Shown in pieces: positions 1 to 64,000 of a stretch of DNA of 64,000 nt; the stretch's first letter is position 1; each line of letters begins with the position of its first letter. Location: the NCBI GenBank assembly GCA_019096065.1, contig JAGUCH010000002.1:10118501-10182500 (forward strand). The letters are read 5' to 3'. The stretch is from Paracyclopina nana. Lineage: Eukaryota; Arthropoda; Copepoda; Cyclopoida; Cyclopettidae. Both the position numbers and the translations under genes were made by a program. Under the pieces are notes generated by a model. The model had not been told where the DNA came from, did no database searches, and saw nothing but the letters and a program-made list of their open reading frames with translations.

Positions 1-150
1 ACAAAAGTATATGTCGGACATTTTATAGCTAAGTCGTGTCGGACATATTTCAACTTGACAAAACCTGTCGAACATTTAACATTCGGACATTTTACAACTA
101 TGAGAAATCTGTCGGGCAAAACGGAGTAGTATGTCGGACATTTTACAGCT
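1..150. repeat. short iterated TGTCGGACATTTTA repeat at the window edge
   Basis: The motif TGTCGGACATTTTA, with variants, occurs about five times in the first 150 bases at irregular 25-50 base spacing. It resembles the arms of the foldback-like elements at 9813-10425 and 45120-46250, which are also built of short iterated units, so this may be one end of a similar element cut by the window. The matching inverted arm would lie outside, so this is inference. Confidence 0.55.
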
Positions 151-505
151 TGATTTTCGGACCCAAAAAGTTCGCCCGAAAAAACGAATGAGATGAGCAT
201 GCTAAAATGCAGCTCTGCTTCTTTCTTTTTACCCACGCAAATACCCAAAAATATCATTTTAGTTTTTGTTGGCCATGCAGGTTCGAAGTTGTACGCAAGA
301 ATTTAGCAATTTTCTGATTGGTAAAGTATAGCGAATGAAACGGCGCACCCACAAATGTCTGGCGCTCTCCTGACTGAAGCTCGTTTTGCAATTCACCATG
401 CTGGTGCGTAGCTCTAGCGCGTCTTCCCCAATCCTGTGCATTAGCAACCTGTGGCTCATCATCAGCTGCAGCAGGAGTAACGTTCAAAAAGTCTCAATAA
501 CAACC

Positions 506-511
506 ATGTGA
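506..511 (+). promoter_or_regulatory. start-stop uORF overlapping the dpp-like start codon
   Basis: An ATG immediately followed by TGA sits at 506-511, and the last base of that stop is the A of the first ligand ATG at 511. Three consecutive ATG codons follow in the main frame. Such minimal uORFs can stall or recycle ribosomes. Whether it lies in the transcript is not shown. Confidence 0.45.
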
Positions 512-1611
512 TGATGATGCTCTCGGCTCTCATCCAGTTCAGCTGCCTCTGCGTGCTGGCCTCGGCCGTGCAGCTGAGTGACGTGCAGCAAAAGTTCTTC
601 TTGGATGCCCTCGGGCTCAACGCGCTGCCCACACCCGATCACCGGAGCGAGATCCTCATTCCCGACGCGATCCGCGAGCTGTACACGCAGCAGAGCGGCC
701 TCGAGGTCGACACAACCAGCTTCCGCGTCCCCGGCCACCACGTGGGGGCCTCCAACACCGCCCGCACCTACGTGGGCCGTCAGGTGGCGGGCTGCGGCGG
801 CGCAGCCTCCGCCTGCGTGCTCAGCTTCGACGTGGCCTCCGAGGTCTACCGCTCCGCCGAGAGCCTCGAATCCGCCGTCCTCAAGGTGTACTGGAAGCCC
901 AAGTTGAGCGTGCAGAGGACGCAGGGCAGCTTCCGCGCCAGCGTCTCCGACGTGCTCAAGCTCAAGAAGCCCATCATCACCATGATGGTGGACACGAAAA
1001 AGGTGTTCCACAGGGACGCCGCCAGGGACGAGGGGTGGTACACGTTCGACGTGACGCCCGCGGTCAAGCGGTGGGTGGACCAGGGCAAGAAGCCCAAACA
1101 GCAACTCTTGGCCATCGAGAAGGGCAAGCTGGCGGTGAAGAGCAAGCAGGGCAGCCTCCACCATCTGCTGCCCGAGGGCGTGTTCAGCGACGCCTACATG
1201 GTGGTCTACAGCGAGGACGTCCGCCACAGAAGCCAGAGGCTGAAACGGTCGAGCTCCAGGAGGTCACGAAAGAGGCCAGGCAAGAAGAAAGGCCACCGAT
1301 CGCACTGCAAAAGGCACTCGTTGTACGTGGACTTTTCCGAGGTCGGATGGAATGATTGGATCGTGGCGCCACCGGGTTATGATGCCCACTATTGCGCCGG
1401 GGACTGCTTCTTCCCCCTCTCGGAGCACATGAATGCCACCAACCATGCGGTGGTGCAAACCATGGTCAACTCCGTCAAGTCGGACATCCCCAGAGCGTGT
1501 TGCGTCCCAACTGAACTCTCCCCCATTTCGATGCTCTATCTCGACGAATACGATAAGGTAGTATTGAAAAACTACGAAAACATGAAGGTGGAAGGATGTG
1601 GTTGCCGATAA
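511..1611 (+). CDS. dpp: BMP2/4/Dpp-type TGF-beta ligand precursor
   Basis: This is a secreted morphogen precursor of 366 residues in one uninterrupted exon. It has an N-terminal hydrophobic signal peptide (about residues 1-20), a TGF-beta prodomain, and dibasic furin-type sites (RLKR, then RRSRKR) around residues 245-255. The mature cystine knot of about 101 residues ends in CGCR. The knot shows the BMP2/4/Dpp signatures [27 protein letters not shown] (with an N-glycosylation site), [17 protein letters not shown] and VVLKNY, with the CC pair and final CxC. The family signals through type I/II serine kinase receptors to Smads and patterns the dorsoventral axis and appendages. The start is the first in-frame ATG (511); GTG at 508 is not used. 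A polyadenylation signal lies at 1703-1708. The prodomain is GC-rich compared with the flanks. An intronless coding region is slightly unusual, and upstream non-coding exons cannot be excluded. Orthology to dpp rather than another BMP is well supported by the knot. Confidence 0.93.
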
Positions 1612-2490
1612 ATCGGATTTTTTAAAGGCTGTACTTGTACTTTATGTTAATGCTCAGTGGCAAAAATTGCCAAAATGCCATATGAATAACGATGCTTTTC
1701 CTAATAAAAACATACAAGTGAATGATACGATAGGGGTTTTCCGCGCGTTGCACTCTCTATAGATGTTCGTACCTAGCTGATCTTTCGAAGTATACAAGGC
1801 AGCTTTACCCTAAAGTCACCATAACAGCTAATGTCATAAACAAGGCGTGTTAATTGCACTTTTCAGGATTTCTTGAATTACCACAAGTCAACCTGTGAAA
1901 CGCATTGAATGATACTTATTTTCAATATTTCAGCATGGCTGGTTGCCATATTTTAAAATGAGCAACATTGCATGGCAACACAGCAAGAAAATGGTGCACA
2001 AAGTTTAAAAAAAATCATAATCATATGCAAGGTAGGGAGCCTTTTAACGATTTCTTCTTTCTTTTTCATTAATTCATCAAAACTGCACGTATCAGCCAGT
2101 TTTTGCGGCATTATGGGAAGATCATTTTTATTGCTCAACAAATGCTTGAATAATGTGAAAAATGGTTTGTGAGGAAATTGCTTTTAAAAGAGATAACTTT
2201 AGAAAAAGTATAACCAATTCTGCTCTTCTTTTTAATTTACGGCTAAAATCCTAATATCAGAATTTTAAACACAAACTTATTCTCACATGCAGTTTTTGTC
2301 AACAGATACAGATGGAAAGCGTTAACGCGTTAGAAGTCCTAAAACTAAAATACGCGGACGCTGACTTAAATAGGAGCTATAAATATGGTATTATTCCAAG
2401 ACTTTTCACGGATGGCTTGATTAGTTAACGATGTAACTTGCCGTCATGGCCCATAAAGCACTGGGTTGTCAAGAGTGTTTTTTTGTTCGT
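1612..2490. other. gene-free interval between dpp-like gene and TMEM33
   Basis: This AT-rich interval holds the dpp-like polyadenylation signal (AATAAA at 1703-1708, plus strand) and, at its right edge, the TMEM33 signal (TTTATT at 2491-2496, AATAAA on the minus strand). Short ORFs on both strands near 1950-2170 show no recognisable protein. I see nothing else supportable. Confidence 0.5.
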
Positions 2491-2628
2491 TTTATTACGA
2501 AGGTGTAATAAGAGTACAGAAAAAGGTTTCACGGCTCCTCTCTAATTTGACGCGTACATAAACGGACATGAAATGCCAAGGCATGGCTACAACATCAAAA
2601 GGGGTTTGGCTTCAAATGACACTTGACA

Positions 2629-3408
2629 TTATTGTGAGGCAGCAGGCATTTGTTGAGGTGCCAAGCTGGAGACACCGTTAATGACTTTCATTATCAGTGC
2701 TCTTGCTCCTCCGGGCATTTTTGGGTGGTTAGCTGTTTGCTCAAAGGCAACCCTAAGCTCGTAGAAGACCGCTCTAGTGTAAGGATTTCTTCTGGATGCG
2801 TATCTAAGTCCAAGGAATCTGAAGTACACCATAGGCGTCACCAGCCATGTTCGGCCGCTGAACACGTATATCACTGTCATGGGCATGAGGAAAATCTCGG
2901 CAAAGGCCACCATGCGCAATATGTTTCGCGACTGGAGTTCCACTAGCGAGATAAGGAACCTGAAGCCCCACCACGAAGTTGGGGCACCCAGTGCGTCCAG
3001 CAAGGCGAGCGAGTACGAGGCCGAGTGGAGTACTGCGAAGAGCAGCACTGGCAGCTGAGCCATCGTGATGGGGGCCGCGGCGAAGATGAAGATGACCGAG
3101 TAGAACAAGTAGTGAGCCGAGTCCTCGAGCAACAGCAGGGAGAGGAACTCGCGGCTGATCTGAATGCGGGGCAGCCGCTGATGCAGCCTCAGAGCCGAGG
3201 TCGCGGCCGCTGCCATCATCGACTTGTAGTAGCACTGCTCTGGGTCACCCAAGAAGCTGCCCAAGAGAGGTAGGAAGTAGCCGAAGACGGCAAAGAGTAT
3301 GGTGAGGATCCGAGTGGCCCACATGCCGACCTCAATCTTGTGACTTTTGACATGGCTGACAAGATTGGAAAACCCTTTAGGCTGTTGCTGTTGCTGAGGC
3401 TCCGCCAT
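2629..3408 (-). CDS. TMEM33: TMEM33 / Krueppel-homolog-2 family ER membrane protein
   Basis: This is a 259-residue multi-pass protein of the TMEM33/Kr-h2 (yeast Pom33) family, which sits in the ER and nuclear envelope, shapes ER tubules and interacts with reticulons. After a polyglutamine-rich start (MAEPQQQQQPKG) there are hydrophobic segments around residues 35-60, 100-135 and 165-190. The conserved family block around FRFLGLRYASRRNPYTRAVF and the following FYELRVAFE lies near residues 205-230. No intron is seen. The start is the ATG at 3408; a longer frame begins only at a non-ATG codon. An acceptor-like TTAATCAG lies just upstream, so a 5' UTR splice is possible. It diverges from the HOP gene with about 590 bp between start codons. 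The AATAAA on the minus strand is at 2496-2491. Confidence 0.92.
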   Translation of the reverse strand: MAEPQQQQQPKGFSNLVSHVKSHKIEVGMWATRILTILFAVFGYFLPLLGSFLGDPEQCYYKSMMAAAATSALRLHQRLPRIQISREFLSLLLLEDSAHYLFYSVIFIFAAAPITMAQLPVLLFAVLHSASYSLALLDALGAPTSWWGFRFLISLVELQSRNILRMVAFAEIFLMPMTVIYVFSGRTWLVTPMVYFRFLGLRYASRRNPYTRAVFYELRVAFEQTANHPKMPGGARALIMKVINGVSSLAPQQMPAASQ

Positions 3409-3995
3409 TCTTGCACTGATTAAGCTTCTCCTCAATCGTCACGGATGAGAGGAGCTGCGTAGCTTCTTTGTTGAGATTAATAATGCTATGCTAGTTGGTA
3501 TTGCAAACGTCACGTCGTCATGCTTATTGCATACGATAAAGCCTCGATTTCGGCCTTTTGCTTCCAAAAAATGTCACAATTGCTGGCCAGAAGAATTTGC
3601 TAAAAGTAGCGCGTTAGTCGAGTCATTTGTTACTACCCTGTGTCATGATCTCTTTCGGTCATCAAACCTTCGCGTAGGAACACATGGAAAGATCCAGAAT
3701 CATCGAACCTCGTCTCTTCTGTGATGCGAGATGCTCAAATTAAGGCATGCATAATGGATGCATGACTCGAAAAATAAGTTTTGGCTTAAAACCAAGTGTT
3801 TTCAATCGTCTTGAATAAGTAAATAAAAAGATACTTTTGCGGCGATAAGTGGTAAAATCAAACAATGTTTGATATGCACGCGTAGAAACTGCTAGAGCTC
3901 CAATCTGGTCTCATTTTCGGTCCATCCCCGGCGAGCTAATAGTAAACAAATTCTCTTTATTTTTCTGAACCCCACTCACCATTCGATCAGACGAA
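3409..3995. other. shared upstream region of TMEM33 and HOP genes
   Basis: The two genes are divergent, so this roughly 590-bp stretch must hold both promoters. A pyrimidine-rich tract ending in GATCAG lies 5 bases before the HOP ATG and looks like a 3' splice acceptor. No upstream TPR1 exon for HOP can be found here: the only plus-strand ORF (3488-3724) has no TPR signature. Confidence 0.5.
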
Positions 3996-4964
3996 ATGAG
4001 CGCGGACGCATCCCAATTAAAGCAGCAAGGCAACGATGCCTACAAGAAGAAAGATTTCGCGACAGCTTTGTCACTCTACGGCCAAGCGATGGAGCTTGAC
4101 CCTAACGAGATCACCTACTACTTGAACACCGCTGCTGTCCACTTCGAGATGAAGAATTATCCCGAATGCATCAGCACCTGCAACAAAGCCATTGACGTGG
4201 GCCGAGAAAACAGAGCCGACTTCAAGCTGATTGCCAAGGCTCTCGCCAGGATGGGCAATGCCTATCGCAAGTCCGGTGACCTCAAGAACGCCAAGATGGC
4301 CTACGAGAAGGCCCTGACTGAACATCGTACCCCCGACTACCGCGCCTGCCTATCTGAGGTGGAGATTGCACTTAAAAAGTCCGAAGAGGAGGCTTACATT
4401 AACCCTAGCATCGCGGAGGAGGAGAAGCAGAAGGGGAATGATCTGTTCAAGGCTGGAGACTTTTCGGGAGCTGTCAAGCGCTACTCCGAGGCAGTGAGGA
4501 GAAATCCGACCGACGCCAAGATTTACAGCAACAGGGCTGCGTGCTATACCAAGCTCATGTCTTTTGACTTGGCGCTCAAGGACTGTGAGAAGTGCATTGA
4601 GCTCGACCCCACCTTCGTCAAAGCCTACCTGCGAAAGGCGAAAGCCTGCCAGGCAATGGGACAGAACTCAAAGGCCATGGCCGCCTACGAGAAGGCTCTA
4701 GAAATTGACCCGAATTGCTCCGAGGCCCTCGAGGGTTATAAGAGTTGCGCCATCAGCTCAAGCAACGACCCCGAGGAGGTGAGGAAGCGGGCCATGGGCG
4801 ACCCAGAGGTACAGAAAATTCTCAACGATCCTGCCATGAGGCTGATCCTGGAGCAAATGCAGAGCGATCCACAGGCCATCCAGGAGCACTTGAAGAATCC
4901 CGCCATAGCTGAAAAGTTCATGAAGCTGCGCGAAGCCGGTCTTATTTCAGTCGCTTACAAATAA
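3996..4964 (+). CDS. STIP1: HOP/STI1 co-chaperone, short form lacking TPR1 and DP1
   Basis: This is the adaptor that links Hsp70 and Hsp90 by binding their C-terminal EEVD tails. The 322-residue intronless frame begins directly in TPR2A (about residues 5-120, with KQQGNDAYKKKDF and the basic clamp pattern), continues into TPR2B (about 140-250, with EEKQKGNDLFKAGDF and DAKIYSNRAACYTK) and ends in the DP2 domain (about 265-315, with DPAMRLILEQMQSDPQA). Typical animal HOP is about 490-545 residues with TPR1 and DP1 in front, and those are absent here. The ATG at 3996 follows an acceptor-like ATCAG, and the 560 bases upstream hold no TPR exon. C. elegans STI-1 is also about 320 residues and lacks TPR1 (from memory), so this shape has a precedent. 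An alternative is a duplicate or truncated gene with a full copy elsewhere. AATAAA at 4988-4993. Confidence 0.93.
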   Translation: MSADASQLKQQGNDAYKKKDFATALSLYGQAMELDPNEITYYLNTAAVHFEMKNYPECISTCNKAIDVGRENRADFKLIAKALARMGNAYRKSGDLKNAKMAYEKALTEHRTPDYRACLSEVEIALKKSEEEAYINPSIAEEEKQKGNDLFKAGDFSGAVKRYSEAVRRNPTDAKIYSNRAACYTKLMSFDLALKDCEKCIELDPTFVKAYLRKAKACQAMGQNSKAMAAYEKALEIDPNCSEALEGYKSCAISSSNDPEEVRKRAMGDPEVQKILNDPAMRLILEQMQSDPQAIQEHLKNPAIAEKFMKLREAGLISVAYK

Positions 4965-5484
4965 TATGTATACTATCTTGTCAACAGAATAAACCAAACT
5001 TCCGGGACACCCGATTTTTCCCCTTCTAAAAATAGCCAAGACCATTAAAATTGCCCTCTCACATGGCTTTACCGTGATTCAACCCATCGCTAGCCTAATA
5101 GCTAAGGAATCGGGGCATTTAAACAGTCTGCTCAATTTGACCATTTCATTGTAGGCTTGAAGCATGCTTGATATCAAATAAAAAAGTACGCAATTTCAAG
5201 TGGGGAAGCTTAATAGTTGCGCATATTTATGAAGAAGAAGGCGCCATTCACATAAGGCATTTAATGAGATATTCAATTCCAGTCTACATACTTGCGACTA
5301 GTCTAGACACAAAATAAGGTACTATTATTTCATTGAACAAAAAAATAAGGGCCAATTATTTGTTGCCTTTTTTATTGATAGAGCTATTTCAAGCACTTTC
5401 ATCAAACGGGCCGGCAAACTCGGGTCTAAAATCGATTCGGCATAAGTCGCAATCTCTTTTGCCAACACGTCAAGTGTCATCGCC
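4965..5484. other. intergenic region between HOP and GM130
   Basis: This contains the HOP polyadenylation signal (4988-4993) and then AT-rich sequence leading to the GM130 start. The distance (about 520 bp) is larger than in the operon-like pairs. No coding or structured element is recognised. Confidence 0.45.
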
Positions 5485-8400
5485 ATGGATCGCGAAGAAA
5501 AGCTCCGGGCTGCCAAAGAGAAGTTGAAGCGGTTCCAAACGCAAAAAAAGAAGCATGGCTCAACGCCTGATATCGATGAGCTGTCACAACGGTCAACTCC
5601 AAAGCTTGAGGAGCCACCGTTAATGTCACCTGCAGGTGCTCCTCAGCCAGTGACAATCACTTCTTCAGCAGATCGCTCTCAAGCGTCTTCATCTGTATCA
5701 GATCAAATAAGCTGTGTATTGGAAGCACCAAGCGTTGCGGATGTCGCCGACAATGAGCTTGAAGTCATCAAGGCAAGATTAAGTCAATTGGATAGGGACA
5801 AAATGGAGCTGGGCTTCACGGTGCAGCAACAAAATCTTCAGATTCAGCAGCTGCAGAAAGAACTTGAGCAAGCGGTAGTGACACACTTAGAAAAATCTTG
5901 TTGAATAAGATTCAGGAAAAAATCTACTTTTAGAGTGTCAAGTTGGAAGAGGAAGAGCTGGAACGGCAAAGGGTTGCTACACTAGCCAAGGAGGAGGCCA
6001 TGAAAAACAAATCACTATTGGATTCCTATGCTGAGTCAATACAAATACTAGTGTCAGAAAAGGCGGAGCTTCAGACTGTCCTCGATAAAGTCAAGAAAGA
6101 GAAGGAAGAAATGACAGGTACGAAAAAAATTCGTTGTTATACGCAAGTTGTTCTTTATATGCTTTGCTATATCTTTTTAGCTGATAATGAACGCCTCCTC
6201 AAAAGTAAGCAGCAAGCTGTCAAAATGTCTCCGAGAGAAAGAACGTGTGCCTGTACAGATCGCGTTTTCTTGGCTGAAGTTGAAAGGCAACGGCTATCGG
6301 ATACTTTGGCCAACTTGCGCGACGAAAGAGACCGGCTTAAAATTGAAACCATCGACTTACGGCAAGAAGTGTTGGAACTCAAATCAAAAATCGAATTCGG
6401 AGAGAGGAACATCATAGCGGCTGCGCAACAGCTCGTTGAGACCACTGCCAAGTATTTGGTTTATTTTGGCCATCCTTTCTGAATTGCTTACTATTGGTTG
6501 CTTTTTCAGATTAGAATTGGCTGAAGTCAACTTGGCTCAACTAAGGGCTGCGAATGAGGTCAGAAAGCAAGGAGATGAGCAAGATGAGGATAGTGAAGAA
6601 GAAAGCCACTTGACTCAAGTTGCATTCCATAAGCAGTTAAAAGCCAAGGAGGAGGAGATTGTTCGTCTGACTTTGGACAATGACGAGCATGTCAAGCGAG
6701 TGGCTGATCTAACCGCATACATCCAGCAAGCCAGTCAAGACCGCGAGCAGATCATTCAGCAATACACTTCTTACTCGCAACAACTAGCTTCACAAATTGA
6801 GTCCTTGACACAACAGCTGAATATAAATGCCACCGAAAATCACAGCTATGCGACTCGAGAGGCCGATTTAGTTGCTCATGTTCAGAGGCTGGAAGGACAA
6901 TTGCAATCGCTCATGCAAAAGGAACAGTCCAAGCAAGACCGTTGGTCGCCCTCAACCGAAAAAGAAATGGATCTGCTCCGCACCAAAGTGGTTGATTTGG
7001 ATAAAAAGGTGGCTGATCTGCAGCAGGAACGCGAAAAGCTAATAGGCGATCAGCAAGAGGAGGTAAAAATTGCGTAAACTTTCATCGGCCGTTATCAAAC
7101 AACATATTATTACTATTTAGGGTGTGAAATTAAGAGAAGCCTTGAATAGATGCAAAGAGCTTCAAGATTGCATTGGTGATCTAGAAACAAGGCTGGAAAT
7201 GACCTCTGAAAAGTCTGCTCTGGTTGATGCAACCAAACATGAAAGCTTGATAGCTGCCTCGGAATCGGATAAAGTTGCTGCCTCTCGGGCAATGAAGCAA
7301 AACCAATCGCTGAAAACTCAGGTTGAAGAATTAGAAGGCGCAGTCATGCAGTTGGTTTGTGATTTTTATTCTTCTCAAAAATTGCGTTGAATTTCTTCAA
7401 TTCTTCTTCATTTATTAGACTAGTGACAAAGCTGAACTTGCTGAAAAACTAGATTCGACTCACTCAAAACTTAAGAGGCTGGAGGAGATGGAAAGCTCCA
7501 ATCAAAATCAGATTAAGGCCCTTCAAGAAGTTGTCAAGGAACGGGACCGTAACCTGACTTCCGTTAGGGAACAAATGAAGTACTACACAGCTTTTGCAGA
7601 ACAAAGCATTAAAGGCCCCACAGCCACCAATGGATCTGTTGATGCTACACAGTTTGAGAAACTCATCAGCGATTTGAGCATCGCTAATGTGAGCAATCAA
7701 TCATAAAATTTAAAAAAAACCTTCTAAAGTAGTCTAATTTATTTTAGGATAGCTTGAAAGGCCTCAACTCTGAAAACTTGGAGCTTCGAAGTCAAATAGA
7801 AGCTATGTCTAGTCTCGCTCGTGAGAGTGCAACCCCGGATTCGGAGCAATATCAAAACGGTCACCATGACAGCACATCCAGCTCTTCCACCGAATCAAAG
7901 ATATCCATAACAAACGAAACAGAAATTGATGCGAATTCGACCCCTTCCATACCCAGCCAAGTGGCCATCTCCAAACTGGAGCAAAAGTTCAAGGCAGCCA
8001 TGCAGCAAGTAGCCGAGCTCACAAGCGAAAAAGAGCATTTGGAGCACCTTATTGCTCGGCTACAGGATGAGACTGATACTGTTGGAGAGTACATCACCAT
8101 CTACCAATATCAGCGTGCTCAGCAAAAGGCAAGACTTGATGAAAAAGAACGCCAATTGCAATCACTGTCGCGAGATCGTGAGGATTTGCGGTCCAAAGTA
8201 ACGCAGTTACAATCCCTTGTCAAGAAGTTTGTCACAGATGGGAAAAGTGGCGACATGAGCGATGAATTGTTGGGTGCTCCGGAAATGGGTAAGTCTCTTA
8301 GCACTTAAAAAAGTTAATCTACCCAAACACTGACAATTCTCTGTATCTTTTAGGCAGCACTGAAGATTGCGAGATTGCGCAGGAGGCTGATGAGATTCCA

Positions 8401-8571
8401 TCTTCAAGCCAAGATTCGAGAAATGGGCACAAGGAAACTGCAGCGCAACAGATTCTCACTTTGCTTTCCGAAATTGGATCTAATGAGATGTTGAATCATG
8501 ATGGCTCCACAACAGATCAATTTCACCCCTGGTTCTGGGAGCCCGCTCATGGCAAGCTGATGACTGTGTGA
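5485..8571 (+). CDS. GOLGA2: GM130/golgin subfamily A member 2
   Basis: This is a cis-Golgi matrix coiled-coil protein that binds GRASP65, p115 and Rab1 to tether vesicles and stack cisternae. Proposed exons are 5485-5874, 5934-6117, 6181-6451, 6510-7062, 7121-7354, 7419-7688, 7748-8288 and 8354-8571; all joins keep phase and give about 886 residues. The basic N-terminus MDREEKLRAAKEKLKRFQ suits the p115/importin-binding segment. ILVSEKAELQT, DTVGEYITIYQYQRA and the penultimate AAQQILTLLSEI are diagnostic of GOLGA2. The C-terminus ends in hydrophobic MTV, like the GRASP65 PDZ ligand of the mammalian protein. Splicing within 6118-6290 is uncertain: a 54-base intron from GTAAGC (6205) to ACAG would also stay in frame. 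Start ATG 5485 has good context (CGCCATGG). Confidence 0.9.
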
Positions 8572-8710
8572 TATGATTCGAATTTATTCAGGTTTATTAC
8601 TATGATTGCGCATTTTGTACTTCTTCATAAAATGGTAATTTCGCCTTTTTACAAGTCGTGCATTAATACGAGGGAATATTTCGGGCTACGCGTCCAACTG
8701 TCTATGATAA

Positions 8711-11700
8711 TTATTCGCCGGCATTAGCGCCTTCTGGGTCTCCGTCGTTCGCTCGAGGCTGAGTGTGATGCGCACCTGGCTTTTTGTGTAGTAGCATTGT
8801 CACAAACTCCTCGTAATTGACATTTCCATCGCCATCAATGTCTGCCTCTTGAATGAGCTCCTCGCTTTCCTCTATGAAAATTAAGCAACAATTTAGAATG
8901 CATAGATGAAGTAGCGTCTGGTACCAGCCTGCGCACTTGAAAGAATTTTTTTCGTGTATCAGCATAGTTCTCAAAAATACTAATCCCACACTTGCATCAA
9001 CAGTAGAACTTAGGAGCCTTCAACAGCTATATGCTTCTTTCATAAGAGTATGAAATTAATTTTTTAGGATAATTGATCAACCTGAAGGATTTTAAGATTG
9101 ATATGACCATTGGATAACAAAGTCGAATGGGGAATTCGAGCACCAAACTTGGCCTGGATTTTTGTACCAATTCAACTGAATTTTGAAGTCACAAAAGCAG
9201 AATAACTTTTTCAAAATAGCATAATAATTCAATTAAAGATATTTACAACTTTTTAGAAGTCCTCATAAAAATAATCTTCTGTAAGTAAAATTTTTTTTTA
9301 AATGACGTTTGTAACTCCAAGTTCACCTGCAATAATATAAACATTTCCCAATATTTTTGTTTTTATTTCGTTTTTCCCCTTTATATACTAGTCTGACCTG
9401 TCAACTGAGAACTATTTGGCAATTGAAACCTAACCAGGGATTTTTGGTTACCGGTAGAGAAAAGTCTATCTTAATTGCAACATCCTGAGAATTGGACAAA
9501 GAGTTTTAGTGGGGCTGATTCGACTAAGCCAGGCCTTAAAGGCCATTTTACACTTTTTTAAGAGTTTATTATTTTGGTGCTAAAATACATAATATATTGT
9601 GAAGGCTAACAGGCTTAGGGCATAGCTAAAAAATTAAGTGAATCAGAAGCTGCAAGACGCGTATTTTAGTAGAAAGCCCTAAGTCCAAAAAGGCAAATGT
9701 AACATCACCTTACATATAATAAAGATTTTAGATCTTGAACAGTTTTCTAATTTTAGCCAAAAATTCTCATAAAGTCATCAGACGCTTTGATATTATTTTT
9801 TCATATAATTAAGTCTCTGGGATGAGCTGAGATGGGTGCCGTCACTAAGGCCTAAAATGAGGTGGGTTTTAGGATCTAAAATCAAAGTGGGCTTTACGAT
9901 CTTACAAATTGGATTTTAAAGCCTACAGATTTGGCATCAGGGTACTAAGATCTAAGTGGAAAAATCAAATAAAGTTCATCATGGGTTTTAATATCTAAAG
10001 GCCTAGGTTTTATGATCTAACAGCGTGGGTTTTAAGATCTATTGCATCAGAACAAAAAAAGTATTCTCAAAACCATGTTGCCAACTAAAACCTGAGCAAG
10101 CATTACATGAAAATTAAATGCTAAATGCTGAAATGCTATTAGTGAAGTTTTGATAATTGACATTTAATGTTCCAACATTTTAGACTTTAAAACCTACGCC
10201 TTTAGATCAAAACACCCAGGTACAACAAAATGATGCTTTTCCAATGTAGATCTTAAAACCCAGGTGACTAGATCTTAACATCTAGTTGTTAGGCTTTAAC
10301 AACCAAATCTTTAGATCTTAAAACCTAGGAGAAAAAAGCTTGGGCTTTAAAACCTATCTTTATTATAGATCCTAAAACCCACCCCTATTTTAGGCTTTAG
10401 TGACTTCTCCCGCTGAGATAGAGACACAACAACGCTAAAAGTCGCTCACTACCATTTCGATTAATTTTAACTTTAGCAGCAAATAGCGTGAGCATTTTGC
10501 AGACTTGCTTATTTTAATATTTTATAAAATAAATAATTGTAATATTTTATAAAATAAATAATTTTAATATTTTATAAGATAAATAATTTTAATATTTTAT
10601 GAAATAAATAATTTTAATAATTTATAAAATAAATAATTTTAATATTTCATAAAATAAATAATTTTAATATTTTATAAAATAAATAATTTTAACATGTTAT
10701 AAAATAAATAATTTTAAAATTCTATGAATTAAATAAGAAAATAAGACTAATCTTCCTTTCTTAGTGGTGGTCATAGATAATGAAAATCAAAATCGTAAGA
10801 TCTAGAAAGTTTTTAAAAATGAAATCTGGAGCGACAGGCCTGAATTTTTAAAATACATCCAAATGAGCCCTTAGAACACCAGCTATATCTTAAAAAATAA
10901 TTTTTTGGGGGCTCAGAACTTCTGGTTGGGTTGTTGCAAAATGCTGAGCCAAGTTGGGTTACTTTATGATTTACGGCCAATCCTCCTCTTGTTTTTGGCT
11001 TTATTTGCGAGTGGATGGCTTTTATGAGTTGACCTGGATTTGCTTGATTATTGTTGTTTCCCTGAGCATCCCGTCTCTAGGTGCTGCCATAGTGTTGTGG
11101 CTTCTGAAAAGTCTGCCGAGCCAATGCAATCGCACATTTCCAGAGGTACTCGGGGAAAAAGATGTGGGCGAAGGGTATCGTGAGACGCTGCTGGAGGATC
11201 AAGGTAGGACGTGCTAATTTACTTTAACTTTTTCCAATACGAAAATATGCGGGCATGGAGTAGATGATGGTTTACGTATATACCTTCCGTCAGCTTATCT
11301 CCCAATGTTGTCAAGACTTGACACAAGTCAGGCACTGTGATGAATCCGTGTCCCTCTCGATCGAAGACTCTGAATGCCTCCCTAATTTCCTCCTCGATGT
11401 CGCCGTCCTCGTGCACGTTTTTGGTCATCAGATACAGGAACTCGTTGAAGCTGATGCATCCGTTGCCGTCCTGGTCGATTTCTCCGATCATCTCCTGCAG
11501 CAAGGATTCGTCGGGGTTCCATCCGAAGGTGCGCATGACTTGTCCCAGCTCCACGCTGGTGATGGTCCCGCCTCCGTCGCGGTCGAAGAAGGAGAAGACT
11601 TCGCGGTATTCCTGGGAGATCGAACATCATCAATGATGCATGCATACAGGGGGGATGTGCAGTACCTGAATCTTGTCCTCGGGCAGCAGGACAGTCACTT

Positions 11701-11748
11701 CGTCAATGTTGTCGCCCTCCACCATGCCTGCTTTGCTGGAGGAGTCGT
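8711..11748 (-). CDS. calmodulin-like EF-hand protein (5' end unresolved)
   Basis: This is a four-EF-hand calcium sensor related to calmodulin. Exons on the minus strand are 11748-11666, 11611-11284 and 8871-8711, all phase-consistent. From the internal ATG at 11725 it would be 182 residues; upstream coding exons may exist. The loops are [12 protein letters not shown] (EF1, Gly at position 5), [12 protein letters not shown] (EF2, canonical), [12 protein letters not shown] (EF3, weak) and [12 protein letters not shown] (EF4, canonical). [12 protein letters not shown] and LGDKLTEEE match the calmodulin linker and fourth helix closely. It differs from calmodulin by an acidic N-terminal extension and a 24-residue C-terminal tail after the last helix. 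The last intron (11283-8872, 2.4 kb) is far longer than others here and is filled with repeats. True calmodulin is nearly invariant, so this is a diverged paralog, and its function is not known. Confidence 0.85.
9398..9464 (+). repeat. interspersed repeat, copy A
   Basis: About 65 bases here, containing CTAACCAGGG and GGTTACCGGTAGAGAAA, recur with few differences at 30168-30226. Both copies lie in non-coding DNA, so this is a dispersed repeat family, probably a MITE end. Confidence 0.6.
9813..10425. mobile_element. foldback-like element with GGGTTTTAAGATCT-type iterated arms
   Basis: The left end GTCTCTGGGATGAGCTGAG and the right end CGCTGAGATAGAGAC are inverted relatives. GTCACTAAGGCCTAAAAT and GGTGGGTTTTAGGATCT in the left arm recur inverted in the right arm (AGATCCTAAAACCCACC and ATTTTAGGCTTTAGTGAC). 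Each arm of about 240 bases is itself made of a short unit, GGGTTTTAAGATCTA and variants, repeated about every 25-30 bases. The unmatched centre is about 10050-10170. No transposase frame is visible, so it is non-autonomous. It lies inside the last intron of the calmodulin-like gene. Confidence 0.75.
10511..10735. repeat. AT-rich 25-bp tandem array, about 9 copies
   Basis: The unit TTTTAATATTTTATAAAATA plus AATAA (25 bp) repeats about nine times with scattered substitutions. The core ATTTTATAAAAT is palindromic. It lies in the calmodulin-like gene intron, about 90 bases from the foldback-like element. Confidence 0.85.
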
Positions 11749-12230
11749 CTGGAGGAAATAAGAGGAGTAGCGTTAGGCAATGCGCTGCGGATCCAACTGA
11801 TGAGAGCCCCTAGAAAGCCGGAGGCTCTCTCCGGACATCGAAGCAGCCTCGCGCGAGCAGCTGGGAGCAGCATTGCGAACCTCGCTGCTCCATCATCGCC
11901 ACGCGCAAAAAAAGGATTAAAATGGCCGACCTGATGGTTCACCCTCCATGATTGTTCAAAAGTTGGCAGCCATTGGCGAACTGAGGATGCGAGCGGACTT
12001 TCTCTCGAATTCGCACACAGCCGCCAAAGGCGGATCGGCGCCGCGCGAAATTTCCCTGCAAACTTCCGATGGTTTTCCGCCCGAGCTGATGACACGGCTG
12101 AGCGCTAATTCCATTAGCAAGTAGGCCTGATTACCCTTATGCATCATTGGAGAAAGCTTGGCCATATGGTGCGCTCTTTACCATCTACCTGGATCAATAT
12201 AATTTATTCGCTACCCAGACATACAGCACA
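11749..12230. other. interval between the repeat-protein gene and the calmodulin-like gene
   Basis: Both neighbours are on the minus strand. The region holds the repeat-protein polyadenylation signal (AATAAA on the minus strand near 12200-12206) and probably the promoter and first exon of the calmodulin-like gene. A 69-codon minus-strand frame (12165-11956) has no recognisable content and I could not join it in phase with confidence. Confidence 0.4.
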
Positions 12231-15200
12231 TCAAAGAGTCGGGGTCTTGGTGCCTCCGTCCTCTCGGCGATCATCCTTGCTGTCATGGGGCAGCATCTCG
12301 GCCAGATATTCATCTTCGTCGTCACTCGGATTCTCCAGCGTTTCCCCGTTCGATTGCAGCGTGACGTCATCCTGGTTCAAGGTGTCCATGCACGTGTGCA
12401 TCGATTCGATGAGGGAGTCGGCCAGGGTTTCCTCTCCTTGGTCGTGATCCTCCTTGGCTGTTCCGACGAGCGTGCACGAGGACCGAAAGGAGTGGAACTC
12501 TTCTTCCTCCACCTTTCGATGGCTCCGCGCAGGTGTAGGTGGTGTGGGCAATGGCCTTGACTGAATGCGCTCATCGTCTGTGGCCTAGAAGATAGGCAGT
12601 GCATATCGCTGTTGCAGGATTTATGGTTTTGGCTTACCATGCTATGAAAAGACGTGGTCGTTTCTACGGAAGCCTCCCGTTCTCGCATTTTCTGAGCCTT
12701 CTTTGGCGGTATTGGTGGCGGCATCTCTCCATTTTTCTTTGCCTAGATGTTGACACAGGATTCAGTTTGATGCTCACATATTTTCCTATGTAGCCAAAAA
12801 AAAGTGCGCAACATTGGTGCGCGTGTAACGGGATAATCTTATCCTCTTAGCTTTCTTGAATAGATTGCGTGATACGTAGACCTAGCGCTGCCATATGCAA
12901 GGGCTCTCCAATTTTTTCCAAAGTCGGCTACTCTCCTTGTATGAATACTGCATGTGCTCTACATATTTGACGTACCAGCTCTGAACCGTGTCCTTCAGCT
13001 CGGTGATTGTGCCTTTTTTTCTTGCCCTTCAAAGGCGGTGTTCCCTTGTAGTGGTCTGCCACAGAAGCAGAGCTTTCATCGTCGTCTGCGTCCTCTTCGT
13101 TCTCCTTTTGAATGACCTCGTATCCGAAATCCGCATCCCTGGGGAGATTAGTGCTCTCGGGAGAGCTCATCTCAAACCTGAGGGCATCATCGTCCGAGAG
13201 CGTGGCCTCTAGCAGCCGTGGGGTCGACACGGGGGTGAAGCCTTCGAACGAGGATTCCGTTGTTTGGCAGGCCTCGTCCACTTTTTTCACCCTTTTGGGA
13301 GGCTTGAACATGTACTTGGGACTCGGCAGGGGAAAGTCCGGCAGTTGCAGCCTTTTCACGGGCAGAGGAACTTCGTTAAGATTCCTGATTTTTGACAACT
13401 CGTGCGGACTGTTATGGAGGATGGCTTGCTGCCTCTCTTGGAGAACTTGGGGATTTTCAGTCTGACATAAAGGAGAATTCATTATATAGCAGTGCGCCGT
13501 TGTGAATGAACGTACCTTGCATCGAACCAGGCACTGCTTTGTCAAAGCCTCCGGGAGGGCCGCCCTCGGACTTATAGACCGTATTCCCCTGCAAAGCACG
13601 TTAAATGAGGATATGTTCTACGTTAAACTGCGCCTCCTTACGTGTCCCTCCTGGACGCCTCTTTGTGCATCCAGTCCTCAATTCTGCTGGGAATGGGAAA
13701 GTCGGACAATTGGCTGATTTGGCTCAGCTCAGCGGGTGACTTGGACTCTGCCAAAGCCCTTCTTTTCACTAGCGTCTCGTAAGGGTCGTCCGTTTTGCTT
13801 CTCACCAAGACGCCCCTCTTCAGCGAGGACGGAAGGGAGGCGTAGATGTCGTAATGACCGATTCTGCTCGAAAATCCGGTGGCCCTAAAAATAGCACATC
13901 GTTGCTACATGTGCATCATTAGCCATAGGTATAGGTTACCCCGAAAACACGCTGCTGGAATCGTTGTCTTCGTTGCAGCTTTCATCGCCGATCCCATGCG
14001 ATTTGGCTTTCTTCCCTTGCAGCAAATTTTGCAGTGGCGAGGGGATTGGCACGTCGGAGAGGCTCTTCATTTGGGACAACTCGCCCACACTTTTGCTCTG
14101 GACGAGTTCCTTCCTGGCTTTCACCACGTCCGGTTTCTCCACTCGCGCGCGCACGAGCACCTCGGATTTCAGTGAACGGGGCAGGGTGGAATAAATGGAG
14201 TCGTGGATTGCCATTGGCGACAGGTGGGAGTAGTCCTTGATTTGCGGCACGTCGTCTCCGCTTCGGCTCTTCTTCAGCCTTCGCCCGAACCTCTCCAATG
14301 TGGTGGGAATTGGAATGTCGGAGAGGCGTGAGATTTGCGATAGCTCCGACACGCTTCTCGACTGAGTGATTTCCCGCCTGGATCTGAGGATGTCAGGATC
14401 CTCGAACTTGGACACGACGAGCAGTTGCTGACTTCGTAGCGAGTCCGGCACGAGCTTCTCCTGCAAACTTTTGGTCGACATGCTGCGTTGCCTGAAATTG
14501 AAGCATTCCCATCTACATATCCTAACTATTTTCCGATCGAATAGCTCTACTTCTCTCGAAATCGCTTTTTACGCTCCACAGGCCTTGAGCCCGTCCGACC
14601 CACCAAGTTCTCCAAGGGCTTCGGCAGCGGAAAGTCTTCGAAAGAGTTAATCTGGCTGAGCTCGTTGACGCTCTTCGCCTTGACGGTTGCGCAGCGCTCT
14701 CTTTGCGTGTCGGGATCTTCCAACCTTGATCGAACGAGGACTTCCGTTTTCAACGATCTCGGCAAGCTGTCGTAGAAGCCAGCTCTGAAAAGTAATTCAT
14801 CCAATTATTTCTGCTCCACAGACCTCTTTGAATGGATTTTGAAACGTGTCGAGCTCCAGAATTAACAAGAAGGAAATCATTTGAAGCTTATGTCATGTTC
14901 TGAATGAAGGACTTATCAGTTGGTATCATTGCAAAACCTCAAAGTTTTTTGGGACACATTTGGTGATTTCTTAGTTAACCTTGAGGAGCTTTCAGATTTT
15001 TAGCTACTTTGGCACATACGTGCTTTAGCTCCCTAACACAAGCTTAAAGAAATGTAGGCGACGGTCGAGGACATTGATTTTTAGGCCTTAGTAACTTGTC
15101 TAGATGCAGCTATATCACAATTGAATTCTTTGAAATGGGTAATGTACTATGGGATAATGGCAAAATTAGAACCCAATTTTGGATAAAAGATACAAAAGTG

Positions 15201-18200
15201 GCAATAGACTTACTTGGCTTAAAAAATTTAATAAGGAAAATCAAAGATGTTTTTGCTAAAAAAAAATGTTTTTCACTGTATCTAAAAAAAATTGTAACAT
15301 CAGGTAGGGAGCCAGATGATATGACAAGAAAACTACAAACCCTAAGCTTTCTAACATTTAACTTGGAGAGTTGCAATATTTTGGTTCTGTAGTTCCAAGC
15401 CTTTATAGGGTGTTCATCTATGCCTCGTTTCCTTAAAATCTTACAACAGCCTTAAACAAAATGTTTAAGTTTTCGTACTTCTGATTAATCAAAACACTTC
15501 TAGCTCATATGACCAAAAGAGGTCGGAAAAGTGGTCTAATTGAAGCTATGAAAAATGAGTAAATAAATGATCAGTTCTGAAATAGGGGGCTTAAGAAAAA
15601 CGCAATTTAACGGAAGGAAAAAATTTCCTTGGTAGGTGAACACAGCATTAGACTGCTCAGAAGCTTATGCGGACAGTCTCAAAAACATTGAAATATGAAT
15701 TCAGATAAAAAGAATTGATGTCATAAGAAAAAAAATCATTTCATCGTTTTACCCCAAAGTAAAACGGGAAATTGACCGCGAAAATAAAACGCGAAAATTC
15801 ACACCTAAGCGCGAATATTTGTTGATTTCTCCATTTATCGCTTTATGCTGTGTTCATCTATAAAGGAAATTTTTTCCTTCCGTTAAATTGCGTTTTACTT
15901 AAGCCTCCTATTTTAGTACTGATCATTTTAACTCACTTTTGATAGCTTTAAGTAAACCACTTTTCGCACCTCTTTTGGTCACATGAGTTTGAAGTGTTTT
16001 GATTAATCAGAAGTATGAAAACTTAGGCATTTCATTTAAGGCTGTCGTAAGATTTTAAGGAAACGAGGCATAGATGAAAGCCCTATAAGGCCAATGCAGT
16101 CGTTAGCGCACGAATCAGATAAGCGAATTAAGGTCAAGTTAAGCGCTTGCTAGGTAGGGTTGACTAAATCATTTTTGATTTGCCTATCTATAAGGGTTAA
16201 CACACCAAACATTCGTTGGTTAAGTCAGAAAGCGTACAGATGAGCCTTACATCAAGTAAAGCCGGCCTGCTAGGTCCAACAAAAACATTCTGCTAAGTAT
16301 ATCCTTTCCAAAGTTGCATTTGTTTAGTCAATCCTAGAGGCATCGAAAATAAAATACCCTTCCGGTTCCGTAAAAGCTGCGACTGTGCGTCAACTATTGA
16401 AATTCATGGAGCAACGACAACTTTTTTCGTTAGGTAAGACAAGAAAGTTACGATAAAGTAGAGTAGTTGAACAGGGCATACATCTTAGCTTACCGTGTAG
16501 TGACGTCAGGATTGGGACTGACTGGTCGACTTGCGCTGGCTTCTCTGGACTTGAATACTTTAGGAATTGGAATGTCTGCAAGGCTGTTGAACTTGCTCAG
16601 TTCAGTGGGAGTTTTCGACCTGACCAGCTCTTGACGTGCTTTCAGCTCTTCCGTGCCTTGCTTGTCCGTTTTGGTTGCCACCAAAAGCTCCGTTTTCAGG
16701 GAGTCCGGAATGAAATCCTGCATTTTCTTGGACTGCTGCTCCTCGTCATTTTCGCATTTCTTTTTATTGCGCTTCAATGTAAGCTGCTGTATTGAAGATG
16801 GTATTGGAATATCGGCCAAGGATCCAATGTGCGAAAGTTCCGCTACCGTTTTCGTTTTGACCGTTTCTGCACGAGCTGCCTGCACAGTGGGATCTTCCAC
16901 CTTTTTCGCAACGACCAGCAGAGTTCGGCTTTTCTCAGCTGGTGAGGCCAAGTTGGACCAGCTCCTGCTGAAAATCTTGCTCATTGCTGGTTTTTCACCT
17001 CTGGAAGGGCTCTCAGAGATGACTGCAGCTTTCTTCGTCCCTGCACTGCTTTTCATAATTCGTCTCAAGGTGGTTGGCACCGGCAAGTCTTGGAGCGAGG
17101 TGATTTGAGACAGCTCCGCTGGCGACTTGGTACTCGTCAGCGCTCGGCGACGTTCAAGCTCAGCCTTGTCCTCTTCAACTTTGACATTTGTGATGAACTT
17201 CTGATCTCTCCAAGCATTGGCTGGCGGAGTAGGAGTGGCTTCAGCAGTGCATGACTTTTTAATGTCAGCCTCACTTTTGCTCTTGGACTTGGGCGTCTGC
17301 TTGAACATCTTGCTGATCTTGGAGGGTACAGGCATGTCAGCAAACGAGTGAAATTGGGCCAATTCCGAGGGCGATTTGGTCTGAGTCAGTTTCATCCGTC
17401 TTTGCGCCTCATCGAAGTCGAGGTCTTCTCTCACATTTGTCACCAGCTTCGTCTCCTTCCAACTGGGCTTGGCTCGCGTATCCTCCAATGAAGGAGCGGA
17501 CTTGTCCACTCTTCCTGTTGAGGCGGATAACCTCTTTTGTTTTTGTGCCAGGATTTTCCTCTCCGAAGGGGAGACGATGGCTTTCACTTTGCTCGGGATG
17601 GGAAAATCCAGGATAGAGTTGAACTCGGCGAGTTGGGCGGGTGTCTTGGCCTTCACCAGGGCCTGCCTTTTCTCAGCTTCCTCCCTGTCCTCCATAAGTT
17701 TGCCACCTGTTACCAGATTCTGTTGCCTCCATGACTTGGGCAGAGTCCCATACAACCGCGACTGATTAGTGGCGAGGTCCTCTGGGTTCAAGCTTTGGGT
17801 GTCCTTCTCGCCTTTTTTTGGGGGCAGCCTCCACTTTGGCAGGGGAATGTCCAGAGGATGGTTGAGTTGACCCAGTTCAGCCGGAGTTTTCCTCTTGGTC
17901 ATCATTTCTCTTTGCTGCTGGACATCAACTTCCTCAACACGAGTCCGCACCGCCAAAGGCTGGTGGAAGGATTTGTGAAAATTCGAATTCAAATAGCCAT
18001 CTTTAATCTCATTCGGCCGTGGCAGCCTCGCATTTTTGATGCTTTCGTTCACAGTCGTCAGCTTGGACTTGACGTCGACTTTAGGCATTTGCAGCTTGGG
18101 CAGCTCTCGTCTGGAATATTATTGCTTATGAGAAGGATGCACGAAATGCATACAAATTATCTATTACTTTTTCTTTTCTTGGTCTTTTCTGGAACGTCCC

Positions 18201-21200
18201 CTCGAGCTTTCCAATTCCTTTTGATATACTGGCCAGTCTGGTTGCTGAAGGGCCTTGTGGTAGTCGATAGGCTCTTCTCCTTCAAAAGTAGATTCGTATT
18301 GAGGGAGCTGCTTATACGACTGTTCACCATTGAGGAATCTGAAACGACATTTTTAATTGCATTAATAAATCTTTGCTTCCAATCTTGTGTAATTATTCAA
18401 TGCGTGCGGCATATTGTCATTTTGCATTTAAGCATTTGACATTTGAACTTTCTCCTAAAAAGGTTGTACTTGCTGCCTTCTTGCATTCTTAATTGTTATG
18501 GGTGCAAAATTCTTGACATTTTGACAGATGAGTTTGCCCACAGCTCAATTGTGTTTACGCTGACGGTCCATAGCTACTTAAATAAATAAAAGCGTCATAC
18601 CTTTCAAAGTCATCTGCTTGAAAGTCTTGCTCCTGTTGATATCTCTCCTTTGCATTTTCACTAATTTCATTCTCTGCTTTCCTAATGGGGGCTTCTTTAG
18701 CCTCTTCCTCACGAAATTGCTTGTCTTCTTCGACCAGAATTTGTCCCAAAGCCTTGAGCTTCTCGGTGCTCTTTTGGCTTGCCAATTCTGCCAAGCTTTT
18801 CCCCTTGTTTTTCTTTTCCTTCTCCTCTTGCTGCTTGCGCAATTTTTCTTCCTTTTTCCGCAGTTTTTCAGCCTTGGCTTTTTCCTCCTTTTCCAAACGC
18901 TCCCTCATTTCAATATCCTTTTTCTCCTGTTGTTTAGCCTCCTTTTCTTTTTTTCTTCTTTCCTTTTCTTCCTTCTGCTGCTGCGCTTTCAATTCTTTTT
19001 CCCTTTTCTTTCTATCTTTTTCCTGGGCTTTCATCATCTTCTTAACCTCCTTTTCAGTCATCGGTTTTCCATCAGAGTTGATCATTGGCCCCCTAAATGG
19101 GGAATCATCAGTACCACCAATTGCTGCCAAATCAGTTTCGTCCATATAATCGTCTTCATCAGCTAATTGTTGCTCGTCAAAAAGAATTTCTTGTTCTTCG
19201 TCAAATGGATAATCAGCTTGATCAACCACGTAATGCTCAGATCTAGAAAATTCACCAATTACAGCAGTTACTGAAGCCTCCCCATCATAAGCAACCACAT
19301 TTTTTAGTTCAGATGCCATGTTTGTTGGAGCTCTTGGTTCCTTTGCTTCGTTTTCTAGTGCTTCCTTTTCCTTCGCCACTTTTTCTCTTTCTTCCTTTTC
19401 CTTAGCTTTCCTTTCCTTCGCTTCCTTTTCATTTAGCATGTTTTCTCTTGCTTCCTTTTCCTTAGCTTCCTTTTCCTTAGCTTCCCTTTCCTTCGCTTCC
19501 TTTTCCTTTACTACTTTTTCTCTTGCTTCCTTTTCCTTAGCTTCCTTTTCCTTAGCTTCCCTTTCCTTTGCTTCCCTTTCCCTTGCTTCCTTTTCCTTTA
19601 CTACTTTTTCTCTTGCTTCCTTTTCCTTAGCTTCCTTTTCTTCTCTTTCCTTTTCCCTTGCTTGCTTCTCCTTCTTTTCTTGTTGCTCTCTTACTTTTTC
19701 TAGCTTTTCCCTAACTGCTTTTTCCTTGGCTTCTTTTTCCCTTTTTTCTTTCTCTTGCTTTTCCCTTAGCTTTCTCTCCTTCTCCTCTCTCTCTTTTTCT
19801 AGCTTCTCTCTGTGTTTCCTCTCCTTCTCTTCTTTCTCTCTTTTCTCCTTTTCCTCTTTTTCCTTGAGCTTTCGTTCGCGGTCTTCTTTTTCCTTTCTCT
19901 CCTTTTCTGCCTTCTCTTTGATTTTCTTCTCCTTTTCTTTGGCCTCCCTCTCTGCCTTTTCCCTTTTCTCTTTCTCTCTTTGTTCCTTCGGATCTGCTGC
20001 CTCATTTTTGCCCTTTTGTGCCTTTGCTTCAAGATTGACTTTCGCGTACGGCGGCGGATCATCTTTGCGTGGAAGTTCCACGTCTTCGTAGACTTTTCTC
20101 CCAACTGGTTCGTATCCTCCGTCTTCGACATTCTTTGCGGGAGGTTTAGTTGGCTGAATGTCGGGTTTTGTGTCGCGATTGACTTTTGGTGGCTCGGGCA
20201 GCGCGGTAAATGCCTTCCTCGGGGGCAAGGCCTCTATCCTTGGAGCATTGCTTTTGGCAACTTGCTCATTTCCGGCCCTATCACTTTTCTTGAGCACTCC
20301 TGGAGACATTTTGTTGAGAGGCTTAATTGGCATGGGTGCCCTGTTGGCTGCCCCCACGGGCTCGTATCCACCATCGTCCACGTATCTGCTGCTTTCCCTA
20401 ATTTTGTCGTGATTTTTGTTCAGTTTCCGTTCTTTCGATTTGCTCCGCGAGCGTCCACATATCGGCGGGGACTTGGCTCTCTCCTCGTTTTCCAGCGGCT
20501 CCGGCGAAGAGTCCCGAAGAAGGTCTTCAATCGTAGGCGGATCGGCTCCCTTTGGAAGGTGGAACCACTCTCGGGGTATGCTGCGGTCTTTCCGTCTCAT
20601 GGTGACCCTGAAAAAGATTGGGGTTTCTCATGCTTCTCCGAGCTCTCTAATGGCTTTCTCTCTCACGTTGTTATGTCTGTCGGCAGCTTGACCGGATTAA
20701 TCCAGACCTCTGCATCCTGGTCATGCGACAAATGAGTCCAAGGGTAGCCGCCCTTGGCCTTTTGCTCCTGGATGTCTTCCCACATCGTTGGTGAGACAGT
20801 GCCTTCAAAGAAAGAAGCCCATTGTGTTATTGCTGGAGCCTTTAAGCACAATGCAATGTAATTAGCGGGTTAATATTTTGTCTGGCAGTGTGGGTTACGA
20901 AAAAAGCAGCACCTGATGCAATGGCTCCCCATCTGGAGGAGACCATGGCATAGTGCTCCCTCCATCTTGGCGAGGACGTCCTCAAGGTTCGAGATGAGGC
21001 CGATATAGGTCTCTGCTCAATCAACAGTTGATCACGAAGACGTTGACGAGCAGCAGCGGCAGCTGCACTGGCCTCGCCAGAGGCTGAAAAGTCGAGATTA
21101 TTAACAAAAGTGTATTAGTGTTGTGAATGATTTTAAAAGAGAGCAAACGCGGCGCATAAAACTGGGCGCTACCGTTTCTGTACAGTTGCAGGTTGTCGAG

Positions 21201-21254
21201 TGACTTCGACTGCGGCTGCTGGATCTTGTGCCTTCGATCCCTGTACTTGCTCAT
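12231..21254 (-). CDS. large repeat protein: 11 copies of an ELSQ/DIPIP motif plus charged helix
   Basis: I do not recognise this family. Thirteen phase-consistent exons give about 2,093 residues: 21254-21173, 21083-20899, 20839-20667, 20607-18601, 18338-18168, 18110-16494, 14784-14551, 14491-13940, 13884-13642, 13588-13516, 13461-12976, 12742-12638 and 12584-12231. The start has a strong context (GCCACCATGAGC). N-terminal blocks include MSKYRDRRHKIQQPQ, WREHYAMVSSRWGAIASG and PTMWEDIQEQKAKGGYPW, then two DGGYEPVG motifs. Residues about 360-620 are an almost pure K/E/R-rich helix (KEKEAKE-type). The second half carries 11 units of about 55 residues: LP-x-SLK, then LV and a charged stretch, R-x-x-L-x-x-SKSP, then ELSQI, SL and DIPIP. 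The tail is acidic with PPIPPK and PTPPTPA proline motifs. No signal peptide or membrane segment is seen. A cytoskeletal or scaffold role is only a guess from composition. AATAAA near 12200. Confidence 0.82.
15400..16090. mobile_element. palindromic non-autonomous element in an intron of the repeat-protein gene
   Basis: The termini are CCTTTATAGGG and CCCTATAAGG, and the arms of about 250 bases (15400-15649 and 15843-16090) are inverted copies. For example, TTCATCTATGCCTCGTTTCC on the left matches GGAAACGAGGCATAGATGAA on the right, and CGGAAGGAAAAAATTTCCTT matches AAGGAAATTTTTTCCTTCCG. The central 190 bases are unique. No transposase frame is seen. It accounts for most of the 1.7-kb intron (16493-14785). 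Confidence 0.8.
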
Positions 21255-22440
21255 GGTGGCGACGAGGGCTGCTACACTGCTACTACTAGTTCTCTGCAAA
21301 AGTCTCGCGGGGCGACAAACTGATGGAGGGGGCCATTACACCGCAGTCAGGACGTGCCCACTTTCTAGCAAATATCAAGGATGCCCGTGTGTGTGTGTGC
21401 ACCTTGTAGCTCGCTCAAGGATGCTTTTGCCAGCTAAAAAAGCGCGCATCTCATTTATGGCTTATGCGAAAGCTAGCACAACTTCTACATCATCAAATCG
21501 ACTACAAATCTTCTCTCTCTCAATTCACTTTTTTATAGGTCTGCTTTCTTACCCTTGGGAAGCGTATGGTAGCGGTCTTCGGAGTTGCTCATGTGGTTTT
21601 GTCGGTGCCGCTGATATATGTCTTTAATTTATGGTGTTCTGGTTGCAGCTCAGAAAAGGGAAGGATGGCAACTGAGCTTTGCCGTCGGCCCAAGACTTGA
21701 GTTGATGGGCCGATCCGCTGACTGCAGCGAGGTGACACGCGGTCCTTGAATCGTTCATGACTCTAAAAAATGCAAAGGTGGGTCATATCATGAGTGAGAG
21801 TGAAATGATCATCCGTGGCATTGCTCTTTTTAACAGTGCATTTTTCATATGAGCTTGACCATTCATGTGAAATCGAAAGTATGTCATGCCGAATCATATT
21901 TTGGGCAAATTGCTCCTCGCATTTGCGTTCAAGTTCAAGAGGAATTGCCTTGCTACCTTGCTTTCAGCGTGCTTGAGGCCAAATGCATGCGCGTGAACAA
22001 TATAGAGACATATCTTTTGCCAAATCTTGACGTCATTCTGCTCGCAATACTCCGCTTTTTTAGAGCTTTCGAGCATGCGGGGAAAGGTTGCGCGCGGGTG
22101 GCAACTGAACTTTCAATCAGTTTGCGAAGCTACAGAAGAAAGCTAGCCGCAAAAAAGGCGATTGCAGCGCAAAAATGGCTCTATATGGGCTCGCAACCTG
22201 CGCGTAAATTGAGGGGCGTAATTAAATTGCGTAATGAAGAATGACGCGCTGATTTATTGGCCCAAGGAGGGCTGAAAAGAGTGCGAAAAATTAATTCAAC
22301 TTTTAATCCACGTGACAACTCTTTCTCCTACACGCGCCTCGTTTGGTTCGTAATATAGTGGGTCGGCTTTCTCTTTATCCTGCTGCTGGCTCCTCAGCTG
22401 CGAAATTGCTCGCCGTCCTCACAACAACCATGCCAAAACG
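21255..22440. other. upstream region of the repeat-protein gene
   Basis: This holds the 5' UTR side of the minus-strand repeat-protein gene, with an acceptor-like TTTTGCAG just 5' of its first coding exon. It also has a short GT-rich tract near 21388. A 131-codon plus-strand frame at 21849-22244 has no recognisable domain and composition like non-coding DNA. I see no other feature. Confidence 0.4.
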
Positions 22441-22692
22441 ATGGATCTGAGGCTATCCGTGCTCATGCTGACCATGGTTGCGTCCTCGATGACCACGACG
22501 GGTCCACCTCGGCCTTCGGCGCCCTCTCTGCGTGGCCTCATTCCCATAGCGAGGACTCGACTGATGCCTGACCGCGAGACGTTCCTCATTGGCAAGGCGA
22601 GTGGTCTGGACCTGATCTCGCTGACAAGTGTCACTGTCATCCAAAGTGCATTTTCCGCCTCGTCCTCGCTCCCGCTGACCATCGCCTCGTGA
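22441..22692 (+). CDS. possible small secreted protein (hypothetical)
   Basis: This is an 83-codon frame beginning MDLRLSVLMLTMVASSMTTTG, which could be a signal peptide, followed by a basic, serine-rich stretch without cysteine pairs. AATAAA follows on the same strand at about 22780, and the frame ends in a clean stop. Against it, an out-of-frame ATG lies 11 bases upstream, the opposite strand also has a long frame, and no family is recognised. The dibasic cleavage sites expected of a neuropeptide precursor are not clear. It could equally be leader sequence of the downstream channel gene. Confidence 0.25.
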   Translation: MDLRLSVLMLTMVASSMTTTGPPRPSAPSLRGLIPIARTRLMPDRETFLIGKASGLDLISLTSVTVIQSAFSASSSLPLTIAS

Positions 22693-23234
22693 CTACTTTG
22701 AAGTCAATCGTAGCTAGCTCTTGAAATAGCAATAACAGTGAATGTTCCCTGTGATAACACTGATGACAGTTTGGAAGAATAAATTGTCGAACTCGATGCA
22801 TCAGTCACGGCTCTCGTCGCTTCACGGTTTTTTCCCTTGATTTTCCCCAGGGAGAATTGAGGTGAAAGCCACCGCGGTGAACAAACGCGCTTTTGTCGTC
22901 GGAAATCAATCTTGCTGCCGCCGCCGCCGCCGCGCCTACTCTAGCTAACCTTGCCCTGGGGTCTCAAGATACGCCCGCTGTCATAGGTGGCTGTGCATAA
23001 TCCTACGTGCTCCTGCGCAATGAAGGTCGACCGACTTGAACTATTAGGCTCATTAAGAGTGAAATTGCACGTCTTGTTACGCGAGCGAAGCCGCATTTCA
23101 AGGCGCGCTGCGCTCGTGCTTTGACGGAATGTGGCCGCCAAAGCTACAATGCATTGTAATGGGTAGTAGTCTCCGACGGACAAGTGCTACTCCGCCTACT
23201 CTTAGCTGTACTGCTCCGTAAATGCAACGAGATC
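22693..23234. other. upstream region of the Kir channel gene
   Basis: A polyadenylation-type AATAAA is at about 22780. A CCG-rich run (GCCGCCGCCGCCGCCG) is near 22917-22935. The remainder probably contains the promoter and leader of the inward rectifier. No ORF here is convincing. Confidence 0.4.
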
Positions 23235-25740
23235 ATGTTCAGGCACCTATGCCACAGGGGCGACCAGCGGGGAGCCAGCGCTCATGACCAAGACGGGGAG
23301 GATGGACACCTCAGCGACATTGAACCCTCTTCCTCCTCGGAAGAAGGAGAAGAAGAAGGGGACGAGGACCAGACTGTCAGCTCTCAGGACTCTGACGCAT
23401 CCGAAACAGGTGATTATTGCACTATTCTTACATTGGTTGCTGCAGCAACATGATCAAGTGCTTGCCACAGGGGCGGAAGAACCCTCCTCCATCAGGGTCG
23501 AGGCCCCCGAGCCCGGGGCTGGCATTGTCGGCCTCCTCAAGAGGGAGTTCGGCCCCAAGGGCAACCTGTTCACGGTGACGTCCCAAGACTACATCAACGA
23601 GAGAAGGAAAAAGAGGCTCGTGTCGAAGAAGGGCCACGTGCAAGTTGCTCAAGACAAAGTGTCGCATAGAAAGCGGAGATATATGACTGACTTTTTCAAC
23701 ACAATGCTCGACATCAAGTGGCGCTATGTCCTCTTCATTTTCACCGCCAGCTTCTTCCTCAGTTGGCTCGCCTTTGCCGTGATATGGTGGGTGATCCTGG
23801 CCTACCGTGGCGATTTCGAGCCCGACCATTTGCCCGACAGACAGGAGGACTCCAATTGGCAGCCTTGCGTGCTGGCAATGTACAACTTTGCGTCAGTGTT
23901 CCTCTTCAGCGTGGAGACCCAGCACACGATCGGGTATGGCACCCGCCAGACCACCGAAAAGTGCCCCGAGGCCATTTTCATGCAGAGCCTCCAGTCTGTG
24001 GTTGGTGTCATGATTCAGGTTTACATGACCTCATAGCTTTCTATTACATAACCATTATTAACCATCAATTAATCCGATGCGTAGGCATGCATGGTTGGAA
24101 CCATATTTGCCAAGTTGGCCAGGCCGCAGAAACGGACGGAGACGCTGCAGTTTTCGCACCAGGCTGTGGTGTGCTCAAGAGACGGCGTACTGAACCTGCT
24201 GTTCAGGGTGGCCAACCTGAGGCCCAGCCACCTCATCGAGACTCACGTGAGAGCTTTGGTGATAAGCAAGAAGATCACTGAGGAGGGTGAAGTGATTCCG
24301 TTCCATCAAACAGAGCTCAAAGTATGCAGACTGATATGATACAATTGCCTATACAGTCTGTCCTGTAGATTTCTGTACACTTTGAAATCAAAAGTTTTTG
24401 TTAAAACTTCTGGAAATACTCGACACAATGGATACTGTTGGAAAGCTTGAAACTTAAGCCATCTTTTTTAGTTTTGAGATTTTTAAAAAGTATTAATTCA
24501 AATTTTGATTTAGACCACAAAATTGATAGTTACTCCAAATTCACTCCCATTTTCACTGATTTTTTTTTTATGAAAAGTCACTTTCACAAAAAAATTATTT
24601 ATTCAATTTCTCATGAAATTGGTTAAACATTTGATCTTCATAAACAAAAAATCCCAAAGATGTGATGTTTAAAACACTAATTTTGAAACTTTTTTAGTAG
24701 GCAGTGGCCTTATTGTCTTTTTTTACTGAAAAATATCCTTTCCAATCATCCACCTTTCTGATGAGCGCAGTGCTGCAAGATTTTTTTTCATGAAAAAATG
24801 TCAAAAAAATAGCCAGGATTAGCTTAAGTGAAAATTTGGTCGATAATAGCCGATTTTGGCTAATTTGCTTTTTTGGGAGAAAAATTAAGGGTACCTCAGG
24901 AAAATTAAGTTTTCTCATTTTTTTTCTTTTAATTTCTTTTATCCATTGAAGCAAAAAAAGATGGCAAAAGATTCAAGCTTTCCAATGATATCCATTGTGT
25001 CTAATATTTCCCGAATTTGTAACACAAACTTTTGATTTCAAAGTGTACAGAAATCTACGGGACAGACTGTATAGTACATGTATTTGGTTTAGGTTGGTGT
25101 CGATCTCGAGGGCGACGAAGATTCCATTTTGTTCATCTGGCCGACCACCGTGGTGCACAGGATCGACGAAGAGAGCCCCTTTTACCGGATGTCGGCCAAG
25201 GACTTTTACAGAAAGCACTACGAAATCATTGTTGTGCTCGAGGGCATCGTCGAGCCCACGGGTATGTCTATTCAGGCTCGATCCTCGTATCTAGGAGACG
25301 AGATCCTGTGGGGGTACAGGTTCAAAAATGTGCTCAACTACGCAGATGGCTGCTACAGAATCGACTACTCCTCCTTCAACGAGGTGGAAAAGGTGGAGAC
25401 CCCTACGTGCTCCGCCAAGCACCAAGAAGAGAGCAGGAAGACTCGCTCATTGATTCATCAGCAATCATCAACGAGGTCCAAGCCGGAATCACTCTGCGTC
25501 AACGGGAAACGCATCGGCAACCATATCAGTCTTCCATCCCTGAACCAGCATCAACCACATCAGGTGAAAGTCTTCGACTCCCCAAAGTTGCAGCATGCAT
25601 CCATAATTCAGTCCGTCTCTTTCTCATCTGTATTTCCACCACCAACTCTGAGCCAGTCCAACAACTCGCTCCGAATGCCACAGCTCACACCAAGACTGCC
25701 CCCGATCATGACGACGACACATCAACGGAGAAAAGAATAA
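23235..25740 (+). CDS. inward-rectifier potassium channel (Irk/Kir)
   Basis: This plasma-membrane Kir subunit passes K+ preferentially inward and sets resting potential. Exons 23235-23409, 23471-24018, 24085-24321 and 25093-25740 give 535 residues. The cytoplasmic N-terminus carries an acidic run (SSSSEEGEEEGDED) around residues 30-47, then RLVSKKGHVQVAQ near 107-119. M1 is about 144-170. The pore loop has the selectivity filter TIGYG at 211-215, and M2 runs from about 228 into exon 3. The C-terminal domain is typical: RPQKRTETLQFSHQAVVC, RVANLRPSHLI, TELKVGVDLEGDED and ILWGYRFKNVL. The tail after about residue 430 is long, polar and low-complexity. Intron 3 contains a Tc1/mariner-like MITE (24354-25069). 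AATAAA at about 25816. Orthology to Irk1, 2 or 3 is not resolved. Confidence 0.94.
24354..25069. mobile_element. Tc1/mariner-type MITE in Kir intron 3
   Basis: The element begins CAGTCTGTCC and ends GGACAGACTG-like (GGGACAGACTG), flanked on both sides by TA (24352-24353 and 25070-25071). That is the expected TA target duplication. The inverted arms extend about 110-130 bases, including ACACTTTGAAATCAAAAGTT on the left and its inverse on the right. The 716-bp element has no transposase frame. It is entirely intronic, so the channel frame is unaffected. Confidence 0.82.
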
Positions 25741-26658
25741 GGACGCTCACTCTTGACTCTTTTTGTACAACTATAACGACCCTTACACATTTTTAAGATA
25801 CTTGTCTTTGCCAAATAAATTTGCTGTCTGATGCAATAAAAGGCCAAAAGCTTCAGGTGATGATCTCAGATAAGGACAAACGGGAATTCTCGGCCTTTGT
25901 CATTGCATTGCATAGCTCCTCTGAAAATCTGCAGATATTTAAGACGTCTTCTTAAAATCTCGAACTAGCAGTTGATTCGAAGCAGAGGCTGATATATTAC
26001 ACAATTCTGAAACTATTTTGCATGCCCAGCTAATTTCAAAAAGAAGTACTAAAAGTTTTTGCTGCAAGAATGCAAACAAAGCCATGCTACACCTAGGATC
26101 TTGTTGCTGAGCTACTTTCATTTAAAAGTAATTCCCAATTAACATGCTTGGGCAAACGCAAAAACTGAAGTAAAAATGTCAAGCCTCCTAAAACAACTTC
26201 GCCGCCCAGCCACCTCGATATTGACATTTAGACAAGGAGCAAAGGGTGCTTTTTCTTAAAGATTTTATATTTTGCAGTACAAAACTCGGGGGTCGAGCTG
26301 TCACTTGAGCAAAAAAAGCATCTTTGACAGATGCAGTGTTCTTTTGTAATCAGCTAGTAGAGAAGCTGGCTTATAAATATTAAGCCACCTTGAACATTCA
26401 AGCCCAATTCAACTCTCTCGTGGCAACAACTACTACAATATGCCCATGAAAAAGAGCGACAGTAGCCTCGAGAAAGCAGGTCACAGTAGACTTATCCATT
26501 ATCTTATTTCACTAAGGCGGAGAATGTTTAAAGGGCAAAAAGTAGTAGTCACCGATCTCATTAGCATTTGAAGGGAAAGAAGTTTACTTAGAAAGTTTCG
26601 AGGAGGATGCTCAACTTGCAACGCCTTTATTATCTTTTTTGCCTATCAATGAACGGGA
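25741..26658. other. convergent 3' interval between Kir and TMEM209
   Basis: The two genes converge here. The Kir AATAAA is near 25816. No coding frame or repeat with clear boundaries is recognised in the remaining 800 bases. Confidence 0.45.
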
Positions 26659-28473
26659 TCAGCTTTTTTCGTTTTCGATTACCCAAAGAACATTAATGCC
26701 CGAGGGGCCCAAGTTGATGCGACCAAGCATGCCAGACTCCTTAGTTTTCACATGATGCAGAAAGAACAAGAGCGTATGGAAGAGATTATTCCTGCCCGGG
26801 CTGATTTCAAGCTTTTCTTTGGCGTCCACCTGAAGGAAGAAATGAGGAGGTCTTTGGCAAGTCTGCAGTATCACTATGCTCCTCTGCGTCGATGTTGTGG
26901 CAATTTGATGCTCATGTGCGTTGAGAAGCTTGCTGAGGTGTCTTTCGCGGTTAGTCGGCAAGTTAGTAGCAGCCTTTGGCAAAATGTCGGGGTGGCTCGC
27001 CAACGCGTCCTTGGACGAAGCTTCCGATAATTTGACATAGTAGATGCCAGTGAAGGGCTTGTCTTCGACAAAATGGCTTGAGCCGATTCCGCTGTGGGGC
27101 GAGGACAAGTTTCGGTAGTAGGCTGGCATGCGCGTGTCCATGTAGGCCGCAAAGCAGCCCATGACGATTTCCGCATCGGTAGGCAACTTGTCACTCCATT
27201 CATTGCCTTGGTAGCGGCCTCCACCGTTCCATTTGAACTCGCTGAGGGCACCACCAACCGCTAGGTCCTTCAGCCGCTGCACCAGATACTCCTGGTGAAT
27301 TGAAATGCTCAGAAAATTGAGCAAGTTATTGAACTCTGGCAGACTGCCGTGAACTGAAGCGCACTTTTTGAGCCGTTCAATCCCAACGGAGCCGACCAAT
27401 GAGTCGCCGAGGCCGGATTGCCTCAAGTTTTTGTTAGATGTTTCGATTTGCGAGACCACTCTCTCGAGAATAGTCTGAGAGATCCAGATGCGTATGTTTT
27501 GGTTCCAAAACACCAAGTCAAGTGGGTTAATGCCGAGCTTTCTGCAGAGCGTTTCCGATTTAGCGTCCGATCCGGTGAGGGTGGACCTATTGCTGGCGAT
27601 GCTGGTGCTCCCCACCAACCCTCGAGCTGCGTCTGGTGATGAAGGTGTGGACAGCTGGTAGGACACTTTACGCAGAATAGCGCTGTGATCTTGAATTCTC
27701 GTTTTGGTGCGTTGGTGATCGCTCGCAGAAGTGTTCCAAAAGCTGCTTGAGTCTGAAGTGTTGCCCAGGCTAAAACTGGAGCTCATTGCCAAGGCTTTCT
27801 CCTTGATCTCGTAATCTTTAAGGTATTCAGCGAGTGACCTCTCATCCGTGAATGCTCCGGCGGTGGACAACTTTGGTCTCGTGTCTCGCACCTTATTGTC
27901 AGCGGTCGTTGGCGAGGAGGGCATTGTCGGTGATCCGGGTTGGAAGAGCCAGGAGGACGAGTTGAGCGAGTACTGGGGATCGAAATCGTTCATCGAAGCT
28001 GAATGAGGGGCAATGAAGCTGCCGTTGAGCGGTTGCGAAAATCCGTAGGGATGCTCGTCCTTTTGGGCTTCAGTGGTCTTTTTGGAGGCCATGGCAAAGC
28101 CAAAATCGTCATCCTTGATGCCGAAAAGTTTTCGTTGAAGTGGGCTCAGCGGCATGTTGTGACCTGAGGCCGGGGAGACGCCGAGCGGGAAAAAATGATG
28201 GAACAAGTCGACAATGGCGTTGGTCATGAACACCACGAACATGAAGGTCTCGAGGCGAGAGAGGAAGAGCCTCCAAAAGGAGTGCTGGTCGGTCAGAAAG
28301 TGGCAGACGTGAGCTTCGAATATAACTAGAATGGCGGCGGCCAAGTTGGCGAGGCCCCACTTCCACTTGGCCTGGGAGACGACGAGCTGGCGCTTGCGGG
28401 CCATAACGGCCTCCACGAGGGGTGAGGAGGTAGACATCGGGGACGCAAAGGGAGAGGCGGCGCCGACGGGCAT
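26659..28473 (-). CDS. TMEM209: TMEM209 family nuclear-envelope membrane protein
   Basis: This is a 604-residue single-exon frame of the TMEM209 family; the human protein localises to the nuclear envelope and has been linked to nucleoporins. Two hydrophobic segments lie at about residues 40-60 and 75-98 (KWGLANLAAAILVIFE and LETFMFVVFMTNAIVDLF), followed by LSPLQRKLFGI. A long serine-rich middle leads to the conserved C-terminal domain from about 330: GINPLDLVFWNQNIRIWISQ, GGRYQGNEWSDKLPTDAEIV, FTGIYYVKL, and finally LFHTLLFFLHHVK and LGPSGINVLWVIE. The start is ATG 28473; the open frame extends upstream only from a non-ATG codon. It lies 211 bases downstream of the zinc-finger gene on the same strand, with an acceptor-like TGTTCTCAG between. 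Confidence 0.93.
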   Translation of the reverse strand: MPVGAASPFASPMSTSSPLVEAVMARKRQLVVSQAKWKWGLANLAAAILVIFEAHVCHFLTDQHSFWRLFLSRLETFMFVVFMTNAIVDLFHHFFPLGVSPASGHNMPLSPLQRKLFGIKDDDFGFAMASKKTTEAQKDEHPYGFSQPLNGSFIAPHSASMNDFDPQYSLNSSSWLFQPGSPTMPSSPTTADNKVRDTRPKLSTAGAFTDERSLAEYLKDYEIKEKALAMSSSFSLGNTSDSSSFWNTSASDHQRTKTRIQDHSAILRKVSYQLSTPSSPDAARGLVGSTSIASNRSTLTGSDAKSETLCRKLGINPLDLVFWNQNIRIWISQTILERVVSQIETSNKNLRQSGLGDSLVGSVGIERLKKCASVHGSLPEFNNLLNFLSISIHQEYLVQRLKDLAVGGALSEFKWNGGGRYQGNEWSDKLPTDAEIVMGCFAAYMDTRMPAYYRNLSSPHSGIGSSHFVEDKPFTGIYYVKLSEASSKDALASHPDILPKAATNLPTNRERHLSKLLNAHEHQIATTSTQRSIVILQTCQRPPHFFLQVDAKEKLEISPGRNNLFHTLLFFLHHVKTKESGMLGRINLGPSGINVLWVIENEKS

Positions 28474-28684
28474 TTTTCTCGCCAAATTCAAAAATCAAAA
28501 CAAAACTGAGAACAGAGCTACCAGACAGAGACTGGTATAAAGAGGCCGAATATTATTGACTTTTTCGATGCACGTCCGGTGACACTGATCTATCTGAAGC
28601 GGCAGGATATGGAAGGCCCTGATGCATATGTTGGTCCAACCAGATCTGATGCGACGAAGGCGGGTAAACTGAAAGGACATTCCA

Positions 28685-30099
<1,415 letters not shown>

Positions 30100-30230
30100 A
30101 TTCTTCAGAGAAAAAAATTCCCTGGTTAATTTGTTTCCAACTATTGTTGTTACCGGCATAGAAATAAACTGAGAACTACTTGGAAATTGAAACCTAACCA
30201 GGGAGTTTTGGTTACCGGTAGAGAAATCCC
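30100..30230. repeat. palindromic repeat containing copy B of the dispersed 65-bp repeat
   Basis: CCCTGGTTAATTTGTTTCCAA near 30120 is repeated inverted as TTGGAAATTGAAACCTAACC at about 30178. The right half (30168-30226) matches the sequence at 9398-9464. This looks like a short MITE. Confidence 0.55.
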
Positions 30231-30456
30231 AATGATACATAGTGCCATGATTGTGATACAAATCTTAATGATACACTAAGCCATGGTTAGTTCAACTAGC
30301 CATGGTACACTGAGATACAAATTCCAATGAACCACCTAACCATAGTACATTGTGAAACCAATCCCATTGATACTTTGATTGTGCCATGGTACACTGTGAT
30401 ACAAATTCCAATGATACACCAAGCCATGGTACATTGTGAAACCAATCCCAATGTTA
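30226..30456. repeat. degenerate tandem repeat around ATGATACACCAAGCCATGGT
   Basis: Units of about 30-35 bases containing CCAATGATACA and CCATGGTACA-type segments repeat about seven times with alternating variants. No function is seen. Confidence 0.65.
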
Positions 30457-30698
30457 CAAAGTGGTAGACAAAGAAATTGCAATATCAGTATCATGTGCGT
30501 TAAATTTTCTTTTACATTTTTCGTGGAGCTGGACACATGCACGTAGCCTTTATTTCGTCCTCCGCTAGGGAGCGCTAGTACAAAAAAATAGCGCTAAATT
30601 CAAAATCAAGAACTAGATAAACCAGCGTGAGAGTGAGCGCTCATCCTAGCTCACATCACATGCCTGAAAGTGTAACCAGCCTTTTATCCAATTATTGT

Positions 30699-31040
30699 TA
30701 GAGGTGTATCCGGCTCAGGCCCGAGTCCGTAAGCCTCAGCCCGAAAGCCCATTAGCAATTTCTGGCCAGAGTTGAATAAGACCTTAGCCCGAGCCCAACT
30801 CGGGCCGATATTCAGAAAGCCCGAAGTCATCTTCAATGACCCGCAGTGGCCCGAATGACATTTTTTTTTAAATACAAAAACTTGCCTAAAATCAGAAAAA
30901 CAATTGCTCTAGATTGCTCATTCTGAGCTTAAATGGTGAGATTGATTGTTAAGTATTCCTGCATTTGCATAACTTTCAGTCATATCGGTAAATTTCTGAA
31001 CAAAATAGTGGCCCTATTTTCTTGGCCCGATTCACTTCTA
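30699..31040. mobile_element. hAT-like MITE, TAGAGGTGTATC family, copy 1
   Basis: It begins TAGAGGTGTATCCGGCT and ends near CACTTCTA, with flanking 8-mers ATTATTGT and ATTAGTGA (6 of 8 identical). The interior contains repeated GGCCCGA and CGGGCC words. It is a homologue of the element at 31924-32980 but lacks the internal insertion, so it serves as an empty-site comparison. Confidence 0.65.
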
Positions 31041-31232
31041 ATTAGTGATGGAGAGAGTTTCAGCTTGGCTTGAAGCTTGAAACTAAAATCCAGCTTGAGC
31101 TACATAAGCAAAAAGCTTGGGATCACTCGAACCAAATTTTGAAAAGGTTGAAAACCTTGAAGCCCAAAAAAATGCAAAGCTTGAAAAAGCTTGACACCAA
31201 AAAATTTCGAGACTTCAATTGCTTGGGATCGA

Positions 31233-31859
31233 CACAGTGGGGACATCCCGTTGCAAAAAGTGGCGTTCGGAAATCTCGCGAAATGGCAGCATCATTCAAA
31301 CTCTCTCAAAACACGGCAGTTTAAAATTGGAAATTTCGAGGCCGAAAACAATTCAATCATGATTGTGGCATCAAAATTAATTGTTGGTTACATTACAAAT
31401 TATGATAACTATTAACGGAAATTTGCGATTCGCTCAAATGTTCCGCGAAAAGGGGATCCTGAAGTTAAGCTATTTTTGATCATTTTCAAATATTAATTTG
31501 CTCGTTAGCCCTCAAAAGTTCTCAACAATTTTTGCATGAAACAATCAGTTCATTACCTGAAATCATTATGACAAAGTTTTATTTGCGCATTTTGGCGCCA
31601 TTTTGAGATATCACAGTTTTCCCTGAGCCCATTTTGCCGACTTCAGCAGCCCTTTTTCAATTTTCAAAACAATAACAAACTCAGTAATAGCTGACAAAAC
31701 CGTTTTCAATGCACTTTTCTATGAAAAATCATCAATTCAAGCCCAAAAATTTGAAAACTAGGCCTTAAATCTCTGTTTGAAAGGCCTACGGCATTAAGTA
31801 CTAGAATATTTCACTTTGCCGCCAAACGCCACTTTTCGCATAGAGATGACCCCACTGTG
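31233..31859 (+). mobile_element. CACAGTGGGG MITE, copy 1
   Basis: This 627-bp element has termini CACAGTGGGGACATC and GATGACCCCACTGTG. A near-identical copy lies in opposite orientation at 32137-32764. No transposase frame is present. The flanks share GGATCG on both sides, offset by a base, a possible target duplication. Confidence 0.82.
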
Positions 31860-31923
31860 GGATCGCTGGAATTCATTTCAAAAAGCTTGATGATAGATCA
31901 AGCTGAGATATTCCGGCTCATTC

Positions 31924-32980
31924 TAGAGGTGTATCGGGCTCAGGCCCGAGCCCGAAAGCCCGATACCAATTTCTGCCCCGAGTTAAATAAGACCCCAGCC
32001 CAAGCCCGACTCGGGCCGATTTTCAGAAAGCCCGAAAAAGCCATAAGTCATTTTCAAAAAGCCAGAAGTGGCCCGAATGACATTTTTTTAAATTCAAAAA
32101 CTTGTTCAAAATCAGAAAAACAGTTGCTCTAGATTGCACAGTGGGGTCATCTCTATGCGAAAAGTGGCGTTTGGCGGCAAAGTGAAATATTCTAGTACTT
32201 AATGCCGTAGGCCTTTCAAACAGAGATTTAAGGCCTAGTTTTCAAATTTTTGGGCTTGAATTGATGATTTTTCATAGAAAAGTGCATTGAAAACGGTTTT
32301 GTCAGCTATTACTGAGTTTGTTATTGTTTTGAATATTCAAAAAGGGCTGCTGAAGTCGGCAAAATGGGCTCAGTGAAAACTGTGATATCTCAAAATGGCG
32401 CCAAAATGCGCAAATAAAACTTTGTCATAATGATTTCAGGTATTCAACTGAATGTTTTATGCAAAAATTATTGAGGAATTTTGAGGACTAACGAGCAAAT
32501 TAATATTTGAAAATGATTTAAAAAAGCTTAACTTCAGGGTCCCCCTTTTGCGGAAAAAATTGAGCGAATCGCAAATTTCCATAAACAGTTATCGTAGTAT
32601 GTAATGTAACCAAAATTTAATTTTAATGCCACAATCATGATCCTATTACTTTCGGCCTCGAAATTTCCAATTTTTAACTACCGTGTTTTCAGTGAGTTTG
32701 AAAGATGCTGCCATTTCGCGAGATTTCCGAACGCCACTTTTTGCAACGGGATGTCCCCACTGTGGATTGTGAGCTTTAAAGTTGAGTTTGATTGTTAAGT
32801 TTCCCTTCATTTGCATAATCTTCAGTAATTGAGGTGATTTTCTTAACAAAAAAGTTATTTTTATTCAGATTTTTCCTGAAAAATTGTAGATTTTGTCTCG
32901 GCCCGAAAAGCCCGTAACATTTATTGACTGGCCTGTAAAAGAAGCCCGACTTACGACTTTACTTAGCCAGATACACCTCT
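31924..32980. mobile_element. hAT-like MITE, TAGAGGTGTATC family, copy 2 (interrupted)
   Basis: The termini are TAGAGGTGTATCGGGCT and AGCCAGATACACCTCTA. The flanking 8-mers GCTCATTC and GCTCATAC differ at one base, the expected hAT target duplication. About 430 bases belong to this element; the rest is the CACAGTGGGG insertion at 32137-32764. Confidence 0.82.
32137..32764 (-). mobile_element. CACAGTGGGG MITE, copy 2, nested in a hAT-like MITE
   Basis: This is the inverted, nearly identical partner of 31233-31859. It sits inside the element at 31924-32980: sequence before it (GCTCTAGATTG) and after it (GATTGTGAGCTT) lines up with an uninterrupted stretch near 30909-30940. GATTG is present on both sides, consistent with a short target duplication. 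Confidence 0.85.
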
Positions 32981-33680
32981 AGCTCATACATCTCATTATT
33001 CTCTTCCTCTGACGAGGATGATGATTTGGATGTAACTAAAAGGATCATCATTGATCCAGTAAAAAAAGCGAAAGGATAAGAGGCGCGAACGCACTCTTGA
33101 GACCAATTAGATACACACCTTGTATTGTTGTCTGAAGCGTGTAACTAAATTTTGGTCTTTCGCATTTAGACGTAGAGTATAGTGATGGGAGGCGATACAC
33201 AAAATAGTTAAAATTACAGCGCATGGGTCTCAATAGCAAGCAAACCAATAAAGAGTCGGCGTAACTTCATTTGTATCCCTAAAAAATAAGACATCATAAG
33301 TTTGGATAAAAAGTTACTTTAGTAATATTAAAAAATTGCGGCTTAAAATGCTGTGCTGTGCAAAATTGGATTGACTACTACGTCAAATTGCTCGAAGCGC
33401 CATCTGTGTTCACTTCATGGTACTATGAAAACCGCTGCCATACGCGATCTTTTTCTCATTTACTCGAGAGCATGAATTTGACTCTTTCTGGAATGTTTTG
33501 CAGCTAACGTAATGAAGTCATCTGGTAACTCTGACCCTCTAATGCAGTACTGCATCATGTGATTAGCTATCGCAGCAGCGAGCGCACAAAGAGCGACCCC
33601 TGCCGCCAAATCAAGGGACAACAGCTCTATTCAGGGCTTTTTCATTTAATCATTTGATTTATTCACGTGATCGAAACGCT
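32981..33680. other. interval between the transposon block and the RAD51-like gene
   Basis: No coding frame is recognised. The 3' end of the RAD51-like transcript lies at the right edge (a TTTATT near 33656-33661 gives a minus-strand AATAAA). Confidence 0.4.
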
Positions 33681-34403
33681 TTAGGCTCTCTTCGGCTGAT
33701 TTGGTAGACCAAAATTCAAGAATGATATGTTGAGTGTCTGGCTTGACCACGGAGTGTCAGCAAATACCGTAATCATGCCATTCGATCTGGGAGAGAGGAA
33801 GATACAGTGTTGCTTTTCTACATTGGCACTAGTCTTCTTCTGCGATGATAACTCCTCCGCGTGGCGTGTGAGAAGACACATGAGATTGTAGGGTTCGAGT
33901 AGTCTGGCAATCTGAGCCAAAAGTTGGTTGACGTGTCTTTCATATGAGAGATGTAGGCTCTCGGTGAGTCTCCTTTCTTGGTAAAATAGAGGGGAAAAGG
34001 GGTCATCCATGACAATCATATTGACTAGGGGAGACTGGGCAAGCAACTCGGGTAATCGAGCAAGTTGCATTTGTAGGGAACTCCAATTGAAAACCCCCAC
34101 AAGGTGGACTCGATCAGCTGCTGATGTAAAAGTACATCTCAAAAGCTGTGGTGTAATGTCTCCACGACAGTTGAAAAAGACCACGTGGCCTGCATCTTGC
34201 GCGAGCTGTCTAGCTAAATTGATAGCCAGCAAAGTTTTTCCACTACTGTGCGGGCCGCAAATTTGGATTATGCCTGATTTGCCGTCCGCAAAAAATTCTT
34301 TAAAAATGCCCAAATTGTGCGTCGAGATGAGGGATCGCGGCCTCATCCTTTCGTAGACAGCAAGGCCGCTCTCCTGGTTGAGGTTGACAGTTGAACGCTC
34401 CAT
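33681..34403 (-). CDS. RAD51-family (RecA-fold) paralog
   Basis: This 240-residue protein is a RecA-fold ATPase resembling RAD51 paralogs of homologous recombination. Walker A is GPHSSGKT (about residues 50-57), followed by LLAINLARQLA, then VVFFNCRGDITPQLL, and a Walker-B-like NMIVMDD near residue 129. FNWSSLQMQLARLPELL matches the RAD51D/XRCC2 layout where the bound strand is read. There is no N-terminal helical domain. I cannot decide between RAD51D, XRCC2 or a SWS1-like protein. The start is ATG 34403, directly preceded by the acceptor TTTCAG; the longer frame upstream would run back through the acceptor. The preceding F-box gene ends only 59 bases upstream, which argues for co-transcription. 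Confidence 0.78.
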   Translation of the reverse strand: MERSTVNLNQESGLAVYERMRPRSLISTHNLGIFKEFFADGKSGIIQICGPHSSGKTLLAINLARQLAQDAGHVVFFNCRGDITPQLLRCTFTSAADRVHLVGVFNWSSLQMQLARLPELLAQSPLVNMIVMDDPFSPLFYQERRLTESLHLSYERHVNQLLAQIARLLEPYNLMCLLTRHAEELSSQKKTSANVEKQHCIFLSPRSNGMITVFADTPWSSQTLNISFLNFGLPNQPKRA

Positions 34404-34462
34404 CTGAAACGAACAAACAAATGACGGATAACAACGCATAATATCAAGCGCATCGAGACAAT
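34404..34462 (-). promoter_or_regulatory. intercistronic region F-box>RAD51-like with splice acceptor at the ATG
   Basis: The F-box stop codon TGA is overlapped by AATAAA. Only 59 bases later the sequence TTCGTTTCAG abuts the next ATG. There is no room for a promoter plus 5' exon, so the acceptor would have to be used by a trans-spliced leader or by read-through splicing. The layout is seen; the mechanism is inferred. Confidence 0.65.
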
Positions 34463-36394
34463 TTATTCATCCTCCAACAGCTCGAATATGGCCAGACCTC
34501 GGTTTCCGATGGTCTTTAAGCTAGCGTTTTTCGCCCAATTTTCCACTGTGGCTGGCTTGACTTTCTTGCAGAAAGACACATCAATGTGCCTCAGGCTGGT
34601 GCAACTTCGCACAAGAAGGTCTATTCCGTCGTTAGTTATTTCTTGACAGCCTTCAACATCAAAAGTCTTGAGCCTTTTGCAACTTTGCGAAAACTGAGCC
34701 AAAGCATCGCTGGTTAGTCTGCATTGTTTCGCCGAAAAAACCTCAAGATGAGGGTTGTTAGCGGCCAAATGCAGAAAACCAGCTTCACCAACAGATGTGC
34801 ACAAGTTCAAGTTAATAGCACGAAGGTCATCAATTGCTAAGCCATGCACTAAAGTCAACTCGGTAATCTTCAAGTTCTGTAGCTCTAAGTGAAGAAGCTT
34901 TTTCAGTTGTCGGAATCCACTTTGAACGCTTTTACAGTCTGTCAGATTAGACGAAAGGTGTTCATGTCTCCGTATTTCCTCTCTCAGCTCAGCCTCGGCC
35001 CTTGAACCCAAAAATATCTTGTCATCGCTAAATTGAGCCTTCGCGAGACTTGTCACATCAGAGGAAACAAAACCCAAATCGGTGAGTCTACTGCAGTTAC
35101 TGATGATCAAAACCTCTAGATTCGAACAATGCTTTGCCACAGCTTGCAGAGCACCATCATCCAGGCCCTCGTGAGCATTTTTCAGCTCCAAATGAGTCAA
35201 GCTAATTAAGCAAGGAGCCAAGTTAATGATGAACTCGGGAGAGCTGATTCCAAAAGAGTTCATTTTTAAAGCACGGAGGTGACAGGTGAGTCCCTTGTTG
35301 GCAATCAGCCCTTGTACCACATGACTGCTAGGAATATCGCACTCAGATGCATTGAGAGCTTCCAGCTGATCAAGTTGCTCAAAGCATGCTTGCATCCCTT
35401 TAGGTGCAGAAAGGCCAATCATCGATAATTCTCTGAGGTTTGCTGACAAGGCTTGAAAGAGGCTGACACATTGGGCTGGATTGTCAACCAAGATTTTTCT
35501 GCACAAGTCAATGTTCAATGTCTCCAAATATGGCTGATGTTGAACAAATTTTAGCAAAGACGCTTGAGAGATGTCGGTGCATTTGCCAACGTTGACATGC
35601 TTCAAAATGAGCCCCTTGATACCACCAATCTCTTCCAGTCCAGTCGTAGATAAATTCGAACAGTAGAGGTCAATTGAGGCTATCAGTGATGCGCGATCTG
35701 ACAAAAATCGCAAGATATTCTTCAACGTCAGCACAGAAGGTGAGTTGAATTCCTCCACGGTTCCAGGATAATGCTTCTTGTATATCCCCGCATGGCTCAG
35801 GATCTTGTCACCTCTCAAGCTTAAACTCGTGACGTTGGCCATGCAACTGACAATTCTGTTGAACAACTGGTCAGTTAAGTAGGGCGAATTGTAGCTCAAG
35901 TCCAAAGAATTTACGCGCCGCAAGCTTGAACGAACTTCAGCACAGTCATCTTTGTTCGCCAAAAGGCAGCCAGAAATGAACAAGTCACGAGCGTTGCGAA
36001 TGGCCAAAGCTGTCAAGGAGTCGGTTTGCTTCAACAGCAGCACCAATTCAGCCTCAGTAACCACAGAAACATTATCTAAGGTCAGTGATGTCAGCTTTGA
36101 CAACAAGCTAGCCCAACTGCATGGAGGCCTGAGGGAGAAGAGGCTAACTGTCAAGTTTCGGAGGCAAAGGCTTTTCACGCCTGATGTGACATTACTTTCA
36201 AGAAGGCCACCTGCGTCTAAGCCCTCTATGAGGTCATCATCTTGATCGAAAAGGATCTGACTGTTTGAATGAATTTGCGGGTTGAGGAAGGCCCATCGCC
36301 ATTGCTTGCAGACCAAGTTGCATTGAAGCTTGTCAGACAAGGGTAGGTATGCCAAAATGCTTGACAGCACTTCTTGGGGCAAGCAATCAGCCAT
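34463..36394 (-). CDS. F-box/leucine-rich-repeat protein (SCF substrate receptor)
   Basis: This is a 643-residue FBXL-type protein expected to bring substrates to SKP1-CUL1 ubiquitin ligases. The F-box occupies residues 1-42 (MADCLPQEVLSSILAYLPL, then KLQCNLVCKQW). The rest is irregular leucine-rich repeats of 25-27 residues, with cysteine-type repeats clearest at the end (CKRLKTFDVEGCQEITNDGI and LRHIDVSFCKKV). No introns are seen. I chose ATG 36394. The open frame runs 63 codons further upstream, but that stretch overlaps the last coding exon of KXD1 in another frame, and KXD1 coding is conserved there. An acceptor (TTGCTCAG) lies 11 bases before this ATG. The exact FBXL ortholog is not assigned. 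Confidence 0.88.
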   Translation of the reverse strand: MADCLPQEVLSSILAYLPLSDKLQCNLVCKQWRWAFLNPQIHSNSQILFDQDDDLIEGLDAGGLLESNVTSGVKSLCLRNLTVSLFSLRPPCSWASLLSKLTSLTLDNVSVVTEAELVLLLKQTDSLTALAIRNARDLFISGCLLANKDDCAEVRSSLRRVNSLDLSYNSPYLTDQLFNRIVSCMANVTSLSLRGDKILSHAGIYKKHYPGTVEEFNSPSVLTLKNILRFLSDRASLIASIDLYCSNLSTTGLEEIGGIKGLILKHVNVGKCTDISQASLLKFVQHQPYLETLNIDLCRKILVDNPAQCVSLFQALSANLRELSMIGLSAPKGMQACFEQLDQLEALNASECDIPSSHVVQGLIANKGLTCHLRALKMNSFGISSPEFIINLAPCLISLTHLELKNAHEGLDDGALQAVAKHCSNLEVLIISNCSRLTDLGFVSSDVTSLAKAQFSDDKIFLGSRAEAELREEIRRHEHLSSNLTDCKSVQSGFRQLKKLLHLELQNLKITELTLVHGLAIDDLRAINLNLCTSVGEAGFLHLAANNPHLEVFSAKQCRLTSDALAQFSQSCKRLKTFDVEGCQEITNDGIDLLVRSCTSLRHIDVSFCKKVKPATVENWAKNASLKTIGNRGLAIFELLEDE

Positions 36395-36485
36395 TCTCGA
36401 GCAACTGAGCAATGTTTGTGTGCAACACAAAAATAGCTTGCCTCTGACGGCCAAAACTTGAACTACCCTTCCACTTGTCACAGCA
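36395..36485 (-). promoter_or_regulatory. intercistronic region KXD1>F-box with splice acceptor
   Basis: This is 91 bases between the KXD1 stop (36486) and the F-box ATG. It contains ACATTGCTCAG with AG at 36406-36405. No AATAAA is seen. It is consistent with an operon junction. Confidence 0.55.
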
Positions 36486-37074
36486 CTAGTTGGCTTGACC
36501 TTCCTCCTTGATGGTGCCGATAGATTGCTTCGGCTGCTGCTTGGCCCGCTTTTTCTCTTTGATTGCCTCGTCATATTCGTCATCTTCTTCTTTCACTTGA
36601 TCAAAACTGCCTCCAATTGCTTGGAATAAAAGCCACGAATCAGGAAATTGCAGAGTAAGCTTCAAAGAAAATCGTACTCACCTCTGTATATTTCTGGCTG
36701 CTGTTGCGAGATCTTGGTCTTGAGCCCTCTGATACGCTTGAAAATGACCTCAAAGTCGCGTTTGAGCTCAGCGAGGAAAATCATGTGATTTCTGAAATCC
36801 TTTGTCGCACGTTCCAACCTGGACGCCGAGAGAGCGTTGCAGTTTGCAAGCATTTCGTTCGTCTTCTCAAATCTTTGCAGCCTGACAAAAAGGACATCAT
36901 GCTTAAAATTATTTGCGAAAGCTTTACTTTTCTAGCTTACATTTTCTTCTGAGCCCTGACCATGGATTCGACGTCTTGTTGGTTGACAAGGCCAGCTAGG
37001 CCTTGCACGAAAACTTCAGCGGCCGTATAATTTTGATAAATGCTGCATTCCATGTCTGGACCCGTCGCATTCAT
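36486..37074 (-). CDS. KXD1: KXD1, BORC complex subunit
   Basis: This is a subunit of BORC, which couples lysosomes to kinesin through Arl8. Exons 37074-36941, 36881-36682 and 36619-36486 give 155 residues. The family core is unmistakable: VESMVRAQK, RFEKTNEML, LSASRLERATKDF, LAELKRDFEVIFKRIRGLK. The last exon adds an acidic then lysine-rich tail ending at TAG 36488-36486. Its reading frame differs from the long F-box frame on the same strand, which resolves the start of that neighbour. Intron 2 ends in a rather weak acceptor (TTCCAAG), the least certain join. KXD1 is the first gene of a three-gene same-strand cluster. Confidence 0.9.
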
Positions 37075-37471
37075 TTTGGCCGCAAGAAGCGGACACAGTC
37101 CGAAAAGTAAAAAAAATCTATTCAGTATTCTCAGTTATTTTTCTCAGCCTAACTGAGAAGAAGAATTCTGCTAGTGGCTGCTTTGCACCGTACTACTAAG
37201 TTATGGGCACTTTTAACTAAAAAATAATGTGACTGTTAGCTCCTCGAACATCTCGCGATTATCAAAAATGCGCAAGCATGCGGCTCAATAAATTTTTTCA
37301 TCATCAAAAGTTCGATTATTTTGTATTCAAGCAAATATTTGATCAGTTAAAAAAAATGTAATCAAGAATCAGCTAAATTCCCGGCCCATCATTCTGATTA
37401 AAACTTTGTTTACAAAATTATGACTACTAGCTTAGGCTCCAGATGTTTGGTATGATTTTTTGGGAGCCACT

Positions 37472-38589
37472 ATGAAGTCATTGGTAGAAGAATACTTTGT
37501 GCTGCGGACTAACGCCATTCAACGCAAGCGTTTCCAGAACGACGAGGTTGGATTTCTTTGCCGCCAATAATCTGTCACTCACAATAGTTCCTTTAGGTGT
37601 ACGGCTACGGAGATGACGAATCGCATGTTGAGCTTCTTCGCGATGACAATAGGATCAGAAACGGCTCCAAAGGACCACCTAGTTTTGTGGGCCAGTCAGA
37701 GGCCCTACAGTACCAAATGACTCGATTGGAGGCCAAAGTGAAGCAGCTGCACCAGTTCCACTCACGGCACTTGGCAAGGCCCACCCTTGATGACTCCGGC
37801 GTTGAAGAGGAAGAAATTCAAGGACTCACCAAGGAAATATCTCAGGTACGAAGCGATGAAAATAAAAATATTAAGAGCAATCAGCGAAAAAAGATTTTAG
37901 ATGTTTGGTGAATGCAGCCAGCAGCTCAAGTCGATTCGTCGGCATTCTCAGCACTGCATTGGAGCTGAAGCTATAATTGTCAAAAACCTATCAACGTATC
38001 TGTCCAACCGTTTGCAAGAGTCGACGGAAAACTTTAGAAAAAGTCAAGGCGAATACCTCAACAGTAAGGCTCAGTCCAAGCTGTAACTGTTACGTCATAA
38101 GAGTATGAAGCTTCTTTGCAGAAATTAAGGCTCGCGAGGAGAGATCAAATAGGTTTTTTGAGCTCGATGAAGTTGACCCTCTGACTGAAGCCTTAGACAG
38201 GCAATGGAGTAAGCAGGACCAGCTTTTCGTCCAAGATAACTCGGCATTCATTCAACAGCGAGAAAAAGAAATTCAACACATAGTTCAGTCAATTTCGGAC
38301 CTTAATGTCATATTTAAAGAACTAGCCACTATGGTAACTGAACAGGTAAGCTAGTGTCCTGACATCATAATCCGCGCATCAACTAATCTACAATTTTCAG
38401 GGAACCATTATTGATCGCATTGACTACAACATCGAACACACTCATATTAAGGTTGCGGAAGGGCTAAAGCAAATCAAGAAAGCTGCTCGATATCAGAAAA
38501 ACGACAAGAAGATGCATTGCATCGTGATATTGGCTGTGATTGTCATGATAGAACTACTGGTCCTTGTTTTTACCAAAATTCGCAAGTAG
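37472..38589 (+). CDS. STX16: syntaxin-16 (Qa-SNARE of the trans-Golgi network)
   Basis: This tail-anchored t-SNARE drives fusion of endosome-derived vesicles with the TGN. Exons 37472-37546, 37597-37845, 37901-38063, 38122-38345 and 38401-38589 give 299 residues. Syntaxin-16 features: a short N-terminus with EEYFVLRTNAIQ, an Habc start with ARPTLDDSG, the motif REERSNRFFEL, then the SNARE core IQHIVQSISDLNVIFKELAT with the central glutamine, VTEQGTIIDRIDYNIE, and a C-terminal membrane anchor (CIVILAVIVMIELLVLVFT). AATAAA follows at 38600-38605. The allantoinase ATG is only 107 bases past the stop on the same strand. Confidence 0.95.
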
Positions 38590-38696
38590 ATGCCATCACA
38601 ATAAAGATCCCCGTAAACCTGCCTAGCAACTTTGGAAAAAGCTGGTTTGACAACTTTTCAGCCCATCGACTCGTTAAGTTTCTTGAAATTGTAATC
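38590..38696 (+). promoter_or_regulatory. intercistronic region STX16>allantoinase with AATAAA and splice acceptor
   Basis: AATAAA lies at 38600-38605, 11 bases after the STX16 stop. A pyrimidine-rich ACAACTTTTCAG ends at 38661, and the allantoinase ATG follows at 38697. A polyadenylation signal followed within about 60 bases by a 3' splice site is the classic arrangement at spliced-leader operon junctions. The mechanism is inferred. Confidence 0.6.
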
Positions 38697-41600
38697 ATGA
38701 AAGTCTTTGTCGGTAAATTAGTTTTGACCGATTGTGAAAGTGATATTGGACCTGCAGTAATTGCTACGAAAAATGGAAAAATCGTGGAGGTGATCAAGGG
38801 TACGACGGATGTCTCTCAGATCAAAGGCGATGTTCAGGAGGTAACGACGGCTATCATATTACTTCTATTGTTGGCTCAAAGATTGCAAGAATTCAATTAG
38901 AGTTCGAGTAGGCCGACCTGCCATACCAGGAGGCAAATATTTGACATCCGCGTGATTGTGCATCACGCCAGCTATATCCAAATGCATCCAGTTTTGGCAA
39001 GTTACAAATTCCTATGAAGAAATCCGAATTGTCATTTCACGCATTTTGGCAAAGTGCTATTTATAGCTTACCCTCAAAAAAGCCGCCGCAGTGCAAGATC
39101 CTCCATAGGGTACTGAACTGATATTGTTCAAGTCAGCAGTCGGAGACTCTGCAAAAAATAAATTATTAGCATGATGTAGGTACAGAGCAGCATAGTAAAT
39201 CTTACTTTTCATTTGTTCAGAATAGAATTTCCAAAGTGGCATCCTCCACACTCTATCACCTGTTTTGAAAGCAGCATCTTGAAGTTGCTTGAAAAGGAGA
39301 TCAGATGTGGAGTACACTCCACATGCTGAACCCCCAATGGCTACAGCCATTGCACCTGTCAAGGTGGCCACGTCGAGCACTAATTTAGGTGCAAAAGTGT
39401 CGGCATAGCACAACGCATCCGCGAGGATTAACCTACCCTCAGCATCAGTATTATCAACCTATAAAATGGCTCCAATATCGAAAAAGTTACTTTTTAAAGA
39501 CATGCGTACTTGAATTGTTTTTCCATTTTTGGCAATGACAACGTCACCCGGCTTTGTCGCATTTCCACCAGGCATGTTTTCGCAGAGGGGAATCAAAACC
39601 TTCAAATTAATTGGCAGCTTGAGCGAGGCTGCAGCATAGATACTACCAGTAACGCAGGCTGCACCGCCCATGTCACCCCTCATTTTGTCCATATCTTTGC
39701 TGGGCTTAATTGAAATGCCTCCAGTATCAAAAGTTACTCCTTTGCCTGAAGCAGAAACTGCGGTAGATTCTTTAGCCTAGCTTAAAATGAAAATCTTACC
39801 GACAAAGACAATTGACTGTGAATCACCACCATTGGCCAAAGACATTTCCAAAAACACTGGATCCTCCCGAGACCCTTGAGAGACACTTAAGAAGGATCCC
39901 ATATTTTGTGACTTGATCCAGCTGAGGTCTCTTGGGATTACCTCAACACCGAGAGGTTGAAGTTGGTTTTTGGCTGCCTGAAAAGATACTTTTTTTTTCT
40001 AGGATACTTAGCCCATCAAAGTAACCGGCTTACCTTTGCAAACTCCTGCGGTGTCATGTAGTTGGCAGGAGCCTCCATTAGAGTACGAGCAAAATTTTGT
40101 CCCTTGGCCTTTTTTGTGCCCGTTTGCCAGCCCTGTTGATTTTCGTCTCCAAGGCTTTTGATTTTTAGCTTTTTAAGATCTTCTTTCTTGCTCTTGAGAA
40201 AATCATAGGACCACAAAGCCAAATGCGCTCCTTCGGCAGCAGCTTCCTCATCACCACAAGGGTCAACAAGTACTTCTTCCACACCGTAATGTTTCAAAGA
40301 CCGTATCCCCGAGGAAACTGCTGCTCTGACAGCTTCTCTAGCCAGGTCATGGCCTTCATTGGAGGACTCGTTCGACCTGTCTTTCTGTCCAAGGCCGACT
40401 AAAACCACCAAGTCATCTCCATCACGGGTTGTGTTAATAAGGCGAACCTGGCCTTCCTTCAGCAGTGGTCCAGACCTGGAATTGATCAGATATAATTTAC
40501 CAATAAAATGGTGGTATATATAGACAAATTACCTAGCGAGCCTCTCAGTAAGCTTAGATTCTGTTGTGCAATAATGTTCAGCCTGTTTAGAAGCGAAATC
40601 ACCAATTGACTTGTCTTGTGTTTCGTGCACTCCAATGATCACAGCTCTCTTAAAGTGACGACAAGTTAACCTACAGATTAGTTAGAGCACTTGGAAGTCA
40701 CCTTGGTTGGAAGCTCGAAATTTACTGAACGGGCTAATCCTCTGCAAGCGAAGGACATGAGCTGCTTGTTTGAAGCCAAACCGGAGCGCGTGGCCCGACT
40801 CAGGAAAATATGAGCCATTCTGTTTATTCAGCTTGAAACTTCACATCCACTTTCGGGTTGTGTTTACAAATAATGGGTGGGAGCGGCGCCAGAATTTAAA
40901 AAAAGAGCGCACTATGTGCAACTGGCTTTTCTTAGCAATTTTAGGCTATTTCTGAGGAGTTTACCCTGCTAACAAAAGCGCAAGCGCGCGCACATCAATC
41001 AACTGAATAAGTTCTTTTTTGCACGATGATTGATTGTTGCAGGTTGTGGATGCCGGGTATAGTCTCATGATGCCTGGTCTTGTTGACTCTCATGTGCACG
41101 TCAATGAGCCAGGTCGCACTCATTGGGAGGGCTTTGCTTCAGCCACGAAGGCTGCGGCTGCCGCCGGAGTCACTGCCATTGTCGATATGCCACTCAACTC
41201 AATCCCACCCACGACCACGGTGGAGAATTTCGAGAGAAAAAAGTCAGAGGCCAAGGACAAGTGCTTCGTTGACGTGGCTTTCTGGGGGGGCGTCATTCCG
41301 GGCAATGCACGTGAGTTGAAGCCAATGCTGGAGAAGGGAGTGAAAGGCTTCAAGTGCTTTTTGATTGAGTCTGGCGTGGAGGAGTTTCCGTGCGTTTCAA
41401 AAAATGAAGCTTTTGAAGCCTTGACAGAGCTGCAGGGCACAAACGGCGTCCTGCTGTTCCATGCTGAAATCGACGTTTCACTCCCTCAGGAGCAGGTAGG
41501 TCGATTTGCGTTCATGCAGGATTAACAGACCAAGCATTATATCATCGTCAGAAAGGGGATCCCAACAAGTACGCAACTTTTCTCGAGTCAAGACCACCAA

Positions 41601-42358
41601 GCATGGAAGATGGAGCCATCGAGGAAATCATCGAGATATGCAGGGCTACCATGGTGCCTTGTCACATTGTCCACCTGGGCAGCGGAAATGCTGTTGATAT
41701 CATAGAAAGGGCGCAACAGGAAGGCCTCCCCTTGACAGTGGAGACGTGTCACCATTATTTGAACCTCAATGCTGAGGACATTCCCGATGCTTCGGCCCAG
41801 TTCAAGTGTTGTCCTCCCGTTAGGGGTAGATGGCACCGAGAGCGCCTATGGAAGGCTCTAAAGCAGGTGATGTACATAGGTAAATTGTGCTTCAGTGCTA
41901 AAACTCCTTTCTAGGGTGTCGTCTCAATGGTCGTTTCGGATCACTCCCCATGCACCGAGGACTTGAAATCGATGGCCTGCAATTCCTTGATGTCATCTTG
42001 GGGAGGTATTTCCTCTTTGCAGTACGGCCTCCCGTTGATGTGGAGCGAGGGAAGAAAGCGAGGATTCACCATCCAGGATATTTTGAGGCTAATGTCGGCG
42101 AACACAGCAAGATTCGCCAATCTTGCCGATCGAAAAGGCCGTATTGATGTCGGCTTTGATGCTGACTTGGTCTTTTGGGATCCCCTAGAAACCTTTACCA
42201 TCTCACGCGACGAGATTCTGCATAAGAACAAGCTCACTCCTTACTTGGGGTGGAACTTGAGTGGTGCTGTACATCGCACCTACTTGAGAGGCCAGCTGGT
42301 CTATGCAAATGGGAGCATCATGAGCGACTCTCCTACTGGCATCTTATTAACAGCGTAA
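38697..42358 (+). CDS. ALLN: allantoinase
   Basis: This enzyme hydrolyses allantoin to allantoate in purine breakdown. Exons 38697-38840, 41043-41495, 41552-41866 and 41915-42358 give 451 residues. It is an amidohydrolase-fold enzyme: the metal motif [15 protein letters not shown] with THWEGF, then [14 protein letters not shown] typical of allantoinase, the carboxylated-lysine region [22 protein letters not shown] and the aspartate motif [23 protein letters not shown] near the C-terminus is the small beta domain. Exon 1 (48 residues, [12 protein letters not shown]) supplies the N-terminal beta strands and joins in phase across a 2.2-kb intron. That intron contains a complete leucine aminopeptidase gene on the other strand. 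AATAAA overlaps the stop (42356-42361). Confidence 0.92.
38865..40818 (-). CDS. LAP3: leucine aminopeptidase (M17), nested in the allantoinase intron
   Basis: This is a two-metal cytosolic or mitochondrial exopeptidase. Exons 40818-40702, 40648-40533, 40475-40034, 39977-39800, 39745-39510, 39458-39206, 39148-39072 and 39011-38865 give 521 residues. The M17 catalytic domain shows [37 protein letters not shown], the signature NTDAEGRL (across the exon 5/6 join), TLTGAM and TGDRVWRMP. The C-terminus is [10 protein letters not shown] and [14 protein letters not shown]. The N-terminus ([19 protein letters not shown]) is basic and could be a mitochondrial presequence. The stop (38867-38865) lies 25 bases from allantoinase exon 1, so the 3' UTR must run antisense across that exon. 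Confidence 0.94.
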
Positions 42359-42849
42359 TAAAGCTTGCAATGTCTTCTTCTCCATATCAAATTCTCTTAT
42401 TTGAGCGGAGAGCAATTTTCGCATGTTTAATTCAGTTTACCAATTCGTCTCAGTTGATCACATAAGCTCTGACGTCTAACTTTATCAAGTGATGCACATA
42501 ATAAAGTATTTTATAAGGTGTGTCACTCACCTGTTTGACACCATGAAATGGGACCAGGATATTGTCCAAGAAGGAAATCCCATTACAGAAAGAAGGAAAA
42601 AAAGTACATCTTTCTCGAATGGATGTTTATCCAGTTCTTGAATTTGAATTTCGTGCCTTTTTATGTACTAGTGTTACTCAAGCGCTCCCTAGCGGTGGAA
42701 AAAATAACTACTATAGTTTCGAGATTCTTAAGTAGAATTGTTCCATCAGGATTGCTCGATAGGGATGGCCCTGGTTAAGGCATGACTAGGATTCGAATTC
42801 ATATGGTTGAATCAAGAACCCAGCGCTCCATTGTGCCATAATGTCTTTT
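42359..42849. other. intergenic region downstream of allantoinase
   Basis: No gene is recognised. The segment leads into a tandem array and a 4.4-kb gene-poor repeat block. Confidence 0.4.
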
Positions 42850-43560
42850 TTCAGACTCTTGAGGTATGTGCTGACATGGAGGCTCGTCTTAAGCCAAAAA
42901 ATTCAGGGTACATTCGCCAAGGGCTCCCTGTTGCCATATTTTAGCTGCTACAATGGAGCATAACTGGAACCGCCCAGGCTCCTGGCCAGGGGCAAGGCTA
43001 ATGTACCCTGAATTTTTTTGATTGGGACAAGCCTCCAGGTCAGCACAGACCTCTAGAGGCTAAAAAAAGGCAATTTCATCCACTGACATTGGAGCCAGGG
43101 GCTTCCATGTTACCATATATTAGCTGCTACAGTGGAGCATAACTGGAACCGCCCAGTCTCCTGGCCAGGGGCAGGGTCAATGAACCCTGAATTTTTTGTC
43201 TTGAGACCAACCTACAGGTCAGCACAGACCTCTAGAGGCTAAAAAAGACAATTTCATCCAGTGACATTGGAGCCAGGGACTCCCTTTTGCCACTGTTAGC
43301 TGCTACAGTAAAGCGTAAGTGGAATTGTCCTGGCTCCTGGCCAGGGGTAGGGCCAATGTACCCTAATTTTTTTGCTTGAGACAAGCCTCCAGGTTAGCAC
43401 AACACATTTTCATCCACTGACATGGGAGCCAGGGGTTACCTGTTGGCTTAGTTAGCTGCTACAGCAGAGCATGAGTGTAAATGCCCTGGCTCCTGGCCAG
43501 GGCCAATGTACCCTGAATTTTTTTGCTTGGGACAAGCCTCTAGGTGTGCACTGACATGTG
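42850..43560. repeat. tandem array, about 155-180 bp unit, four copies
   Basis: The words CCTGGCTCCTGGCCAGGG, TTAGCTGCTACAGTGGAGC and TGACATTGGAGCCAGGG recur in order. The palindromic CTGGCCAG core appears near 42982, 43161, 43337 and 43493. The last unit is shorter. No ORF is present. Confidence 0.85.
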
Positions 43561-44678
43561 CAAAAAAAGTTTGCACATGACTTCACTTCCGCCTGTTGGT
43601 TTTATATGTGTTACTGTAAAGGCATTTTTTAAAAAAATATGTATTTGCTGACATATAATGAATTTTCTTTTTTGAATTACAGTTCTAATCTTTGACTTTC
43701 ATCCAGAGTTGAAAAATCAAAAAATCCATTCACTGACATAGGAGGAAAATGCCCTCAAAGTAGGGTCTAAAAAAAAGGAATTTGGGCCATTTTTCAACGA
43801 GTTTGTTTACGTTTTTTAACTTTTTTCCCCTGACACCTAGAGACCTCCCTGGGGCCTAGATGATTAGGGTATAGTTGATTTTTGGCCATACCCACATTTC
43901 CAGCTGGGCCACCATTCATTTTTGCCTTAATCTAAACAGCCTTTAGCCTACCGCAACACTTGACCACCCTAGAGTGGTCCAGTGGTCATGAAACTTAATT
44001 TTCCAACTTTTCACACCATTGCATTGCAAGGGGTTTGGGCCAAAAAACTGATTTTCGAATCTGAAAGCTTGTAACAGAATTGCTTGTGGCTTACAGTGCA
44101 GTCCGAAGCTGTAAAGAAGATATAAATAAATATAATATCCCCCCGCTGAAACGCTGAGAAAGAAACTTAACCTGGTCGAACTAGAACGGATCATCCCTGG
44201 AACTACTGCAACGGATTGTCCCTGGAGCTAGTATGGTCATTATCGTACCTGAAACTACTGCCAAAACGCATCTTGCTTGGTGCTACTGATTCATAAAATG
44301 GATCGTACCTGGTACTACTGAATTGAAAGATTTTTTCTTGTGCACAATATCTTTGAGTGAGAATTCCTTAAAGGATTGGCTGTCACTGATTGCCATCTTA
44401 GCCATAATTATGGCATCCTGAAAGTAGGCAAAATTGGCTGTTTTTCTTCACTTCTTTATAGTTATGAGACAAAGGTTGAAAACTTTGGAACCATTGTGTG
44501 CCTTTTTCAGCGCATTTTGTGGATGGCTTACCCGAAGCATGTTCATCTGTTAGCAATTTATCATCTCTGTCACGCAGCGGCCATTTTTGGACACTACCTT
44601 GAAAAAGTTTAGTTGACAGGGCATATGAACAAAGCTTAAACTGAGACTAGCTTTGCTTGTTTGCTCGAACCCAGTAGT
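43561..44678. other. repeat-rich gene-free DNA
   Basis: I see no coding frame. A loose repeat built on GGAACTACTG and GTACCTGGTACTACTG words occurs at about 44195-44325. Confidence 0.4.
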
Positions 44679-45093
44679 CAGGGTGACCAGATGTGGCTAA
44701 TTATAGCCAAAGTGGCTATTTTTGACCCATGTGTGGCCATTTGTGGCTATTTTTAAAAAGCCCGAAAAATTAGAATTTTTACTTAATAAACGCTTGAAAA
44801 TCATCAATGAAAGCAGGGGAAAAACTAAATTTACATTAATGGCTGACTTTTTAAAAAATCTTTTGCCTCCTAAATAAGAAGAAAATCACTATTTAATCCT
44901 TGCTTTCAACACAACAATCCCAAAAATTGGATCTAATTTCCATTATGCATATTAGTTCTTGTGAAAATTCCAAAAAATGTGGCTACTTTTCGCCAATTTG
45001 TGGCTATTTTGAGTCATTTTTCTTAGATAGCCAAATGTGGCTATTTTTGGGAAAAATCTGGCTACAGCCCACTCCAATTTTCTGGTCACCCTG
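44679..45093. mobile_element. hAT-type MITE with CAGGGTGACCAGA termini
   Basis: The termini CAGGGTGACCAGA and TCTGGTCACCCTG are perfect inverted repeats. The flanking 8-mers CCAGTAGT and GCAGTAGT match at 7 of 8 positions, the hAT target duplication length. GTGGCTATTTTT words recur inside. It is 415 bp with no transposase frame. Confidence 0.88.
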
Positions 45094-45119
45094 GCAGTAG
45101 TATCTGTTACTGACGGCTG

Positions 45120-46250
45120 CATGCACTTTGCCCCTAGCCGTTTGCCCCTAGCCGTTTACCCCTAGTATGTTTGCCCCTTAGATTTTTGCCCCTAAAGACT
45201 TTTGCCCCCAAGACATTTTTCCTTAGACACATTTGCCCCTTGACATGTTTGCCCCTAGGATTTTTACCCCTGAAGACGTTTGCCCCTTAGATGTTTGCCC
45301 CTGGATATATTTGCCCCTAGATATATTTGCCTTGTACTTTTGCCCCTTGTACTTTTGCCCCTTGAACTTTTGCCCTTGGACTTTTGCCCCTTGGACTTTT
45401 GCCCCATGGACTTTTGCCCATTGGACTTTTGCCCATTGGACTTCTGCCCCTTGGACTTTTGCCTCCAAGATGGCTGCCCACAATACTTTCACTTGATTCC
45501 TGATGATTTGGATTTTATAATAATTTTACAAGACAAAACCTTCTTTAACCGGACTCCTAACCTAACCTAATATGATCATATTCAAAACAATCGATTTTTT
45601 TTCCTTTTTAAGAATAATATCTATTTTTTTTATTTTTTTGTAAGCTGATTGGATTGAGGCAATTTATAACCTAATCCCTAAAATGACTTATTCTAGGCAG
45701 TTTTTTAGTCCAATTGGTGCTGAAAGTTCATTTCAAATTGGACAAATTGTCAACTCAAGTAAACAGTGCAGTGGCAAAACAACCAAGGGGCAAAATTTTA
45801 CTGGTACTTGGGGCAAAAGTGCCTGAGGCAAACATCCCTAGGGGCAAAAATCCAAGGACAAAAATTAAAGGGGCAAAAATCCAAGGGGCAACAATCCAAG
45901 GGGCAAAGATCCAAGGGCAAAAATCCAAGGCAAAAATCCAAGGGCAAATATATCAAGGGGCAAACATCTAAGGGGCAAATGTCTTCAGAGGCAAAAATCC
46001 TTGGGGCAAAAATCCAAGGGGCAAAAAACCAAAAGGCAAATATATCAAGGGGCAAACATCTCTAAGGCAAAAGACTTTAGAGGCAAAAATCCTTGGGGCA
46101 AACTTGTCTAGGGGCAAATATCCAAAGGGCAAAAGTCTTGGGGGTGACTGTCTCTAAGGACAAAAATCTTAGGGGCAAACGTCTACAGGGGCAAACGGCC
46201 AGGGGCAAACATATCAGGGGTAAACGGCTAGGGGCAAAAGTCTTGAGACC
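45120..46250. mobile_element. foldback-like element with TTTGCCCCTAG-type iterated arms
   Basis: The left arm (about 45127-45480) is a run of 12-20 base units ending in TTTGCCCC. The right arm (about 45787-46240) is the same units inverted, GGGGCAAA. The outer parts GCCCCTAGCCGTTT and AAACGGCTAGGGGC match. The roughly 300-base centre is unrelated AT-rich DNA. The flanks GTTACTGACGGCTG and GTTACTGACAGCTG (13 of 14 identical) look like a target duplication. Long inverted arms made of internal tandem repeats are the defining trait of Drosophila foldback elements. The apparent 80-100 codon frames in the arms are repeat artefacts. Confidence 0.83.
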
Positions 46251-46760
46251 GTTACTGACAGCTGGTAGCTACAAAATCCTAGTTTTCTTTACCTTGTTCG
46301 TCAATTTCAGAATTAGAAGCTTATTTATATTTACTTACGTACGCTAACACACAAGACCTCTCTTGCCTATAATAACCGAAAATTCGAGACCATTTGTCGC
46401 ATTTTTACCATTTTGTTTCTCTGTTCAAAGGCTTGAGGAAGCCCGTTGGTCATCTTATTGCGTGCTTTTCAATTCAATAATTTGTTCATAGTTTCCTCAT
46501 GAGACTTCAAGTCTGATCATTGATTTTGTTTGAAGGGAAATTGCTCTGAACACCTGTTTCTACGTACATGGGAAGCAATATAGCCCAGCTTTTAAATGCC
46601 TATTCTGTAACATTTAGACAACAGGCTGGCAACCTTCGTTCTTAGCATCCCAGGAGGTAGTTTAATTTTCTTGATATACTACATACATACTCTTAAAATC
46701 GATGAGAGAAAATATATGTAAGCATTTGCTTTAATGTTGCAGTTAAGGTGCTCGAATGTG
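46251..46760. other. upstream region of the methyltransferase gene
   Basis: No coding sequence is recognised. TTTAATGTTGCAG ending at 46742 is a 3' splice acceptor 18 bases before the methyltransferase ATG, so a 5' UTR exon or a trans-spliced leader is likely. Confidence 0.45.
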
Positions 46761-47838
46761 ATGACCACTTCATCAGTGCGAGCGGCTGCTTCAGCGGCTC
46801 TTATTGCAGCATTTTCTATCTACCTGTATTTTGGTGCGAGGCTCATGACGACTACGGCAACGTATGAAGCTCAATACTTGCCAGCAGATGAGTTTTACAG
46901 AGTGTTTCGTGACTTCAAAAAGCATCTCGTCGAGAAGGGACCGGATCTTTTTGTCGAGCAAGTCAAGGCCAATTCATTTCAAGCCAAGTCACTGAAAGTA
47001 AGTAGCATATTAACTATTAGTGTTTTAAAACTATCAGTTTGGCTTAGTGGCTCTCCATTGGATCTGGCTACGGCGATATGGAATTGAAAATAATTGAACT
47101 TCTCGGAAGTGAGCAGCCCTCGTTGGAGATTCGCTTGCTTGAGTGCTATGAGCCTGGCTATGAGCAATTTCAGCATTTGTCCAAGACTGATTTTGGCCTC
47201 TCAACCAAGCTAAATTATGCCCCATTTACCGCTGTCACTGATCTTGATGACGAAAAATATGACATCATTACTATGTTCCATGTCCATTACTACTGGACAA
47301 CTCCAGAGGAAAGATTGCTTGTCATGGACAATCTTTTAAGACATTTAAGTCCTGGTGGAATCATGTACATTCTGGTCCTTGAAAAGGTGCCTCTAAAATG
47401 CTGTTCATGTTCCCAACATGTCTGATTTTATTTTCCTAGGGATATGAATTGCAAGTCAATTTACGATCAGAAACGTTGGCTAAGCTATCTTTTGCAGAGC
47501 CTAGATTTTATCGGTCATTGAAAATATACGGCTCTGACTTGGCTGAAAAGGAGATTTCACTCGTTTCAAAGTCGCTTGAAGATGTAACATCTCACTTGCC
47601 CTACAACTACACTGTCACAATTGACATCAAGCTATCGCAACTTGCTCATGTGGGAAGTGTGGCAAGCAATGTGTTGAGTTACATCCTTTCTGTTGATTTC
47701 AATGCACTCCATGCAGACGTCAAGGACTTCATCATAAACTGGATTGTCACTCACTGTCCGCAAGTTGATGAGGGCACGTATCAAATTCGTCAATCAGTGT
47801 CAGCTTTGATGTATTCTCGTGGAAAGCCGAGTGTCTAA
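46761..47838 (+). CDS. histamine N-methyltransferase-like SAM methyltransferase
   Basis: This is a class I SAM-dependent methyltransferase of 324 residues in three exons (46761-46997, 47048-47386, 47440-47838). A hydrophobic segment near the N-terminus (AAASAALIAAFSIYLYFG) suggests a membrane anchor, which soluble HNMT lacks. The cofactor motif WLSIGSGYGDMELKII with the following acidic LLECYEPG fits the HNMT layout, as does YDIITMFHVHYYW, the motif IV equivalent, and HLSPGGIMYILVLEKGYEL. The substrate is not predictable. The start is ATG 46761, after the acceptor at 46741-46742. AATAAA lies about 15 bases past the stop, and the gene converges on MFSD12 with stop codons only 30 bases apart. 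Confidence 0.75.
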
Positions 47839-47867
47839 AATCATTTAAAGCTTTCAATAAATCGTTG

Positions 47868-49292
47868 TTATTGGTCATTGGCAATCAGAGGAGTTCGTTC
47901 ACTTTGCTCCTCTTCACTAGTATTCACGCTGACTGCGAGGTGAGCTCGCCGAGTGCCGATTGATGCAGGAATCAATGAGCATACTGATAGAACGCCAATC
48001 ACAGCAGCTCCTCCACATGCATAGAAAATAATATCACGAAAGTAGAGACGACATAATATGCAAGTGTCGATCTTGGTGGGGATGAAATGTTGAATCAGCA
48101 TGACGGCCAGTCCGTTTGATACTTTGTCAGTGAGGCTCATCAGCCCGTAAATGAAGGCAGAAGAGTTGGTTTCAGTTCCAATGAACTCTGCCGTGAGAGA
48201 AAGGCTAGTGACAAGCATGATTGAGCCACCTACGCCTATGAAGATGGCTACAAAAAATATCATGGTTTCTGTCTTGGGGTCATCGGCGATGCATCCAAAT
48301 TGAGTCCAAAGACAGCCAGAAATTCCAACGCAAGCACCGATGATGAAGGTCCCTTTGCGGCCAAACACCTGCGTGGCTTTTTTCATTGGGAATGAGGTGG
48401 CAAATCCTGAGAGAAAAATAGTCAAGGGCACGGTAGCCACATATTGCGCAGGTAGCTGAAGGCTAACTTGAAGGTACAAGGGAATGTATGCTTGGGACAA
48501 GTTGACAAAAAGCCTCGTGCACATGTACACCATGGCAACTTGGTACAATTGTGGCTCTTTGAGCCAACTGTGAATGGATGTCCGACTAGGGATGTGGCCG
48601 TTATCATCAGCCAAATCCTCATTGGCAGGGAGACTGATGGAGGCATGGTACACTATGGATGCGACACTGCCCACAGATATGCACACGATCATGAGGTTTC
48701 GAAAGGCGTCCGCGTCACCGGGGCCAATCATGTCTGACGTGTTTTTGAGCAACCCCCAGGCAGCCAAGTAGACTAAAATGTTTGACAGCACCGTCATGCC
48801 GTACCGAATGGCGGTGAGGCCTGTCCGTTCGTCCTGAGACTGCGCCAAATCTGTGATTGCAGACAGATGCGAAATTTGCACGGAAGCCCAGCCGAATTGA
48901 AAGATGACCACAAACGCGCCATAGTACACCAGCTGAGCGGACTCATGGCTCATGGGGCAGCCAACGCATGAAATAAAGATGAACGGAAAACTGGCCAACA
49001 CGCAAACAGTGCCCACAAAGTGCCAAGCTTTCCGTTTGCCCAGCTTGTTGCACAGCCAAATATTGTCGCCTGTGTCCGAATGCAGACCAACAAATACGGT
49101 AGAAAATCCATCCGCCAATTGTCCAATTAAGATGATGGCGCCAGCGTTGATGTTGTCAAAGAGAAGCACTTTGTGAAAGAACAACAACAGGTACGTGAAC
49201 CACATGGAGGCGCACATATCATTCAGCACGTGACCGAGGCCAAAGCCAGCCTTCACCCTCAACGGGAGCCTCTCTGGCCTTGGCTCCTCCAT
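47868..49292 (-). CDS. MFSD12: MFSD12 family lysosomal/melanosomal transporter
   Basis: This is a major-facilitator protein of 474 residues in one exon with about 12 membrane segments. MFSD12 is needed for cysteine import into lysosomes and melanosomes in vertebrates. Family blocks include GFGLGHVLNDMCASMWFTYLL at the start, the substrate-loop motif GLHSDTGDN, GKRKAWH, GWASVQISHLSAITDL and ATSFPMKKATQVFGRKGTF. The C-terminal tail has an acidic dileucine-type signal (SEEEQSERTPLI), which fits lysosomal sorting. The start is ATG 49292. The 3' end overlaps or nearly overlaps the convergent methyltransferase transcript. Confidence 0.92.
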   Translation of the reverse strand: MEEPRPERLPLRVKAGFGLGHVLNDMCASMWFTYLLLFFHKVLLFDNINAGAIILIGQLADGFSTVFVGLHSDTGDNIWLCNKLGKRKAWHFVGTVCVLASFPFIFISCVGCPMSHESAQLVYYGAFVVIFQFGWASVQISHLSAITDLAQSQDERTGLTAIRYGMTVLSNILVYLAAWGLLKNTSDMIGPGDADAFRNLMIVCISVGSVASIVYHASISLPANEDLADDNGHIPSRTSIHSWLKEPQLYQVAMVYMCTRLFVNLSQAYIPLYLQVSLQLPAQYVATVPLTIFLSGFATSFPMKKATQVFGRKGTFIIGACVGISGCLWTQFGCIADDPKTETMIFFVAIFIGVGGSIMLVTSLSLTAEFIGTETNSSAFIYGLMSLTDKVSNGLAVMLIQHFIPTKIDTCILCRLYFRDIIFYACGGAAVIGVLSVCSLIPASIGTRRAHLAVSVNTSEEEQSERTPLIANDQ

Positions 49293-49620
49293 CCCACAAG
49301 TTACGTGGTAAAAACGGGGAGTTTCACAACTTTGCTATAGGTGAGCTTGATCAGCTGATTATCAGGTAAATGGAGTTGGAGAATAATTTTAAGGCCCACA
49401 CCCATTCTTAAATTCAATGTGTGGTTTCCATAAAAGAGTGCCTTAATCAACTTTACTCTCTAAATAGTAAGATTGTTCGTCTTTAGCGTTCTTTTAGAAT
49501 TTATTGTTTTTAAAAAGTCGTCTTTTTTTTAGATCAGTTACACATATTAGCTAGTTCGGTCTTTATCTGTTGCTGCATGTTGACGAATTTTCGCATAATT
49601 TCAGTTGAGCATATTTTGGA
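49293..49620. other. shared upstream region of MFSD12 and TOMM20
   Basis: The genes are divergent, so both promoters lie here. CGCATAATTTCAG, ending about 16 bases before the TOMM20 ATG, is a good 3' splice acceptor, implying a leader exon or trans-spliced leader. Confidence 0.45.
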
Positions 49621-50106
49621 ATGAACACACTCGTGAATCAACGGACTGTCAGCGTTGTGGCTGGGTTGGGAGCCGCTGCCTTCATCGGGTATTGCTTTTA
49701 CTTTGACCACAAGAGGAGGTCAGCCCCTGATTTCAGAGAGAAATTGAAAGCTCGAAGGAAAAAGGCCGCATCCAACGATGGCAACTTTCGATTTGAACTG
49801 CCAGACTTGTCCGACCAGGAGGCTGTGCAAAGATTCTTTCTTCAAGAAGTCCAAGCTGGTGAGGAATATTTAGGCCAAGGCAACGTAGAAATGGGCGTGG
49901 AACACTTGAGCATGGCTGTCGCTGTCTGTGGCCAACCTCACTCATTGCTTGGAGTCCTCCAGCAAACACTGCCTCAACCGGTTTACTCCCTTCTCCTGCA
50001 AAACTTGGATAAAGCACAGAAGCGAGTGCGAGACCATGCACTGTCATCATCATCAAACAAGGGCTCCAAGCCCGCTTCCAACATGAACGAGGAAGATGTG
50101 GAGTAA
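49621..50106 (+). CDS. TOMM20: TOMM20, mitochondrial import receptor
   Basis: This outer-membrane receptor recognises amphipathic presequences. The 161-residue single exon has an N-terminal anchor (VVAGLGAAAFIGYCFYFDHKRR, about residues 11-33), a charged linker with FREKLKARRKKA, and the receptor domain FFLQEVQAGEEYLGQGN with QPHSLLGVLQQTLPQPVYSLLL. The length and end (acidic NEEDVE) match animal TOM20. AATAAA follows at about 50119. Confidence 0.96.
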   Translation: MNTLVNQRTVSVVAGLGAAAFIGYCFYFDHKRRSAPDFREKLKARRKKAASNDGNFRFELPDLSDQEAVQRFFLQEVQAGEEYLGQGNVEMGVEHLSMAVAVCGQPHSLLGVLQQTLPQPVYSLLLQNLDKAQKRVRDHALSSSSNKGSKPASNMNEEDVE

Positions 50107-50375
50107 ATTGGCTCAGCAATAAAAAGCTTTCCAATTCGTTGTTCATTTTCTTTTTTTCAAAGCCTAGCTTCAGTTGAAGTCCTCAAGTAGGTCAATGGCT
50201 GGATGATGGACACAATGCGCAATATTTGAGTTTAGAGCGATTTCAATTTCTTTTATTCAAATAAGTGCTGAAGTCGATAGTTATGAGGGGTCATAATTCA
50301 AAATTGTAACATCTAAGGAGATTTCTTAAAATAGAAAACTGTGCTATATTCAAATAAATGGAATGCATTGGCGGA

Positions 50376-51985
50376 TTAACGCAGTGTTGATGCGTTACTA
50401 GAAATACTGTTGGCACCAGCTGAGGATGACTGCTGAAAGAGCTGCTTAATCAATGACCGTTTGTCTTGCTCAAGGGCGGTTACTTTGGTGCTTTGTCTGC
50501 CAACTTCATCAGTCAGCATTCTATTTTGCTCTTGCAGCCGTTCGATTCGTCTCACAAGCTCGAGATGGGATGCTCCAGCTAAAGAATCGGTTCCACTTGC
50601 TCGTGCAGAGGGATTCAACAGTAGTTGAAGCTTTCGGTTCATTTCTCGGATATTGGTCGTTTCACTATTGATACGCTCCTGAATTGACTTGGAACGTTAA
50701 AACGAAAGTTAAAAGCAACGCCAATAAAGTCTCACCTGATGGGTGTAGTTTGTGAAAGCATGCGTTGGTTGATGGGACGACAGTATGAGTTTGTTTTCGA
50801 CTTCTATGAGTTGAGCCTTGTACCAGTCATCAACGTGCTGTACCAACCTGAGCCCATCTTCTAGCGCCGATTTCTCGTGCTGTAGTTGATCAATTACCTT
50901 CACCTAGGAAAGCTATCAGTTTTTGAAGTTGAAATGAAACGGAAAAAATTCAAAGCTTACCATATCATTGTCGACCCCTCCTTGTAACGTATGCCTTCTA
51001 TTTGAAAGTTCTGCCTGTTTTTTGGCTTGTTTTCTCACATCTTGAAGGTTAGGCTGAGATACATAAGGAGATGGGGGTGCCTTCCAAATGAATTCAGGCT
51101 CATGTTCCTTTAATGATGCTGAAGGATGCGAAGGAAGGGAAGCAGTTGACCCTGATATTTCTCCCTTTTTTGCGAGATCACTATGAGAGATCCTGCTTGG
51201 GTCCCTCGGGGGCTTTGGTGGTGGTTCCATGCAAGTAACGGTTGATTTTTCCTTAGCAGTGCCAGGATCACTAGGAGTTGGCGATGAGTTTCTGGCAACT
51301 ATGCTAGCCGGTGGCGAAGAAGACTCTGCTAGAAGATTAGGCAAACTGTTGGTCCGAGACAATTCGGTTTCAACTTCAGAGTCGGTAGCTTGTCGGTGTC
51401 GTTGGGCGCCATGTCTGAGTATGGCAATTTTTAGGCCCGCGCAAAACCTCTCAAAAGTCAAGTACCCATCCGGGGTTGCAACTTTCCTCAGCGATGGCAC
51501 AATGTTGGGTGGGAGAACAGACCCCACTGCATCTTGAGACCAGTTTTCAGCGATTTCTGCGAAAAACAGCACTCATAATGTAACGCTAGAGAATACGCAT
51601 AATAATCTTAATGAGCATTCTCACCTTCTATATGGACCAAGCCAGTGCTTTCAACATCCAATAGAGTGAACAAACGCCTCATGGAGTCGATGAAGGTGTC
51701 AGGCAGGCCTTGAAGGATCTTTTTACTGGGCTGCCTTAAAAAGCCCCTGGAGCCTTCGTAGTAGCTTGAATCATGCATGCTACCTCCGGATGAAGTGGAG
51801 CTGTTAGGGCTCGCGTCATTCGAGCTATTTCCAACAGGTGTCCACCGCTGTCCGTTGGGAAAGGAAGCAGGTGGGGCAGAATTAGCACCGACATGCTGCT
51901 GTTGTTGGTGGTGACCGTTTTCACTCCACTGACTTACATATTGCTTGGCCAGGTGTTTTGGATAAAAGGAAGGCTTGGAATCCAT
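50376..51985 (-). CDS. suppressor APC domain-containing (SAPCD2-like) protein
   Basis: Exons 51985-51625, 51556-50961, 50903-50736 and 50678-50376 give 475 residues. The conserved domain spans the first splice: LPDTFIDSMRRLFTLLDVESTGLVHI joined to EIAENW, then GYLTFERFCAGLK, a degenerate EF-hand pair seen in SAPCD1/2. A long serine/proline region follows with PPPKPPRDPSR, a candidate SH3 ligand. The C-terminal third is coiled coil (VIDQLQHEKSALEDG and LVRRIERLQEQNRML). Vertebrate SAPCD2 acts in spindle orientation and cortical polarity; whether that holds here is unknown. The first exon has short polyglutamine and polyserine runs. Confidence 0.83.
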
Positions 51986-52085
51986 CCCCGAGCAATCATG
52001 AGATCTTTTAATTCCCAGGTCCCGCTTTCGTCAAGATCAGACAAATTTCAAATTTCACCTGTGCGAGCGACCTGAAGAGTCTACA

Positions 52086-52175
52086 GAGTTGCCAGACAAA
52101 TGTGGCTAATATTGGCAAATATTCATGTTTAATTTCGGAAAAAGCCAAATAGAATATTTTCTAGTCTGGCAACTC
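52086..52175. mobile_element. 90-bp palindromic mini-element
   Basis: GAGTTGCCAGAC and GTCTGGCAACTC are perfect inverted ends about 66 bases apart. The interior AAATGTGGCTAAT resembles words in the hAT-type MITE at 44679-45093. It lies between the divergent starts of the SAPCD-like and aminotransferase genes, so it may affect either promoter. Confidence 0.65.
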
Positions 52176-52320
52176 AACAGGGTTGTTAACGTTGGCTAGG
52201 TTGCTCAGCTTGACGGAAAATTCTTCCGCGACGAAGAAAACATAAGCAAATAGTTACGTCACAGCTCACCATCATCCATTTTGATTTCGTTTGCGGCTGC
52301 TGCAAGTAAGGATCTGTCAG

Positions 52321-53883
52321 ATGTGGTCATCGTTGGGCAACAAGTGTAGTAGCTCCGCGTTTCGTCTTGTCATTTCAGGCCGACATAGTTTCCTTGCAGC
52401 TAGGTGCCTGAGCAGCAGGATGGACAAGTTCACCTTGGCATCCAAATACGTTGGATTAGAGAAGAACGTTTGGTAGGTATTCGTTTAGTTGTTGGCGTTT
52501 TTGTGTTATAACGAAACTTTGCCCTGTAGGGTCGAATTTGTCAAGTTAGCCCTGGAGTACCAACCTCTCAATTTGGGTCAAGGCCTGCCTGATGATCTTG
52601 TTCCCGACGAAGTTGTGTCTTCGATGATGGACGTGATGAAGGATGAGAATCGCGCTTTGCAGCAATATACCAGGGGCTTTGGTCACCCTCGATTGGTAAA
52701 CTCCATAGCTTCGCTCTACACGCAATTGCTTGAGCGACAACCGGCTGTGATCAATCCACAAACTGAAGTTCTAGTCACCGATGGAGCATACGAAGCTCTT
52801 TTTTGTGCCATCATGGCCAATGTCAACCCTGGTGACGAAGTCATCATCATAGAGCCTTATTTCGACTGCTACGAGCCTATGGTTAAGTTGGCAGGAGGCG
52901 TTCCAAAGTTCATTGCACTGGCACCTCAAAATGTGAAGCCTGGTGAAGTGTCATCATCTGCTGATTGGAAGTTGGATCCACAAGAGTTGGCATCTCTGTT
53001 CAACGAAAAAACAAAAGCCATCATCTATAATAACCCTAACAACCCCCTAGGGAAAGTATTTCAGCTGGACGAGATCAAGATGATAGCGGACCTATGCAAG
53101 AAACATAACGTTCTAGTTATCTCGGATGATGTCTATGAGCACATGGTGTTTGATGACAACAAAATGATCCGAATCGCAACCCTACCCGATATGTGGGAAA
53201 GAACTATCACGATAGGCAGCGCGGGCAAGACTTTTTCCGTCACTGGGTGGAAGTTGGGCTGGGCGGTGGGTCCAGCACATCTTTTGTGGAACTGTCAAGT
53301 CGCCCATCAAAACTGCGTCTATGCCTGTCCAACTCCAATTCAGGAGGCTGTGGCACGATCCTTTGAGCGAGAGCTAGCTCGCATCGATGCTCCGGAATGC
53401 TATTTTCGCTCCATATCGGTTGACCTTCAAAAGCGGAGAGACATGATTGTCGATGTCCTCAAGGAAGCTGGAATGATGCCAGTCATCCCTGAAGGAGGGT
53501 ACTTTATCATGGCAAATTGGGATGCTTTTAGTAAGTACTTTAAGAACCAACAAAAGATTCTGAGATGTTGAGATGTGCTTCAATCTTGTAGAAAACAAGA
53601 TCGATCTGTCAAATGAAAATGATTCCGAGATGGACTTCAAATTTGCGAAGTGGTTATCTAAAAATAAGAAGCTACAGGGAATTCCGCCTTCGGCCTTCTT
53701 TTCTGCCCCTCACAAACATATCGGTGAAAGCTACATCAGATTTTGCTTCATTAAGGTAAAACTCATTTTTTTGTATGCCTACCATTAAATATCCAATTTT
53801 TCAATTTTTGACAATTGTAGAAAGAGGCAAGCCTCGAAAAGGCCAAGCAAATTCTCATGGATTGGAAGAAAGAGATGGAATAA
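52321..53883 (+). CDS. KYAT3: kynurenine--oxoglutarate transaminase / cysteine-S-conjugate beta-lyase (KYAT1/3)
   Basis: This is a PLP-dependent class I aminotransferase. Exons 52321-52472, 52530-53530, 53592-53755 and 53821-53883 give 459 residues. Motifs in order: LGQGLPDDLVPDEV, QYTRGFGHPRL, VTDGAYEALFCA, IIIEPYFDCYEPM, NNPNNPLGKVF, ISDDVYEHMVFDD, and the PLP lysine in GSAGKTFSVTGWKLGWAVGP. The N-terminus before MDKFTLASKYVG is basic and serine-rich with an FRL core, consistent with a mitochondrial presequence; an internal ATG there could give a cytosolic form. ATG 52321 directly follows the acceptor-like TCTGTCAG. KYAT1 and KYAT3 are not separated by what I can see. It converges on RPAP3, stop to stop 22 bases. 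Confidence 0.92.
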
Positions 53884-53905
53884 GTAAATGTGAATTAAAT
53901 ATTAT

Positions 53906-55619
53906 TTAATCAAGGAAGCAATTTTTCACAATATCTAAGTCCGACTTCGATATATCGAGAGGGTCGTTTTCAAGCTTTTCGATAAGGGATCGAAGCAGAC
54001 TTTTCTCCTTATCCTCCAAAAACATGACTAATGCGGAAATTCGCGGAACTTTAGAAATTCCAACGAGAGGCTTCGAAATTTGAGGAAAGTTGACCAGAGC
54101 ATGAATGATGCTTGAAAATACAGCAGGTTCCATTGAGTGTTTGAATACCCGTGGATAGTCAGCTACGGAGAGTAAGTTGAGATAGGCAAACTGGTCCTCA
54201 TGCTCCTTCAGTTGCTGCCAAACATTGGTAAATTGGACTGAAGTACTAGGCTTCTTCAAAGTTGGCTTCGTCCTGCTGAAGACTACGTTTCTGCCTTCGT
54301 TAATTTCAGCCTCAACTCTTTTGGTCTCACCAAGACTTTTGGTGGCAGCGTCCGATTTTTCCGGAGCATTATTAGCTGCAGTTTCGTCTTGATCGCATGT
54401 TGGTTCTGAGGCATCGTCATTTAAGACTTCTATTTTGGGACGAGCCGTAGTCACCTGCTCTTTACATTCAGTTAAGACAAAATCGTTCAGCTTTTCACTT
54501 GAATTGGAAATCTCTACGATTTCAATTTTTTTGAATGGTCCCGAGGAGCGCTTGTGGACAGGAAGATGCACTGGCATAACTTGTCCTGGAATAGAAGGCT
54601 CAATCGGCTTGGAATATTTTTCTTTCAAGTTTTTGGAGAATGTTTTCGAGGAAGATTTCCTGCCGGCTTCTTTCTTTTTGCCCTCGGTTGGAGCATTTTT
54701 CATCCTGAAGCGCAATTCCTCAATTTCAGCTTGCGCTTGCTTATTGCTTGGCTCCAATTCGACGACTTTTTGGAAGTCAGCCATTGATTTCCCGTAATTG
54801 AGCATGTTCTTCCGCGCAGTGGCTCTTCTCTGATAAGCTTTCACATAAGTTGGATCTAGACTGTAAGGGGAAATTAGCTCATCCTAAATTAATTTGCTCA
54901 CTCCACCCAAATATACAAGGCGGTGAAGCACACTGAACGCTTAGCTAGAAAAGTAACATTGTGAATTACCCACCTGATGGCCAGTGTACAGTCCGACTCA
55001 GCAAGGCTCCAGTCTTTCATTTTAAGGTATGCCATGGCTCGGTTGGCCGGCAAAACTGCATTTTTAGGGTCACATTTCATGCCATTAGTGTAGCTGCTGA
55101 CAGCCTCGGAAAATTTTCCTTGCTAAAAAAGGAAAGGACACAATAATGCTTAAGCACTCCACATACTAAATAGGTAGATTATACTTTGAAATATTCGTTC
55201 CCCTTGTCCTTTTCGACAATAGCTTTCTGTAGCTTCATCTCCTCGGTCAATTCGACCGTATCTTGGCCAGCGTTACCGTCCCCGTCAGCTGCATCGACCT
55301 CTTCAAGGGCCTTTTCAACGTCGAATTTTGCCCAGGCATCATACGCATTGGAGGGTATCCTGGTATTAACTTTGCACTTTTTCTCCTCTTTTTCATCGTC
55401 ATCTTCATCAGGAGCTTTAAGTTGGACGCTGTTCCTTAGTTCGTCGACGCTCCGAAGAGGCTGAAACTTTTTCTCTCGAGATTCCGCCTTCCTTTTTCTC
55501 AACTGCTCATCTTTGACGCCAATCTCCTTGGCCCAATTCCCCATGTCTCGCAAAAAGTTTTGCAACTCGTCGTTGTTTTGTTTCATTTGATGTTGCAACT
55601 TGATGATATCCTCAGACAT
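53906..55619 (-). CDS. RPAP3: RPAP3, R2TP co-chaperone subunit
   Basis: RPAP3 tethers Hsp90/Hsp70 to the R2TP complex for assembly of RNA polymerases, snoRNPs and PIKKs. Exons 55619-55185, 55122-54974 and 54860-53906 give 512 residues. The N-terminus has the family motif NNDELQNFLRDMGNWAKEI and AYDAWAKFDVEKALEE. One TPR domain follows (about 135-225: KDKGNEYFKQGKFSEA, AVLPANRAMAYLKMK, TYVKAYQRRATAR). The C-terminal RPAP3_C domain runs about 410-510 (FTNVWQQLKEHEDQFAYL and IHALVNFPQISK). Human RPAP3 has two TPR domains; only one is visible here. Its ATG is 44 bases after the OXSM stop, with TTCGTTTCAG four bases before it. Confidence 0.93.
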
Positions 55620-55663
55620 GGCGCTGAAACGAATGAGGATGTGATTATTTTCTGAGTGAATTA
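55620..55663 (-). promoter_or_regulatory. 44-bp intercistronic region OXSM>RPAP3 with splice acceptor
   Basis: Between the OXSM TAA and the RPAP3 ATG lie only 44 bases, including CATTCGTTTCAG with AG at 55625-55624. The same TTCGTTTCAG word occurs at the F-box>RAD51-like junction. No AATAAA is present. Independent transcription of RPAP3 would need a promoter inside OXSM. Confidence 0.65.
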
Positions 55664-57430
55664 TTATTTCGCAGATAGTTTAGAGCCGGGAATATATTCG
55701 GCGAATAACAATGAGACATTGGTGCCACCGAAGCCAAAAGAATTCTTCAGCACAAGGCGTCGGGTATCACGTTTCTTTTCACTTTCATAAATGGACTCTC
55801 GCACAAGTTGGACACCTTTCCCGATGCCTTCCTCAGGCTCGTCGAGATTGAGTATTCCAGGAATTTGCCCGGTTTGCAGCGAAATCGCTGCCAATGAGGA
55901 CTCAATCGCACCTGCAGCTCCTATCATATGACCGAGGTTGCTCTTGTGGGCAGTCACGTACGGTCCGTTGTGCGGAATCCGCACATTCCAAAAGTCTTGA
56001 TGGGACTCAATGAGGCCCAAACAGCCTCTAACGGCATTCATTTCGGCAACATCACCAAGAGGCGTCGAGGTTGCATGTGCATTAACTAGCCATAGCTCAT
56101 CATCGATGTCTTCCATTACGTTGGCATTGGAGAAAGCGCGCATGACGGCCAAAAGAGCACCTGCACCATCAGGCTTAGCCGCAGTGATATGATCCGCATC
56201 ACACGAAGCCCCGTAGCCAATTACTTCGCAATAGATGTTAGCACCACGCTTCAGAGCGTGCTGAAGCTCCTCCAGCACAAGGACTGCAGCACCTTCCGCC
56301 ATGACGAAACCATCCCGGTCCTTGTCAAAGGGTCTTGATGCTCTGCGAGGATCATCCACAAACTTGGTTGACAGAGCCCGAAGACGGTTGAAGCCAACAA
56401 GAGAGAGAGCATTGATGCACGTGTCTGTGCCGCCCGCAACCATGACATCCGCTTGGCCACTTTTGATGAAAAAGAAAGCATCGCCGATGGAATGCGCTCC
56501 CGTTGAGCAAGCCGTCGATGCAGTGTGATTGGGACCACGGAATCCGTGACGAATAGCAACAAAACCGGACGCCATATTACACAGGATTCTTGGGACGAAA
56601 TACGGGCTCACTTTTTTGCCCTTCCCACTAGAAAAATGAAGAAGACGGACAATTGAAGAAAATACAATAGAGACCAATAATGACGACTGCTGACCTGGTA
56701 ACCAAACTGTGCGACTTCGCAATGTAATCGAGGTCGACCATGGAATTGCCTATGCACACTCCAGTTCGAAACTTGTCATAATCCCCAGTTGGATTCCAGT
56801 CCGCCTATGAGAGCAGGCAAATTTATTAGATCATTTATTATTGCACGCGTTGGCGTCCCTTGTCGATGAAAGACATGCCGGTCAGAAGCATGGAGAGTCG
56901 CAGTGGTAGACAAAGTACAGATCGATTAGTCTGTCGTAGGTCAGATCTTTGTTCTTCACGTTGAAGTATTTACCTACTTGAAGCAGGGATTTGAGCGTGG
57001 CGTATTCGGCGAACCGAACGGCCGGGGATTTGGCACGTTCCAAGCCTCCGCAGAGGCTATCGCAATCTTGCTTCCAATGGAACGGAACATCAGAGCAGTA
57101 ATGGATGCCGTACTTTTGGTACGCAATGTTGTTGTCATCATCATCGTCGTCGTCTTCTACGACGACGGGTCGGACCCCGGTTTCGCCTTGCATGGCTTTG
57201 TCAAAGACCTCTTTGGTGTCGGTACCTAACGGCGAGATCGTACCCACGCCAGTGATGACAATTCTTCTAGTTTTGGTGTCGAGCATTCCGCGATGCTTTA
57301 GCTCCTTCGAAATGTCTTGCGACAGTGTGAGGTAGAACTCGTGTTCCAAGCTTTTGGGAACTGCGCTGGATCGATGAAATCCAGCAGTCGAGCTCAATGG
57401 CAGCGAAGCTTTGGCGAGTTGCCGCAGCAT
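55664..57430 (-). CDS. OXSM: mitochondrial 3-oxoacyl-ACP synthase (KAS, OXSM)
   Basis: This condensing enzyme of mitochondrial type II fatty-acid synthesis extends malonyl-ACP and supports lipoate formation. Exons 57430-56978, 56804-56695 and 56627-55664 give 508 residues. The N-terminus MLRQLAKASLPLSS is a plausible presequence, then RRIVITGVGTISPLG. The catalytic triad is visible: Cys in STACSTGAHSIGDAF, His in VNAHATSTPLGD and His in AHKSNLGHMIGAAGA, with the final FGFGGTNVSLLF loop. An insert with eight Asp residues (EDDDDDDD) near residue 80 is unusual and extends the protein beyond the usual ~460. The first intron (173 bp) is long for this window, and its donor choice (CAA before GTAGGT) was fixed by phase. 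Confidence 0.92.
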
Positions 57431-57954
57431 GACGATGCTCTCTTTAAGAATTTTCGATAACAACTACCTAGCAAACATTCATTTCAGGTTAGCTTCTTTT
57501 CCAAACGGGTGAGAGCCAAAAACTTCCAAAAACGGCCTAAACGATTGGCCCGTCGCTGCAGAAGAGTCCACGTACTAGCGGTTGCACATTTGTTTTCATT
57601 AAAAATGGAACTCAGCAGACTTTTATAAGGCAAAACGAAATCCTCGGTGGCAATCTATTTGTAAATCAATGGCGATTTTTTTTGTTGAGATATCATCATA
57701 TCGACTTTAAATCTAAGTTAACAATTGTTCAAAGAGTATTTTGCAATATTTATGGAATAAAGACTAGCTTTTGCGTAGTTTGAGGTTCGCTGAGTCGTTT
57801 TGTTCGGTGCATGTTTGTTGTGAAAATCGGTTTCCGCTTCCTTTTCAATCTGCTTCCCATTTGAGAGGTACGTAAAGTAAGATTTTTCTCGACGCAAACG
57901 CTGATTATTATGTTCTTAGGTGCCCGGCCGAGTTTGGGAAAACAGTAGAGCAAG
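57431..57954. other. shared upstream region of OXSM and RpS6
   Basis: The genes are divergent. A TTATGTTCTTAG acceptor lies 36 bases before the RpS6 ATG, indicating a non-coding first exon or trans-spliced leader. Pyrimidine tracts near 57828-57860 could be the TOP-type start of the RpS6 mRNA. No ORF is convincing. Confidence 0.4.
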
Positions 57955-58759
57955 ATGAAGATCAATGTGGCTTACCCGGCCACGGGTTGTCAAAAGCTTT
58001 TCGAGATCAACGATGAAATCAAGGTATGTCTGCTACTATCATCAGATTTTCAAGTATGATTTTTTCACTCGAGCCTCGTTTCTGTGTTAGGTTCGCCCCT
58101 TTTACGAAAAGCGCATGGGCCAAGAGGTCGATGCCGCTACCTTGGGTGACGAATGGAACGGCTACGTGTTCCGCATCACTGGAGGCAACGACAAGCAGGG
58201 ATTCCCCATGAAGCAGGGCGTCCTCACCCAAGGACGTGTGAGGCTGCTCCTCTCAAAGGGCCACTCCTGCTACCGTCAAAGGCGTACCGGAGAGCGCAAG
58301 CGCAAGTCTGTCCGTGGCTGCATTGTCGATGGCAATCTCTCCGTCATCGCCGTGACCATTGTGAAGAAGGGCGATAACGAGATTCCCGGCCTCACCGACT
58401 CGACCGTGCCCCGCCGCCTGGGCCCCAAGAGAGCCTCCAAGATCCGCAAGTTGTTCAACTTGACCAAGGATGACAACGTGTGCCAGTACGTCATCAAGAG
58501 GCCCTTGCCCGTCAAGGAGGGCAAGAAGGCTCAGTTCAAGGCCCCCAAGGTCCAGCGTTTGGTGACGCCAATCATGTTGCAAAGGAAGCGTCATCGCTTG
58601 GCGCTCAAGCGTAAGCGTGCCGAGAAGAACCGTCAGGCCGCCGCCGAGTATGCCAAGATCCTGGCTCAGCGTCAAAAGGAGGCTAAGGAGGCCAAGGAGT
58701 TGAGAAGAAAGAGGTCGGCCTCTCTCCGTGAGTCCCGTAATTCGGTGAAAAGTTCGTAA
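57955..58759 (+). CDS. RpS6: 40S ribosomal protein S6 (eS6)
   Basis: This is a small-subunit ribosomal protein and the classic substrate of S6 kinase. Exons 57955-58023 and 58091-58759 give 245 residues. It starts [18 protein letters not shown], then [35 protein letters not shown] and the basic [20 protein letters not shown]. The C-terminal tail keeps the phosphorylation cluster ([18 protein letters not shown]). Codon use is markedly G/C-biased at third positions, as expected of a highly expressed gene. AATAAA at 58808-58813. The CFAP58 ATG is 160 bases past the stop on the same strand. Confidence 0.98.
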
Positions 58760-58918
58760 AAGTTTACCTTCATTTATGTCATCGTTGCCCACGACTGAGC
58801 AATGACGAATAAAAGCCGAAAAAAAATATCTTTGCTTTCTATGCTATTTGCCACCCCCTCGTGTTAGGTCGATATTTAGTCTTGTTTGTAGTTACTGCTA
58901 ACGTTGGCTAGAGTGAAA

Positions 58919-61900
58919 ATGGAGCTGAAAGCTGAAGGAGGAGCGAGCGAGGAAGACACTTCCTTGAATGTATCGGATACTGATGAGGCCGGTAGCGTTT
59001 CCGTACCAGTTGACGATGAAGGCTTTGAAACTTTGGCCGCGGAAATCCGCGAGGTCTTGGCCGAGTTGGCTCAAGACAAGGCCATGGATGCCTTTAGGGG
59101 TGAATACGAGAAGCTGTTCAATGCCCTCGAAAAGTCGCACAAAAATGAGAAAAGGCTCAATACCAAGTGTCAAGAGCTGGCATCGGAAATTGCTAGCAAA
59201 CAGGCTGCAGTGGATGCTGCCCAAGACAAGACCCAGGAGGACCAAGACACTGTTGAGAGCCTCAAAAAGGAAATTGAAAAAGCCTGGAAGATGGTGGATA
59301 TGACCCAGGAAAGGGAGGAACGAGCCCGAGAGACCATAGAGGCTTTGAACACTGAAATTCAAAATTTGACTAAAGTCATTGAGGAGAAAACATTGGGCGC
59401 CGAGGATACCAATTTGAATGAGTTGCGAAAGCTACGCGATGAATTGACAAGCCAAAGGGACAACCTGAAAAGCGAGGTCTCCCAACTGAAAAGTGCTCAA
59501 GAAGATACGCTTCAGCAAATTGCAGGTGCTCATTTAGTATTTTAACAAATGTGGCAATTTATTTCATCTCCGTGTTTTTGCAATGTCCAGGCTTGAAAGA
59601 TGAGAACGGCAAACTGGAGGCAAAAATTAGCAGCCTTTCCCAAGAGGTGCAATCACGCACTAATGAGATGAATAGAGAAATCAGGAGAAAGGAGAGAGCA
59701 GAAAGGGAAGTAAAGCAACTGAAAGGAGACTTGGAGGAGAAAAACAAGGACATTCTTGAGCTGAAAGAAGACAAGCTTGTAATACAGGTGAAGAGCGAGA
59801 AATGAATTGATTGTTCGTAAAACGTCATTCTAAATCACTCTAAAATAGGCTACGGTGGATAGGCTCGAGAATGCATTGACTGATCAAAAGGTGATCAATG
59901 ATGGCTTGTCAAAACAACTTGAGGCTGCAAACAACACCGTCAGTGACTTGCAAAAGCAATTTGAGTCGCAAGGAGTGAGTATGCAGCAACTTGAGCAAGA
60001 AGTGAGCTTGAAGGCTGGAGAAGTAGCAGCCAAAGAAGAGGATATCGTGAAGGCTCGACTGGAAATCACTCGATCTGCTAGGGAGCTGGAAGACCTCAAG
60101 AAGAAAGTTCTTGCCATTGAGAAGACCAAAGAAGAGTTGGTGACCGACCGAAGTAGACTCAAGACTGAGATCACCACTCTCAAGACACAAATTGCCGAGC
60201 ATAAGCACCAGGTAAATGTCTGATAGATAATAGGACGATATATGCTGTTGACGCATTGCTTGCAGGCGCTTGTGGACAAAAAGAAACAAGATCAGGCAAG
60301 GCAATCTCTAGCTGCGCTTGAACATAACATGAAAAGAGGCCAAGTGGCCCAGCAGAAGCAGCTCAAAGAAATACAAAAAGGTGTAAGCACCTGCTCCAGC
60401 CTCAGAAGCCAAATCAAAACCCTCGAAGCGAAAGTGGAAAAGCAAAGAAAGGCTATTTCCCAAACCGAAGAGGAGAGAAATCATTACCTGCAAGAAGCTA
60501 CTCAGCAGGTAAAACGCAACATGATGTTTTTGTCACAGCCTACATTTGCCCATGACACTTTGACAAGACTAGCTTCCATGCACAAACGGCAAAATATAGC
60601 GTACGCTATTTTTCATAAAGAGTTTGCATGGGGGTGTACGTGAACAGGACATATCGATATGCACAACTCTTTACAATTCCGAAACTTTTTTTATTCTCTT
60701 GAAGTAGGGTTCATTAATTCGAAAGCTAAGGGTTCCAGATTTTTTTAAGTGGCATAGCAGGGTATACTACTACATGCAGTGGTTTAAGTCAACTTCCATG
60801 CCCCGAAATCAAGGAATATTTTTAAAAAGTGAAAGCTCCTACATAGTGGGCCATCATTGTAATGCTGATAAAGTATTGAAGGAGCAAAGTAGCTTTGTTA
60901 TACAGATTTCTTCTGTAAATAGGCCAAAAGAGTGGAGAGTCTCCTTGATGAAGTGCGAGATGCTGAAAGCTCGGTTTATACGTACCGCAAGGATTTGCGA
61001 GACTTGGGCACCCAACTGAAGCAGCAGCAAAACTTGTACACTGCCGTCCGCAATGACCGAACAGGCCTCTCCAAAACGCTGACCGAGGCCCAAGATGAAA
61101 TTTCCGACTTGAAGGGCAAATTGCGAGTCCTCAGCCACCAATTTGACCAGCTCAAGGAGGAAATCGAGGCCAAGGAGGCCGCGCTGGTCAAGGAGAGCCA
61201 AGAGCAGGTGAGGCTGCAAAAGGAAAAGGACGAGTTGATCGTTCAGGTGGACAAGGCCAAGTCGGCCGCCAAGGAGATGGCCAAGTCCAAGAGCGAGACC
61301 GAGAGGAGTCACATGATGCTGCGCGACAGGCTCAAAATGGTGGAAGATGAGCTGGCCAAGACAAAGGCTCACCTGGACAAGGCTCTCAGGGAGCGCTCTC
61401 AGTTGGACCACAGACTGGCCTCCGTGGCCGCGGAGGTGGAGGCTGGCAAAAGGAAGCTATCGGTGCAGGAACACGCTCTTGCTCGCGGCGAGTGTGCCTA
61501 CAAGGAGCAAGAGGAGGACATCCGTGTGCTCAAGCTGGAAGTGAAGCGGCTGAGGCAGGAGGAGAGCTACTTGCAAAAGAGCTCGCAAAACATGGAGGAG
61601 ATGAAGAAGGAAGTGCTGCAGTTGCAAAAGGACCTTTTGCAAGAAAAGACCAAGGTGAAGTCGCTGCAGGCCGAGCTGGAGAATCCGCTCAACATGCATC
61701 GGTGGCGCAAGCTGGAGGGCAAGGATCCTCCGACCCTGGAGCTGATCCAGAAAATACAGTCGCTGCAAAAGCGCCTCATTGCCCGCAACGAGGACATCGT
61801 TGATCGAGAGCTGTCCCTTGCAGACAAGGAGAAGCAAGTGGCTGACCTGAGGGCCAGCCTGGCCAGACAGCCGGGCGCGGATGTCATTGACGAGGCTAGA

Positions 61901-62224
61901 TCGCTCAAGATCGAGCTGCAGAAGAAGACCAAGGTGATCCAGAGCCTGGCGGCAGAGCGAAACATGTTCGTCACCGACAACGAGCAAGTGAGGGCGCAGA
62001 TGGACGCGATGGCGGAGGAGTTGCACGAGGCGAGGAAGAAGGCGCTGGAAATGGCCAAAAAGTACCAGAAGGCCAAGGAGCAACTGGCCAAGCTGCCTCA
62101 GCGCAGCAAGGAGGAGACTTCCGAGATCACGCTGCTGCCGTCCGCAACCGTGGCACCGTCCAAGCAAAAGTTCATCGGCGGAGGCTTCAATTTCTCGCCC
62201 GCTCCCTTTCCTCTAGCAATGTAA
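58919..62224 (+). CDS. CFAP58: CFAP58 (CCDC147), axonemal coiled-coil protein
   Basis: This is a coiled-coil protein of motile cilia and sperm flagella. Exons 58919-59525, 59591-59787, 59849-60211, 60266-60508 and 60923-62224 give 903 residues, close to the human length of about 870. Nearly the whole chain is coiled coil. Family blocks are EKAWKMVDMTQEREERARE, ETIEALNTEIQNLTK, and the C-terminal PLNMHRWRKLEGKDPPTLE, then LIQKIQSLQKRLIARNE and LARQPGADV. Intron 4 is 414 bases, longer than the others. The protein ends with a short glycine/proline tail. It lies 160 bases downstream of RpS6. Its presence suggests the organism makes motile axonemes, probably in sperm. Confidence 0.9.
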
Positions 62225-62608
62225 TGCCATTTTCTACTAAGCCATGCTGCAATTATAAACTGACTAATTAAATTGCCCTTATCATCACTTTCATATACGC
62301 ATCAGGGTGATGCGTGCAAATTTACGCTTCATGGTTGCGCTCGCTTACTTTCCTCGCTTCAGCAACGCGCGCAATTCCCTATGCTATAATTGTATTCTTA
62401 TATTATGCTCTGCATTTAATTATGGCCACTCTAAAACGATTTCAATGTAAGCTCGCCACATGATGCGCACACACATTTCATGTACACGGTTTTCAACGAG
62501 TAGCCCGTATTTCTTTTTGCACGCTCTGTACACAAAAAAGTTTCGCCCTGCATCTTTGGCAAGCGCGCTTTAAAAAAAGAGTCACTTCTCTGTCAGTCGT
62601 AATTAAAG
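62225..62608. other. intergenic region between CFAP58 and the CUB gene
   Basis: AT-rich sequence with no convincing ORF. An acceptor is not obvious before the CUB ATG. Confidence 0.4.
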
Positions 62609-63968
62609 ATGGTAGCAAGAGTGATGATGGTTTTTTTGCTCGTGATCCTAACCGGGCCATCCCTAGGCGATTTGAGCCACGACTGCAAAATGAGCCTTTC
62701 GGGCAAACACGGCCTCAAAGTGAAGTGTCCAGGTGGTCCGACGCAAGTTGCTTCGTTTTTGAGGCACTTGAGAAGGACTCTGTTGATGCCAATGTTGGCT
62801 AAAATGGCGATCGACCCCAACTTCTGCTCGCTGGCCAACCTCATCCGCAGGCACAGGAAAGGCGGCCATCGAGAGGCCAAAGGCGTGGATGAAAACAAGG
62901 CCCTTTTGGAGCAACTGACTGATGAGCAACTGGAGCAGCTTCTGGAGGGTATAAGTGTTGAAGAAGGTGCTGCTTCGTCATCGGCGACGCAGACCCAGAA
63001 TCAAGTGCAAAATGTGAAGGCTGAAGTTCACACCCATCAGCACTACTACGTCGTGGTTTCGGACACGGGTCAGGTGGTTTCCCTGCCGCCCTTTGCCGAG
63101 TCTCTGCCCAACGCAACTTTGACCAATCTCATCAATGTCTTGCTGACCCCAACTACCAACTCGCCCAGCTCTCCTTCAACCGGAAACGGGGCGTTCACTT
63201 GCGGGCAAAAGTCCAGCGGGATAACGACCAACTTCGTGAATCCGGCCTATCCGGCCTTTGACAGCCAGATTGCCACCACGTGCAGCTTCACCTTGGAAGT
63301 GGTGGAGGCCTCTGTGTGCCAGGTCCGCGTGGACTTTGTGGACACCCAGATGCTCGCGCCCACGTCGGGCAATTGCCTCCGCCAGTATTTGGTGGTGAGA
63401 GGCGCCATTTGGCCGATGGGAATCGAACGGATTTGCGGGAACAACGAGGATGGACAGCACTTCTACATCGAGGTCGACCGAACGGCCGTTGGTGCGGGAA
63501 GCGCGGCGCAAGTGGAATTTACGGTCGTTACGAGCGGGGACGCGGCCGGAGCCGGGCCCTACAAATGGGGATTGTGGATTTCGCAGATCAAATGCGACGG
63601 CACCAGGATCCTCGAGGCGCCCAAGGGCTGCTTCCAGTACTTCACCCAGCCCACGGGCCTCCTCGCTTCCTTCAACTACAAGTACGGCTACCTCAACAAC
63701 CAGGTTAGCTTGCACTTCCTTAGTGCACTCGCACTCGCCATATAGTTGATACTTTTTTTCAGGCGTACCGAATCTGCATAATGGCTTCCAGAGGCGCCTG
63801 TCGCATATCTTTTGAAGCAGCGGATGAGTTTGGTCTGGAGAAGTTTGGCAACTACAAAACTTCCCCCTACTCTCGATCGGGAGTCTCGTCTATTTACTGC
63901 GCACGGGACTTCATTCGCATCCCCGATGGGTCCAGCTCGGGCACGCTCAACACCATAACGCACGACAG
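62609..63968 (+). CDS. secreted CUB-domain protein, arthropod type (3' end outside the window)
   Basis: Two exons are visible (62609-63703, 63763-63968), and the second ends in a GT donor 32 bases from the edge. The first 22 residues are a signal peptide (MVARVMMVFLLVILTGPSLG). A glutamine/leucine-rich spacer follows, then a first CUB domain starting FTCGQKSSGITTNFVNPAYP near residue 192, with CSFTLEVVEASVCQVRVDFVD and ERICGNNEDGQHFYIEVD. A second begins GCFQYFTQPTGLLASFNYKYG and continues YLNNQAYRICIMASRGACRI into exon 2. The GCFQYFT/FNY/YLNNQ pattern is typical of uncharacterised CUB proteins abundant in insects and crustaceans. Function is unknown. Confidence 0.85.
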
Positions 63969-64000
63969 GTAATAATGTCCCGTTCACTTACTCCCCCAAA

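Follow-up and report, generated by a model that had tools for sequence, protein, structure and literature searches.

The window analysed is a 64,000-nucleotide stretch of the genome of the copepod Paracyclopina nana, in which TTAGG telomere repeats lend support to an arthropod source. On its minus strand, three unrelated open reading frames lie head to tail: KXD1, an F-box/LRR gene and a predicted RecA/RAD51-like ATPase gene. When the open reading frames were re-read, this order agreed with the initial annotation, as did the intercistronic gaps of 91 nt (36485–36395) and 59 nt (34462–34404). The cluster shows the spacing of an operon resolved by a spliced leader (SL), with same-strand genes tens to hundreds of nucleotides apart.

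KXD1 (36486–37074, minus strand), of the BORC/BLOC-1 subunit family and recognized by its KxDL domain and splice model, comprises 155 residues in three exons (37074–36941, 36881–36682 and 36619–36486). The domain lies in exon 2 (E-value of 8e-16 at 36686–36880, equivalent to C2:10155186-10155380) and is the sole KxDL match reported across the 92-Mb genome (18 candidates scored). A region of approximately 400 bp is common to KXD1 and the divergent STX16 gene. The F-box/LRR gene (34463–36394, minus strand) is a single exon of 643 residues with an F-box-like domain (E-value of 3e-8); its C terminus is approximately 20–35 residues shorter than those of its homologues, which end in acidic, proline-rich tails. 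The predicted RecA/RAD51-like gene (33681–34403, minus strand), also a single exon, comprises 240 residues and has a Walker A motif, GPHSSGKT. It matches the RadB model (E-value of 4e-7, well under that model's own cut-off) and RecA chains in the PDB (E-value of 3e-14 for multi-unit constructs, the best single chain reaching merely 0.011), and no homologue was detected at an E-value of 1 or better among 564 candidates.

Two further junctions in the same window, OXSM > RPAP3 and RPS6 > CFAP58, make the arrangement of the KXD1 cluster not unique. The OXSM > RPAP3 junction (55619–55664, minus strand) has a 44-nt gap containing a TCATTC initiator motif, with its A at 55634, and a TTTCAG 4 nt from the RPAP3 ATG (8.7 bits); neither AATAAA nor ATTAAA was found between the two stop codons. 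The RPS6 > CFAP58 junction (58760–58919, plus strand) has a 159-nt gap containing AATAAA at 58808 and an acceptor-like TTTGTAG 27 nt from the CFAP58 ATG (11.0 bits). Read by eye, RPS6 has a pyrimidine-rich likely start and a cis intron of its own in the 5′ untranslated region (UTR). Another apparent tight pair, at 128252/128310 on the window's scale, is probably a cis intron instead. The ad hoc gene finder fused or split many genes and served just for further pairs and inverted duplication.

The initial annotation had placed a splice acceptor before each downstream ATG of the cluster. Candidate sites were scored with a matrix of 23 reference acceptors read in 144 kb, two of them merely inferred 5′ UTR sites, whose leave-one-out scores range from 0.7 to 9.6 bits. 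The TTTCAG adjoining the RAD51-like ATG (34404–34409, minus strand) scores 9.7 bits, above all 23 references; it is equalled by 0.4% of all AGs, and an equal site lies within 40 nt of 0.9% of all ATGs. Under an earlier matrix of 14 sites, which the 23-site matrix replaced, a site as good was present at 13% of ATGs. The F-box candidate, TTGCTCAG, had been placed 11 bases before the ATG and is corrected here, its AG ending 10 nt upstream; it scores −0.4 bits, below all 23 references, and 45% of all AGs are equal or better. Hence just one of the two claimed acceptors, that of the RAD51-like gene, exceeds chance. In the wider sample, acceptors near the ATG are better in downstream genes of tight pairs than in others (6 versus 12 starts, Mann–Whitney p of 0.012), and the six tandem genes together give a combined p of 1.6e-4.

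Strong acceptors at RAD51-like, RPAP3 and CFAP58 would be expected if each group were transcribed as an operon, with one pre-mRNA from the upstream promoter (that of KXD1 in the cluster), polyadenylation freeing the upstream cistrons, and a spliced leader trans-spliced at the downstream acceptors. This is a possible but doubtful explanation. It is favoured by the gaps of 91, 59 and 44 nt and by the scarcity of cis donors. No donor of at least 5.8 bits is present in the 2.09 kb upstream of RAD51-like (the F-box gene plus gap) or in the last RPS6 exon plus the gap before CFAP58, and the F-box coding sequence holds no donor of at least 5.3 bits, unlike nine other long exons, which hold 1.0–5.2 per kb. 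The AATAAA that overlaps the F-box stop codon at 34467, as previously described, also suits it. Against it stand the failing F-box acceptor, the apparent start of RPS6 from its own promoter, and same-strand neighbours that are not in excess in the window read by eye (approximately 9 of 23).

Each gap of the cluster also holds, where transcription could plausibly begin, a core promoter element matching the arthropod initiator consensus, TCAKTY, taken from PMC6483594 and PMC1913499. In the gap between KXD1 and the F-box gene (36395–36485, minus strand), an exact initiator, TCAGTT (36403–36408), overlaps TTGCTCAG and has its A 12 nt upstream of the ATG, at 36406. In the gap between the F-box and RAD51-like genes (34404–34462, minus strand), which contains TCATTT and TTTCAG and at whose upstream edge AATAAA overlaps the F-box stop codon, the TCATTT places its A at 34422, 19 nt from the ATG. 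The statement that there was no room for separate promoters was therefore not borne out, exact consensus sequences having been found in both gaps. Neither a TATA box nor a DPE lies at the set distance from the initiator at F-box or RAD51-like, and among the initiators checked g62609 alone has a TATA-like run. Both elements are absent from many arthropod promoters, and neither is a strict requirement.

The distribution of TCAKTY was compared across the 18 starts readable with some confidence, golgin (521 nt after STIP1) being classed with the others and calmodulin-like, Kir, allantoinase, aminotransferase, zinc-finger and RPS6 starts being left out. The motif lies within 40 nt of the ATG in five of the six downstream genes of same-strand pairs (F-box, RAD51-like, RPAP3, TMEM209 and g62609, but not CFAP58), compared with 1 of 12 other genes and 298 of 5170 ATGs (5.8%), giving a binomial p of 3e-6 against the latter rate for a motif noticed in the data before testing and a small sample of six tandem genes. 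Real cis acceptors show no excess of it (2 observed versus 1.6 expected at 21 sites), nor do predicted ones (5 versus 6.1 at 82 sites), and the SL operon does not predict its enrichment at the tandem genes. In an unguided scan TCAKTY ranked third among 22,558 patterns; as some motif reached a p of 3e-6 or better in 4 of 60 random sets, it is unremarkable alone unless taken as known in advance. The first-ranked pattern, TYGTKT, lies within 40 nt of the ATG in five of the six downstream genes (p of 5e-7) and beats all 60 random sets; its T-rich run suits a polypyrimidine tract or a tract downstream of a poly(A) site, not an initiator, and favours the operon. Genome-wide, neither TCATTTG (413 seen versus approximately 370 expected) nor TCAGTTG (245 versus approximately 311) is enriched 6–14 nt before ATGGC, the expectations being derived from 144-kb frequencies and the TCAGTTG figure calculated by hand; reversed-pattern controls (17 and 17) were too different in composition to serve.

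Searches for an SL RNA gene found none among the kinds covered (calanoid, caligid and amphipod leaders, SL1, and 5S spacers), which weighs against the operon. In the genome, the calanoid SL hairpin pattern gave three scattered, dissimilar matches and no repeated leader (reversed control, 0), the amphipod pattern gave one match versus three in its reversed control, and the caligid leader gave none with up to three mismatches. Rfam SL1 had no match (50 scored of 27,226 first-look candidates). No SL-like gene was present in the two 5S unit types whose spacers were read, nor was an A(1–2)T(4–6)G site in two scanned 5S loci (L003 and L010), and when five 5S loci were scanned against Rfam at lax settings, all 35 matches were to 5S. 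A snRNA promoter motif drawn from regions upstream of 7 U1 and 10/11 U5 loci proved too loose for searching.

The 3′ ends bear on a further explanation, cotranscription with no leader. RAD51-like has its own AATAAA 18 nt past the stop codon, and downstream of KXD1 and OXSM neither AATAAA nor ATTAAA occurs before the following gene ends, as would be expected if dicistronic mRNAs (KXD1 with F-box; OXSM with RPAP3) used the poly(A) signal of the second gene. Alternatively, 5′ exons would be shared, the donors of KXD1 (36940 and 36681) being cis-spliced to downstream acceptors; both donors score highly (8.4 and 9.3 bits), and exon 1 would join the F-box site in frame (phases read by eye). Such splicing would require alternative introns of approximately 0.3–2.5 kb, leaving out exons of KXD1 or the entire F-box gene, and the F-box acceptor is weak. 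Moreover, a near-stop signal is also absent at golgin, LAP and MFS, none of which is the upstream gene of a pair. We regard cotranscription as quite unlikely. Loss of the poly(A) signal did not clearly mark pairs: three of the six upstream genes lack one (KXD1, OXSM and, with an uncertain end, the zinc-finger gene that precedes TMEM209) versus 3 of 13 others, when F-box and RPAP3 are credited with the signal overlapping their stops.

The best reading, to which we give about an even chance, is that the genes are transcribed separately from initiators squeezed into the gaps; we infer that transcription begins at these initiators and that the mRNAs receive no leader. Genome compaction would have packed unrelated genes head to tail, and each probably has a transcription start of its own: KXD1 in the region in common with STX16, F-box at the initiator past the KXD1 stop codon, and RAD51-like at the initiator past the F-box stop codon. 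The 3′ ends of upstream transcripts would then overlap the 5′ ends of downstream ones. The TCAKTY enrichment at five of six tandem genes and an F-box 'acceptor' no better than an average AG count for separate initiators, as do the likely start and 5′ UTR intron of RPS6. The missing poly(A) signals of KXD1 and OXSM and the first rank of TYGTKT count against them; the strong acceptor-like sites at RAD51-like, RPAP3 and CFAP58 are left unexplained, and the TATA, DPE and two genome-wide results are of no help. If separate initiators are correct, the cluster illustrates how an arthropod can house functional promoters in gaps of less than 100 nt, and cautions that a TCAG before an ATG may look like a splice acceptor yet be an initiator.

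Of the operon-like layout first proposed, the packing, the donor-less RAD51-like acceptor and the tandem-gene acceptors stand, whereas the F-box acceptor, the initiators in the gaps and the SL RNA not found among the kinds searched speak against it. Rather doubtfully, on sequence features, KXD1 > F-box/LRR > RAD51-like, OXSM > RPAP3 and RPS6 > CFAP58 could be operons whose orphan acceptors, 0–27 nt before the ATGs, receive a leader unlike those of calanoids, caligids, amphipods or nematodes. Arthropods would then have operons, which would be new for the group within the literature searched: a 2021 paper describes operons as not reported for copepods or amphipods (PMC7986045), and none in arthropods appeared among the matches listed (titles and abstract openings).

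The cluster resembles the SL operons of nematodes, tunicates and chaetognaths (PMC1657053, PMC12460157), defined in one annotation as SL-validated genes less than 250 bp apart (PMC12460157), in its spacing, its unrelated genes and the acceptor before one downstream ATG; it differs in its weak F-box acceptor, its gap initiators and the outcome of the SL RNA searches. SL trans-splicing in crustaceans, mentioned in the initial annotation, is reported for copepods and amphipods (PMC4664967; leader list in PMC5111886). These too are arthropods, in which an acceptor a few nucleotides before the ATG is possible, but their leaders have no repeated match in the P. nana genome. The nearest parallel to separate promoters is Dimorphilus gyrociliatus (PMC7854359), whose compact 73.8-Mb genome is described as having neither operons nor trans-splicing. 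It belongs to another phylum, and its regulatory profile was measured whereas that of P. nana is read from consensus sequences; the two are alike in gene density, short intergenic gaps and, on the reading preferred here, genes with promoters of their own.

Three minus-strand genes lie head to tail from position 37074 to 33681 of the window in the order KXD1, an F-box/LRR gene and a RAD51-like gene, separated by gaps of 91 and 59 nt, respectively. This arrangement, together with an AATAAA overlapping the F-box stop codon, is as described in the initial annotation, which proposed an operon resolved by spliced-leader (SL) trans-splicing. KXD1 comprises 155 amino acids in three exons, and its KxDL domain (E-value of 8e-16) is the sole match reported genome-wide. 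The single-exon F-box/LRR gene (643 amino acids) has 15 reported homologues, ten of them at 38–65% identity; among the eight of these ten whose starts were read, four share the same methionine, two are longer by 12 and about 29 residues, and two are fragments. The C terminus of the F-box protein (34463–34500, minus strand) is about 20–35 residues short of the acidic, proline-rich tails of the homologues, a tail that may have been lost during packing, given the stop codon overlapping AATAAA. The RAD51-like gene (240 amino acids, single exon) carries a Walker A motif and its product resembles RadB (E-value of 4e-7) and RecA (3e-14 with multi-unit chains and 0.011 with the best single chain); no homologues were found in a large protein collection at an E-value of 1 or better. 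A repeat with a translation containing QWGHPVAKSGVRKSREMAASFKL is present twice in opposite orientations (31070–31324, plus strand; 32646–32849, minus strand).

Two other tight head-to-tail pairs, OXSM–RPAP3 (53906–57430, minus strand, gap of 44 nt) and RPS6–CFAP58 (57955–62224, plus strand, gap of 159 nt), have a strong acceptor-like site before the second ATG. The tandem set analysed here comprises six genes, each the downstream member of a same-strand pair less than about 400 nt apart (F-box, RAD51-like, RPAP3, TMEM209, CFAP58 and g62609); the set is small, and gene starts were chosen by reading. Acceptors were scored with a 20-nt matrix whose 23 training sites come from the window and its flanks; two of these are only inferred 5′ untranslated region (UTR) acceptors. 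The proposal of an acceptor before each downstream ATG holds for the RAD51-like gene, whose 9.7 bits exceed every one of the 23 leave-one-out scores, but not for the F-box site TTGCTCAG, whose −0.4 bits fall short of all of them. An earlier 14-site matrix was less kind to the RAD51-like site, with 13% of ATGs scoring as well. The remaining acceptors score 8.7 bits (RPAP3), 11.0 bits (CFAP58, 27 nt before the ATG), 4.6 bits (TMEM209) and 5.6 bits (g62609); TOM20, outside any same-strand pair, reaches 7.8 bits, and a further gene at 20600 that was not assigned to a pair reaches 8.9 bits. Ranked by their highest acceptor score within 40 nt of the ATG, the six tandem genes exceed twelve other starts (Mann–Whitney p of 0.012; combined p of 1.6e-4 versus 0.25).

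The F-box gene and the following gap (2.09 kb) contain no donor of at least 5.8 bits, a cut-off at the first quartile of 20 real donors, where an average of 1.95 per kb predicts four. The F-box coding sequence has none of at least 5.3 bits, nine other long exons hold 1.0–5.2 per kb, and about 1% of 2.09-kb windows are donor-free at that threshold. The nearest good donors to the RAD51-like acceptor are those of KXD1. Given its score and the donor-free F-box gene and gap, the RAD51-like site thus qualifies as a good acceptor, and one with no cis donor close by. An SL operon, with a leader joined at such sites, would account for the orphan acceptors found at RAD51-like, RPAP3 and CFAP58, but the F-box acceptor fails, and we regard this explanation as possible though rather unlikely.

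Genome-wide searches returned no repeated match to the calanoid SL hairpin (three scattered, none in the control), no match to the caligid leader, one to the amphipod leader pattern (three in the control) and no SL1 among the 50 of 27,226 preliminary candidates scored. No SL-like gene is present in the 470- and 347-bp 5S units read. These negatives, which cover calanoid, caligid and amphipod leaders, SL1 and the 5S units, are compatible with an unrelated leader. The 5S arrays are of two types on contig C1: 470-bp units, each containing a diverged pair of 5S copies (L006–L031, about 0.913–0.932 Mb, with matches to 0.940) and 347-bp units with one copy (L003–L005, about 1.277–1.287 Mb). Seven U1 and eleven U5 matches were reported genome-wide; many of the 17 snRNA upstream regions read share, about 50–60 nt before the gene, a loose element of the TCAAA(A) type, perhaps an snRNA promoter element. 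By reading, RPS6 probably starts in pyrimidine-rich sequence and carries a 5′ UTR cis intron, unlike the ribosomal protein mRNAs of SL-using calanoid copepods, which are trans-spliced (PMC4664967).

The initial annotation saw no room for separate promoters, a view contradicted by matches to TCAKTY, given as the arthropod initiator consensus in PMC1913499 (Table 1, citing Cherbas 1993) and PMC6483594. The F-box TTGCTCAG runs on as TCAGTT, an exact match with its A 12 nt before the ATG. Matches also precede the ATGs of RAD51-like (TCATTT, 19 nt), RPAP3 (TCATTC, 15 nt), g62609 (TCAGTC, 14 nt) and TMEM209 (TCAGTT, 34 nt). Within 40 nt of the ATG, TCAKTY thus occurs in five of six tandem genes versus one of twelve others (Fisher p of 0.004); against a background of 298 of 5170 ATGs, the tandem-gene p is 3e-6. 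Real acceptors show no excess of TCAKTY (2 versus 1.6 expected, n = 21; 5 versus 6.1 at 82 predicted acceptors), so the motif is no by-product of splice sites. In an unguided scan of 22,558 patterns, TYGTKT (p of 5e-7), STCAKT and TCAKTY ranked first to third and were the only patterns to cover five genes. TYGTKT, a T-rich run, is as easily read as a polypyrimidine or poly(A)-downstream tract as anything else and so favours the rival explanations. Some motif reached 3e-6 or better in four of 60 random sets of six ATGs (5e-7 in none), so TCAKTY carries weight only as a motif known beforehand. Genome-wide, 6–14 nt before ATGGC, neither TCATTTG (413 versus about 370) nor TCAGTTG (245 versus about 311) is in excess of expectations derived from 144 kb. 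The initiator starts have no TATA or DPE backing, except for a TATA-like run at g62609. Two Ras-like genes elsewhere also lie head to tail (contig C4, 4781575–4782746, minus strand; junction in L069); by reading, no TCAKTY was seen in their gap of about 105 nt.

Strong acceptors are present in three of the six tandem genes and initiators in five: RAD51-like and RPAP3 have both, F-box an initiator only, CFAP58 an acceptor only, and TMEM209 and g62609 an initiator with a middling acceptor. We consider separate promoters an even prospect; each gene would be transcribed from a start site of its own, a reading that accounts for the F-box gene without calling for new machinery. Cotranscription without a leader, which we judge improbable, would fit the pattern of poly(A) signals: neither AATAAA nor ATTAAA follows KXD1 or OXSM until the next gene ends, and both are the first genes of their pairs, at two of the three tightest junctions. 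This absence is weak evidence, because golgin, LAP and MFS also have neither within 150 nt.

The genome totals 91.95 Mb, and nine of its ten contigs measure 6–18 Mb. Degenerate TTAGG arrays, taken here as arthropod, mark six of twelve pieces from contig ends. An inverted duplication (62609–71478 versus 85063–92298, window scale) contains a predicted 517-aa gene (62609, plus strand, starting MVARVMMVFLL) and an 814-aa gene, recurring in opposite orientation. With it lies the second of two CFAP58-like genes (87855–89243, window scale), a pair that suggests, only as a hint, motile cilia or sperm tails, features that would weigh against a copepod or an acariform mite as the source. Phosphoglycerate mutase (His_Phos_1), a short Cys-rich linker and GAPDH follow one another in a single open frame (L050:1593–3254, window scale about 115593–117254, plus strand), a fusion that is, to our knowledge, new.

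SLs are known in copepods and amphipods, with operons unreported (PMC7986045), and SL operons have been described from nematodes, tunicates and chaetognaths (PMC12460157); the literature searched yielded no copepod or amphipod operon. The SL-operon alternative, if true, would be important. On the best reading, the cluster is an ordinary tight gene cluster; operon-free compact genomes are already known (PMC7854359).
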